Shown piece by piece: positions 1 to 45,725 of a stretch of 45,725 bases of DNA. The position numbers and the translations under genes are program-made. Each line of letters begins with the position of its first letter. The stretch's first letter is position 1. The stretch lies in assembly GCA_003246455.1 (NCBI GenBank), contig QKAF01000020.1, positions 1 through 45,725 on the forward strand, written 5' to 3'. Under the pieces are notes generated by a model, which saw only the letters and a program-made list of their open reading frames with translations, was not told the DNA's origin and did not search any database. The DNA is from Bacteroidota bacterium. GTDB lineage: Bacteria; Bacteroidota; Ignavibacteria; SZUA-365.

Positions 1-255
1 GCATTCCCGTTTCCCTACCTTTACGACGAATCGCAGGAAGTCGCCCGCGCGTACAACGCCGCCTGCACGCCCGACCTGTTCGTTTTCGACCGCAGCCGCG
101 TGCTCCGCTACAACGGACGCATCAACGACAACTGGCAGGATCCCGCGCGTGTGACACGGCACGAACTGCGCATGGCACTCGACGATCTGCTCGCGGGACG
201 CGAGATCGGCTTCGATCCCGTTCCGTCGATCGGCTGCTCAATAAAATGGAAATAG
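1..255 (+). CDS. Thioredoxin-fold (AhpC/TSA-type) protein, C-terminal part
   Basis: Only the last 84 codons are inside the window; the start lies to the left. The visible part reads [20 protein letters not shown], then [20 protein letters not shown], and it ends GCSIKWK. This matches the C-terminal half of thioredoxin-fold redoxin proteins of the AhpC/TSA type: a TPD-x-FVFD strand with the cis-proline region, a Y-x-G-R-I/L-D-D hairpin and a terminal IGCSIKWK tail. The redox-active cysteines would lie upstream of the window, so activity cannot be judged. Family members act as thiol peroxidases or thioredoxin-like reductases. The fold is clear; the precise substrate is unknown. Confidence 0.85.
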
Positions 256-319
256 ACTCCGTCTCTTGAGGAGCCCCTTAAGGGCCCGTCCCTCCTTGCC
301 CCCTCTGGAGGATGGGACT

Positions 320-1021
320 TCAGGTCGAAGACTCGCCGTGGCGGGCTCGTCCCGGTTCGCCCAGCAGCCACAGCATCCGGATAAACGGCGCGACGGCGGC
401 GATCATCATCACCGTGAGCGCCAGGCCCATCGGTATCCCGAGCGCATACGCGAATATCCCGAATCCCGCCATCCCCGTGCCCATGACGATCAGCGTGACG
501 ATCCCCCGCGTTCCGAGCTGATGCGCGCTGACGCGCAGTCCGGCGGTGAAGCGGGAATCCCCCGCCTGCCGGTACCCTGCCGCTGCGGTCTCGTTCTCCG
601 CAGACTGCCCCGCGGTACGAAGCAGGAGCTTGCGCGTGAACGGCAGCATGACGAGGCTCATTCCGATGACCATCGCGGAGAGCTCCGGCCAAATAACCGC
701 GAACGGATCGATCGACGGATCCGGCAGCGTCAGGTACTTGACGAGGTCGGTCGACAGCGCGAAGAAGGCGCCGGCGAGCAGTCCGTGCCACATTTTGCGA
801 ACCGGTCCGAAAAACGCGAGCAGGAATCCGAACACGGCACCGATACAGGCGATCCCGAGGATATAGTACAGCGGCACGGGCTGTGTGACCTGCGACGCAT
901 ACAGACTGATCGCCGCCGCGATCACCATCCCGCCGCTGAGCATACGCTTCCGACGCAGCTTCGCCGCGAACTCATGATCCGGAATACCGGCTCCGGTTAT
1001 CCCGGATACATCGATCGACAT
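320..1021 (-). CDS. Small multi-pass membrane protein, function unknown (paralogue 1)
   Basis: I do not recognise a named family. The 233-aa product has four to five hydrophobic segments: roughly residues 30-45, 52-72, 108-125 and two near 165-215. Charged loops carry the run RKLLLRT and a GDSRFTAGLR segment. The same pattern (KKLMLRT, then RGDSALTARMR, then two closing helices) recurs in the protein upstream on this strand, so the two are tandem paralogues. The ATG at 1021, preceded by GGTGGGA, is preferred over an in-frame GTG at 1039. The 34-bp gap to the upstream gene suggests one transcript. No catalytic motif is visible. Confidence 0.7.
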   Translation of the reverse strand: MSIDVSGITGAGIPDHEFAAKLRRKRMLSGGMVIAAAISLYASQVTQPVPLYYILGIACIGAVFGFLLAFFGPVRKMWHGLLAGAFFALSTDLVKYLTLPDPSIDPFAVIWPELSAMVIGMSLVMLPFTRKLLLRTAGQSAENETAAAGYRQAGDSRFTAGLRVSAHQLGTRGIVTLIVMGTGMAGFGIFAYALGIPMGLALTVMMIAAVAPFIRMLWLLGEPGRARHGESST

Positions 1022-1055
1022 GTTGTTTCCCACCGTCACCCCCTGTCAGTCGTGA

Positions 1056-1763
1056 TTACTGTGCGGTTTCATCATCCGTTTCGAGCATGCGCCTGCCTCC
1101 CCGCAGCAGCCGAAGCTGCCAGAGAAGGAGACCGACAGGCACCAGCCACATGAGCGCGAGCGCGAGCCCCCAGGCGTCGCCGCCGATCGCGTAGTACAAA
1201 CCGAAAATCTCCAGTCCGGCCGCTGTCAGCAGAATCAGCGTCAGGGGAATGACCCCCGTCTTCACCGCCTCGTGCCGCATGCGTGCCGTCAGCGCCGAAT
1301 CGCCTCGCGCCTGGAAAAGCATGATGCGCTCACGCTCGGTCCACCGGCAGGCAATCGTCCGGAGCATGAGTTTTTTCATCTGCGGGGTCACAACGAGCAG
1401 CATTCCGAATATGCTGGCGGAGAGCACCGACCACCACCAGGACAAAAACGGGTACTGCTCGCCTCCCGTGACGGACCACAGGACCATCAATCCCGGGTAG
1501 AAAATCACGCCGAAGAATATCGCCCCGTGCCGGATGCGATCGCCGTAGTGCGTGGCTGTCGCGCTGATACCGATCCCCAACACGAATGCCAGGAAAAGCA
1601 CCCATGGCGGGAGCGTCACGACCAGGGATGATGCGAGGACCGAAAGTCCCGCCAGCGCCGTGGCGCCGATCGCAACGCCGCGCACGACAGCCGACCGCCG
1701 CTCGAATGCGGGATCCGCGGCGAGAGTGCTCATATCGGGAGAGAGAGTGCCTTCCGTCTTCAT
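1056..1763 (-). CDS. Small multi-pass membrane protein, function unknown (paralogue 2)
   Basis: This is a 235-aa membrane protein with a soluble N-terminus (about 25 residues), a pair of helices near residues 28-62, a pair near 80-122 and two closing helices. The loop KKLMLRT...ARGDSALTARMR and the last two helices align with the downstream gene, which indicates a duplication. The first ATG is used; an internal ATG at codon 11 is possible. Nothing in the sequence points to transport or catalysis. It is the first gene of a likely two-gene minus-strand unit that begins just past the receptor gene terminator. Confidence 0.7.
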   Translation of the reverse strand: MKTEGTLSPDMSTLAADPAFERRSAVVRGVAIGATALAGLSVLASSLVVTLPPWVLFLAFVLGIGISATATHYGDRIRHGAIFFGVIFYPGLMVLWSVTGGEQYPFLSWWWSVLSASIFGMLLVVTPQMKKLMLRTIACRWTERERIMLFQARGDSALTARMRHEAVKTGVIPLTLILLTAAGLEIFGLYYAIGGDAWGLALALMWLVPVGLLLWQLRLLRGGRRMLETDDETAQ

Positions 1764-1851
1764 TTCGACTCAATATTGGAGATACCTGTACGAAAATATG
1801 GCGCGACAGGGAGAAAGAAAAGGGGGGCGGACGCTTCGAGTCGCCGGCGTC

Positions 1852-1885
1852 AAAAAAAAGAGGATGAGCCCGAACGCTCATCCTC
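1852..1885 (-). terminator. Rho-independent terminator of the TonB-receptor transcript
   Basis: A perfect 10-bp stem (GAGGATGAGC at 1860-1869 with GCTCATCCTC at 1876-1885) has a 6-nt loop. An A-run at 1852-1859 becomes a U-run on the minus strand. It lies about 50 bp past the receptor stop codon. Confidence 0.85.
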
Positions 1886-1934
1886 CTGTACCAGGTCCCT
1901 TCCGCCCTTCCGCCCCTTCCGCCCCTTCCTCTCC

Positions 1935-4343
1935 CTAGAACGTCAGGTGCAGCGCGGCGATGAAATTGCGGCCGGGGGCGGTGATGCCCGAGGAATACGG
2001 GCGATAGCGCTTGTCCGCGATGTTTTCCACGCCCAGGCTCAGGCGCAGCAGGTCCGAGATCTGATAGCGCGCCTTGAGATTGAAGATGGTCCAGGCCGGC
2101 GCGTACGGTTTGCCGTTCGCATCGAGCGCGTAGAGATAGTCGCGTCCTTCGAGCTGAATGCCGAGGTCTTCATTGGCGACTTCCCCGTTGTACACGGCCG
2201 CGAGTTCGGCTTCGAAGCGGTGCTGCTTGTACAGCAGCTGCGTCACGCCGAACCAGGGTGCCGCATGGCGCAGGGGCGCGCTGCTGCCGTCGTCGAGCGT
2301 TTCCTCGCCCTCCTGCCAGCTGAAATGCGACACGATGCGGAAGCCGAAACCGAGATGACATTCCACCGACGCCTGCACGCCCTGCACCCAGGCGTCCGCG
2401 GCATTCTGTATCGCCTCGACCTTGCTGAGCGTTCCGTCGTACATGATGCTGTCCATGCCGTTGAAGAGATAGTCACGCCGCACGAGTGCGTCCTGAAGCC
2501 AGGTGTAATACCCGGTCACCTCGATGCGCAGAAAATCGTCGAAGCGGTGATTGATGCCCACCTCGAGATTCGTCGCGTATTCGGGATTGAGATCCGGATT
2601 GGGAACGACGACCGATCCGGGAGCCGAATCGAAAATCTTCCCGGCGTCATCCACGTTCGGCGAACGGAAACCGGTCGCGAGATTGAGCGTCAGCTGTGTC
2701 TCCTCGCGCAGGGAGAAGATCGCGCCCAGGCTGCCGTTGAGCGCCCCGTTGCGCATGCGCGCCTCGGTAAAGGGAAACGGATAGAAGGTCGGATCGAAAT
2801 CCGCGTCGAGCGTCACGTAGTTGTATCGCACGCCGCCCTGCAGGGTGAGCAGATCACTCACGCGGCTGCGGTATTCGAGGTACGCGGCCCAGGAACTCCA
2901 CGTACTGCCGTCAGGGTAGCGGCTGGGTCCCGGCACGACGGCACCCGTTTCGATATCCTCCTCTTCTCCGGTCGACGTGACCATGTCGTACAGCGCTTCC
3001 AGGCCGTAGTACAGCGACTGATGCGCGCCGAAGGACTTCGTGAAATCGAGGTTCGCAGAGACGACGTCCACCTTCTCGGTGCGATGATGCAGGGTGGTCT
3101 TGCCGAAATCGCGATCGTTCCGGCTCTCCTCGAAGTACTGGTACGCCGCGGTGGCATGCAGCTGATCGTACCAGCCGCCGCCGTCGGTATGGGCGAGGTT
3201 GAGCGCGTGCATCATCCAGATCTGCGGACCGTAGTACCATTCGGCGGAACGCAGTCCGTCGCCCTTCGGACGCGTCAGACGGTCGTAGCGGGGGTAATCG
3301 GACGTGCGGGAGTAATGCGCGCCATAGGTGAAATCCCACTTCTCGCTGGGACGGAAGCGGATTTTCTGCATCAGGTTGAGCTGCTGGTAACCGCTGGCTA
3401 CCTGCTTCTCCGGATCCGGATTGGTGAGGATCGTATCCCGTCCGCCGACGCGCTGCTGATAGCGCGTCCGCAGATACGCGTCCGGACCGTCGCTGCCCAT
3501 CCACAGGTCTTCATAATCCGAGAAGGTCACGCTCGTGAGGAAGCCCCAGCGCCGCAGGCCGAACATCAGATTGACATGTCCTGTTTTCTCGGTGTTGGCG
3601 CTCGCCCCGCGCAGCGTGGCGTTGCCGGCGAAGAGCATGCGGTCGGAATCCGACAGCCGTGGATTCATGGTGGTGAAGCTCATCACGCCGCCGATGGCGT
3701 CGCTGCCGTACATGACCGATCCCGGTCCGAACACCACCTCCGTCCGTTCGACGGCGAGCGGGTCGAGGGAGATGACGTTCTGAACGTTGCCGCTGCGGAA
3801 GATCGCGGTGTTCATCCGCACCCCGTCGACGGCGATCAGCACGCGGTTGGTCGCGAAGCCGCGGAGCATGGGACTCCCGCCGCCGAGCTGGCTTTTCTGT
3901 ATGTACACCTGTCCCGACGCGCCGAGCATATCGGCCGCCGTCTGCGGCATCTCGCGTTCGACGTCCGTCGGATGCAGGGTCAGCGTACGGCTGGGAATTT
4001 CGCTCCGCTGCAGCGACCACCGGGTGGCGGAAATGATGACCTCGTCGGTACGGAAGGGCGTCTCCTCCATGTAGAGGGTGGGTTCCCCGGCGACGAGCGC
4101 GTCGTAACTGCGCAGCACGGTGCGATAGCCGAGCAGATCGAAGCGGATGCTGTCCGCTCCGCGGAACGCGGCGATGTCGGCATTGCCGCGAATATCGCTC
4201 CGGGCATAGGTGTTCGTCCGGCCTGAATATATGGAGACGTCCGCGAGCGGCCGGCCGGTCACGTTGTCGCGGATGGTCAGGATCTGTCCCTGTGCGAAAC
4301 TCGCGCACAGCAGCAGCATCCCGAGGATGATCGATGATTTCAT
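1935..4343 (-). CDS. TonB-dependent outer-membrane receptor (heme/haemoglobin-type)
   Basis: An 802-aa outer-membrane beta-barrel receptor. It has a signal peptide (MKSSIILGMLLLCASFAQG), then a carboxypeptidase-regulatory-like domain (about residues 22-95: ILTIRDNVTGRPLADVSIYS). The TonB box/plug region follows (about 105-240), with the typical PQTAADMLGASGQVYIQKSQ, MLRGFATNRVLIAVDGVRMN, and GPGSVMYGSDAIGGVMSF. The barrel closes with an aromatic C-terminus (FIAALHLTF). The plug best resembles the haemoglobin/transferrin/lactoferrin receptor group, but the ligand is not proven. The start at 4343 is preferred because AAAGGATC lies just upstream; an upstream in-frame extension has no signal-peptide character. 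The gene follows a small secreted protein on the same strand, 103 bp away. Confidence 0.9.
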   Translation of the reverse strand: MKSSIILGMLLLCASFAQGQILTIRDNVTGRPLADVSIYSGRTNTYARSDIRGNADIAAFRGADSIRFDLLGYRTVLRSYDALVAGEPTLYMEETPFRTDEVIISATRWSLQRSEIPSRTLTLHPTDVEREMPQTAADMLGASGQVYIQKSQLGGGSPMLRGFATNRVLIAVDGVRMNTAIFRSGNVQNVISLDPLAVERTEVVFGPGSVMYGSDAIGGVMSFTTMNPRLSDSDRMLFAGNATLRGASANTEKTGHVNLMFGLRRWGFLTSVTFSDYEDLWMGSDGPDAYLRTRYQQRVGGRDTILTNPDPEKQVASGYQQLNLMQKIRFRPSEKWDFTYGAHYSRTSDYPRYDRLTRPKGDGLRSAEWYYGPQIWMMHALNLAHTDGGGWYDQLHATAAYQYFEESRNDRDFGKTTLHHRTEKVDVVSANLDFTKSFGAHQSLYYGLEALYDMVTSTGEEEDIETGAVVPGPSRYPDGSTWSSWAAYLEYRSRVSDLLTLQGGVRYNYVTLDADFDPTFYPFPFTEARMRNGALNGSLGAIFSLREETQLTLNLATGFRSPNVDDAGKIFDSAPGSVVVPNPDLNPEYATNLEVGINHRFDDFLRIEVTGYYTWLQDALVRRDYLFNGMDSIMYDGTLSKVEAIQNAADAWVQGVQASVECHLGFGFRIVSHFSWQEGEETLDDGSSAPLRHAAPWFGVTQLLYKQHRFEAELAAVYNGEVANEDLGIQLEGRDYLYALDANGKPYAPAWTIFNLKARYQISDLLRLSLGVENIADKRYRPYSSGITAPGRNFIAALHLTF

Positions 4344-4446
4344 TTCTGATCCTTTGTTTGCAATGGGTAAAACACGGAATAACACGGCGGTCATCGCCGC
4401 GTGCGGGACGCGGGATGCAGCCAGTCCATGATTGCAGGGAAAAGGA

Positions 4447-4986
4447 TCAGGCGTTCGGAGGGGGATCGGGAGGGGTGGACGGACGCGTAATCGTGTCGAA
4501 CCCGGCGTCCGGCGCGAATGCGGTCTCGGTCAGCGCGGCGTCGCGCCGGGTGTTGTCCCGGAAGACGAACGGTGTCAGCAGGTGACGCAAAACCAGTTCC
4601 GACTGGGTGCGATGCCGCGGATTCCGGCTGCCTTCCTCGCGCGCGAGTCGGTCGAGCTGCGCAAACACCGCGGTTTCCGCATCGTCGCGCACGCAGAGAT
4701 ACAGCGTGCCGCCTTCGACCGCGCGGCTGCGCGCCACATCGTACATCACGCCGCGGCAGCGGAACTCATGCGCATGCTCCCATTCCAGGACCGTGCCATC
4801 GGCGAGACTCCCGTCGGGACGGACAAGGAAGGCCACGAGCGACTCCTCCGGCAGTCCGGCACGGATCGCCCGCTTCATTTCGCGGCGGATCTGTGTCTGC
4901 TGCAGCTGCAGCAAAAGGAGCGGCCCCGCCGTCTGCAGCATCAGGAGTGAGAGCAATATGGAAGCAAGTGTTTTCACGGGTTTCAT
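4447..4986 (-). CDS. Small secreted/anchored protein linked to a TonB receptor
   Basis: A 179-aa protein with an N-terminal hydrophobic anchor (about residues 8-30) followed by LQQTQIRREMKRAIRAG. The middle carries EWEHAHEFRCRGVMYDVARS and a GGTLYLCVRDDAE segment. The tail is proline-rich (RPSTPPDPPPN). This organisation (one anchor, an IRREMK-like helix, an EF-x-G-x-MYDV strand, a C-x-R-D-x-E motif) is a recurring uncharacterised family that I recall next to TonB-dependent receptors in Bacteroidota. That recollection is not checked here. It is probably co-transcribed with the receptor downstream. No enzymatic motif is seen. Confidence 0.7.
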   Translation of the reverse strand: MKPVKTLASILLSLLMLQTAGPLLLLQLQQTQIRREMKRAIRAGLPEESLVAFLVRPDGSLADGTVLEWEHAHEFRCRGVMYDVARSRAVEGGTLYLCVRDDAETAVFAQLDRLAREEGSRNPRHRTQSELVLRHLLTPFVFRDNTRRDAALTETAFAPDAGFDTITRPSTPPDPPPNA

Positions 4987-5008
4987 GCCGCAATTGCGAC
5001 AGTCTTGA

Positions 5009-5037
5009 AAATTATCATTTCACGGCCGTGCGTACAA
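5009..5037 (-). promoter_or_regulatory. Candidate sigma70-type promoter for the small protein/TonB receptor unit
   Basis: On the minus strand, TTGTAC (5032-5037) is separated by 17 nt from TAATTT (5009-5014). The transcript would begin about 15-20 nt before the ATG at 4986. The spacing is ideal and the hexamers are moderate. Confidence 0.5.
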
Positions 5038-5153
5038 GCGGAATCGGCGACGCGGGGGGCGACTCCTGACCCGGACCCGGTGTTCCCGTGCACGGAGATT
5101 GCTCGGAATTGGGTATATTGGGGTTTTCGTGTCCGTAATAGTCAGGTACCCGA

Positions 5154-6662
5154 ATGCCGCAGAACGATTCCCGTTTCCGCAAACTGTTCACCGCCCGCCC
5201 GTCGATGCAGAACCTCCCCGTGCCGCAGCTGCTGCGGCGCGCCCTGTTCGCACTGATCCTTCTCTCGGTCGTCGTCCGTTTCATTCATATCGATGCGACG
5301 GTCATCGGATGGCATTCCTGGCGGCAGGCCGACACCGCGGCAATGGCACGCAATTTTCACGATTACGGTGAAAGCGTGCTGTACCCCCGTGCCGACTGGG
5401 GCGGCGGAGACTACGTGGAAACGGAATTCCAGGCGTACACGTACCTCGTCGCGGCAATATACAACGTGACCGGTGTGCATGAAGCGGTCGGGCGCGTCCT
5501 TTCCATACTCTTCGCCCTTGCGGCGATCGCCGGACTGTATTTCCTCGCGCGGCGATTTTACGGCGAGTCCGTTGCGCTGATCACCGCGACGGTGTACGCG
5601 GTGCTTCCACTGACAATGTATTACGGACGCGCCTTCATGCCCGAGTCGATGATGCTCTCCCTGATCATCTGGGGATTCTATTACTTCGACCGGTGGCGGG
5701 AATCCGCACAATGGACGCACGCGGTCGCCGCATGGGTGCTGCTGACGCTGGCCGTGCTGCTGAAAATCCCGACGCTGTATATCGGACTCCCCCTGCTCTT
5801 CATCGCCTCGACGTACCGCGGCGGACTCCCCGCCGCCCTGCGCTCGATCTGGCTGTGGATTTTTGCCGCGGCGCTCGTCGGCGTTACCGCGCTCTGGTAC
5901 TCGCACGCGTATTCGCTTTTCCTCCAGACCGGCAACACCTTCGGAATCTGGACCGGATCGACCAACAAATGGGGCGCCTACGATTCCCTGCTCACGCTGA
6001 AATTCTACAACGACATTCTTTTCAAAAGCATCGCCGAGCGGCATCTGACCTGGCCCGGCATGCTGCTGTTCATCGGCGGACTCTTCGTTCGCCGCGACTC
6101 CCGCAGGGAGTGGTTCGCCGAGTGGTGGCTGCTCGCCGTCATCGTCTATTTCCTGATCGTCAACAAGGGCAACCAGGTGCATGAATACTACCAGCTTCCG
6201 TTCATTCCCCCCGCGGCGATGATCATCGGCCGCATGCTCGAGGCGCTGCGCAGCAATCTGTCCCTGCTCGCCGGCGGAATGCGCCGGACGATGCAGGGAT
6301 TCGCGATCTTTCTCATCGCGGCATTGCTCCTGCTGTCGGGCATGCGGTATTCCATGCTGCTGAAGGGCGAAAACGACAACACGATCATCGCGTTCGCGGA
6401 GCAGGCCCGGCAGATCATTCCTGCCGACGCCATGGTGCTCGACATCGGAGACGGCAATCCCGTCATGCTGTACCTGCTTCACCGCAAGGGATGGATCGTG
6501 AACTGCGGAATCCTCACCGGCCTCGATCGCCGGCCGCCGTACATCGTGCTCCCCCCCGATGCTGCGGTGTATACCGACTGCGACGCACTTCGACCCGTCC
6601 TCGACGGCGCGGAAGAATTGTATGAACAGGGCGGCTACCGCCTGCTCCGGGCCAGTAATTAG
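5154..6662 (+). CDS. GT39-type (ArnT/PMT-like) membrane glycosyltransferase
   Basis: A 502-aa polytopic membrane protein with about eleven hydrophobic segments spread over residues 25-430 and a soluble C-terminal stretch of about 80 residues. The first extracytoplasmic loop carries HSWRQADTAAMARNF, which fits the acidic, aromatic first-loop signature of GT-C enzymes that transfer a sugar from a polyprenyl-phosphate donor. Helix 3-4 contains YYGRAFMPESMM, also typical of GT39/PF13231 members. It likely glycosylates a lipid or protein outside the inner membrane; donor and acceptor are unknown. The first ATG has AGGT 6-10 nt upstream. The gene is divergent from the small protein at 4986 and ends before a strong terminator, so it is probably monocistronic. 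Confidence 0.8.
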   Translation: MPQNDSRFRKLFTARPSMQNLPVPQLLRRALFALILLSVVVRFIHIDATVIGWHSWRQADTAAMARNFHDYGESVLYPRADWGGGDYVETEFQAYTYLVAAIYNVTGVHEAVGRVLSILFALAAIAGLYFLARRFYGESVALITATVYAVLPLTMYYGRAFMPESMMLSLIIWGFYYFDRWRESAQWTHAVAAWVLLTLAVLLKIPTLYIGLPLLFIASTYRGGLPAALRSIWLWIFAAALVGVTALWYSHAYSLFLQTGNTFGIWTGSTNKWGAYDSLLTLKFYNDILFKSIAERHLTWPGMLLFIGGLFVRRDSRREWFAEWWLLAVIVYFLIVNKGNQVHEYYQLPFIPPAAMIIGRMLEALRSNLSLLAGGMRRTMQGFAIFLIAALLLLSGMRYSMLLKGENDNTIIAFAEQARQIIPADAMVLDIGDGNPVMLYLLHRKGWIVNCGILTGLDRRPPYIVLPPDAAVYTDCDALRPVLDGAEELYEQGGYRLLRASN

Positions 6663-6685
6663 CTACAGAAGTTCCACGCATCAGG

Positions 6686-6709
6686 AAAGGGCGGCACGAC
6701 CGCCCTTTT
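6686..6709 (+). terminator. Rho-independent terminator after the glycosyltransferase
   Basis: The stem AAGGGCGG/CCGCCCTT has a 5-nt loop and is followed by TTTTC. It sits 24 nt past the stop codon. Confidence 0.8.
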
Positions 6710-6742
6710 CACTTCCTCTGCGCACCTCCGCGGTAAAATCTT

Positions 6743-6803
6743 CTCCGTGTCCTCCCTTTCCTCTCTCCCTTACTCCTCCGTGTCCTCCCTCCCTTACTCC
6801 TCC
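6743..6803. repeat. Polypyrimidine tract with direct repeats
   Basis: The top strand is almost wholly C/T from about 6737 to 6815. It holds two copies of CTCCGTGTCCTCCCT (6743 and 6776) and two of TCCCTTACTCCTCC (6766 and 6790). It lies at the 3' end of the minus-strand DUF1905 gene, whose last codons (KAKEE) fall inside it. Confidence 0.7.
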
Positions 6804-7297
6804 TTCGCCTTCCTGTCTCCCGCCAGCGTATGCGTCCGCAGCTTCCGCGCCAGCTCCAGCGACCGCGTGATCCGGGTCGCCTCGCGTTTCGCCGTATTCA
6901 CATAGAGTGCGAGCGAGCGCTGCATACCCGGCGTCATGGAATAGAAGCGGGCCGCCGCGGCCGCATCCTGCTCGAGCACCTCGAGAAATTCCTCACAGAT
7001 TTCGACACGATCCGGATCCGGATCGGCCTGAAGGCGAACTTCGACCATGTCTCCGGCCCTTGCGCCGATATCCCGCAGCAGCGGTTCGCCGAGGATGAGC
7101 ATGCGCGTCCCGTCGGCCCGGTTCATCACGGCCCGGCGGTGGGTGCGTCCGTTGAGGATCGCGACCACGCGCCGCACCTTCGCGGCGGCGAGAGCGTCGG
7201 CGACATCCCCCGGGAGAGGCAGGTAATGATTGATGAGTCCTTCTTCCAGGTGAAGCACCGGCGCGTGAAATTCGAACGTGCGTGGGAGTTCTCTCAT
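6794..7297 (-). CDS. DUF1905 plus YdeI/OmdA-like two-domain protein
   Basis: A 167-aa soluble protein. Residues 6-85 match DUF1905: an EFHAPV strand, then LPLPGDVADAL, VVAILNGRTHRRAVM, and a ...LGEPLLRDIGARAGDMVEVRL segment. Residues 95-155 match the YdeI/OmdA helical domain (EFLEVLEQDAAAAARFYSMT, AKREATRITRSLE). Such two-domain proteins are widespread and mostly uncharacterised; OmdA homologues have been linked to bacteriocin protection. No strong Shine-Dalgarno sequence precedes the start. The gene is divergent from the methionine-synthase fragment, with 68 bp between the starts. Confidence 0.85.
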   Translation of the reverse strand: MRELPRTFEFHAPVLHLEEGLINHYLPLPGDVADALAAAKVRRVVAILNGRTHRRAVMNRADGTRMLILGEPLLRDIGARAGDMVEVRLQADPDPDRVEICEEFLEVLEQDAAAAARFYSMTPGMQRSLALYVNTAKREATRITRSLELARKLRTHTLAGDRKAKEE

Positions 7298-7365
7298 GGC
7301 CGAAATATGGGGATATCCGTCAAAATTTCATATGTTGCGGTACAGGTCGCAACTCCGGAAGAAAC

Positions 7366-9186
7366 ATGAATACACGCTTTCTCGACGCAATGAATCGCCG
7401 TGTGCTCGTCTTTGATGGCGCCACGGGCACCAACCTGCAGACGCAGAATCTGACCGCCGAGGATTTCGGCGGCGCGGAGCTCGAAGGCTGCAACGAATAC
7501 CTCGTGCTGTCGAAGCCGTCCGCCGTGGAGAACGTCCATCGCGACTTTCTCGAGGCGGGCGCCGACATCATCGAGACGAATTCCTTCGGTTCGACCAGCA
7601 TCGTGCTGGCCGAGTACGGCATCGCGGATCTCGCCTACAAGCTCAATTTCGAAGCCGCCGCCATCGCACGCCGCATGGCCGACGCCTACAGCACCGAGGA
7701 ACACCCGCGCTTCGTCGCAGGGTCCATGGGACCGACGACCAAGCTTCCCTCGCTCGGCCACATCGGGTTCGATGAAATGCGGGACGCCTTCCACGAGCAG
7801 GCGGCCGGTCTGATCGAGGGCGGCGCGGACCTGCTCTGCGTCGAGACCTGCCAGGACATGCTGCAGGTGAAAGCGGCGCTGGCCGCCATCCACCGGTATT
7901 TCGAGGAAACGCAGACGCGCGTTCCGGTGATCGTCTCGGTCACCATCGAGACCATGGGCACGATGCTGATGGGGACGGAGATCGGCGCCGCGGTGACCAC
8001 CGTCGATCCCTACGACATCGTCACCGTTTTCGGCATGAACTGCGCGACGGGTCCGAAAGAGATGGAGGAAAACCTCCGGTATATCTGTCAGAACTCCCAG
8101 CGTCCCGTCTTCGTGATGCCCAACGCGGGCATCCCGGAGAACATCGGCGGACACACCTGCTACAAGCTGACGCCCGACGAACTCGAACAGTACATGCGCC
8201 GCTTCGTCGGAGAACTCGGCGTCGCGGTTATCGGCGGCTGCTGCGGCACCACGGCCGAGCATATCGCCCGGCTGGCGGCGCTTGCGCGGGAATTGCGTCC
8301 CGCCGCGCGGGAAATCGACCGCAGCGCGATGGTTTCCTCGCTCTACGCGCCGGTGCCGATGCACCTGGATCCGCCGCCTCTCCTGATCGGCGAGCGCTGC
8401 AACGCCAACGGATCGAAGAAATTCCGTGAACTGCTGCTCGAAGAGCGTTACGACGACATGGTCGCCATGGCCCGGGAGCAGATCCGCGAAGGCGCGCACC
8501 TGCTCGACGTCTGCGTTGCCTACGTGGGCCGCGACGAGCGCCGCGACATGCGGGAAGTGGTCTCCCGATTCAACACGCAGGCAAGCATCCCGCTGATGAT
8601 CGATTCGACCGAAGTCGACGTGATCGAGGAGGCGCTCAAGCATTACGCGGGCAAGGCCATCGTGAATTCGATCAATCTCGAGGACGGCGAGGAACGCATG
8701 GCGCAGGTTCTGACGTTGTGCAAGAGGTACGGTGCCGCAGTCGTCGCCCTCACGATCGACGAAAACGGCATGGCGAAGACCGCGGAGAAGAAGTTCGAGA
8801 TCGCGGCACGCATCCGTGAACTGGCGACCGGGAAGTTCGGCATGCGAGACGAAGACCTGATTTTCGACACGCTGACCTTCACGCTCGGCAGCGGGGATGA
8901 AGAATTCCGCCGCTCGGCCATCGCGACCGTGGACGCCATCCGGATGATCAAATCGGCATGGCCGCGCTGCTTCACGAGTCTCGGTGTCTCGAACGTCTCG
9001 TTCGGACTCAATCCCCATGCGCGGCATGTACTCAACTCGGTGTTCCTGCACTATGCCTGCGAGGCAGGCCTTGACATGGCCATCGTGCACGCGAGCAAGA
9101 TCATGCCCCTTTACAAGATCGACGAGGAAGGCCGCGGCATCGCCATGGACCTGATTCTCGACAACCGCCGGTGGGAGCCGGCTTAA
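7366..9186 (+). CDS. metH: Methionine synthase fragment: homocysteine and methyltetrahydrofolate domains only
   Basis: A 606-aa protein. Residues 1-315 form a homocysteine S-methyltransferase barrel: VFDGATGTNLQTQNL at the N-terminus, with zinc-ligand cysteines in GMNCATGP (about C226) and GGCCGTT (about C292/C293). Residues 330-600 form a pterin-binding barrel with LIGERCNANGSKKF, AREQIREGAHLLDVCVAYVG, MIDSTEVDVIEEAL and LGVSNVSFGLNP, the NANGS-type version known from long MetH proteins. A normal MetH continues with a B12 cap, a cobalamin-binding domain and a reactivation domain. This gene stops in frame at the end of the pterin domain (LILDNRRWEPA), and a clean ribosome-binding site for the next gene follows. 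ATG 7366 is chosen because GGAAGAAAC precedes it. It probably works with a separate corrinoid protein encoded elsewhere, or is a specialised remnant. Confidence 0.9.
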   Translation: MNTRFLDAMNRRVLVFDGATGTNLQTQNLTAEDFGGAELEGCNEYLVLSKPSAVENVHRDFLEAGADIIETNSFGSTSIVLAEYGIADLAYKLNFEAAAIARRMADAYSTEEHPRFVAGSMGPTTKLPSLGHIGFDEMRDAFHEQAAGLIEGGADLLCVETCQDMLQVKAALAAIHRYFEETQTRVPVIVSVTIETMGTMLMGTEIGAAVTTVDPYDIVTVFGMNCATGPKEMEENLRYICQNSQRPVFVMPNAGIPENIGGHTCYKLTPDELEQYMRRFVGELGVAVIGGCCGTTAEHIARLAALARELRPAAREIDRSAMVSSLYAPVPMHLDPPPLLIGERCNANGSKKFRELLLEERYDDMVAMAREQIREGAHLLDVCVAYVGRDERRDMREVVSRFNTQASIPLMIDSTEVDVIEEALKHYAGKAIVNSINLEDGEERMAQVLTLCKRYGAAVVALTIDENGMAKTAEKKFEIAARIRELATGKFGMRDEDLIFDTLTFTLGSGDEEFRRSAIATVDAIRMIKSAWPRCFTSLGVSNVSFGLNPHARHVLNSVFLHYACEAGLDMAIVHASKIMPLYKIDEEGRGIAMDLILDNRRWEPA

Positions 9187-9207
9187 CCAAGAGGAGAACA
9201 GAACAGA

Positions 9208-10209
9208 ATGAAGCTCGTCACTTTCGAATATCAGGAACGCGCCCTGCTCGGCATCCTGGTCGACGATATGGTCATGGACCTTCAGGCCGCGCACACGATG
9301 CAGCGATACACGCAGAAGGATTTCAGCGACCTGCTGCCCAACGAAATGAATGCGTTCCTGCGCGCCGGGGACGAGGCGTTCGAAACGGCGAAAAAAGTCG
9401 ACGCCTGGTTCCGCGAAGCGGGACGTCCCACCGTGGTCGAAGGCGAGACCATCGCCTTTCCGCTTGCCGACGTCCGTCTGATCGCCCCCGTTCCCCGTCC
9501 GACCTCGATGCGTGACGGATACGCGTTTCGTCAGCACGTCGAGGCAGCCCGCCGCAACCGCGGCGTCGAGATGATCCCGGAATTCGACGAGATTCCGATT
9601 TTCTATTTCACCAATCACAACGCCGTGACCGGCCCCGGCGACGTCGAGGTGATGGACATGCATCTCGACAAGCTCGACTTCGAACTCGAATGCGCGATCG
9701 TCATCGGGAAGGAAGGCCGCAATATCTCCGCAGCGGAGGCGGACGACTATATCGCCGGCTACATGGTGATGAACGACTGGAGCGCGCGCGCGCTGCAGAT
9801 GCACGAAATGAAGCTGAATCTCGGTCCGGCCAAGGGCAAGGACTTCGCGACGTCGATCGGACCCTGGATGGTCACGAAAGACGAGCTCGACGACGTGCGC
9901 ATCCCCGGCGAAGCGGGCGACCGCTACGATCTCGCGATGACCTGCACGGTCAACGGCGAGGAGGTCAGCCGCGGCAACGTGAAGGACATGAGCTGGACCT
10001 TCGCGCAGATCATCGAACGCGCGTCCTATGGCGTGACGCTGTATCCGGGCGACGTGATCGGATCCGGCACCGTCGGCACGGGCTGTTTTCTCGAACTCAA
10101 CGGCTCGAAAGTCTATGATCCCGCCTGGTGGCTCAAGGACGGCGACGTCGTGGTCTGCGAAATCGACCGGCTCGGCCGCCTGGAAAATGCCGTCAGGCAT
10201 GTCGGTTAA
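9208..10209 (+). CDS. Fumarylacetoacetate hydrolase (FAH) family enzyme
   Basis: A 333-aa protein with an N-terminal MKLVTFEY...LGILVDD-type domain and a C-terminal FAH catalytic barrel. Metal-ligand signatures are visible: the acidic pair in DKLDFELECAIVIG and the aspartate in VMNDWSARALQ. They are followed by KGKDFATSIGPWMVT and a closing GDVIGSGTVGTGCFLELNG. FAH-family enzymes cleave C-C bonds or decarboxylate beta-diketo acids in aromatic or sugar-acid catabolism, and the substrate cannot be read from sequence. AGAGGAG lies before the ATG, and the gap to the methionine-synthase fragment is 21 bp, so the two are probably co-transcribed. The next gene is a flavin reductase-like protein. Confidence 0.9.
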   Translation: MKLVTFEYQERALLGILVDDMVMDLQAAHTMQRYTQKDFSDLLPNEMNAFLRAGDEAFETAKKVDAWFREAGRPTVVEGETIAFPLADVRLIAPVPRPTSMRDGYAFRQHVEAARRNRGVEMIPEFDEIPIFYFTNHNAVTGPGDVEVMDMHLDKLDFELECAIVIGKEGRNISAAEADDYIAGYMVMNDWSARALQMHEMKLNLGPAKGKDFATSIGPWMVTKDELDDVRIPGEAGDRYDLAMTCTVNGEEVSRGNVKDMSWTFAQIIERASYGVTLYPGDVIGSGTVGTGCFLELNGSKVYDPAWWLKDGDVVVCEIDRLGRLENAVRHVG

Positions 10210-10271
10210 TCTCACGAATCAGGCGCCGTTCACGCGCCGCGCTTCCTGATCAACACCGTGGAGCAGTGGAA

Positions 10272-11276
10272 ATGAAGTCCATCAATCCGAAAGAACATCC
10301 CGTCCCGTTCGTCCATCGGCTTCTCCTCAGCGGCGTGGCTCCGCGGCCCATCGCCCTGGTGTCGACGGTCGACGGCGAAGGACGGCACAACCTTTCCCCG
10401 TTCAGTTTCTACAACGCGTTCGGTGCGAATCCCCCGGTGATCGTCGTCTCGCCGGCATATCGCGGGAAGGACGGCACGCCGAAACACACGTTCGAGAACA
10501 TCCGGGATACCGGAGAATTCGCCGTTTCCGCCGTTTCGCACGCGATGGTCGAGCAGGTCAGCCTGGCATCGGGCGACTTTGCACGCGGCGTCGACGAATT
10601 CGTGAAGGCCGGTTTCACCCGCCTGCCCTCGAGCCTGATCGCGCCCTCGGGCGTGGCCGAATCGCCCTTCGTGATGGAATGCCGCCTTCTGCATCACTAC
10701 GACACCGGCGGCCTCCCGGGCAGCGGGAATCTCATGATCGCCGAGGTGGTCATGTTCCACGTCCGTGAATCGGCCTTCGAGGGCGACCGCATCGATCCGC
10801 GGCGCCTCGATCTCGTCGCGCGCATGGGACTCAACTGGTACCTTCGCGCCAATGGGGACGCCCTGTTCGAACTGCCGAAGCCTCCGCATCACGGCATCGG
10901 CATCGACGCGCTGCCGACGCACATCCGCGAGAGCGCGCTGCTCACCGGCAGCGACCTCGCCAAACTGGCAGCTGCGCTGGAGCTCCCCGACAGTGGCGAG
11001 ATTCTGCACCGCTGGCTGGAAGACATGCAGGCCATCGTTCCCGACGAGACCGCCGCGGACATGTTCGAGGTGGAACTGCGCATGGCCCGGGCACACCGGG
11101 CGCTGATTGCCCTGATGGGCGACTGGAAACGCGGGTCCCTCGACGCCGCGGAGATATGCCGGCGGCTGCAGCGGTGCACGCAGACCGCGCTCGCAAGCGG
11201 CGAGATGACCCTGGCATGGGAATGCGCGCTCATGTCGCATCCGGACACGGTCGCATCACTCTCCGCCGCGGGATAA
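10272..11276 (+). CDS. Flavin reductase-like (FMN-binding split barrel) protein with helical C-terminal extension
   Basis: A 334-aa protein. Residues 1-195 are a flavin reductase-like split barrel: APRPIALVSTVDGEGRHNLS, then PFSFYNAFGANPPVIVVSP, NIRDTGEFAVSAVSHAM and a FVMECRLLHH strand. The flavin-phosphate contacts of this family normally come from the PRPIAxVST and NLSPFSFYN segments, both present. Residues 205-334 add a mostly helical extension that is not part of the usual 200-residue family core and that I cannot assign. Start 10272 gives the first residue of the domain; a much longer upstream frame overlaps the FAH gene and is not credible. It may supply reduced flavin or oxidise a small metabolite in the same pathway as the FAH enzyme. 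Confidence 0.85.
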   Translation: MKSINPKEHPVPFVHRLLLSGVAPRPIALVSTVDGEGRHNLSPFSFYNAFGANPPVIVVSPAYRGKDGTPKHTFENIRDTGEFAVSAVSHAMVEQVSLASGDFARGVDEFVKAGFTRLPSSLIAPSGVAESPFVMECRLLHHYDTGGLPGSGNLMIAEVVMFHVRESAFEGDRIDPRRLDLVARMGLNWYLRANGDALFELPKPPHHGIGIDALPTHIRESALLTGSDLAKLAAALELPDSGEILHRWLEDMQAIVPDETAADMFEVELRMARAHRALIALMGDWKRGSLDAAEICRRLQRCTQTALASGEMTLAWECALMSHPDTVASLSAAG

Positions 11277-11391
11277 GCCGCGAAACGCGGGCGCGCCGCC
11301 CGGCGGCGGTGTCCTGCCCCTGCGGGAATGCGCTTTTGCCCCGTGTTGCGTACATTTGATAGCGATAAATTTCTCAATATCCTGGAAGCTC

Positions 11392-11937
11392 ATGGCAACG
11401 TCAAAAACACTCCTTGATGAAACACTCGCGAGGTGGTATTCCATCCGCCGCGGCCTGATCAGGGAAGTCTCGAACATTCCGCAGACCCGGCTGACGTTTC
11501 GCGCGACCCTCGAGACGCGGAGCATCATGGACATTGTCCATCACATTCTCGAGCTGTCCATCATCACTGTCGAAGAACTGGTACGCGCCGACACCAACCT
11601 CGACCGCGCGAGTCTTTCGCAGCTGGCCAATGTCTACGCGCCCAACATCACGCGCGCGGATTCGCAGGAAAAGCTCGTCAACCTGCTCGTCGAGCAGTTC
11701 CGCGACGCCGAAACACGCCTGCAGGAACTCGGCGATCTGCATATGATGCAGCTCGTTCCGAAGGCCGACGGCACCCAGGAAACGCGCCTGACCCTGCTGA
11801 TCGATGCGATCGAGCACGAAATGTATCATCGCGGACAGCTCACGGTGTATGCGCGTCTGATCGGACTCGAGCCGGCCCTGACGCAGGAGCGTCATTCGGC
11901 GCTGCCCGGCACGTTCAATCCCGACGCGCTCGGCTGA
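11392..11937 (+). CDS. DinB-family protein (putative metal-dependent thiol transferase)
   Basis: A 181-aa four-helix-bundle protein of the DinB/YfiT superfamily. The expected metal-binding histidines are visible: one in IMDIVHHILEL (H50/H51) and two in IEHEMYHRGQL (H142, H146). Family members include bacillithiol or mycothiol S-transferases and damage-inducible proteins; the thiol used here is unknown. ATG 11392 is chosen because GGAAG precedes it and the DinB helix 1 begins there. It is separated by about 115 bp from the flavin reductase-like gene, so it may have its own promoter, but I see no clear one. Confidence 0.85.
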   Translation: MATSKTLLDETLARWYSIRRGLIREVSNIPQTRLTFRATLETRSIMDIVHHILELSIITVEELVRADTNLDRASLSQLANVYAPNITRADSQEKLVNLLVEQFRDAETRLQELGDLHMMQLVPKADGTQETRLTLLIDAIEHEMYHRGQLTVYARLIGLEPALTQERHSALPGTFNPDALG

Positions 11938-12077
11938 GTCGCGAAGCACTCGGCTGAGTCCCGAGGCGAGGCGCAGTGCGCCGGACGGCGGCGCGCGACG
12001 CTGCTTCCACGGGAGGCAGTCCCCCATGCGGAAAAAGCTTATCTGTCACATTACGAATCGAGTGGAGATTTATAGAA

Positions 12078-13475
12078 ATGGCACAATCATTTGACGTTGT
12101 TGTAATCGGCGGCGGTCCCGGAGGATATGTCGCGGCGATCCGCGCATCACAGCTCGGCTTCAAGACGGCCTGCGTCGAGGCGAAGCATCTCGGCGGCATC
12201 TGTCTGAACTGGGGCTGCATTCCGACCAAGTCCCTCCTGCGCAACGCGGAGATCTGGGAGACCGTGCAGCATGCAGAGGATTACGGACTGAAATTCGACA
12301 ACGTCTCTTTCGATTTCTCGAAAATCATCGCGCGGAGCCGCGGCATCGCCGACCGCATGTCGAAGGGCGTCGCGTTCCTGTTCAAGAAATACAACGTGAC
12401 GCATATCGATGCCTACGGGAAGCTGCTCGCGAAGAACCGCGTCGGCACCTTCGACCGCGACGGCGGCAAGCTCGATGAGATCGAGGCGAAGCACATCATC
12501 GTCGCCACGGGCGCGCGTCCCCGCAGCATTCCCGGTATCGAAATCGACCGGCAGAAGGTCATCTCCTACTTCGAGGCGATGTCGCTGGAGAATCGCCCCG
12601 AGTCCCTCATCGTCCTGGGCGCCGGCGCAATCGGCGTCGAGTTCGCGTATTTCTACAACGCCCTCGGCACGAACGTCACCATCGTCGAGATGCTCGATCA
12701 CATCCTTCCCATCGAGGACGAGGATGTATCCAAGGAACTCGAGCGCAGCTTCCGCAAGAAGAAAATCGGCATGAAAACGAAGACCCGCGTGCAGAGCATC
12801 GAGAAGACCGACAGCGGCGTCAGGGTCACCGTTGCGACGGAGAAAGGCGAGGAAGTGCTCGAAGGCGACATGGCCCTGATGGCCGTCGGCGTGCAGGGCA
12901 ACGTCGAGAACATCGGTCTCGAGGAACTCGGCATCACGCTCGACCGCGGGTACATCAAGGTGGACGAATACTACCGCACGAACGTCGAGGGCGTCTACGC
13001 CATCGGCGACGTGGTCGGTCCGCCCTGGCTCGCCCATGTCGCATCCGCCGAGGGAATCACCTGCGTCGAAGCCATCGCGGGGAAAGAACCCGTGCCCGTC
13101 AATTATGAGAACATCCCCGGCTGCACGTACTGTCAGCCGCAGGTGGCCAGCGTCGGTCTGACCGAGAAGAAAGCGAAGGAACTCGGCTACGAAGTCAAGA
13201 TCGGCAAGTTCCCCTTCACCGCGTCCGGGAAGGCGGTCGCCTCGGGACACCCCGAGGGCTTCGTGAAGATGATCTACGATGCGAAATACGGTGAACTGCT
13301 CGGCACGCACATCATCGGGTCGGAAGCCACCGAACTGATCGCCGAAGCCGCGCTCGGCCGCACGCTCGAAACCACCGAACACGAAATGATTAAAACCGTG
13401 CACGCGCACCCGACGCTCTCCGAAGCCCTGATGGAAGCCACCGCGGCCGCGTACGGAGAATCCGTGAATTTCTAG
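12078..13475 (+). CDS. lpdA: Dihydrolipoyl dehydrogenase (E3)
   Basis: A 465-aa FAD enzyme that reoxidises dihydrolipoamide in 2-oxoacid dehydrogenase or glycine-cleavage complexes. FAD site: VVVIGGGPGGYVAA (residues 7-20). Redox disulfide: GGICLNWGCIPTK, with C42 and C47. NAD site: LIVLGAGAIGVEFAYF. Second FAD segment: GVYAIGDVV. Catalytic His-Glu in HAHPTLSEALMEA near the C-terminus. Length is normal for the family. The ATG at 12078 is preceded by GTGGAG; a longer in-frame start at 11976 would add unrelated sequence. No E1 or E2 subunit gene is nearby. The lipoate-ligase-like gene near the right edge is far away but could serve the same complexes. Confidence 0.95.
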   Translation: MAQSFDVVVIGGGPGGYVAAIRASQLGFKTACVEAKHLGGICLNWGCIPTKSLLRNAEIWETVQHAEDYGLKFDNVSFDFSKIIARSRGIADRMSKGVAFLFKKYNVTHIDAYGKLLAKNRVGTFDRDGGKLDEIEAKHIIVATGARPRSIPGIEIDRQKVISYFEAMSLENRPESLIVLGAGAIGVEFAYFYNALGTNVTIVEMLDHILPIEDEDVSKELERSFRKKKIGMKTKTRVQSIEKTDSGVRVTVATEKGEEVLEGDMALMAVGVQGNVENIGLEELGITLDRGYIKVDEYYRTNVEGVYAIGDVVGPPWLAHVASAEGITCVEAIAGKEPVPVNYENIPGCTYCQPQVASVGLTEKKAKELGYEVKIGKFPFTASGKAVASGHPEGFVKMIYDAKYGELLGTHIIGSEATELIAEAALGRTLETTEHEMIKTVHAHPTLSEALMEATAAAYGESVNF

Positions 13476-13527
13476 TCCTTTTCCCTTTTTCTTCCGGGCG
13501 AGTCCCGGATCGTCCTTTCCCCCCTCC

Positions 13528-13579
13528 GGAGGATGAATCGCCAGGTTCATCCTCCAAACGAGGACGGGGCTGACAGCCC
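13528..13579. terminator. Hairpin pair after lpdA
   Basis: A perfect 10-bp stem (GGAGGATGAA 13528-13537 with TTCATCCTCC 13546-13555) is followed by a second hairpin, GGGCTGACAGCCC (13567-13579). There is no strong U-run, so it may be a weak terminator, a mRNA-stabilising structure or an intergenic palindromic repeat. Confidence 0.45.
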
Positions 13580-13604
13580 ATCCTTTTCAGAAAAGGAGGT
13601 CATC

Positions 13605-14408
13605 ATGGCTCAGCGACAGTTCCTCACTTCCATCCGCCTCATCGGCATGACCCATCTTCTGCCGCTTCCCGGTGCGCCGGCGTACGGCGGCTCGCGGCAG
13701 CACGTGTACGACCGTGCCATCGCGGACGCGCGCATCCTGCAGGATGCCGGGTTCGACGCGGTACTTGTCGAGAATTTCGGCGATTCGCCGTACGCGAAGA
13801 ACGACGCGGGCAAGCATGTGGTGGCGGAAATGACCGCGATCATCACCGCGCTGCAGCGGGAAATCACCATCCCCATCGGCGTGCAGGTTCTGCGCAACGA
13901 CGCCGAGGGCGGACTCGCGATCGCGGCCGCGACCGAAGCGCGGTTCGTCCGCATCAACGTCCACAGCGGCGCGATGGTCACCGATCAGGGTCTGATCGAA
14001 GGCCGCGCGGACGAGACGCTCCGCTATCGCCGCATGATCGATGCGCGTGGAATTTCCATTCTTGCGGATGTGTGGGTGAAGCACGGGACACCGCTTGCTC
14101 CCAGTTCCCTGTCGAATGCCGTCCGGGATACCGTCGAACGCGGCCTGGCCGACGGCGTGATCATTTCCGGCAGCGGCACCGGGGAAGCAGCGGATCTCGA
14201 AGACGTTCAGATCGCGACCGCGAGTACCGCGGCGCCGGTCTTCGTCGGCAGCGGCGTGCGCCTCGAAACCCTCGCGGAAACGTTCACGCTCGCGCACGGA
14301 GTGATCGTCGGCACGGCGATCAAGGTCGGCCGCATCACGGTCGCCCCCGTCGACCAAGCCGCGGCGAAGGAATTCGCCGATCGGACGCATCAGCTCCTGC
14401 GCAGCTGA
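13605..14408 (+). CDS. BtpA/SgcQ-family TIM-barrel protein
   Basis: A 267-aa protein of the BtpA family. Signatures: IGMTHLLPLPGAPAYGG at the N-terminus, DAVLVENFGDSPY, IGVQVLRNDAEGGLAIA, ARFVRINVHSGAMVTDQGLI and a closing PVFVGSGVRLETLAE...GVIVGTAIK phosphate-binding-like turn. BtpA was named for photosystem I assembly in cyanobacteria, but most bacterial and archaeal members sit in non-photosynthetic organisms and are thought to act on small phosphorylated compounds. No photosynthesis gene is in this window, so the original role should not be transferred. A near-perfect AAAAGGAGGT lies 6 nt before the ATG at 13605, which decides the start. Confidence 0.88.
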   Translation: MAQRQFLTSIRLIGMTHLLPLPGAPAYGGSRQHVYDRAIADARILQDAGFDAVLVENFGDSPYAKNDAGKHVVAEMTAIITALQREITIPIGVQVLRNDAEGGLAIAAATEARFVRINVHSGAMVTDQGLIEGRADETLRYRRMIDARGISILADVWVKHGTPLAPSSLSNAVRDTVERGLADGVIISGSGTGEAADLEDVQIATASTAAPVFVGSGVRLETLAETFTLAHGVIVGTAIKVGRITVAPVDQAAAKEFADRTHQLLRS

Positions 14409-14427
14409 CCGCCGGCGCGCGAAAGAC

Positions 14428-14458
14428 CCGCGGCAGTGGCAGAACCTACATGCCGCGG
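14428..14458. terminator. Possible bidirectional hairpin between convergent genes
   Basis: CCGCGGCA (14428-14435) pairs with TGCCGCGG (14451-14458) across a 15-nt loop. It lies between the btpA-family stop and the stop of the converging OmpA-family gene. There is no U-run on either strand. Confidence 0.35.
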
Positions 14459-16416
14459 TTTCTGAGGATGATTTCCACCCTCCGCCCGAGACGTGCGTCA
14501 TCGCCCGAGGCGGCGGAGATCTGCTGCCTGCCGACGTCGCCGAGGATGAGCCGGTACGCGTGCATCTTCTGCCGCACGAGGTACTCGAGGACGCGCTGCG
14601 CCCGGCGAGACGCCAGCATCTCGTTATAGCTTTCATCGCCCACATCGCTCGCGTATCCGCGTATTTCCGCGAACAGCTCCGGATGCTGATTGAGGAGGCG
14701 CGCGACGTTGTCGAGAATGATGCGTGATTCCTGGTTGAGCAGATCACTGTCGATCGGGAAAAACACCTCCGAAAGCGTGACCTTCAGGTTCTGTGCGCGA
14801 CCGACGCTGCCGGCGATGCTCTGCAGCTTCAGCGCTTCGTTGAGGGAGTTCTCGATTTCCTCGGACAGGTAATGCTCCCGGACGGTGCCGGTCATCGAGA
14901 CGGGTGCGAGCGCCAGCGACGCGCGCATGCGCTCGGGCTCTTTTTTCTCGAGACGGATCCGCTCGGCCGCTGCCGGGGTCGCCTGGAAAAAGTTCACCAG
15001 CAGTTCATTCTTCCCTTCCGCCGCGACGTCGACGGCCTTGCTGACGATCACCTCGCGGGCTTCCTCCTCTTTCGCACCGAAAATCGGACGCAGGTCCACA
15101 TTGAGGAATTTCGCCTTGCTGAGACTGCTCAGATCGTGATCCCACGCGACCGTGGAGACGCGGATGAGATAATTGCCGCGCGGAAGGAGCGCGTACCCGT
15201 CATTGAAGTCGATCAGCTGCTTGAGTTTGAGAAAATGCTCGGCATCGAAGGTGGTCTCCTCCCCGTCCAGCAGGAGATCGACGTTCCCCTGGTAAAACGT
15301 GACGCCGTCGCGCAGCATTTCCACATAGCACTTGAGCTGCATGGGGTCGCTGCCGGTCTGCGACGCGCGGAAAGTGAGGAGCGAGGGATCCTCCTCGAGG
15401 TCGCTCAGGCGCTTGATCGGCGTGATGGAAAGCTGGGTGAACAGCTGCAGGCCTTGGCGTTCGGCATCCGGTGCCGATTCCTCCGGCACGGCCACGCGCT
15501 TCGGATTGAGCGTCAGGCCGCGAAGCTCCTTCGGCGCTTCCTCCCGGGTATCGGCGAGCGACTGCAGCGGTACGGGGCTGCCTTCTTCTGCCGACACCGG
15601 CGGCGCCTCCGCATCTTCCCCGGCGGAGGGTGCTTCAGCGGCCACGGACGGCTGCAGGGCGCTCGTATCGCGAACGGCACCGGGATCGATCGGCCGTACG
15701 CGGCGCTGCGCGGCAGGAATCGCGGTCGACTGCAGCGTGCTGAACCGTTCCTCCTTCGGATGACGGAGGCGGTCGGGTTCCCCGCCCGGGTTGATGAGGA
15801 TGCTGATGCCCGCGGTGAACACCGACAGGGCGTCGTTTTTATCGCCGGACCGCAGTCCGTCGAGATCGTCCGTATTGGTCAGCACGAGGTCGTATCCGAA
15901 GGTGAACGCGACGGTCGGCGACAGCGGCGTCTCGAAGCCTCCGCCGAGTCCGTAGGTCAGGGCTGCCCGGGAAATCCGCTCCTCGAAGCCGTTCGCACCG
16001 TCGACGCGCGTCTGATGCACCAGGAAGCCGAGCCGCGGACGCACCATCGGCGTCAGCCGCAGAAAGGTCGGCAGGATGAAATTCATTCCGCCCGACAGAC
16101 CGTAGTACTTGGCGTTGTAGCCGGTGATGAGCGTCGTTCCATACGCGGGAAACTGCGCGCGCCCGCTGATGTCGGCCGAGAGGGTCCCTGCGAAAAGGGA
16201 GGCGGTCACCGCGATATCGTTTTCGAGGAAATGCTCGACCGTCATCGTCCCGTAGGGATGGATCGAATACTCGGCATACTTCAGTGTCGCCTCCTCGCCG
16301 CCGACGTTGACGCCGCCGGTGATGCCGAGGCGCAGCGCTCCGTGCGGATACAGCTGCGCGTGCAGCGTCGACGCGGCGAATAGGGCGAAAATGAGGACGA
16401 AAAGGGAAATTCTCAT
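14446..16416 (-). CDS. OmpA-family outer-membrane protein with N-terminal barrel and long linker
   Basis: A 656-aa envelope protein. Order: signal peptide (about 1-20, ending STLHAQ), an outer-membrane beta-barrel-like domain (about 21-215), a Pro/Glu/Ala-rich linker (about 215-310), a mixed beta region (about 320-500) and a C-terminal OmpA peptidoglycan-binding domain (about 535-656). The OmpA domain carries SEVFFPIDSDLLNQESRIIL, then IRGYASDVGDESYNEMLASR-type residues, and GRRVEIILRN. It probably ties the outer membrane to the cell wall. The OmpA motif has ...ASD where many members have GHTD. The start follows a short region after the terminator of the upstream minus-strand gene. Confidence 0.88.
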   Translation of the reverse strand: MRISLFVLIFALFAASTLHAQLYPHGALRLGITGGVNVGGEEATLKYAEYSIHPYGTMTVEHFLENDIAVTASLFAGTLSADISGRAQFPAYGTTLITGYNAKYYGLSGGMNFILPTFLRLTPMVRPRLGFLVHQTRVDGANGFEERISRAALTYGLGGGFETPLSPTVAFTFGYDLVLTNTDDLDGLRSGDKNDALSVFTAGISILINPGGEPDRLRHPKEERFSTLQSTAIPAAQRRVRPIDPGAVRDTSALQPSVAAEAPSAGEDAEAPPVSAEEGSPVPLQSLADTREEAPKELRGLTLNPKRVAVPEESAPDAERQGLQLFTQLSITPIKRLSDLEEDPSLLTFRASQTGSDPMQLKCYVEMLRDGVTFYQGNVDLLLDGEETTFDAEHFLKLKQLIDFNDGYALLPRGNYLIRVSTVAWDHDLSSLSKAKFLNVDLRPIFGAKEEEAREVIVSKAVDVAAEGKNELLVNFFQATPAAAERIRLEKKEPERMRASLALAPVSMTGTVREHYLSEEIENSLNEALKLQSIAGSVGRAQNLKVTLSEVFFPIDSDLLNQESRIILDNVARLLNQHPELFAEIRGYASDVGDESYNEMLASRRAQRVLEYLVRQKMHAYRLILGDVGRQQISAASGDDARLGRRVEIILRNRGM

Positions 16417-16433
16417 GAATCGTCGGCAGTGGG

Positions 16434-16464
16434 AAAGAAAAACGGAGCCCCGAAAGGCTCCGTT
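16434..16464 (-). terminator. Rho-independent terminator of the FG-GAP/ASPIC gene
   Basis: The perfect 9-bp stem AACGGAGCC (16441-16449) with GGCTCCGTT (16456-16464) has a 6-nt loop. On the minus strand it is followed by TTTCTTT. It is 30 bp past the stop codon. Confidence 0.85.
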
Positions 16465-16494
16465 ATAGTATCGAAATTTTCCGACTTGGAAAAG

Positions 16495-18906
16495 CTACTT
16501 GACGACCACCAGGCTGCGGAACGCGGTGCGTCCGTCCATGGTGAGCGTGTAGCGATAGGAACCGCTGGCCACCGCGCGGCCGGCGTCATCGAGACCGTTC
16601 CACTGCGTCACATGCGTGCCTGCTTCGAGGCGCGCACTGACGAGCGTGCGGACGAGGGCGCCGCGCGTATCGAACACCTGCAGACGCACGTCACCGGCCG
16701 TTGCGACCGTGTACGAAATACTGGTCACGTTCGACGTCGTACGGGAGAAGGGGTTCGGATAGTTCTGATCGAGCTGCAGTCCTGCCGGGGCCGCGGGATC
16801 GCTGCCGACCGATACGGGATTCGGTTCGATCATGGTGTGACGCATGTTGATATCGGGATTGAGCATCGACATCGTCGAGCCGTCCGGCCAGGTCACGACC
16901 ACGGAATCCACCGCGGCGGTCGCACCGAGACCGATATGCTGCACCAGCGGTGACTGCGAACCGGCACCCTTGCCGATGGTGATCCAGCGCGTCCAGGTAT
17001 TGGCGCCCGCGATGACCTGCAGTTTGGCGCCGACGGAATAGATATTCTTGGTCTTGCTGCGGACATCGAACTCGACCCAGTTGCCCAGGCCGACCATATC
17101 GTTGCGATACAGCTTGACGCCGGTTTCCGTCGCGATGCTCAGATCGAGATCGCCGTCATTGTCGTAATCGACCCAGACCACGCCGAGGCTGTTGGTCGCG
17201 TCGATTCCCGCTTCGAAGGTCATGTTGGTGAAGCTGCCGTCGGGATTCTGCTTGTACAGGTAGCCGTTGAAGCAGTTTTCACCCGGCGTGATCGCGACGT
17301 CGTAGAGGCCGTCATTGTCGAAATCGCCCCAGGCGACGTCGGCGTTGTAGAGATCGAAGGCCAGCTGAGAAACGGTGTTGCTGACCTGCGTGAAGGTCGC
17401 ATTGGGGAAGCCGCTGTTCTGCCACACGGCGGTGCGGTCGCCCGCGCCGAGACGGAACTTCTCGAGTCCCTCGCCGATGAAGATGTCGACGTCTCCGTCG
17501 TTGTCGTAATCGGCAACGTCACAGCCGCGGGAATTGCCGAACAGGCCGATGTAATTCGGATCGGTTTTCAGCACACCCTGCAGATTGTGCAGCTGCGAGA
17601 CCTCGCGGAAGAAGCCGTTGCCCTGGTTTTCGAACAGGTAGTTCGGCTGCAGGCGGTTGTTGGTGCAGTACAGGTCGAGGTCGCCGTCGCCGTCGATATC
17701 GGCCCAGTTCACACCCGTGATCGGACGGTAGCCCGTCACCAGCTTGGTCTGGTCGTAGGGATCGCGGCCGTACTGTCCGGCGCGGTAGCCGCCGAGCACC
17801 TGTCCCTTGATGTCGCGGAACTTCCCGTTCTGTGTGTTGCCGTAGAAGTATCCTTCATGGGCGGCGCCGCGGATCAATGCCGAGTCGTTCGGGTTGGAGG
17901 GATTTTTCTGATACATGTATTCGCCGTGCGCGACGAAGAGATCGAGGAAGAAATCGCCGTCGTAATCCGCAAACGCCATGGCGGTCGTATTGCGTCCCGT
18001 ACCGAAACCGGGTTCGGTGTCCTTGACGTACATCCCGTTGTCGTTGATGTACAGCAGCGCGTCGGGCTGGCAGACGATGTCGAGATCGCCGTCGTTGTCG
18101 ATATCGGCGAACATGTTGATTTCGCTGCCGCCGTCGTAGCCGACGTTCGCCGCGACATTCGTGAATTTCCCGTTGCCGTTGTTCTTCATCAGCTTCGAAC
18201 CGTAGAGCAGGTCCTGATAGCCGTCGTTGTCGAAATCGCCCCAGCTGAGACGCATGCCCTCGGGCATCATGTTCAGGCCGGCAATGAGCGTGCTTTCAGT
18301 GAACAGGCTCTGGCCCGGCGCGTCGTATTCCACCTTCACGCCGATGTACCAGTTGTTGATGGCCATGCCGGTGGCGAAGCGGGAACTGTACGGGATGTAC
18401 GGCGGCTGCAGGGGCTGCCAGTACGAGCTGGTGTACATCGTGTCGCCTTCTGCGGTCGCGCAGGTCGGAGTCTGAAGGTAGTTGTCCATGCGCACGCGGA
18501 GGTTGGATCCGAGGGGAATCACGCCCACGAAAAAGCTGGTCGGCCGATTGAAATGCGGCAGCGTTCCGCTGAAGGGGAAACGAATGAGATTCGAGCCCAC
18601 GGGAATGAATGCCTTGAAGGTGACGAGCGGCGCGAGCAGCAGCGGGTATTCGCCGCCGCCTTCGCGGCCGAAGAGATACACCAGGACGCTGTCGCTGGCG
18701 GCCTGCTCGGTGTAGAACCATGCGTTGATCTCATGCAGCGACGCGGGGCGGTCCACCTCGAAGCGCGTGAGCATCATCGTTCCTACCGGAGCGTTGAGCA
18801 GGACGAAATTCTGTTCTGCCTGATAGTAGAACAGGTCGACGACCTGCGCCTGGCTGCTGGCTGCCGCAAAGAGCATCAGCAGAAGAATCGGGAGCAGTTT
18901 TTTCAT
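16495..18906 (-). CDS. T9SS-exported FG-GAP/VCBS repeat protein with ASPIC/UnbV domain
   Basis: An 803-aa secreted protein. A signal peptide (1-20, ending SSQAQ) is followed by an N-terminal beta-sandwich-like region (about 21-205) and then FG-GAP repeats with Ca-binding loops of the D-x-D-x-D-G-x-x-D kind. I count seven: DFDNDGYQDL, DIDNDGDLDI, DYDGDFFLDL, DIDGDGDLDL, DYDNDGDVDI, DFDNDGLYDV and DYDNDGDLDL. An ASPIC/UnbV domain follows (about 610-700: VGAKLQVIAG ... VVVTWPDGST). The C-terminal 85 residues are a T9SS type A sorting domain (LDQNYPNPFSRTTS ... GSYRYTL). It is predicted to reach the cell surface or medium. Its start context, GATGAGGTTGGT before ATG, resembles that of the T9SS genes downstream. 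It lies 38 bp after nadA. Confidence 0.9.
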   Translation of the reverse strand: MKKLLPILLLMLFAAASSQAQVVDLFYYQAEQNFVLLNAPVGTMMLTRFEVDRPASLHEINAWFYTEQAASDSVLVYLFGREGGGEYPLLLAPLVTFKAFIPVGSNLIRFPFSGTLPHFNRPTSFFVGVIPLGSNLRVRMDNYLQTPTCATAEGDTMYTSSYWQPLQPPYIPYSSRFATGMAINNWYIGVKVEYDAPGQSLFTESTLIAGLNMMPEGMRLSWGDFDNDGYQDLLYGSKLMKNNGNGKFTNVAANVGYDGGSEINMFADIDNDGDLDIVCQPDALLYINDNGMYVKDTEPGFGTGRNTTAMAFADYDGDFFLDLFVAHGEYMYQKNPSNPNDSALIRGAAHEGYFYGNTQNGKFRDIKGQVLGGYRAGQYGRDPYDQTKLVTGYRPITGVNWADIDGDGDLDLYCTNNRLQPNYLFENQGNGFFREVSQLHNLQGVLKTDPNYIGLFGNSRGCDVADYDNDGDVDIFIGEGLEKFRLGAGDRTAVWQNSGFPNATFTQVSNTVSQLAFDLYNADVAWGDFDNDGLYDVAITPGENCFNGYLYKQNPDGSFTNMTFEAGIDATNSLGVVWVDYDNDGDLDLSIATETGVKLYRNDMVGLGNWVEFDVRSKTKNIYSVGAKLQVIAGANTWTRWITIGKGAGSQSPLVQHIGLGATAAVDSVVVTWPDGSTMSMLNPDINMRHTMIEPNPVSVGSDPAAPAGLQLDQNYPNPFSRTTSNVTSISYTVATAGDVRLQVFDTRGALVRTLVSARLEAGTHVTQWNGLDDAGRAVASGSYRYTLTMDGRTAFRSLVVVK

Positions 18907-18944
18907 ACCAACCTCATCTGATGAAAACGATTGAGAATGTTATT

Positions 18945-19991
18945 CTACAAATCCATTCCGATGGCGGCGTCCTTCCACGGAAGCGGAATTTCCGCCAGTA
19001 CGCGGCGCGCCGCTTCCTCGTCCCCCTGTGCCATTTCGAGCATGCGCTCAATCGGGCGCAGAGCGCGGAGGCGCATGTCTTCCGGTACGACGATTTCCGG
19101 CGTACGGTCGCGCATGCAAAGATACAGTTTTTCGAGCGTGTTCACTTTCATATAATCGCACACGTTGCAGGCGCAGCCGTTATTCGGGGGCGCGGCGATG
19201 AATTCCTTTTCCGGCGCGCGTTTCTGCATCTGGTGCATGATCCCGGCCTCGGTCGCGACGATGAAACGCGTCGCGGGACGGTCGACGACGTACTGGAGCA
19301 GGGCGCTGGTGGAGCCGATGAAATCGGCCTGCCGCAGCACCGCTCCCTCGCATTCGGGATGGGCGATCACTTCCGCTTCCGGGTGCTGTGCGCGCAGTTC
19401 GCGGATGAGCTCTTCGCTGAACTGTTCGTGCACCGTGCACACCCCCTGCCAGAGAAGCATCTGCCGGCCGGTCTTGCCGCGCACGTACGCCCCGAGATTC
19501 TTGTCCGGGGAAAACAGGATCGGGATTTCCGCCGGGATTTTCTCGAGAATCGCTTCTGCGCTGCTCGACGTGCAGATGATGTCGCTGAGCGCTTTCACCT
19601 CCGCCGTACAGTTGATATACGTCACGGCAAGATGGTCGGGATGCATCGCGCGAAAGCGGCGGAACAGGTGCGCCGGCGCGCTTTCGGCAAGCGAACATCC
19701 GGCGTTCAGATCCGGAAGCAGGACGGTCTTGCCGGGATTGAGGATTTTGGCGGTTTCCGCCATGAAATGCACGCCGGCGAACACGATCACGTCCGCGTCC
19801 ACTTCGCGCGCCCTCCGCGACAGCTCGTAGCTGTCGCCCCGGATGTCGGCGATATCCTGGATGATCGAGTCCTGGTAGTAATGCGCCAGGATGACCGCGT
19901 TCATCTCCTCCTTCAGGCGGAGAATCTCCCGGACCATGGAGACTTCATCCATTGCTGCGGCGGGAGCCATATCGATGGTGATTTCCGGCAT
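18945..19991 (-). CDS. nadA: Quinolinate synthase A
   Basis: A 348-aa enzyme that condenses iminoaspartate with dihydroxyacetone phosphate to quinolinate for NAD synthesis. Signatures: [29 protein letters not shown], the [4Fe-4S] cysteines in NAGCSLAE (C99), WQGVCTVHE (C185) and the C-x-C-x-x-C segment CACNVCDYM (C273-C278), and HPECEG. Length is normal. nadB and nadC are not in the window. The start is 9 bp from the glmS stop, so the two are co-transcribed from the glmS side. Confidence 0.95.
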
Positions 19992-20000
19992 ACTGCCCTG

Positions 20001-21836
20001 TTATTCTACGGTCACGCTCTTCGCGAGATTGCGCGGCTGGTCGACATTGCAGCCGCGGTGAACGGCGATGTAGTAGGCCAGAAGCTGCAGCGGAATACTC
20101 GTCAGCAGCGGAGAAAGAAAATCCAGCGTCCGGGGGATGCAGAGGATATGTCCCGCCATCTGGCTGATCACGTCGTCTTCATGGTTGACGATGGCGATCA
20201 CCTGCCCCTTCCGCGCCTTCACTTCCTGGATGTTGCTGATCACCTTCTCGTGAATGCGGTCCTGCGGCGCGATGAATACCACCGGCATGTTCTCGTCTAT
20301 GAGCGCGATCGGACCGTGCTTCATTTCCGCCGCGGGATATCCTTCGGCGTGGATGTAGGAGATTTCCTTCAGTTTCAGCGCGCCTTCGAGCGCGGCGGGG
20401 AAATTGTAGCCGCGACCGAGGTAGAGCGCGTTGTTCGCGCCGGCGTACTTGCTGGCAAGCTCCTGCACCGCGGACGTGTCTTTCAGGATTTCCGAAACCT
20501 TGTCCGGAATCGCAAGGAGTTCCTCGGCGAACTGCTTTCCTTCGTCGATGCTGATGAAGCCGCGGTTGCGCCCCAGCATCAGCGTGAGCAGCGAAAGCGC
20601 GACCAGCTGCGAGGTGAATGCCTTGGTCGACGCGACGCCGATCTCGGGACCCGCGTGAATGTACACCCCGGCGTGCGTCTCCCGTGCGATGGTGCTGCCG
20701 ACGACGTTGCAGATGCCGATCACCGTGGCGCCGCGCTTCTTCGCTTCGCGCAGCGCGGCCAGGGTATCGGCGGTTTCGCCGCTCTGGCTGATGACGATGA
20801 CCACGTCGTCTTCATGGATAATGGGGTCGCGATAGCGGAATTCCGACGCGTACTCGACTTCCACGGGGATGCGCGCGTAATGTTCGAGCATGTATTCGCC
20901 GACCAGTCCGGCATGCCACGACGTTCCGCACGCGGTGATAATGATGCGTCGCGCGTTGTTGAGCACCGGCATGACCTCCCGCAGACCGCCGAGTTTCGCC
21001 GTGCCCTTCTCGAGAATCAGGCGTCCGCGCATGGAATCCATGATCGTCTGCGCCTGCTCGTGGATTTCCTTGAGCATGAAATGCTCGAAACCGCCCTTTT
21101 CGATCTGTTCGATGTCGTAGGTGATCTCCTCGATCTCGTGCTCGACCACCTCGTCTCCGAGCGTCTTCACTTCGTAGCCGTCCCGCGTGAGCGTCGCGAC
21201 GTCGTCGTCTTCGAGAAAAATCACCTGGCGGGTGTGTCCCACGATGGCCGATGCATCGGAGGCGACGAAGTATTCGCCGTCGTTGATCCCCAGCACGAGG
21301 GGACTTCCCCGGCGGGCGGCGATGAGCTTGTCCGGCTCCCTGTTCGAAATCACGACAATGCCGAAGGTGCCGTCCACCTCCTGCAGGGCGAGGCGCACCG
21401 CCTGCTCGAGATTGTTCGTGATGTCGAAAAACGCGGAAATCAGCTGAACGAGCGCCTCGGTGTCGGTGTCGGTGTGAAAGGTGATTCCGTCGCGTTCGAG
21501 GCGCTGCCGGATCGCACCGTGATTCTCGATGATGCCGTTGTGGACCAGGGCGATGCTGCCGGTCTGGTCGACGTGCGGATGCGCATTGACGTCGTTCGGG
21601 ACGCCATGCGTCGCCCAGCGGGTATGCCCGATGCCGATCGTCGATACGAAGGGATGCATTTCCGTCAGCGTTTCGAGATCCGCGACCTTGCCCGCGCGCT
21701 TGAGGATTTTCACCGAACTGTTGGTGAGCACCGCCATTCCGGCCGAATCATACCCGCGATATTCCAGACGTTTCAGTCCGTCTATAACAATCGGCGTGAC
21801 TTCCCTGAAGCCGATGTAGCCGACAATTCCGCACAT
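20001..21836 (-). CDS. glmS: Glutamine-fructose-6-phosphate aminotransferase (isomerizing)
   Basis: A 611-aa enzyme that makes glucosamine-6-phosphate, the entry to peptidoglycan and LPS amino sugars. The N-terminal class II glutaminase starts with the catalytic cysteine (MCGIVGYIG) and has YRGYDSAG and GHTRWATHG. Two SIS isomerase domains follow, with ACGTSWHAG, SQSGETADT, GVASTKAFTSQL and GRGYNFPAALEGALKLKE. The terminus NLAKSVTVE is the canonical one. AAGGATAC lies upstream of the ATG. No glmS ribozyme core is apparent in the leader, as expected outside Firmicutes. Confidence 0.97.
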   Translation of the reverse strand: MCGIVGYIGFREVTPIVIDGLKRLEYRGYDSAGMAVLTNSSVKILKRAGKVADLETLTEMHPFVSTIGIGHTRWATHGVPNDVNAHPHVDQTGSIALVHNGIIENHGAIRQRLERDGITFHTDTDTEALVQLISAFFDITNNLEQAVRLALQEVDGTFGIVVISNREPDKLIAARRGSPLVLGINDGEYFVASDASAIVGHTRQVIFLEDDDVATLTRDGYEVKTLGDEVVEHEIEEITYDIEQIEKGGFEHFMLKEIHEQAQTIMDSMRGRLILEKGTAKLGGLREVMPVLNNARRIIITACGTSWHAGLVGEYMLEHYARIPVEVEYASEFRYRDPIIHEDDVVIVISQSGETADTLAALREAKKRGATVIGICNVVGSTIARETHAGVYIHAGPEIGVASTKAFTSQLVALSLLTLMLGRNRGFISIDEGKQFAEELLAIPDKVSEILKDTSAVQELASKYAGANNALYLGRGYNFPAALEGALKLKEISYIHAEGYPAAEMKHGPIALIDENMPVVFIAPQDRIHEKVISNIQEVKARKGQVIAIVNHEDDVISQMAGHILCIPRTLDFLSPLLTSIPLQLLAYYIAVHRGCNVDQPRNLAKSVTVE

Positions 21837-22012
21837 AACGTGTTGTATCCTTGGCTTGTCATTTCAATTGAAGGCACCAGTGCCGCAGCGCTTGGTTTGA
21901 TCAATGAACTTAGTATTTGAAGCCGTCAATAACAAGGATACGGTCAGGTCCGAAATCCCTGCCCTCCGACGTTTCCGGGACAGGGTATTCCGTTCTGTTT
22001 ATCGGAAATACC

Positions 22013-22027
22013 GTGAAATATATTCAC
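22013..22027. promoter_or_regulatory. 15-bp palindrome, upstream copy (operator candidate)
   Basis: GTGAAATATATTCAC has 5-bp perfect arms (GTGAA/TTCAC) and a 5-nt centre. It matches the downstream copy at 14 of 15 positions. Centre-to-centre distance to that copy is 102 bp. Confidence 0.5.
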
Positions 22028-22114
22028 TTTGACCCCGCTGTCGCCTGTAACTCCTTTTTATTCAACAGAATTACCCTGAATTCGCATATTTCAGCCTTGC
22101 ATTTTATGAACATT

Positions 22115-22129
22115 GTGAATTATATTCAC
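22115..22129. promoter_or_regulatory. 15-bp palindrome, downstream copy overlapping a -35 position
   Basis: GTGAATTATATTCAC has 6-bp perfect arms (GTGAAT/ATTCAC). Its right arm occupies the -35 position for a TATAGT hexamer 17 nt further on. This fits a site for an activator that contacts RNA polymerase, or a repressor. The odd-numbered spacing (GTGA-N7-TCAC) differs from CRP (N6). Confidence 0.5.
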
Positions 22130-22152
22130 TCTTGATTCAATCGTTATATAGT
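22124..22152 (+). promoter_or_regulatory. Candidate promoter of the first cassette gene
   Basis: TATAGT (22147-22152) is a good -10. The hexamer 17 nt upstream (ATTCAC, 22124-22129) is a poor -35 but is the right arm of a palindrome. This suggests an activator-dependent promoter. Confidence 0.4.
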
Positions 22153-22192
22153 AGACGCAATACAGTATTCAACATGTAAAATGAGGTTTCCC

Positions 22193-23749
22193 ATGCGCTC
22201 AGCTACTCGTTTGACAACATCGCTATTTGCGGCCGCGCTGCTGCTCGCGACGTTTTTCTCCATGCCCGGCGAGGCATCAGCTCAGGGAGCTCTTCAGCTC
22301 TCGACCGGTTTGGCAGGCAATAACGGGACTTCCGGAATTTCCTTCGAAGTCACCGCGCTGAAATCGACCAAGATTTACCGTCTGTGGACGCAGACGTATT
22401 CGGCGGGAAACTGCGTGGTCGAAGTCTCCTACAACCCCACCGGACTGATCAACGTCCCCGGTTCCAGCGGCGGGTACAACACCACGGGCTGGATCAGCCT
22501 GGGCCAGGCGACAGTCGCAGGCGTCGGACGCGGCGTGGGGATGGAGCGTGCCATTCCGATCGACATCAACCTGATGATGAATCCCGGTGATCGCTGGGGC
22601 TTCGCGATCCGCACCGTTTCCGGCACGGGCGTCGGCTACAAGTCCGGCGTCGCGCCCTACGTCTTTTCGGATTCGTATATCTCGATCAACACGCAGGCAT
22701 GGGGCGGCAGCGTTCCGGGCTCGTTCTCCTTCTACCCGCGTCAGTTCTGCGGCGCGGTACAGTACGACGAAGGGTGCTTCTTCCCGGATAACATCATTTC
22801 CTACGAGCTGCTCGACGCCCAGCTTCAGCCCACGACGTTCGCCAATATCCCTGGGTCGGTCAACATGCATTACACCGTCTCCTACCCCGACGAGGCCTCC
22901 ACGGTGGGCGTGACCATGAATCTCCGCAACGTCATCACCGACGCGATCGTGTACACCCACAGCTTCACGGCCAACAAGCTGGCGGGTCAGGTACTCGATG
23001 CCGTCACCAACATCCCGCTGCCGGCGAACCTCCCGACCGGGTATTTCAAGGTCGACGTGACCTTCAACACCAAGAACAGCTGCATGAATTACGCGGATTT
23101 CGAAGCGCCGAAATCCACGCTGCTGCTTCTGCCGCCGGGTGCGCAGATGTGCATCGTCTGGCCGGGCGACGTCAACAACGACGATGTGGTCAATTACGGC
23201 GACCGCGCCGCCCTCAACAAGTACATCTACGACGCCAACATGCGCAGCAGCTGGCTGCAGGGTCCGACCCGCTACAGCGTCGAAGGCGGCCTGGATTACG
23301 TGGCATGGAAGGCACAGCCCAGCGCCCCGTGGCAGACCTCGGATGGCTGCTACAAGGATACCGATGGAAACGGCATCATCAACAACTTCGATTACATCGC
23401 CATCAAGCTGAACTGGCAGAAAACGCACGGCATCATTTCCTCGAAGCAGACACCGGTGTTTTCCGCGGTATCCTTCGATATGGACCAGAATTTCCCGAAT
23501 CCCTTCAATCCCACGACCAGCATCCGCTACGCGGTTCCCGAACAGAGCCATGTGCGCCTGATCGTCACCGACATGCTCGGACGTGCAGTCGCCACACTCG
23601 TCGACGGAGACGTTGAAAGCGGCGTTCACAGCGTGGAGTTCGATGCCGGACAGCTTCCGAGCGGCAACTATATTGCCACGGTGATGATGACGGGCATTGA
23701 GTCGGGCCTGACGTTCAACAAGACGGTCAAGATGGCGCTCAATAAATAG
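22193..23749 (+). CDS. Cassette gene A: secreted dockerin-like protein with T9SS sorting domain
   Basis: A 518-aa secreted protein. Signal peptide about 1-31 (ends EASAQ). N-terminal beta-sandwich module about 32-185, shared with gene B (EVTALKSTKIYRLW, NPTGLINVP, NPGDRWGF). Second beta module about 190-310 (GCFFPDNIISYELLDA ... LPTGYFKVDVTF). Dockerin-like module about 318-410 with two Ca-loops, DVNNDDVVNYGD and DTDGNGIINNFD. T9SS type A sorting domain 429-518 (MDQNFPNPFNPTTSIRYAV). Start 22193 is preferred over an ATG 12 nt upstream because TGAGGT then sits correctly spaced. It probably acts on the surface or outside the cell. No catalytic motif is visible. Confidence 0.9.
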   Translation: MRSATRLTTSLFAAALLLATFFSMPGEASAQGALQLSTGLAGNNGTSGISFEVTALKSTKIYRLWTQTYSAGNCVVEVSYNPTGLINVPGSSGGYNTTGWISLGQATVAGVGRGVGMERAIPIDINLMMNPGDRWGFAIRTVSGTGVGYKSGVAPYVFSDSYISINTQAWGGSVPGSFSFYPRQFCGAVQYDEGCFFPDNIISYELLDAQLQPTTFANIPGSVNMHYTVSYPDEASTVGVTMNLRNVITDAIVYTHSFTANKLAGQVLDAVTNIPLPANLPTGYFKVDVTFNTKNSCMNYADFEAPKSTLLLLPPGAQMCIVWPGDVNNDDVVNYGDRAALNKYIYDANMRSSWLQGPTRYSVEGGLDYVAWKAQPSAPWQTSDGCYKDTDGNGIINNFDYIAIKLNWQKTHGIISSKQTPVFSAVSFDMDQNFPNPFNPTTSIRYAVPEQSHVRLIVTDMLGRAVATLVDGDVESGVHSVEFDAGQLPSGNYIATVMMTGIESGLTFNKTVKMALNK

Positions 23750-23770
23750 CTTTCTATAATATACTGTCCC

Positions 23771-23808
23771 ATGGTGGGCGGATAGAGAATAATCTGCCCA
23801 CCATTTTT
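23771..23808 (+). terminator. Rho-independent terminator of gene A
   Basis: The stem ATGGTGGGC (23771-23779) pairs with GCCCACCAT (23796-23804) and is followed by TTTTT. Confidence 0.85.
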
Positions 23809-23869
23809 CACCCATTCCGCCGATGTGTGTGAGCATCCGGAACACGTGAAGATATGCATAGGTATGTAC

Positions 23870-23898
23870 TTGATTTCGTCGGAGGCAATTCCTATCTT
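23870..23898 (+). promoter_or_regulatory. Candidate promoter of gene B
   Basis: TTGATT (23870-23875), 17-nt spacer, TATCTT (23893-23898). A half-site GTGAAGATAT (23846) resembling the gene A palindromes lies about 20 bp upstream. Confidence 0.35.
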
Positions 23899-23952
23899 CC
23901 GGCATAATTTACGTACTGCCAATAAATTGCATCACTTTCACCCGGAGGGCTC

Positions 23953-25539
23953 ATGCTTTACGTTACTTTGAAACGCTCAACAGGAGTATCTCTCGCGATG
24001 ATACTTCTGATCGGACTCTTCGCGCAGGCGCCGCAGGTCCACGCGCAGGGTTCTATGTACCTCTCTACCGACCTCTACGGCACGAACGGCAATTACGGAA
24101 CCGCCTTCGAGGTCACCGCGCTGAAATCGACGAAAATCTACCGTATCTGGGTCAATGCCTACAGCGGGCAGAACACGACAGTCGAAATTTTCTACAATCC
24201 CACCGGTCTCATCAACGTCCCCAACATCAACACCGGCTACAATGCAACCGGCTGGATCAGTCTGGGTACGGCGACCATCGCCGGTCTCGGGTACGGATCA
24301 AACACCCCGGGCAGTCCGACGCAGGCCCAGGTGGAAATTCCGCTCGACATCAACCTGCTGATGAATCCCGGCGATCGCTGGGGCTTCATCACGAAAATGC
24401 TCTCGGGCGGCATCCATTACCGCACCGGATCCGCACCGTATATCTTCTCCGACAGCTACCTCGAGATCAACACGCAGGGCTGGGCCGGCGGCTGGGCGCC
24501 GCTCGCGACGACATCCATGTTCTACCCGCGCCAGTTCTGCGGACGCATCGCCTATGACGAAGGCTGCTTCTTCCCCGACGGCGTGATTTCGTATGAACTG
24601 CTCGACGCGAACATGCAGCCGACCAGCTTCGCGAACGTCCCGGGTTCTGTCAACATCCACTACAATGTCGCCTATCCGGACGAAGCATCGAACGTCGGCG
24701 TCACCGTCGAACTGCGTAATGTCATCACCGACGCCGTGGTCTACACCTACAACTTCAGTGCAAGCAAGCTTGCAGGCCAGATCCTGGACGCAGTCACCAA
24801 TATTCCGCTGCCGGCGAACCTGCCGACCGGATACTTCAAGGTCGACGTGACCTTCAATACCAAGAACAGCTGCATGAACTATGCCGACTTCGAAGCGCCG
24901 CAGTCCACGCTGCTCCTGCTTCCCCCGGGTGCGCAGATGTGCGTCGTCTGGCCGGGCGACGTCGACAATAACGGGCTGGTCAACTACGCCGATCGCGCCT
25001 CGCTCAACAAGTACATCCACGATGCCAACCTCCGGAGCTCCTGGCTCGAGGGCCCGACGCGCTTCAGCGTGATCGGCGGCATGGACTATCTCGCGTGGAA
25101 GGCGCAGCCGAGCGCACCCTGGCAGACCCCCGACGGCTGCTACAAGGACACCGACGGAAACGGCGTCATCAACAACTTCGATTACATCGCCATCAAGCTC
25201 AACTGGCAGCGCGCGCACGGAACAATTCCGGCAAAACAGGATCAGGGCTTCTCGACGGTTTCGTTTGATATGGACCAGAATTATCCGAATCCGTTCAATC
25301 CCACGACAAGCATCCGCTACAGCGCTCCCGAGCAGAGCATGGTCCGTCTGGTCGTGACCGACATGCTCGGCCGTGAAGTCGCCACGCTCGCAAACGAGAC
25401 GGTCGAAGCCGGGGTACATACGGCGCAGTTCGATGCGGGTCAGCTTCCGAGCGGCAGTTATGTCGCCACGATAAGCATGACTGGAATCGAGTCCGGCCTC
25501 ACCTTCAACAAGACCGTGAAGATGGCGCTCAATAAATAA
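23953..25539 (+). CDS. Cassette gene B: secreted dockerin-like protein with T9SS sorting domain
   Basis: A 528-aa close paralogue of gene A over its whole length. Signal peptide about 1-32 (ends QVHAQ). Same N-terminal beta module (EVTALKSTKIYRIW, NPTGLINVPNI, NPGDRWGFITK). Same GCFFPDGVISYELLDA module. Dockerin-like module about 329-420 with loops DVDNNGLVNYAD and DTDGNGVINNFD. Sorting domain from about 438 (MDQNYPNPFNPTTSIRYSAP). CGGAGG lies 6 nt before the ATG. Compared with A, small insertions are confined to the N-terminal module (for example at TPGSPTQAQ), while the C-terminal half is nearly the same. Confidence 0.9.
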   Translation: MLYVTLKRSTGVSLAMILLIGLFAQAPQVHAQGSMYLSTDLYGTNGNYGTAFEVTALKSTKIYRIWVNAYSGQNTTVEIFYNPTGLINVPNINTGYNATGWISLGTATIAGLGYGSNTPGSPTQAQVEIPLDINLLMNPGDRWGFITKMLSGGIHYRTGSAPYIFSDSYLEINTQGWAGGWAPLATTSMFYPRQFCGRIAYDEGCFFPDGVISYELLDANMQPTSFANVPGSVNIHYNVAYPDEASNVGVTVELRNVITDAVVYTYNFSASKLAGQILDAVTNIPLPANLPTGYFKVDVTFNTKNSCMNYADFEAPQSTLLLLPPGAQMCVVWPGDVDNNGLVNYADRASLNKYIHDANLRSSWLEGPTRFSVIGGMDYLAWKAQPSAPWQTPDGCYKDTDGNGVINNFDYIAIKLNWQRAHGTIPAKQDQGFSTVSFDMDQNYPNPFNPTTSIRYSAPEQSMVRLVVTDMLGREVATLANETVEAGVHTAQFDAGQLPSGSYVATISMTGIESGLTFNKTVKMALNK

Positions 25540-25560
25540 TCGACCTTTCTTTTAGTGTGC

Positions 25561-25588
25561 AAAAACCGCCCACCTGGGCGGTTTTTTT
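25561..25588 (+). terminator. Rho-independent terminator of gene B
   Basis: AAAAA-CCGCCC-ACCT-GGGCGG-TTTTTTT (stem 25566-25581). The flanking A and T runs extend the pairing. It starts 21 nt past the stop codon. Confidence 0.93.
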
Positions 25589-25615
25589 GTTTTTCGCCCC
25601 GTTGCGGGGAGCCTA

Positions 25616-25645
25616 TTGCCATTCTAAGTGCTGATTTAATATATT
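25616..25645 (+). promoter_or_regulatory. Candidate promoter of gene C
   Basis: TTGCCA (25616-25621), then TATATT (25640-25645) at 18 nt, or ATATAT at 17 nt. A GTGA-N7-TCAC dyad (25671-25685) lies just downstream, with the same spacing as the gene A palindromes but only 4-bp arms. Confidence 0.4.
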
Positions 25646-25753
25646 GTTGTATGCCATGATCCTTATTGGCGTGACGAACTTTCACAGCGGTATTTCGTTA
25701 CAGCGGATCACGACAGCAGGAGTCTCGTGTCTACATCACTTCAGAGGTATTTT

Positions 25754-27373
25754 ATGCGTTCTTTCTCCAAATTAGTGGTTTTTACCGCTATCTTCCTTTT
25801 TTGCGCAACTGCAACCCCGGTGCTGAGCCAGGGCGTCGTCACGCTTGACTGGGGCGGGGGCTATTCCCTGACCACGAGCACGACCACGCACACTGCCCCG
25901 ATCGCACACTGGTATACGCGGACGCGCCATCAGTACCTGATCACTCCCCAGGATTTTGCCAATATCGGCCTGATTCCGACAGGTCCCGTCACGCTGACCT
26001 CCCTCGCATTCTATGTCGATGGCTGGAACAACTGCATCAAGGACGTGGATGAATTCAACATCAGCATGAAGAATACATCTCTGACCGCGGTTCCGACGAA
26101 CTTCGACAACAGCGGCGGCTATACCGCCTGCTATGTCGCCCACCCCTTCGTCCGCAGTCAGTGGACCGTGCCCGGCTGGCACACCTTCCAGTTCGATACC
26201 CCGTTCATCTGGGACGGTGTCAGCAACATCATCATCGAGGCCTGCCACCAGCAGACCTGGACCACCTCCTACGACTATTCCTACACGTACGCCTACCGTT
26301 ACAGCACCGTCGGTACCGGCCGTCAGCAGTACTACTACAGCGACGGACTCTACAACCAGATGTGCACATATAACTACTCGTACGCGGTGTCGTATCTCCC
26401 GTGGATGCAGTTCGGCTGCGGCGGCTCGTCATCGATCTCGAACTTCGACACCCCGAGCCTGTACAACGTCCCGAGCATCCTTCCGATCCAGTATGAAATC
26501 GGCAATCCGCTGAAGGATTTCACCGGCAACATCGTGTTCACGCTGAAAACCCCGCAGGGACAGGTCGTCGCGACCGAAACGCTTTCCGGTATCGTCTGCC
26601 CCGCCGGAGTCATCGTCAGCGGAACGTACAACTTCAACGCGATGAACGTGACCCCGGGCTGGTACATCATCGAGCTGGACTTCACCGTGCTGAATTCCTG
26701 CGGATTCGAGGATCACGTGGTGGTCAACGACGCGATTCTGCTCCTGGCTCCCGGGTCGCAGGTCTGCGAAGTCTGGCCGGGCGATACCGATAACGACGGT
26801 CTCGTCAACTACGCCGACCGCGCCGCGCTCAACAAGTACATCCATGATGCGAACCTGAGCCCGCTCTGGCTCAACGGGCCGCAGCGTCTCCGCATCGACG
26901 CTGAGACGAACCCGCTGACCTATATCCAGTGGGAGATGCAGCCGAGCGCTCCCTGGAATACCCCGGACGGCTGCTACAAGGATACCGACGGCAACGGCGT
27001 GATCAACAACTTCGATTACATCGCCATCAAGCTCAACTGGATGCGCGCCCAGGACGACGCCGCGGTGAAGCAGTCCGCCGGTCTCACCGGGCTCTCGTTC
27101 GAAATGGAACAGAACTTCCCGAACCCCTTCAATCCGACCACCAGCATCCGCTACTCCGCACCCGAGCGCAGCCAGGTCCGCCTGGTCGTTACCGACATGC
27201 TCGGCCGTGAGGTCGCGACGCTGGTGAACACGGCGGTGGACGCCGGCGTGCATACCGCACAGTTCGATGCGAGCCAGCTCCCCAGCGGACATTACATCGC
27301 CACCGTGACCATGGCCGGACTCGAGTCGGGTCTCACGTTCAGCAAAACCGTCAAGATGTCGCTGAACAAGTAA
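25754..27373 (+). CDS. Cassette gene C: dockerin-like T9SS protein with a different N-terminal module
   Basis: A 539-aa secreted protein. Signal peptide about 1-28 (ends PVLSQG). The N-terminal module (about 29-225) is unrelated to A/B: a Tyr/Thr-rich beta region containing TSLAFYVDGWNNC, PGWHTFQFDTPFIWDGVSNI and a Tyr-dense stretch YDYSYTYAYRYS. The second beta module (about 228-330) is a diverged version of the A/B one. Dockerin-like module about 336-425 with loops DTDNDGLVNYAD and DTDGNGVINNFD. Sorting domain from about 449 (MEQNFPNPFNPTTSIRYSAP). ATG 25754 is chosen because CAGAGGT precedes it; an upstream ATG at 25727 lacks this and dilutes the signal peptide. Confidence 0.9.
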   Translation: MRSFSKLVVFTAIFLFCATATPVLSQGVVTLDWGGGYSLTTSTTTHTAPIAHWYTRTRHQYLITPQDFANIGLIPTGPVTLTSLAFYVDGWNNCIKDVDEFNISMKNTSLTAVPTNFDNSGGYTACYVAHPFVRSQWTVPGWHTFQFDTPFIWDGVSNIIIEACHQQTWTTSYDYSYTYAYRYSTVGTGRQQYYYSDGLYNQMCTYNYSYAVSYLPWMQFGCGGSSSISNFDTPSLYNVPSILPIQYEIGNPLKDFTGNIVFTLKTPQGQVVATETLSGIVCPAGVIVSGTYNFNAMNVTPGWYIIELDFTVLNSCGFEDHVVVNDAILLLAPGSQVCEVWPGDTDNDGLVNYADRAALNKYIHDANLSPLWLNGPQRLRIDAETNPLTYIQWEMQPSAPWNTPDGCYKDTDGNGVINNFDYIAIKLNWMRAQDDAAVKQSAGLTGLSFEMEQNFPNPFNPTTSIRYSAPERSQVRLVVTDMLGREVATLVNTAVDAGVHTAQFDASQLPSGHYIATVTMAGLESGLTFSKTVKMSLNK

Positions 27374-27401
27374 TTTCCGAACTCGGCTTTCCCCGACTAC
27401 C

Positions 27402-27436
27402 GGGGCTGGCGCGGCAGCGTCGGCCCCATTTTTTTT
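27402..27436 (+). terminator. Terminator of gene C
   Basis: GGGGC (27402-27406) pairs with GCCCC (27423-27427), with further weak pairing in the loop, followed by A and a run of eight T. Confidence 0.7.
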
Positions 27437-27482
27437 CCTGCCGCCTCCCCCCTCACATTTTTCTCATTTGCATTCTCCGCTG

Positions 27483-27605
27483 AATGTACATACTTTCACG
27501 ATTCGGATGTGGAACGCTTTTCGTCTCCTGAAGTCATTCGTCCAGCCGCAGACTCAGGGAATCGTCTCATCGAAAGCTCTTATGTACTCTCCGCCAATGT
27601 ACATT
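27483..27605. promoter_or_regulatory. Pair of AATGTACAT palindromes upstream of gene D
   Basis: AATGTACATA (27483-27492) and the perfect palindrome AATGTACATT (27596-27605) are 113 bp apart. The second lies 3 bp before a TATAGT hexamer (27609-27614), a possible -10. The -35 position is poor, so regulation by a DNA-binding protein is possible. Confidence 0.3.
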
Positions 27606-27643
27606 CCGTATAGTTTCTCTCCATATAACATTCTGAGGTTACT

Positions 27644-29347
27644 ATGACCAGATTGAAACAGGCGTCTCTGCTGCTTGCTTTTATAGCAGCGCTTGGGATT
27701 TCGACCCAGGGCCTCCATGCCCAGGTCGCAAATCTCCCGTTCCAACAGTATCTCGGGACCTACACGCCGCTCACCGGCGGAACGGCTCTCTCAGCAGCGC
27801 CTCTGAGCGGCGGCTGGGATGACGGCTACTGGCAGATCCCGATCGGCTTCGATTTCCCGTTCAACGGCCAGGTTTTCAACATGTGCTTCCCGGGAACCAA
27901 CGGCTACGTCGCACTCGGCGCGGGTACCACAATCATCGGCAACGCGATGAACTATTCGTATACCAACCGTGCCGGTATCCTTTCCGCCTACAACTTCGAC
28001 AGCGAAGTTCTCTCCACTTCGCCGATCGTGTATGAAGTATCGGGTACAGCGCCGAACCGCGTCCTGACCATCGAATATTCGCACATGCAGTATTTCACCA
28101 ATCCCGCAGGATCGGATCACAGCTACCAGATCAAGATGTACGAGACCTCTGGCATGATCGAGTTCGTCTACGGTCCCTGCGCCGCCGTCGCAAACCGCAC
28201 GGTGTATGTCGGCATCGCGTCCAGTACTGCCGATTTCCATCGCCGCATCGCGAATGAAGGCGTCAACACCTGGGACACCTCCACGATGGAAACCGTGACC
28301 GCGACCAACTCCTCGAACTTCTCTCCGACCTTCGTTCCCCCTGTCGGTCTCACCTACCGCTGGGGCTGCTACGTACCCAAGGATGTCGCAACCATGTCCG
28401 TGTCCGACGCGAGCGGCAATCCCCAGGCGTTCTTCTACACGCCCGGCAGCATCACCGTGAACTACTCCGTCGCATACCCGCTCGACCAGGCGTATGATGT
28501 GCCCATCACTCTGAATTTCTACCGCGTCGGCGACGAATCGGGCATCCCGGCCTACACCGAGAGTTTCGTTGCGTCGAAACCGCTCGGCATCCTGAACGGT
28601 TCGCACACGATGAACCTCAATCTCCCGGCCGGCTACTACAACATTGAAGCCGTGTTCTCGGTCTACAACAACTGCCTCTTCTACGAAGACGTTACCGTGA
28701 AGACCTCGACCCTGTTCATCCTTCCGGGCACCACGCTCTGCGAAGTCTGGCCGGGCGACACCGACAACAACGGCCTCGTGTCCTACGCCGACCGCGCGGC
28801 CCTCAACAAGTATATCCACGATGCCAACCTGAGCCCACTCTGGCTTCAGGGTCCGGCACGCTACCTCGCCGCTGCTGAGACCAACCCGCTGGCCTATCTC
28901 GAGTGGACCCCGCAGGCATCGATTCCCTGGAACACCCCGGACGGCTGCTACAAGGATACTGACGGCAACGGCGTGATCAACAACTTCGATTACATCGCCA
29001 TCAAGCTGAACTGGCAGCGCACGAACGCCCCGATTCCTGCAAAGCACTCGGGCAGCTTCTCCTCCGTCTCCTTCGACATGGATCAGAACTACCCGAATCC
29101 GTTCAATCCCACGACGAGCATCCGCTACTCCGCTCCGGAGCGCAGCCAGGTACGTCTCGTCGTCACCGACATGCTCGGTCGTGAAGTCGCGGCACTCGTC
29201 AATGACGCAGTGGATGCCGGCGTGCACACCGTGCAGTTCGACGGCGGACAGCTGCCCAGTGGCAACTACGTCGCCACCGTGTCGATGGTCGGCATCGAAA
29301 GCGGCCTGACCTTCTCCAAGACTGTGAAGATGACGCTGAACAAATAA
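27644..29347 (+). CDS. Cassette gene D: dockerin-like T9SS protein with a third N-terminal module
   Basis: A 567-aa secreted protein. Signal peptide about 1-27 (ends GLHAQ). The N-terminal module (about 28-240) differs from A-C: QQYLGTYTPLTGG, then IPIGFDFPFNGQVFN, NGYVAL, and SYQIKMYETSGMIEFVYG. This pattern is common in T9SS-exported proteins of Bacteroidota and is of unknown function. A diverged second beta module spans about 250-355. Dockerin-like module about 364-455, loops DTDNNGLVSYAD (Ser where the others have Asn) and DTDGNGVINNFD. Sorting domain from about 480. CTGAGGT precedes the ATG at normal spacing. Confidence 0.9.
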   Translation: MTRLKQASLLLAFIAALGISTQGLHAQVANLPFQQYLGTYTPLTGGTALSAAPLSGGWDDGYWQIPIGFDFPFNGQVFNMCFPGTNGYVALGAGTTIIGNAMNYSYTNRAGILSAYNFDSEVLSTSPIVYEVSGTAPNRVLTIEYSHMQYFTNPAGSDHSYQIKMYETSGMIEFVYGPCAAVANRTVYVGIASSTADFHRRIANEGVNTWDTSTMETVTATNSSNFSPTFVPPVGLTYRWGCYVPKDVATMSVSDASGNPQAFFYTPGSITVNYSVAYPLDQAYDVPITLNFYRVGDESGIPAYTESFVASKPLGILNGSHTMNLNLPAGYYNIEAVFSVYNNCLFYEDVTVKTSTLFILPGTTLCEVWPGDTDNNGLVSYADRAALNKYIHDANLSPLWLQGPARYLAAAETNPLAYLEWTPQASIPWNTPDGCYKDTDGNGVINNFDYIAIKLNWQRTNAPIPAKHSGSFSSVSFDMDQNYPNPFNPTTSIRYSAPERSQVRLVVTDMLGREVAALVNDAVDAGVHTVQFDGGQLPSGNYVATVSMVGIESGLTFSKTVKMTLNK

Positions 29348-29372
29348 GCCAGCAGATCTTCCCTTCGAAATC

Positions 29373-29404
29373 AACGGCCGGGTCCTGGACCCGGCCGTTT
29401 TTTT
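29373..29404 (+). terminator. Rho-independent terminator of gene D
   Basis: A perfect 12-bp stem AACGGCCGGGTC/GACCCGGCCGTT with a 3-nt loop, followed by a T-run. Confidence 0.95.
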
Positions 29405-29443
29405 CGCGGCACGGAGAGGCCGGATGGCGCAGGTTTTTTGCCC

Positions 29444-29472
29444 TTGAACTTGCGTGGAATCCTTCATAGGTT
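29444..29472 (+). promoter_or_regulatory. Candidate promoter of gene E
   Basis: TTGAAC (29444-29449), 17-nt spacer, TAGGTT (29467-29472). The -35 is good and the -10 moderate. Confidence 0.4.
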
Positions 29473-29525
29473 TTAGGACAGGAGAGGAAGTCTCCGTACT
29501 ATTATCATTCGTTTTCGGAGGGCAT

Positions 29526-31238
29526 ATGTACCTATTGCGATCGCACTCAAAGCGGTTTCTCCATCTTATTTTCCTGCTCGCGGCATTGATTTCATTGAGC
29601 GGGAACGTCCTTGCGCAGGACATGCGTCCGGACCTCATGTATTTCCGCTTCGACGAAACGGGACAGACCGTGTCCGTGAACAAGGCACATCCGGCGACGC
29701 GTGTCGTCCCGGACGGCAGCATCACCGGCGCGCTTACGATGAGCGGCACCGGGCAGTTCGGATCCGCGCTCGTTTCCCCGACCGGCAGCGGCCAGTTCGT
29801 CACGGGCTGGTCCACGAATCTCGGCAGCTCGAGCTTCACGATTTCTTTCTGGCTGAACCTGCCGGCCAATCCCAACAACGGTGTCAACTACCTGTGGGGT
29901 GACGTCGGCGCGTCCTCCTTCCGCTGCTTCGAAGGCGGCGTCGCGGGCCAGGGCGGACTCTATTTCCGCGGTCCCATCACCGATGTGATCATTCCTCCGA
30001 ACACCATCCCCGTCAACACCCCGAAAGTCATTCACTACGTGTACGACAAGCCGGCGAACGTGATCCGCGCCTACGTTGACGGTGTGCTCGCCGTCACGCA
30101 GGCCCAGCCCACAACGGTGACCATCTCCGGCAGCGGCTTTTTCATCAGCGGCTACAGTTCGGGTGGCGCCATGTACGCCGGAACCTCCATCGATGAATTC
30201 CGCATCTACGGCCGGGCACTCACCGACCAGGAAATCGCGGATTCGTGGAACCGCGATGTGGACTGTTTCTTCCCCGACGGCACCATGACGTACGAGTTGC
30301 TCGACGGCAACCTTCAGCCGACGACCTTCGCACAGGTTCCCGGGATTCTGAATCTCGGTTACTCCGTCAGCTTTCCCGCGACGGCGGCACCGGTCAACAT
30401 CACGCTGAACTTCCACAACGTCATCACCGACGCCATCGTCTTCACGCACAGCTTCACCGTCAACAAGCTCGCCGGGCAGACCCTCACAGGCATCGAGGCC
30501 ATCCCGCTTCCGCCGAGCATGCCGACCGGCTATTTCCGCGTCGAAGTGATTTTCAACAATCATAACAGCTGCGATATTCCCGCCGATTACATCGCCAAGG
30601 ACGCCACGCTTCTGCTGCTGCCTCCGGGCGCGCAGATGTGCGTCGTCTGGCCGGGCGACGTGGACAACGACGGGCTGGTCAACTATGCCGACCGCGCCGC
30701 GCTGAACAAGTACATCTACGACGCGAACCTCCGCAGCAGCTGGCTGAACGGTCCGACGCGCTACAGCGTCGTGGGCGGCTTCGACTACATCGAGTGGAAA
30801 GCCCAGCCCAGCGCTCCGTGGGAAACCCCGGAAGGATGCTACATGGATACCGACGGCAACGGTGTCATCAATAATTACGACTACATCGCGATCAAGCTGA
30901 ACTGGCTGCGGTCGCATGGCGTGCTCCCGCCGAAGCAGGCGCACACGCTGGACGCGAAGTCCTTCGATATGGAGCAGAATTTCCCGAACCCGTTCAATCC
31001 CTCGACCAGCATCCGCTACGCGGTACCCGAGCGCAGCCAGGTTCGCCTGGTCGTCACCGACATGCTCGGCCGTGAGATCGCCACCCTGGTCAGCGAATCC
31101 GTCGACGCCGGCGTGCATACCGCACAGTTCGACGCGGCGAATCTGACCAGCGGCAGCTACGTCGCGGTCGTTTCGATGACCGGACTCGAAAGCGGGCTCA
31201 CCTTCAGCAAGACCATGATGATGACGCTGAGCAAATAA
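29526..31238 (+). CDS. Cassette gene E: LamG/concanavalin-like module, dockerin-like module, T9SS sorting domain
   Basis: A 570-aa secreted protein. Signal peptide about 1-35 (ends GNVLAQ). Residues about 38-240 form a LamG/concanavalin-type beta-sandwich: LMYFRFDETG, SFTISFWLNLPANP, VIHYVYDKPANVIRAYVDG, and IDEFRIYGRALTDQEIADSW, a signature of carbohydrate- or protein-binding LamG domains. The second beta module (about 245-360) matches genes A/B (CFFPDGTMTYELLDGNLQPT). Dockerin-like module about 369-460, loops DVDNDGLVNYAD and DTDGNGVINNYD. Sorting domain from about 481. ATG 29526 follows CGGAGGGCAT, which decides the start over an in-frame ATG at 29454. Confidence 0.9.
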   Translation: MYLLRSHSKRFLHLIFLLAALISLSGNVLAQDMRPDLMYFRFDETGQTVSVNKAHPATRVVPDGSITGALTMSGTGQFGSALVSPTGSGQFVTGWSTNLGSSSFTISFWLNLPANPNNGVNYLWGDVGASSFRCFEGGVAGQGGLYFRGPITDVIIPPNTIPVNTPKVIHYVYDKPANVIRAYVDGVLAVTQAQPTTVTISGSGFFISGYSSGGAMYAGTSIDEFRIYGRALTDQEIADSWNRDVDCFFPDGTMTYELLDGNLQPTTFAQVPGILNLGYSVSFPATAAPVNITLNFHNVITDAIVFTHSFTVNKLAGQTLTGIEAIPLPPSMPTGYFRVEVIFNNHNSCDIPADYIAKDATLLLLPPGAQMCVVWPGDVDNDGLVNYADRAALNKYIYDANLRSSWLNGPTRYSVVGGFDYIEWKAQPSAPWETPEGCYMDTDGNGVINNYDYIAIKLNWLRSHGVLPPKQAHTLDAKSFDMEQNFPNPFNPSTSIRYAVPERSQVRLVVTDMLGREIATLVSESVDAGVHTAQFDAANLTSGSYVAVVSMTGLESGLTFSKTMMMTLSK

Positions 31239-31264
31239 CGCCGGCGTTTGACCCCACTGTTTGA

Positions 31265-31298
31265 ACGGCGTCCCGCAGTCCCCTGTGGGGCGCCGTTA
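31265..31298 (+). terminator. Hairpin after gene E
   Basis: AACGGCG (31265-31271) pairs with CGCCGTT (31292-31298), with further inner pairing (CCC/GGG). There is no U-run, so termination is uncertain. Confidence 0.5.
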
Positions 31299-31315
31299 TG
31301 CTCTTACCGCTCGCT

Positions 31316-31344
31316 TGCTTCTCAGAATCCGGCACGCTATAATG
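31316..31344 (+). promoter_or_regulatory. Promoter of gene F
   Basis: TTGCTT (31316-31321), 17-nt spacer, perfect TATAAT (31339-31344). Transcription would start about 25-30 nt before the ATG. Confidence 0.65.
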
Positions 31345-31376
31345 CGTGATATGCTTCTTCAGAAATTCCGTGGTTC

Positions 31377-32528
31377 ATGCATATGAATACGTACGTACGA
31401 TTGTTGTGCAGTTTCGTGCTTTTCGGCTTCGCCGCCACTGCTGCCGCGCAGAGTCCCCCAGCGAGTCTGGAGCTTTACCCCATTTTCGGCGGCTCGAACG
31501 AAGTGCGCATCGGCGCGCGGATGGCGCCGCAGATGACCACGATGAGCCTCGAGGCGGTGTCGGTTGCCGTCGCGTATGACCCGTCGATCCTCGGTGTGAA
31601 TGCCAATACCAGCATCGCCAACCGCTTCTTCCAGCAGTACGGCTGGGACAACGGTTCCGACGCGACCTGGGACAATGACGGCATCAATCCCGATGTCGCG
31701 GTGTACGCGGAATATCACCCGAACTTCGGATCGCAGTCCATTTCCCGCGGCGCTCCGCCGACGCTCTGCGAGTTCGTCTTCTATCCGAAATCATCCGCTC
31801 CCGGATGCGCTGATTTCTGGGTGTACGCCAACAACCAGACAGCGGCGCTTACCTACTACTTCGAATACCAGGTTTCCACGCAGCAGAATTACGATCCGGT
31901 GACCAACATCGTCTGCATGCCGTACCCGGTCGAGCTGAGCTCGTTCACCGCGGCACAGCAGGGCCGGATGGTGGCCGTGCGCTGGTCGACCGAAAGCGAA
32001 ACCAACAATCACGGTTTCCACATCGAGCGCCGCGATCTCGCGAACGCCGCCGGTGAATGGGCCGAACTCGGCTTCGTCGAAGGAGCCGGCGATTCTCCCG
32101 CGGGACGCCAGTACATCTATTTCGACCAGAGCGTTCCGCATGACGGCGATTTCGCCTACCGGCTGAAGCAGGTGGATTTCGACGGCACGACCAACTTCAC
32201 CGACGCGGTGATCGTGCATTATGTCGACGCGCCGCTTCAATTCGCCCTGCGGCAGAATTATCCCAACCCCGTCTCCCTCTCCGACGGCGCCGCGACACAT
32301 GTCGGATACGACGTCGCCGAGCGCAGTCACATTCGCGTGCGCGTCACCAACCTGCTCGGACAGCAGGTGGCCGTGCTCGCCGACCGCAGCCTGGACGCCG
32401 GATCGTACACCTCCGACTGGATGCCCACTGGTGTCCCCGCCGGAACGTACATCGTCACCATGCATGCGCAGACCGAGGAGTCGGGACGCACTGAGGTTCT
32501 GCATCAGCGCATCCAGGTGATTCGCTGA
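31377..32528 (+). CDS. Gene F: T9SS-exported protein with a possible cohesin-like N-terminal domain
   Basis: A 383-aa secreted protein; an ATG two codons downstream is equally possible. Signal peptide about 1-25 (ends AATAAAQ). Residues about 28-175: a beta-rich domain with LEAVSVAVAYDPSILGVN and TLCEFVFYPKSSAPGCADFW. The hydrophobic strand ending YDP-x-x-L and the later strand F-x-F-x-P resemble cohesin-type jelly rolls, but this is only a pattern match by eye. Residues about 178-285: a fibronectin-III-like domain common in T9SS proteins (PVELSSFTA ... VRWSTESETNNHGFHIERR). Residues about 292-383: sorting domain (LRQNYPNPVSLSDGA). It lacks the dockerin loops found in its five neighbours. Confidence 0.82.
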   Translation: MHMNTYVRLLCSFVLFGFAATAAAQSPPASLELYPIFGGSNEVRIGARMAPQMTTMSLEAVSVAVAYDPSILGVNANTSIANRFFQQYGWDNGSDATWDNDGINPDVAVYAEYHPNFGSQSISRGAPPTLCEFVFYPKSSAPGCADFWVYANNQTAALTYYFEYQVSTQQNYDPVTNIVCMPYPVELSSFTAAQQGRMVAVRWSTESETNNHGFHIERRDLANAAGEWAELGFVEGAGDSPAGRQYIYFDQSVPHDGDFAYRLKQVDFDGTTNFTDAVIVHYVDAPLQFALRQNYPNPVSLSDGAATHVGYDVAERSHIRVRVTNLLGQQVAVLADRSLDAGSYTSDWMPTGVPAGTYIVTMHAQTEESGRTEVLHQRIQVIR

Positions 32529-32545
32529 GTCGGAGCAATACCCCG

Positions 32546-32568
32546 GGAAGCACCTCCGATGTGCTTCC
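32546..32568 (+). other. Perfect hairpin after gene F
   Basis: GGAAGCAC/GTGCTTCC with a 7-nt loop. No U-run follows. It precedes a true terminator by 20 nt. Confidence 0.5.
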
Positions 32569-32588
32569 GTCGTGGCAATGGAGTATGA

Positions 32589-32617
32589 AGAAGCGCAGCG
32601 ATGCGCTTCTCTTTTTG
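32589..32617 (+). terminator. Rho-independent terminator after gene F
   Basis: AGAAGCGCA-GCGA-TGCGCTTCT followed by CTTTTTG. It falls inside the long upstream frame of the ferredoxin gene, which argues that ferredoxin starts downstream at GTG 32677. Confidence 0.9.
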
Positions 32618-32676
32618 TCCCTTCCGCGGATCCCGTTCCGCAGGCATTCACCCCGCACGTCGTGAAAGGAAACACC

Positions 32677-32889
32677 GTGCTGCTGATCGATATCAAGCCC
32701 AACACCTGCGACTTCTGCGGCTGCTGCGTCGGCGTCTGTCCGGAAGACGCCATCGAGCTGCACGAGGCCCGCATCGCAATCATCGAGGAGCGCTGCACCA
32801 ACTGCGCGAAATGCGTGTGGGTATGTCCGTTCGAAGTGCTGGTCTTCAACAAGCCGGAGAAAGCGGGGGCGCATGAAAGAGCGGTATGA
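32677..32889 (+). CDS. 2[4Fe-4S] ferredoxin
   Basis: A 70-aa electron carrier with two complete iron-sulfur motifs: C11-x2-C14-x2-C17-x3-C21-P (CDFCGCCVGVCP) and C40-x2-C43-x2-C46-x3-C50-P (CTNCAKCVWVCP). There is one extra cysteine at C16. The GTG start is chosen because AAAGGA lies 6 nt upstream and because an intact terminator occupies the longer open frame. The last 17 nt overlap the start of the geranylgeranyl-reductase-family gene, so the two are translationally coupled. The ferredoxin is the obvious electron donor for that flavoenzyme. Confidence 0.93.
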   Translation: MLLIDIKPNTCDFCGCCVGVCPEDAIELHEARIAIIEERCTNCAKCVWVCPFEVLVFNKPEKAGAHERAV

Positions 32890-34081
32890 CGTCGTGGTGG
32901 TGGGCGCGGGTCCCGCCGGCAGCACCTGCGCGCGTTTCGCCGCGGCGCGCGGCGCCTCGGTGCTCATCCTCGAAAAAGACCGCGACGTCGGCATGCCGGT
33001 GCGCTGCGGGGAGGCCGTCAGCAACCGCAGCCTGGAGAAGATCGTCGACATCGATCCGCGTTGGATCGCCGCGACCATCAAGCGCTTCCGCCTCGTCTCC
33101 CCGTCGGGACAGGTGGTCGAGCCGGATCTCGGCGGCCACGGCTACGTGCTCGAGCGGCGCATCTTCGATTACGACCTCGCGCGTCTCGCCGTCGACGCCG
33201 GGGCGGAACTGCATACGAAGAGTTATGTCGACGGACTCCTGTCCGGCGCAGACGATCCGGAAGCAGACGCGGGCTACCGCGACCGGCGCCGTGCCGCATG
33301 GAAAGGTGTGACCCTGCAGTGGAAAGGAGAGCCCCGCCGCGTCGAAGCGCGCGTGATCGTGGGCGCCGACGGGGTGGAATCGCGCGTGGGGAAATGGGCC
33401 GGGATCGACACGACGACGCACATGCGCGACATGGAGACCTGCGCGCAGATGACGCTCGCGAACGTGGACCTCGAAGACGACGCCTGCGAATTCTACTTCG
33501 GCAGCGACACCGCCCCCATGGGCTATCTCTGGGTATTCCCGAAAGGGCGCGGCATGGCGAACGTGGGCGTGGGCATCAGCGGCACCGCGTCGAAAAACAA
33601 GGCGGCGATCCGCTACCTGCAGGAATTCGTCGAGCGCCGCTTCCCCGGCGCCGGCGTCCTCACCACCGTCGCGGGCGGCGTTCCCTGCGCCGCCACCATC
33701 GACACCATGGTCACCGGAAACGTCGTCCTCGTCGGCGACGCCGCCCACCAGGTCAACCCGATGTCGGGCGGCGGCATCACGAGCGGCATGATCGGGGGAA
33801 AACTCGCCGGCGAGGCAATCGCCCGTGCGATCGAAAAAAACGACCTGTCGCTCCTCGATGAATATCCGAAACAATGGCGAAAGGAAGTCGGCGCGAAGCA
33901 CGACACGTACTACAAGATGAAAGCCGCCGTGTACAAGTTTCCCGACGCGACGCTCGACGACATCGCGACCAACGTCCTCAAGCTGCGCGAAGACAAGCGC
34001 ACGATATGGGGAGTGTTCAAAACCGCTCTGCGCCATCAGCCGGCACTGGTATGGGAAATGGTCAAGACCTTCGGAATATAA
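32873..34081 (+). CDS. Geranylgeranyl-reductase-family FAD enzyme
   Basis: A 402-aa flavoprotein. FAD Rossmann motif YDVVVVGAGPAGSTCARFAA at residues 5-24. Substrate-side motif APMGYLWVFPKG fits the Y-x-W-x-F-P signature of geranylgeranyl reductases. The second FAD motif VVLVGDAAHQVNPMSGGGI is canonical. The family hydrogenates isoprenoid chains: chlorophyll phytyl tails, archaeal lipids or menaquinone side chains. With no chlorophyll genes in view, menaquinone or another polyprenyl lipid is the more likely target here (inference). Coupling to a ferredoxin gene matches the Methanosarcina arrangement, in which ferredoxin supports geranylgeranyl reductase. The C-terminal helices are normal for the family. 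Confidence 0.88.
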   Translation: MKERYDVVVVGAGPAGSTCARFAAARGASVLILEKDRDVGMPVRCGEAVSNRSLEKIVDIDPRWIAATIKRFRLVSPSGQVVEPDLGGHGYVLERRIFDYDLARLAVDAGAELHTKSYVDGLLSGADDPEADAGYRDRRRAAWKGVTLQWKGEPRRVEARVIVGADGVESRVGKWAGIDTTTHMRDMETCAQMTLANVDLEDDACEFYFGSDTAPMGYLWVFPKGRGMANVGVGISGTASKNKAAIRYLQEFVERRFPGAGVLTTVAGGVPCAATIDTMVTGNVVLVGDAAHQVNPMSGGGITSGMIGGKLAGEAIARAIEKNDLSLLDEYPKQWRKEVGAKHDTYYKMKAAVYKFPDATLDDIATNVLKLREDKRTIWGVFKTALRHQPALVWEMVKTFGI

Positions 34082-34175
34082 TGGCTGATGGCATCAGCTA
34101 CTGAGATTGCATTTCACTCCCTTCCCCCCTATTTTCTGAATAAACAACTCCTTATCTCTGGATCCCGGAGGGCTC

Positions 34176-34631
34176 ATGAAGCTGCTGGATTCCATTTCCG
34201 CCTGGGCGGACGCGCATCACCCGAGATGGCTCGACGTCCTTCGTATGCTGCTCGGGATCATCCTGTTCGCCAAGGGACTCACCTTCATTCTCGACAAGGA
34301 ACTCACGCTGCAGGTCCTGCACGACAACAATTTTGACTTCATGTCGCTGCTGATCGTGCATTACGTGATCATTTTCCAGATGGCGCACAGCGTGCTGATC
34401 ACGGTCGGACTCATCACCCGGTGGGCCGTCGCGGCGCAGATCCCGATCGTCGCGGGCGCGATCTACTTTATCACGACCAACAGCACCTTCCAGCCGCTGG
34501 GCTCGGACCTCTGGCTCGCAGTGCTGCTGCTGTTTCTCCTGCTGTTTTTCCTTGTCTCCGGCGCGGGTCCCATGTCTGTCGACGCGGTGATCAGGCGGAA
34601 AAGAGATGCGACGCAGGAGTCGCTGGTATAG
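34176..34631 (+). CDS. DoxX-like small membrane protein
   Basis: A 151-aa protein with four hydrophobic helices (about residues 20-38, 58-80, 84-100 and 108-130). The N-terminal helix contains LDVLRMLLGIILFAKGLTFI, typical of DoxX/SURF4-type proteins, followed by a conserved HYVIIFQMAHSVLITVGL. The function of most bacterial members is unknown. CGGAGG lies 8 nt before the ATG. It is about 95 bp past the reductase gene and could share its transcript; a strong hairpin ends the unit. Confidence 0.75.
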   Translation: MKLLDSISAWADAHHPRWLDVLRMLLGIILFAKGLTFILDKELTLQVLHDNNFDFMSLLIVHYVIIFQMAHSVLITVGLITRWAVAAQIPIVAGAIYFITTNSTFQPLGSDLWLAVLLLFLLLFFLVSGAGPMSVDAVIRRKRDATQESLV

Positions 34632-34661
34632 CAGAAAATCCGCCATGGGCGGATTCTCTGC
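34631..34661. terminator. Terminator hairpin after the DoxX-like gene
   Basis: AATCCGCC-ATG-GGCGGATT (34637-34655), extended by GCAGA/TCTGC with one mismatch. On the minus strand the stem is followed by TTTTC, so it may act in both directions. Confidence 0.65.
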
Positions 34662-34668
34662 GCGACAG

Positions 34669-34761
34669 ACAGGAAGTTGGAGACCGCGGGCCGGAGACTC
34701 GCCGCGGCAGGCAGGAAGTCGGAGATCGCGGGCCGGAGACTCGCCGCGGCAGGCAGGAGGT
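34669..34761. repeat. 42-bp tandem repeat, two copies plus a partial third
   Basis: Copies at 34669-34710 and 34711-34752 share GGCCGGAGACTCGCCGCGGC and flanks, with few substitutions. A third copy breaks off after about 9 nt. It lies between convergent genes and is not inside a credible coding frame. Confidence 0.85.
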
Positions 34762-34779
34762 AAGCGGGCGGAACGCTGA

Positions 34780-35172
34780 TCAGCGCAGCGTGAACTTCAC
34801 CGGAACCGCCACTTTTGTCTTTACTGCTTTTCCGTCCACCTTACCGGGAGTGAAGTCCACCATTCCGACGGCTTTCAGCGCGGCGTCGCTGAGCAGGTCA
34901 CTGTTGCTTTTCAGGATTGTCACGTCATCGACCTTTCCGTCGATCCCGATGAGCGCCTGGACGATCACCGTTCCCTCGATCTTCTCCTTCACCGCCGCTT
35001 CGGGATACACGATGTGCTCGCGCAGCGCGCTGAGTCCGCCGACAATCTGCGGCGGCGTTTCCACTTCTTCGAGATAATCCGCGGGATCGACCTTCGGCTT
35101 CGCGTCATCCTGCGCGGAGGCGGGAAGTGCGGCGAAGGCCAGCAGTACCATGGTCAGAATGAAATATTTCAT
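34780..35172 (-). CDS. Free secreted TonB C-terminal-domain protein
   Basis: A 130-aa protein with a signal peptide (about 1-20, ends ALPASAQ) and a single TonB C-terminal domain. The domain has PPQIVGGLSALREHIVYPEA, then GTVIVQALIGIDGKVDDVTI, and VDFTPGKVDGKAVKTKVAVP. It has no transmembrane anchor and no Pro-rich spacer, so it is not a standard TonB that energises receptors. The same domain is fused to the two M56 peptidases upstream in this operon. The start at 35172 follows AAGGAG; a longer frame would hide the signal peptide. Likely role: an accessory periplasmic domain for the same system (inference). Confidence 0.85.
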   Translation of the reverse strand: MKYFILTMVLLAFAALPASAQDDAKPKVDPADYLEEVETPPQIVGGLSALREHIVYPEAAVKEKIEGTVIVQALIGIDGKVDDVTILKSNSDLLSDAALKAVGMVDFTPGKVDGKAVKTKVAVPVKFTLR

Positions 35173-35268
35173 GAGAAACTCCTTGAACGGGCGGGGTGCG
35201 AAGCGAGGGAATTCTGTCTGCCCCGGGCGCGTGCCCCGCAATGAAATTGAATGAAAGTGTCTCTGCGT

Positions 35269-36645
35269 CTACTTCAGTCGAAACTTGATGGGGATGGTGA
35301 TGGTCGACGGGATATCGCTTTCGTTTCGGAAACCGGCCTTGAATTTCACCGATCTTACGGCTTCCAGCGCCGCCGCATCGAGCAGCGGATGAACGGATCT
35401 GATGACGCGGACCGAGGACGCGGGGCCGTCTTCCTCGACGGTCGCTTCCACGATGACCACACCTTCGAGTCCCTCCTTCATCGCGCGTTCGGGATACTTG
35501 ATGTGCGAACTGAGCGCATCCATTCCCCCGACGATGCTCGGCCCGGCCACCGATTTCAGGTCATCCTTTTTGCTGTACTCCATGGTCGATTTCACCGGGT
35601 AATCGACGGACGCCTGCGGCGACGCGAGCGGCTGCGCGGCGGCGAGGGAATCCTCGGGATACTCCGTCAGCGTCTCGGTATAGGTGACTTTCCGCTCGCA
35701 GTGCCATGACAGGGGAAGGATGAGGAGCGAAAGGGCGACGACGGCGGCGTAGTGCTTCCACTGCATCACCGTCCGGCTGCCGCTGTTGAAAAGTTCGTTG
35801 ACGCGCTGGACGAAGCCGCGGCGGGTTTCGAAGAAGCAGGTGCCGGTCTGCAGGACGCGCGACGGCTGTGCCTCGGCAAACCCCAGCAGCAGGCGGCCAT
35901 ACTCGCGGGGAAGCGTTCCCGAAGTCTGCATCGCCTCGTCGTCGCAGATCAGTTCGCGGTAGCGGAAAAGCCGGAGATTCGCGAGCCACATCAGGGGATT
36001 GAGCACATACGCGATCTGCACCAAGGTCTGCAGCAGCACCATCAGTCCGTCGCGGCGCCGGATATGCGCGCGCTCGTGCTGCAGCACCGCAAGCAGAATT
36101 TCCCGCGGCGCTTCCGCGATCGCGGGAGTGATGTAGATGCGGGGGCGACGGAGGCCGGCGGCGAGCGGTGAGGGAATGCCGTCGATGACCATGATCGCCG
36201 GCCAGTCGCCCGCGGGGGCGCGGTCGAAGGGAACCGCCTCGCGCAGCAGACGACGCAGGCCGATCGCTCTCCATGCCGCCACCGCTGCCAGGAACAGCGA
36301 GCTTGCCGCGATCAGACTGAGCAGGATGGCCGGGAAGGAAATTCCGGCGGTATCGGCCGCGAAGGTTGTTCCGGCGATGGCTTCCACCGGGGCGAGGATT
36401 ACCGACGGTGCGGGAAGTCCGCTGCTCCCGGGAAGAGAGATGACCGGGGGAATCAGCGCCTTGACGAGCGCGGTCGTCCACAGCAGGTAGCGAAAGCGCG
36501 GAGTTGCGAGCCGCGCGGGAAGCGCGCGTTCGATCAGCCAGATCAGCAGGATGAACCCGGCAGTCTGCAGCTGCATGGTGAACCAGAAGTTCAGGAGCCG
36601 TGCGGCGTTCACGTCGAAAAGCGTTTCAAAAATATCCATGATCAT
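35269..36645 (-). CDS. M56 (BlaR1-like) membrane peptidase fused to a TonB C-terminal domain, copy 1
   Basis: A 458-aa fusion. Membrane part (about 1-310) with hydrophobic segments near 15-40, 55-70 and 100-125. The zinc motif HERAH (H190, E191, H194) is in a cytoplasmic loop, with ICDDEA (E237) as the third ligand, and there is a last helix near 290-305. Residues about 365-458 are a TonB C-terminal domain (GPSIVGGMDALSSHIKYPER ... ITIPIKFRLK). Classical BlaR1 carries a penicillin-binding sensor in that position; none is present. In the BlaR1 model, activation of the M56 site leads to repressor cleavage. The start ATG overlaps the stop of the upstream gene (ATGA), so translation is coupled. 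Confidence 0.9.
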   Translation of the reverse strand: MIMDIFETLFDVNAARLLNFWFTMQLQTAGFILLIWLIERALPARLATPRFRYLLWTTALVKALIPPVISLPGSSGLPAPSVILAPVEAIAGTTFAADTAGISFPAILLSLIAASSLFLAAVAAWRAIGLRRLLREAVPFDRAPAGDWPAIMVIDGIPSPLAAGLRRPRIYITPAIAEAPREILLAVLQHERAHIRRRDGLMVLLQTLVQIAYVLNPLMWLANLRLFRYRELICDDEAMQTSGTLPREYGRLLLGFAEAQPSRVLQTGTCFFETRRGFVQRVNELFNSGSRTVMQWKHYAAVVALSLLILPLSWHCERKVTYTETLTEYPEDSLAAAQPLASPQASVDYPVKSTMEYSKKDDLKSVAGPSIVGGMDALSSHIKYPERAMKEGLEGVVIVEATVEEDGPASSVRVIRSVHPLLDAAALEAVRSVKFKAGFRNESDIPSTITIPIKFRLK

Positions 36646-38057
36646 ATCGGTTCGTTGAAAGGATGAACCGGTCCGGGCTTGGCTTTCGCTTCGTTTCCGA
36701 GACTGAAGCGGATGGGAATGGTCATATCACCCATCAGTATCTTTCCATTACGTCGCGCGGCCTTGAATGTTACGGCTTTCACGGCCTTGACCGCCGCCTC
36801 GTTGAGGAGGGGATCCGCCGAGCAGACCACGTTCGCGTAGACGACCTTTCCGTCGGTCCGAATATCCGCCTGTATGACCACCGTACCTTCGATGCCGTTT
36901 TTCCTCGCCTCCTCCGGATACTCGACGAGCTTTGCGAGCGCCTCGAGTCCTCCGACGATGCGCGGTCCCTTCTGGGTCTTCATCTTCCCTTCCTTCTGGT
37001 AACGGACCGTGGCCGACACCGGTGCGCCGAGCATGAGATGTCCGGCATCGGGACTCGTGCTGTCACCGACGACACATTCATATGACGTGTCCCACACCTC
37101 GTAATAACTGGCCGACGGATCGCTGCAGCGCAGCGACAGCGGAACGATGGCTGCCAGCAGGAGGAGCATCGCCACGCGGTGTTTCCCTTTCATCTGATAG
37201 TTCTCCTTGATATGGAAAAGCTGGGAAATGCGCTGGGTGAAACCCCGGCGCGTTTCGAAGAAGCAGGTCCCGACCTGCATCAGGGGAGCGGGACGCGATC
37301 CGGCGTACGCGAGCAGCAGATCGCCGTATTCGCGGGGCGGAAGCCCGGCGGCCTGCAGCGCGGCTTCGTCGCAGATCTGTTCGCGGTAGCGGAACAGCCA
37401 CATGTTCATGAGCCAGACCAGGGGGTTGAGCACGGCGACGACCTGCGCGAGCATCTGCAGTCCGGCGACGAGACCGTCGTGCCGGCGGAGATGTTCGCGT
37501 TCGTGATGCAGCACCGCATGCAGCAGATGGCGGGGCGCCGCGGCGGTCTGCTGCGTGATGAAAATGCGCGGCCGGAAGACGCCCACGGCGAGCGGCGTAT
37601 CGACACGATCGGAGATGAACACCCGCGGTGCGCCGCGCCACGCGTCATGCGTGAACGCCGCAGCCCCGGAGAGTCTGCGCCGCAGCTGCAGCATGCGCGC
37701 AGCCACGAAAAACGCCATCGCGGCGGAAGCGGCGATGAGCAGCGCCGCCGCAATGATCTCGACCGAGATGCTTCCCGCGGAAACCCGCGCGGTATACGCC
37801 GAGACATCGACCGCGGGCATCGTGAAGGCTCCCACCGTCGATTTCGCACCCGAGGGCAGAAGATGCAGCGGGGGGACGAGCGCCTTGATCAGCGCGGTCA
37901 GCCAGAGCAGGTAGCGCACGCGCGGGGTCGCGTCACGGAGCAGGCTGTCGACCGCGAACACCAGCAGGATGAACACGGCGGTCTGCAGCTGCATCGTGAC
38001 CCAGATATTGATGATCTGCGCGGCGTTCGCCTGGAGATACGACATCAGCGCGTTCAT
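36642..38057 (-). CDS. M56 (BlaR1-like) membrane peptidase fused to a TonB C-terminal domain, copy 2
   Basis: A 471-aa paralogue of the next gene downstream. The M56 zinc motif HEREH (H185, E186, H189) with ICDEA (E231) is intact. Shared signatures include VRYLLWLTALIKALVPP, LNPLVWLMNMWLFRYREQIC and VGTCFFETRRGFTQRI. The periplasmic C-terminus is a TonB domain (about 370-455: GPRIVGGLEALAKLVEYPEE, GTVVIQADIRTDGKV). The tail adds about 17 residues (KAKPGPVHPFNEPI). The start overlaps the blaI-like stop by ATGA. No beta-lactam-binding motif (SxxK/KTG) is visible in the periplasmic part. Confidence 0.9.
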   Translation of the reverse strand: MNALMSYLQANAAQIINIWVTMQLQTAVFILLVFAVDSLLRDATPRVRYLLWLTALIKALVPPLHLLPSGAKSTVGAFTMPAVDVSAYTARVSAGSISVEIIAAALLIAASAAMAFFVAARMLQLRRRLSGAAAFTHDAWRGAPRVFISDRVDTPLAVGVFRPRIFITQQTAAAPRHLLHAVLHHEREHLRRHDGLVAGLQMLAQVVAVLNPLVWLMNMWLFRYREQICDEAALQAAGLPPREYGDLLLAYAGSRPAPLMQVGTCFFETRRGFTQRISQLFHIKENYQMKGKHRVAMLLLLAAIVPLSLRCSDPSASYYEVWDTSYECVVGDSTSPDAGHLMLGAPVSATVRYQKEGKMKTQKGPRIVGGLEALAKLVEYPEEARKNGIEGTVVIQADIRTDGKVVYANVVCSADPLLNEAAVKAVKAVTFKAARRNGKILMGDMTIPIRFSLGNEAKAKPGPVHPFNEPI

Positions 38058-38461
38058 TTCTTTCCCTCCCTCCCGCCGGCGTCATCGGAATCCTGCTCGT
38101 CGAGCAGTCTGCGCAGCGCGGCGACGTCTTCCTCGCTCAGCTTCCGGCTGACGAGAAACGATGCCATGGCCCCGAAGCTGCCGCGGAACATGCGGTCGGC
38201 GACGGTGGACATCGACGCGTCGAGCACCTTCTCCCGCCGCACCGCCGGCGTGTACTGATTGACCATGCCCTGCTTCTCCCGGCGCAGCATGCCCTTTTCG
38301 ACCAGAATGTTCATCAGCGTCTGCACCGTCGTGTACGCCTTCTCCTCGTTCGGATACGCCGTCTCGAGCACTTCCCGCACGGTCACCGCGCCGCCGGCCT
38401 CCCATATCACCGCCATCAGTTCCCATTCCGCCGCGGAGAGTTCGTGTTTCTTCTGTGCCAT
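38054..38461 (-). CDS. BlaI/MecI/CopY-family repressor
   Basis: A 135-aa winged-helix repressor. The N-terminal domain has LSAAEWELMAVIWEAGGAVT, VREVLETAYPNEEKAYTTVQ and TLMNILVEKGMLRREKQG, typical of BlaI/MecI, including the recognition helix AYTTVQTLMNIL. The C-terminal dimerisation part ends LSEEDVAALRRLLDEQD. BlaI-type proteins are inactivated by proteolysis when the partner M56 protein is triggered. It is the first gene of a coupled operon with two M56-TonB proteins. A 16-bp palindrome lies 13 bp before its ATG, so autoregulation is likely. Confidence 0.93.
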   Translation of the reverse strand: MAQKKHELSAAEWELMAVIWEAGGAVTVREVLETAYPNEEKAYTTVQTLMNILVEKGMLRREKQGMVNQYTPAVRREKVLDASMSTVADRMFRGSFGAMASFLVSRKLSEEDVAALRRLLDEQDSDDAGGREGKK

Positions 38462-38473
38462 GACGCCTCGTTC

Positions 38474-38489
38474 TACTAAATTTTTAGTA
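38474..38489 (-). promoter_or_regulatory. Likely BlaI operator
   Basis: The perfect palindrome TACTAAATTTTTAGTA (7-bp arms TACTAAA/TTTAGTA, 2-nt centre) directly abuts the -10 hexamer on its downstream side. It covers the expected transcription start, as expected for a repressor site. Confidence 0.75.
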
Positions 38490-38518
38490 ACTATACGAAA
38501 CTCTTAGGAGCTTGTCAA
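38490..38518 (-). promoter_or_regulatory. Near-consensus sigma70 promoter of the BlaI operon
   Basis: Minus strand: TTGACA (38513-38518), 17-nt spacer, TATAGT (38490-38495). The -35 is a perfect consensus and the spacing is ideal. Confidence 0.88.
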
Positions 38519-39007
38519 GAGGCATGCGAAATTTTTCCCGTCGTCATGCCGAGCAGACCCGCGCAGCGGGACGTATCGAGGCACTACGCCCTGAAAGGGC
38601 GGCACCATTCCGTCTCTCCCGTGTCGCCCTTTCAGGGCGAGGGGAGGAAGGCCGGGTGCGGATCGCCGATCCCGGGGCTGAAGCCCCGGGCTGCAATGTG
38701 GCACCCCTCCGGGGTGCGATCGTTGCTTCGCATCGACCTCTGCCAGGTGCGTCCCCTAGGGGTGCCGCCCCTCGATACGCGCTGCCCGTCCCGTCTCCGT
38801 CCCGCGCGGCGGGACTTAGCCGTGGCGGGCATCGTTACTCGGGGTGACGATGCGAAGGCGGGAATCTTTTACGGATATGTCGCATCCTATTTTGCGACCG
38901 GCGTCGGCATTCGTCCTCCGGACGGATGAGGTATTCCGGTGTCTTTTGTCCTGATATTTCGTAATTTTCCGGAACACTATCGTTACGAGCTGTCCGGGAG
39001 CAAAGGT
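38519..39007. other. Gene-free region rich in intergenic hairpins
   Basis: About 490 bp without a credible gene. Several open frames across it (60-130 codons) are low-complexity Arg/Gly/Pro translations of palindromic repeats and lack ribosome-binding sites. The left two thirds hold the hairpin cluster listed separately. The last about 100 bp is AT-richer and should carry the promoter of the efflux operon, though I cannot pick convincing hexamers. Confidence 0.7.
38587..38815. repeat. Cluster of six short palindromes (REP-like)
   Basis: Six hairpins: CGCCCTGAAAGGGCG (38587-38601) and its exact reverse complement (38625-38639), CCCGGGGCTGAAGCCCCGGG (38671-38690), GCACCCCTCCGGGGTGC (38701-38717), CCCCTAGGGG (38753-38762) and GTCCCGCGCGGCGGGAC (38799-38815). 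The first pair are inverted relative to each other and form a larger inverted repeat. Such GC-rich dispersed palindromes are common between genes in this group of bacteria. Confidence 0.85.
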
Positions 39008-40267
39008 ATGATTCGCTGTCTGACCTTTATTCTTCTTACTCCATTTTTCATTCTCGGCGCGCAGGCACAGGAACTGCGGCTGGAGACACTGCTGTCCTCG
39101 GTCAGTGACGCGCATCCGCGCATCCGCGCGGCGATGGCCGAGATCGACATGCAGCGGGGACGCAAGCTGCAGGCCATTGCGCCGCCTTCGCCGACATTCA
39201 CTTTTCATGAAGAGGAAATCCCGAACGGGGCTTCCCTCGGCGACGGCAATCAGCGGGTCTGGCAGGTAAGCCAGGGATTCGATATTCCGCTGCTGATCGG
39301 CGCGCGCGGCTACGCCTACGGCCATCTGCAGCAGGCCGCCGAGCACCGTCTCGCCTTCGCCCGCGCCATGGTGCGCGCGGAGATCATCCGCACGTACACC
39401 GCCTGGTTCGCGGCGCAGCGTCAGCTCCGGCTGCAGGAGGAGAACCTCCGCCTCGCCGGTGATTTCGCACGCAAGGCGCAGCTGCGCTTCGAAAGCGGCG
39501 AGACCAGCGCGCTCGAAGCCGCGCGTGCGCGGGCCGAGGAAGCCACGGCACGCATCGCCCGCGAACAGGCGCAGCGGGCGCTGCAGGTCTCCGCGGCAGC
39601 CCTGTCGCAGGCCGCGGCCCTGAGCACCGTGCCGATGAGCTGGTCGGGTCCGGGCGTCGGACCGCCCCCTGCAGACAGTCTCGAACTCCAGCGCGCGTCC
39701 CGCACGCTGCGTCTCCCGGATGCCCCCGGCGCCGCCACCGTATCGCCGCTGCGCGACGCGCTGCGCGAGGAACGCGACGCCGCGCGGTCGAACGCCTCCT
39801 GGCGATGGATGGAATTCCTTCCCCGCTTCGAGGCCTCGTGGTTCCGGCAGGATTTCAAGGACATCGGCGCGCACTGGGGCGCGGAACTGACCGCTTCCCT
39901 GCCGCTGTGGTTCCTGCTCGACACCCGCGGATCGATCGAGGAACATTCCGCCGCCGCCGCGCAGGCGGATGCGGAATACGAGATCACGATGCGGGAATTC
40001 GAAAACAGCGTCCGCATCGCGCAGAGCGGACTCTCCACCGCCGCGACGAATTTCGCGGCGTACGACGGCGAACTCCTCGACGAATCCGAGCGCATCTCCC
40101 GCGCCGCGGAACTCGGCTACGACAGCGGAGAAATCAGCTACATGGAGTATATCGCCGCACGGCAGACCGCCAATACGATCGCCGTCGGGTATTTCGACGC
40201 CTTCGCGGCACTGTATGCCGCGATCGCGCAATATGAACTCGTCACAGGCACGCACATTCTGGAATAA
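39008..40267 (+). CDS. CusC/CzcC-like outer-membrane efflux protein (TolC family)
   Basis: A 419-aa protein with a signal peptide (about 1-20, ending GAQAQ) and two TolC-type coiled-coil halves. Repeating features include LLSSVSDAHPRIRAAMAEID near the start, LRLQEENLRLAGDFARKAQL, and SGETSALEAARARAEEATAR, then the matching second half SGEISYMEYIAARQTANTIA. It forms the outer-membrane channel for the adaptor and pump encoded next. ATG 39008 follows GGAGCAAAGGT; a longer frame lacks a signal peptide. The adaptor ATG comes 4 nt after this stop codon, showing a tight operon. Confidence 0.9.
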   Translation: MIRCLTFILLTPFFILGAQAQELRLETLLSSVSDAHPRIRAAMAEIDMQRGRKLQAIAPPSPTFTFHEEEIPNGASLGDGNQRVWQVSQGFDIPLLIGARGYAYGHLQQAAEHRLAFARAMVRAEIIRTYTAWFAAQRQLRLQEENLRLAGDFARKAQLRFESGETSALEAARARAEEATARIAREQAQRALQVSAAALSQAAALSTVPMSWSGPGVGPPPADSLELQRASRTLRLPDAPGAATVSPLRDALREERDAARSNASWRWMEFLPRFEASWFRQDFKDIGAHWGAELTASLPLWFLLDTRGSIEEHSAAAAQADAEYEITMREFENSVRIAQSGLSTAATNFAAYDGELLDESERISRAAELGYDSGEISYMEYIAARQTANTIAVGYFDAFAALYAAIAQYELVTGTHILE

Positions 40268-40270
40268 ATC

Positions 40271-41443
40271 ATGAAGCACCTCGTTCTCCTTTCCGCTCTG
40301 TTCCTGCTGCTTGCAGGCTGCAATTCGCAGGACAGCGCCGGAGACCGCACCTCGGCCGACGGCACCGCCCCCGACACTCCCCCCACAGACATCACGCTCA
40401 CAGGCGAAGAAGCCGGCGCCATGAAGCTCGCATTCACTCCGGCTTCCCTTTCAGAGACACAGAAAACCGTCTCGGTTCCCGCCCGCGTCATCGAGGATCC
40501 CGACCAGATCGCCGCGGTCAGCGCACTGATCGACGGACGCATCGGACGCGTCCTCGTGCGGCAGGGACAGGCGGTCTCCTCCGGACAGGTGCTCGCCACG
40601 GTGGTGAGCATGGAACTCGGCAACATGATCGCCGATCTCCTCCGTTCGGAATCCGACCTGCACACCGCCGAAGCGGCGGTCGCACGTCTGCGCGGCCTTT
40701 CTTCCAACGACGCGGTATCGAAAAAGCAGCTGATGGAAGCGGAGAACGCTCACGCAGGCGCCCAGGCCTCGGCCGCCGCCGCCCTCCAGCGCTGCAAGGC
40801 CGCCGGCATGAATGCCGAGGATGTCGCCGCGCTGCGGAAGAATCCGCAGGCCTATGAACCCGAGTTGAAGCTGCGCGCGCCCATCGGCGGCGTGATCAGC
40901 ATGCGCAACGCGTCGACCGGCATGCCGGTTTCGCCGGGACTGGAACTCTTCACCGTGCTCGGCACGCAGTACGCCACCGTCGAAGGCAGCGTGTTCGAGG
41001 ACGACTTCGCAGCGCTGGCGCCCTCACAGGAGGCCGTGTTCAGCACGACCGCCTACCCGGGAAAGACGTTCAGCGGCACGATCTTCTATGTCGCCCCGAC
41101 CGTGGACGACGCTTCGCACGCCCTCCCCGTGCGCGTGCGGCTGTCGAACCCGGGCGGCGCCCTCAAACCGAACCTGTACGGCCGCCTCGACGTCCGCACC
41201 AACGCGCGCGACAGCGTGCTGAGCGTTCCCGCCGACGCCATCGTGTACGACGGCAGCGACCGCTACCTCTTCGTGGTGAAAGGCGAGAACAGCTTCTCCT
41301 ACCGTCGCGTCGAAACCGGACGTGAGTTCGACAACGCCGTCGAAATCACCCGCGGCATCGCGGCCGGAGAACAGGTGGTGAGCGGCGGCGTGTTTCATCT
41401 GAAATCGCGCTACAAGCTTTCGCTGTCCGCGGAAGAAGAGTAG
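40271..41443 (+). CDS. CusB/CzcB-like periplasmic adaptor (membrane-fusion lipoprotein)
   Basis: A 390-aa RND adaptor. It has a lipoprotein signal with lipobox LLAGC (C17). Domain order is hairpin-lipoyl-barrel: the first lipoyl half (GRIGRVLVRQGQAVSSGQVL), an alpha-hairpin (about 120-190), the second lipoyl half (LKLRAPIGGVISMRNASTG), then a beta-barrel (VEGSVFEDDFAALAPSQEAV) and a membrane-proximal domain (FDNAVEITRGIAAGEQVVSG). It bridges the inner-membrane pump and the outer-membrane channel. No N-terminal His/Met-rich metal-binding extension is seen. The gene sits 4 bp after the channel gene and 12 bp before the pump gene. Confidence 0.92.
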   Translation: MKHLVLLSALFLLLAGCNSQDSAGDRTSADGTAPDTPPTDITLTGEEAGAMKLAFTPASLSETQKTVSVPARVIEDPDQIAAVSALIDGRIGRVLVRQGQAVSSGQVLATVVSMELGNMIADLLRSESDLHTAEAAVARLRGLSSNDAVSKKQLMEAENAHAGAQASAAAALQRCKAAGMNAEDVAALRKNPQAYEPELKLRAPIGGVISMRNASTGMPVSPGLELFTVLGTQYATVEGSVFEDDFAALAPSQEAVFSTTAYPGKTFSGTIFYVAPTVDDASHALPVRVRLSNPGGALKPNLYGRLDVRTNARDSVLSVPADAIVYDGSDRYLFVVKGENSFSYRRVETGREFDNAVEITRGIAAGEQVVSGGVFHLKSRYKLSLSAEEE

Positions 41444-41455
41444 GATGGAGGAGAC

Positions 41456-44400
41456 ATGAGCGCCAGAATCATCGACTTCGTCCTGAAGAATCGTCTCTTC
41501 GTCCTCGGCTTCGTGCTCACGATCGTGGGTCTCGGCATCTACTCGGTGCAGGATATCCCGATCGACGCCTTCCCCGACGTCACCAACAACCAGGTGCAGG
41601 TCATCACCGAGGCGCCCAACATTTCCCCCGTGGAAGTCGAGCGCCTCGTGACCTTCCCGATCGAGAACGCCATGAACGGCATTCCCGACGTGATGGAAGT
41701 GCGCTCGATTTCGAAGTACGGCCTGAGCGTCGTGACCGTCGTGTTCGAGGACCGTGTGGACACCTACTTCGCACGGCAGCTGATTTCCGAGCGCCTCTCG
41801 AACATCCGCTCCGAACTCCCGGCCGGCGTCAAACAGCCCGTGCTCGGCCCGGTCTCCACCGCCCTCGGCGAGATCTACCAGTACGTGGTCGAAGGCGAGG
41901 GCTTCACACCCATGGAACTGCGCACGATACAGGAATGGATCGTCAAGCCGCAGCTGAAAACCATTCCGGGCGTCACCGAGGTCAACAGCTTCGGCGGCTT
42001 CGTCAAGCAGTACCAGATCCTCACCGATCCCGGGCGCCTGCGGGCCTACGACCTGAGTATCGCCGACGTATTCGACGCCATCGAGCGCAATAACGCCGTG
42101 GCCGGCGGCAGCTTCATCGAGCACAACGGCGAAGCGTTCATCATCCGCGGCATGGGACTGGTGACGCAGCCGACGGAACTCGGCGACATCGTCGTCAAGA
42201 CCGTCGGCAACGTGCCGGTGTTCATCCGCCAGGTGGCCTCCGTCACCGTCGGACCCGAGGTCCGCGCGGGCGCCGTGACCAAGGACGATGAGGGCGAGGT
42301 CGTCACCGGCATCATCATGATGCTGAAAGGACGCAACAGCCGCGAAGTCATCACGCGCATCAAGGAGAAAGTGACGGAGGTGAACAAATCCCTCCCGCCC
42401 GGCGTGCGCATCACCTCGTTCTACGACCAGACCGAGCTGGTCAACAACACCATCGCCACCGTGGAGAAGAACCTGATCGAAGGCGGCATTCTCGTCATCG
42501 CCGTGCTCTTCTTCTTCCTCGGCAACTGGCGCGCGGCGGCCATCGTCGCGCTGGTGATTCCGCTCTCGATGCTCTTCACCTTCATCGGCATGGACCGGCT
42601 CGGACTCTCGGCCAACCTCATGTCGCTGGGCGCGCTCGATTTCGGTATGATCGTCGACGGCGCGGTGGTGCTTGTCGACAACTTCGTGCGGCATATGCGG
42701 GACAAGAAGAACGAGGGAAAGGAGCAGGTGCGGCTCATCGGCGACAGCGCGAAGGAAGTCGCGCGGCCGATCACCTTCGGCGTCATCATCATCATCATGG
42801 TGTACGTCCCCATTCTCACCTTCGAGGGAATGGAAGGAAAGATGTTCGCTCCGATGGCCTACGCCGTGGGCTTCGCGATCCTCGGATCCGGATCCCTGAT
42901 CCTCATCTTCACCTTCGTGCCCGTGGTGTCGAGCTGGTTCCTGAAGGTGTCAAAGAACCCGAAAGAAAACATCGTCATCCGCTGGCTGGCGCCGCGCTAC
43001 CGCCGCGCGCTGCAGTGGTCGCTGGCTAATACCGCGAAGACCGTCTTCGGCGCGCTGGTCGTGCTCGTAGCTTCGCTTTCCCTCGTGCCGTTCATGGGAA
43101 CGGAGTTCCTGCCCGAACTCGACGAGGGTTCCTTCCTCATCGAAATCAAGCGCCTGCCGAGCGTTGCGCTCAGCGAGTCGGTGGAATCGGGAAAGAAAAT
43201 CCAGCACGAAATCATGCTCATTCCCGAAGTGCGCACCGTGGTGTTCAAGACCGGGCGTCCCGACCTGGCGAACGACTACATGGGACTGCATGAAACCGAC
43301 GGCTTCGTGCTGCTCAAGCCGCGCGACGAATGGCGCGACGGCATCAGCAAATCGGATGTTGAGCGCGAACTCGAAGCCATCGTGGCGCGCTACCCCGACA
43401 TCAACTACGGCTTCACCCAGCCCATCGCCATGCGCGTCGACGAACTCGTCGCCGGCGTGAAGAGCGACGTAGCGGTGAAGATCTTCGGCGAGGACTTCGA
43501 CATCCTTCGCCAGCGGGCCTCCGACATCGAACGGCTGGTGCAGTCCATTCCCGGCACCGGGAGTGTGATGGTCGAGCAGGTGTCCGGCCAGACCTACCTC
43601 GACATCAAGATCAACCGCGGCAAGGTCGCGCGCTACGGACTCAACGTCGCCGACGTGCAGGACGTGATCGAAACCGCCATCGGCGGCCGCACGGCCACCG
43701 AGGTGTACGAAGGCACGCGCCGGGTGGACGTCGTCGTGCGCTACACGGCCGAAAGCCGCAACGACATCGGCGTCATCCGCACGCTGCTCGTCTCCCTGCC
43801 CGACGGCAGCCGCCTCCCGCTCGCGCAGCTGGCGGACATTGAAGCCGTGGAGGGTCCCGTACAGATCAGCCGCGAACAGGGTCAGCGCCGCATCGTCGTC
43901 GGCGTCAACCTCTCCGGCCGCGACGTCGGCAGCTACGTCGAGGAACTGCAGCGGCGCGTCGACGCATCCATTTCACTGCCCGCCGGGTACTATCTCGTGT
44001 ACGGCGGACAGTTCGAAAACCAGCAGCGCGCGATGGGCCGTCTCTACCTCGTCGTGCCTCTCGCCCTGCTGATCATCTACCTGCTGCTGTTCACCATGTT
44101 CGGCAACCTGCGCAATTCGCTGCTGATTCTGACGAACCTCCCGTTCGCACTCTCCGGCGGTATCGTCTTCCTCTTCCTGCGCGGGCTGAACATCTCCGTC
44201 ACCAGCGCCATCGGCTTTATCGCCCTCTTCGGTGTCGCGGTGCTCAACGGCGTCGTGCTCATCGAGCATCTCAACCACAAGCGTCACGAGATCCGCGATC
44301 TCGACGGCGCGGTGGTGGAAGGCGCGGTCGATCGACTGCGTCCCGTGCTCATGACCGCGCTCGTCGCCTCGCTCGGCTTCATCCCGATGGCGCTGAACAC

Positions 44401-44614
44401 CACGCAGGGAAGCGAAGTACAGCGTCCCCTCGCCACCGTCGTCATCGGCGGACTCATCACCTCGACGCTCCTGACGCTGCTCGTTCTCCCCACGATTTAC
44501 GCGTGGATCGAACGCCGCCTGCGTCCGGAACTGGGTCCCATCGAATGCATGAAGAGGATCGTGTTGCCCCGGAAGTTCTGGGGAGAGGATGAGGATAATG
44601 GGAAGATCGAATGA
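41456..44614 (+). CDS. CusA/CzcA-family heavy-metal RND efflux pump
   Basis: A 1052-aa proton-driven inner-membrane pump with twelve helices and two large periplasmic loops. Start: IIDFVLKNRLFVLGFVLTIV. The proton-relay helix contains LDFGMIVDGAVVLVDN; D395, D401 and D408 correspond to CzcA D402, D408 and E415, with Asp replacing the usual Glu at the third position. The second half has IGFIALFGVAVLNGVVLIEH and RLRPVLMTALVASLGFIPMA, as in heavy-metal pumps. The family exports Co/Zn/Cd/Ni or Cu/Ag. The metal cannot be assigned: Cus-type methionine clusters are not obvious, which favours a Czc-like divalent metal. GGAGGAG lies before the ATG. Confidence 0.95.
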   Translation: MSARIIDFVLKNRLFVLGFVLTIVGLGIYSVQDIPIDAFPDVTNNQVQVITEAPNISPVEVERLVTFPIENAMNGIPDVMEVRSISKYGLSVVTVVFEDRVDTYFARQLISERLSNIRSELPAGVKQPVLGPVSTALGEIYQYVVEGEGFTPMELRTIQEWIVKPQLKTIPGVTEVNSFGGFVKQYQILTDPGRLRAYDLSIADVFDAIERNNAVAGGSFIEHNGEAFIIRGMGLVTQPTELGDIVVKTVGNVPVFIRQVASVTVGPEVRAGAVTKDDEGEVVTGIIMMLKGRNSREVITRIKEKVTEVNKSLPPGVRITSFYDQTELVNNTIATVEKNLIEGGILVIAVLFFFLGNWRAAAIVALVIPLSMLFTFIGMDRLGLSANLMSLGALDFGMIVDGAVVLVDNFVRHMRDKKNEGKEQVRLIGDSAKEVARPITFGVIIIIMVYVPILTFEGMEGKMFAPMAYAVGFAILGSGSLILIFTFVPVVSSWFLKVSKNPKENIVIRWLAPRYRRALQWSLANTAKTVFGALVVLVASLSLVPFMGTEFLPELDEGSFLIEIKRLPSVALSESVESGKKIQHEIMLIPEVRTVVFKTGRPDLANDYMGLHETDGFVLLKPRDEWRDGISKSDVERELEAIVARYPDINYGFTQPIAMRVDELVAGVKSDVAVKIFGEDFDILRQRASDIERLVQSIPGTGSVMVEQVSGQTYLDIKINRGKVARYGLNVADVQDVIETAIGGRTATEVYEGTRRVDVVVRYTAESRNDIGVIRTLLVSLPDGSRLPLAQLADIEAVEGPVQISREQGQRRIVVGVNLSGRDVGSYVEELQRRVDASISLPAGYYLVYGGQFENQQRAMGRLYLVVPLALLIIYLLLFTMFGNLRNSLLILTNLPFALSGGIVFLFLRGLNISVTSAIGFIALFGVAVLNGVVLIEHLNHKRHEIRDLDGAVVEGAVDRLRPVLMTALVASLGFIPMALNTTQGSEVQRPLATVVIGGLITSTLLTLLVLPTIYAWIERRLRPELGPIECMKRIVLPRKFWGEDEDNGKIE

Positions 44615-44645
44615 TGGAAATGACTCCTGAATTCTGACCGAAACC

Positions 44646-44696
44646 TGTAGAGGCGCAGCATGCTGCGCCCCTACAATTTCCGGCTGCGCCCCTACA
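44646..44696. terminator. Large palindrome and partial copy between convergent genes
   Basis: TGTAG-A-GGCGCAGCATGCTGCGCC-C-CTACA (44646-44675) is palindromic but for one A/C mismatch pair. A half copy GGCTGCGCCCCTACA follows at 44682-44696. It can terminate both the efflux operon and the converging ligase gene, and looks like a dispersed palindromic repeat. Confidence 0.65.
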
Positions 44697-44710
44697 AAGT
44701 TTAGGGGGTG

Positions 44711-45725
44711 TCACCGCACCCGGAATTTCCATTCGTCGGTGGTGAATTTCGAGGCCATGCGCTCGTGGGCGTCGGTCCATTCCTCGGGGGTGACGGCCGA
44801 CGGCTGTGTGCGGTGCATGCCGGCGAAGGCCGCGGCGAGACGGTCGCGGACCACGGCGTGCGGCGCGGAGATGAAATCCGTGATGGGACTGACTTTCTTC
44901 ACCGCGCTGGGCACGGCTTTCTCCGAGGTGCGTTCTTTGTCGAGACGAAGCAATTCCCACATCATCGCGCCGTCGAGTGAATACGCCATTGTCACGTGAT
45001 GCAGCACCGTGCGGCGCCGGCGGCACTGCGCGGCACCGCCGATTTTCGCCACGGGGGAAACGATGTCGTTGATGGGTCGGTAGCTGGCCGGAATACCCAT
45101 ACCCCGCAGGGCGCGGACCGCCCACATGTCGAGGTAGGCGAAGGACTGCCGGAAGGAGAGTCCCTCCACCACCGACTCTGGAACGATGATCGACCAGGTG
45201 ATCGTCCGCTGCGGTTCGACCACCATCGCGCCGCCGCCGCTGATCCGGCGCGCGAAGCGAAAGCCCTCCCGTTCCGCGACCGCGGGATCGAATTCCGCCC
45301 CGACGCTCTGATACGAACCGAGGATGACCGCCCGTTCAGCCCAATCCCACAGCCAGAACAGCTGCCGCCGGCGTCCTTCCGCCACCGCGTAGAGCAGCGT
45401 TTCGTCCAGCGCGAGATTCTCCTCCGCCGTGCGCGGCGACTCGACGATGACATCGAACTCCACTTCCGCCAGCCGGGCGTTGAACGACTGATCCCAGGTG
45501 GTTTCGCTGAACGCGGGATCCCAGTCCGGAATGTCGGAGAGATTCCCCCGGCTGTTTCTCCAACGGATCTCCGTTTCCGCCCCTGTCCCGTCCGGGGTCT
45601 CCCCAGCGGCGGTCCCGGTTTCTCCTTCCTTCAGGTTTCCCTCATCAGACGCATCACCCGCGTCGTACCCCGGCCGCGCACGCTGGCGCTCGTGTCCGTC
45701 GACGGTGAATCCGCCCGGCGCATCT
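44711..45725 (-). CDS. Lipoate-protein ligase/octanoyltransferase-family protein, N-terminus outside window
   Basis: The family domain occupies the C-terminal 250 residues: TAEENLALDETLLYAVAEGR, then LFWLWDWAERAVILGSYQ, FARRISGGGAMVVEP and the lysine motif SPVAKIGGAAQCRRRRTVLH. The biotin/lipoyl ligase GGG loop is present, but the following His found in many LplA/LipM proteins is Val here. A GTG at 45463 could start a minimal protein. However, the frame stays open to the window edge, with coding-like codon use, an acidic Gly/Thr/Glu linker (about 45570-45650) and WRNSRGNLSDIPDWDPAFSE before the domain. The true start may therefore be outside, possibly making a fusion. Confidence 0.75.
   Translation of the reverse strand, partial: DAPGGFTVDGHERQRARPGYDAGDASDEGNLKEGETGTAAGETPDGTGAETEIRWRNSRGNLSDIPDWDPAFSETTWDQSFNARLAEVEFDVIVESPRTAEENLALDETLLYAVAEGRRRQLFWLWDWAERAVILGSYQSVGAEFDPAVAEREGFRFARRISGGGAMVVEPQRTITWSIIVPESVVEGLSFRQSFAYLDMWAVRALRGMGIPASYRPINDIVSPVAKIGGAAQCRRRRTVLHHVTMAYSLDGAMMWELLRLDKERTSEKAVPSAVKKVSPITDFISAPHAVVRDRLAAAFAGMHRTQPSAVTPEEWTDAHERMASKFTTDEWKFRVR

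Follow-up and report, generated by a model that had tools for sequence, protein, structure and literature searches.

A BlaI repressor operon with two M56-TonB fusion proteases in the Ignavibacteria: a candidate self-regulating proteolytic switch

The BlaR1/BlaI switch activates penicillin resistance in Staphylococcus, and the TonB C-terminal domain (TonB_C) normally binds outer-membrane transporters. Here we describe an operon with features of both systems, found in a window of 45,725 nucleotides (the whole stretch of DNA analysed) from a Bacteroidota bacterium of the class Ignavibacteria. The operon shares with BlaR1/BlaI and MecR1/MecI of Staphylococcus and Bacillus a BlaI repressor, a four-TM M56 gluzincin with its catalytic residues, self-cleavage and repressor-cleavage sites with Phe at P1', and dyads that lie on the repressor operon's promoter. 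Unlike BlaR1/BlaI, it has TonB_C as putative sensor in place of a penicillin-binding domain and lacks a beta-lactamase or PBP target. It also differs in having two sensors, an added secreted TonB_C protein and an operator found only at its own operon.

Compared with the TonB energy transducer, the C-terminal domains have the same fold (Z 9.8-11.6 to TonB-CTDs), but the N-terminal anchor and Pro-rich spacer are missing, and the third gene product has no anchor at all. Other M56/TonB fusions of Bacteroidota, known from database annotation, resemble those of the operon in that BlaI adjoins M56-TonB_C, a dyad precedes BlaI and a juxtamembrane Cys is present. The operon differs from them in its third, secreted TonB_C gene and its shorter proteins. 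We found no description of M56-TonB function or mechanism in the open-licence literature, which agrees with the initial annotation, where such fusions were known as annotations with no described mechanism.

The operon and its conservation

Open reading frames and Pfam/NCBIfam matches place four genes on the minus strand, read from 38461 to 34780: blaI, two M56-TonB_C fusions (M56a and M56b) and a gene for a secreted TonB_C protein (Table 1). The initial annotation had read the locus as a BlaI repressor, two M56-TonB fusions and a free TonB domain, and the reading frames, domain matches and coordinates all agree with this. The three TonB C-terminal domains that it counted were recovered as PF03544 in all three proteins. 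Its ATGA coupling holds for the blaI/M56a and M56a/M56b junctions, which both overlap by 4 nt; the last gene follows M56b after a 96-nt gap and has an AAGGAG Shine-Dalgarno sequence.

Table 1. Coordinates of the genes and regulatory elements of the operon within the window
Feature	Position	Strand	Description
blaI	38054..38461	-	BlaI/MecI-family winged-helix repressor, 135 aa; Penicillinase_R PF03965 E 2.8e-31
M56-TonB_C fusion a (M56a)	36642..38057	-	471 aa; Peptidase_M56 E 5.8e-26, TonB_C E 3.9e-17
M56-TonB_C fusion b (M56b)	35269..36645	-	458 aa; M56 E 1.7e-26, TonB_C E 4.3e-19
Secreted TonB_C protein	34780..35172	-	130 aa; TonB_C E 3.3e-20
Promoter, sigma-70-type	38490..38518	-	TTGACA-17 nt-TATAGT, 11/12 consensus
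Operator dyad O1	38494..38509	-	TCCTAA-GAGT-TTCGTA, between -35 and -10
Operator dyad O2	38474..38489	-	TACTAA-AAAT-TTAGTA, immediately 3' of -10

The genome that carries the operon measures 4.1 Mb and is 98% complete; no second BlaI and no further M56 protein were found elsewhere in it. Outside the operon it encodes four more TonB_C proteins, among which L005 is a canonical, Pro-rich TonB, and 22 TonB-dependent receptor plugs.

Nine of the 12 genomes of the family that were examined have the operon, that is, its own genome and eight others. Because gene order and operator are kept in these eight, the operon is more than a chance arrangement. At the family loci, the genes for BlaI, M56-TonB and the secreted TonB_C protein adjoin DoxX and geranylgeranyl-reductase-like genes. 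DoxX was not detected at one of these loci (L049), and the locus of G003 is cut short by contig ends. The second M56 copy was seen only in G000 and G003, within the genus of the operon's genome.

The repressor, the fusion proteases and the secreted TonB domain

The Penicillinase_R domain covers model positions 1-115 of 115 in BlaI, and MecI/BlaI structures match the protein with E-values of 8e-13 to 2e-9. In the alignment to these structures, Ser101-Phe102 falls on the known BlaI cleavage bond N101|F102. The P1' residue is Phe in eight of the nine family proteins and Tyr in the remaining one. With a full-length domain, a P1' Phe and a dyad operator at its own promoter, the operon's BlaI appears to have the features common to the BlaI/MecI family.

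M56a consists of an M56 membrane zinc protease domain, a juxtamembrane Cys311, a short linker and a periplasmic TonB_C domain (residues ~361-455). Its H185-H189 (HExxH), E226xxxD230, D194, Y244 and R276 correspond to H201ExxH, E242xxxD, Asp210, Tyr261 and Arg294 of BlaR1, the roles of which are taken from PMC9834060. This catalytic set is invariant across an alignment of 19 M56-TonB proteins and is intact in M56b, which is 43% identical to M56a. A GTCFFETRRG segment is identical in every family sequence displayed in the alignment, and its C265|F266 bond (GTC265|F266 in M56a) lines up with S283|F284, the bond at which BlaR1 cleaves itself. The profile of the 19 proteins matches S. aureus BlaR1 (8exp) with an E-value of 1e-23, and TonB C-terminal domains are the sole other family that it matches. 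An AF2 model of M56a (pLDDT 76) superimposes on BlaR1 8exs (Z 17.3, rmsd 4.0, 237 residues), and its C-terminal domain on TonB-CTDs (Z 9.8), the best match being one in a receptor complex.

No penicillin-binding domain was found, Pfam giving only M56 and TonB_C. KTG and KSG are absent from M56a and M56b, and SxxK occurs only at residue 69 of M56a (in loop EL1) and inside the TonB_C domain of M56b; the two proteins thus have no usable beta-lactam-binding motif, the presence of which would, by the initial annotation, have spoken against its proposal. Its BlaR1/BlaI logic is well supported at the level of sequence and model by the complete catalytic set, the Phe at both cleavage sites, the BlaR1 fold and the conserved operator, and the loss of the beta-lactam sensor is supported as well. 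The catalytic residues, the cleavage-site Phe, the fold and the lack of a penicillin-binding domain therefore suggest that the M56-TonB proteins are BlaR1-like proteases in which the sensor has been exchanged.

The linker of the fusions is ~50 aa long and has no Pro-rich run, whereas that of the genome's canonical TonB is ~85 aa long and Pro-rich. Where TonB has its N-terminal anchor, the fusions have the M56 domain and the third gene a signal peptide. We also considered loop EL1 as a pseudo-TonB box that fills the TonB_C domain. With a profile of 20 receptor TonB boxes, the best-scoring segment of M56a was TMPAVDVSA in EL1 (6.3 bits); most orthologues scored low and some M56 proteins without TonB scored equally high, and the idea was rejected.

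The third gene is best started from ATG 35172; translation from there begins with a clean signal peptide (MKYFILTMVLLAFAALPASA), and the TonB_C domain follows. The protein was searched for a membrane anchor and a lipobox Cys and has neither. Its AF2 model (pLDDT 85) matches TonB-CTDs with Z up to 11.6. The gene accompanies the operon in all nine family genomes that have it, each time with a signal peptide. These proteins form one lineage apart from the M56-borne domains (support 96/86, 97% of bootstrap trees), and still do so once long branches are removed (93/83). As this separate lineage is present in all nine genomes, the secreted protein is an old part of the system and not a recent copy.

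Across the Bacteroidota we sampled 70 M56 proteins, drawn from among the highest-scoring matches and mostly one per genome, which makes the counts a sample and not a census. BlaI adjoins 69 of the 70 loci. TonB_C is carried by 33 of the 70 proteins, and nearly all of these fusions adjoin blaI, so this kind of system is widespread. The initial annotation had proposed a new circuit; the pair of BlaI and M56-TonB is not new in this sense, and what sets the operon apart is its secreted TonB_C protein, its second M56 gene and an operator that seems confined to the operon itself. Eight fused loci of the phylum were read from end to end, and none has a third TonB_C gene after the fusion. A common origin of all M56-TonB fusions is disfavoured by the TonB domain, since one clade uniting the TonB_C domains of the operon with those of the other fusions gave p 0.009 on few alignment columns; the same test on the peptidase domains gave p 0.27. 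TonB_C may thus have been recruited onto M56 more than once.

A Cys usually marks the exact periplasmic end of TM4 in M56 proteins fused to TonB, and the next two residues are mostly [ST][DE]. It was present in 18 of 20 fused proteins versus one of 22 other M56 proteins in a first set, and in 22/25 versus 3/15 in a second (Fisher p 3e-5, uncorrected for relatedness). This Cys may form an interchain disulfide in a domain-swapped dimer, or may be a lipidation site recalling the signal-peptidase cut of BlaR1. The [ST][DE] after the Cys resembles a lipoprotein signal. Several phylum members also have lipobox-like residues before it (LLAGC, GLMAC); the family does not (PLSLRC, PLSWQC), and the Cys is nonetheless invariant there.

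A double operator at the promoter of blaI

The sequence before blaI forms one conserved block in the nine genomes: TTGACA, O1 within the 17-nt spacer, TATAGT and O2. The near-perfect promoter has its -35 TTGACA in all nine, and a -10 of TATAGT or TATGGT in eight. Each dyad is 16 bp long, and the conserved forms are TCCTAA-N4-TTCGTA (O1) and TACTAA-N4-TTAGTA (O2). The two dyads start 20 bp apart (22 in G007). Because ~20 bp is about two helical turns, two BlaI dimers could share one face of the DNA.

The initial annotation had suggested defining the regulon from all genomic copies of the operator. In the operon's genome, O2 is unique at up to two mismatches and the only double site is the one at the operon. 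Among 391 genomes of the class, the double site occurs exactly once, at blaI, in each of the nine operon-bearing family genomes, and the three family members that lack the operon do not have it. The only other family with this site is f24, where eight genomes have it once each. The two of these that were examined (G313 and G321) have the same layout, with TACGAA-N4-TTCGTA twice, once per genome and again before blaI-M56; their M56 sensor differs in being a long repeat domain without TonB_C. A reversed control pattern gave 0 matches in the 391 genomes. When one dyad alone was searched for, a few additional matches turned up here and there, about as many as with the control, and no regulon was taken from them. 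As the double operator is found only at blaI in a search that may miss weaker or single-dyad operators, the circuit seems to control its own genes alone. A dedicated repressor of its own operon seems the simplest reading of these sequences, with weaker sites possible. A repressor that acts only on itself would be unusual unless the products of the operon are themselves the response.

A candidate switch and its alternatives

We think that the operon probably encodes a BlaR1/BlaI-type proteolytic switch that is self-contained and regulates itself, with the TonB C-terminal domain as periplasmic sensor. A BlaI dimer on each of O1 and O2 would cover the promoter and keep expression of the operon down. 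Gain or loss of a periplasmic partner at the TonB_C domain of an M56-TonB protein would cause a movement that is relayed via TM4, and the zinc protease on the cytoplasmic side would then cleave BlaI at Ser101|Phe102. The freed operon would produce extra M56-TonB and the secreted TonB_C protein, so that, with a double operator only at the operon, the response would consist of the operon's own products. The secreted protein could itself be the effector and bind the partner all over the periplasm. Alternatively, it could compete for the partner in soluble form and, by occupying it, reset the switch and close the loop. Candidate partners are the TonB boxes of the 22 receptors, peptidoglycan or another periplasmic protein. 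The initial annotation had suggested envelope state, receptor occupancy or TonB energisation as the signal; the analysis turned up nothing specific for receptor binding and nothing for energisation. The short linker without a Pro-rich run might not extend as far as the receptor TonB boxes, so the outer-membrane receptors are no more likely to be the partner than peptidoglycan or a periplasmic protein.

The same proteins might instead be effectors. The fusions would act as proteases or tethers on envelope proteins, TonB_C would recruit substrates or position the protease, and BlaI would only control dosage, being cut when in excess. The operator is found only at its own operon, so no other gene would respond, and the M56 gene is duplicated in the operon's genome and in tandem in G213. 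We nevertheless consider this unlikely: the conserved Phe at the BlaI cleavage site and the pairing with BlaI at 69 of 70 loci favour BlaI as the main substrate, and periplasmic substrates are unlikely because the active site of BlaR1 faces the cytoplasm (PMC9834060). Quite improbable, in our view, is that TonB_C couples the switch to PMF-driven action of TonB/ExbBD or to pulling by receptors and thereby reads TonB energisation. The fold is nearest to TonB-CTDs in receptor complexes and the genome has 22 receptors, but there is no TonB-type N-terminal anchor, the linker is short and the TonB-box-like segment in EL1 scores no better than background. With the energised half missing, only passive binding is likely.

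A CusA/CzcA efflux operon (38939-44614) is the divergent neighbour in the window, and the top NCBIfam match of BlaI is CopY, although its score is far under the family cut-off; BlaI might therefore be a CopY-like metal regulator of these genes. This is very improbable: the efflux genes have no operator in front of them, and in other genomes the efflux operon lies 1-4 kb off or not near blaI. With the operator missing and the neighbourhood not kept, the efflux operon was rejected as a BlaI target. The ancestry of BlaI and M56 would suit a genuine beta-lactam sensor with an overlooked binding domain. We regard that as extremely improbable, as the fusions have only M56 and TonB_C domains, the latter with a TonB fold, KTG/KSG is missing and the operon has no beta-lactamase gene.

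Should the M56-TonB proteins act as BlaR1 does, a large group of switches in the Bacteroidota (33 of the 70 sampled M56 proteins) would become a tractable class, and penicillin sensing would become one case of a modular receptor with a freely exchanged outer domain. The operon's lineage would be the simplest test case, with a single repressor, a single operator and a single operon. More tentatively, it is possible that proteolysis switches across the Bacteroidota relay the binding of periplasmic TonB domains, to TonB boxes or the cell wall, to a repressor, and that the sole output here is a soluble TonB domain answering the same partner. If true, this would link the outer membrane and transcription in a closed feedback loop, independent of sigma/anti-sigma signalling. 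A possible lead comes from Porphyromonas gingivalis, in which the blaI of a blaI-M56 pair is ~3-fold down in excess hemin (LFC -1.74; PMC10470040).

Cysteine at the end of TM4 and a separate TonB_C family

Among the M56 proteins compared, a cysteine at the end of the fourth transmembrane helix (TM4), mostly followed by [ST][DE], was found in 40 of 45 TonB-fused members versus 4 of 37 others, with equivalents of M56a Cys311 located in loci L046-L101 and L152-L191. Judged from sequence, this cysteine in the fused proteins looks like a lipoprotein signal; the lipobox is degenerate there in the window's own M56-TonB family. In a distant Bacteroidota genome (G213, locus L094), the M56-TonB genes are duplicated in tandem and the first copy lacks the cysteine.

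Elsewhere in these genomes there is a separate conserved family of short proteins (L009, L106, L108, L110, L112, L114, L115 and L118). They combine a signal-peptide-like start with a TonB_C domain, and a GFDxxQxPTE-like motif stands before that domain.

An apparently different sensor domain behind the same operator

In family f24 of the same class, blaI and an M56 gene stand behind this double-dyad operator too (L197, L198). The M56 protein carries a long periplasmic repeat domain built of GVLGIKPEYVKEMK-like units, so that the sensor seems to have been swapped here as well.

Surroundings of the operon

The CusA/CzcA-type efflux operon lies close to blaI in 4 of the 9 family genomes having the blaI operon, but it lacks the blaI-type operator. 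The 477 bp separating the two in the window are filled with repeat-like palindromes. Beyond the 3' end of the blaI operon, an inverted repeat may serve as a terminator. Two adjacent proteins are putative type IX secretion (T9SS) cargo, since the C-terminus of each weakly matches a family that depends on T9SS.

Coordinates of features in the window and in locus L197
Feature	Sequence	Position	Remarks
TonB-dependent receptor	window	1935-4394	minus strand; plug domain 3684-4004
Adjacent proteins	window	29454-31238; 31377-32528	
Inverted repeat (GCAGAAAATCCGCC...)	window	~34630-34660	candidate terminator
42-nt unit	window	34647-34772	three tandem copies, between operon end and convergent DoxX gene
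M56a Cys311	window	about 37125	exactly at periplasmic end of TM4
Palindromes (CGCCCTGAAAGGGCG and relatives)	window	38587-38639; 38700-38766	between blaI and efflux operon
CusA/CzcA-type heavy-metal efflux operon	window	38939-44614	complete (TolC-like, adaptor, permease)
Double-dyad operator, blaI, M56 protein with repeat domain	L197	729-765; 823-4585
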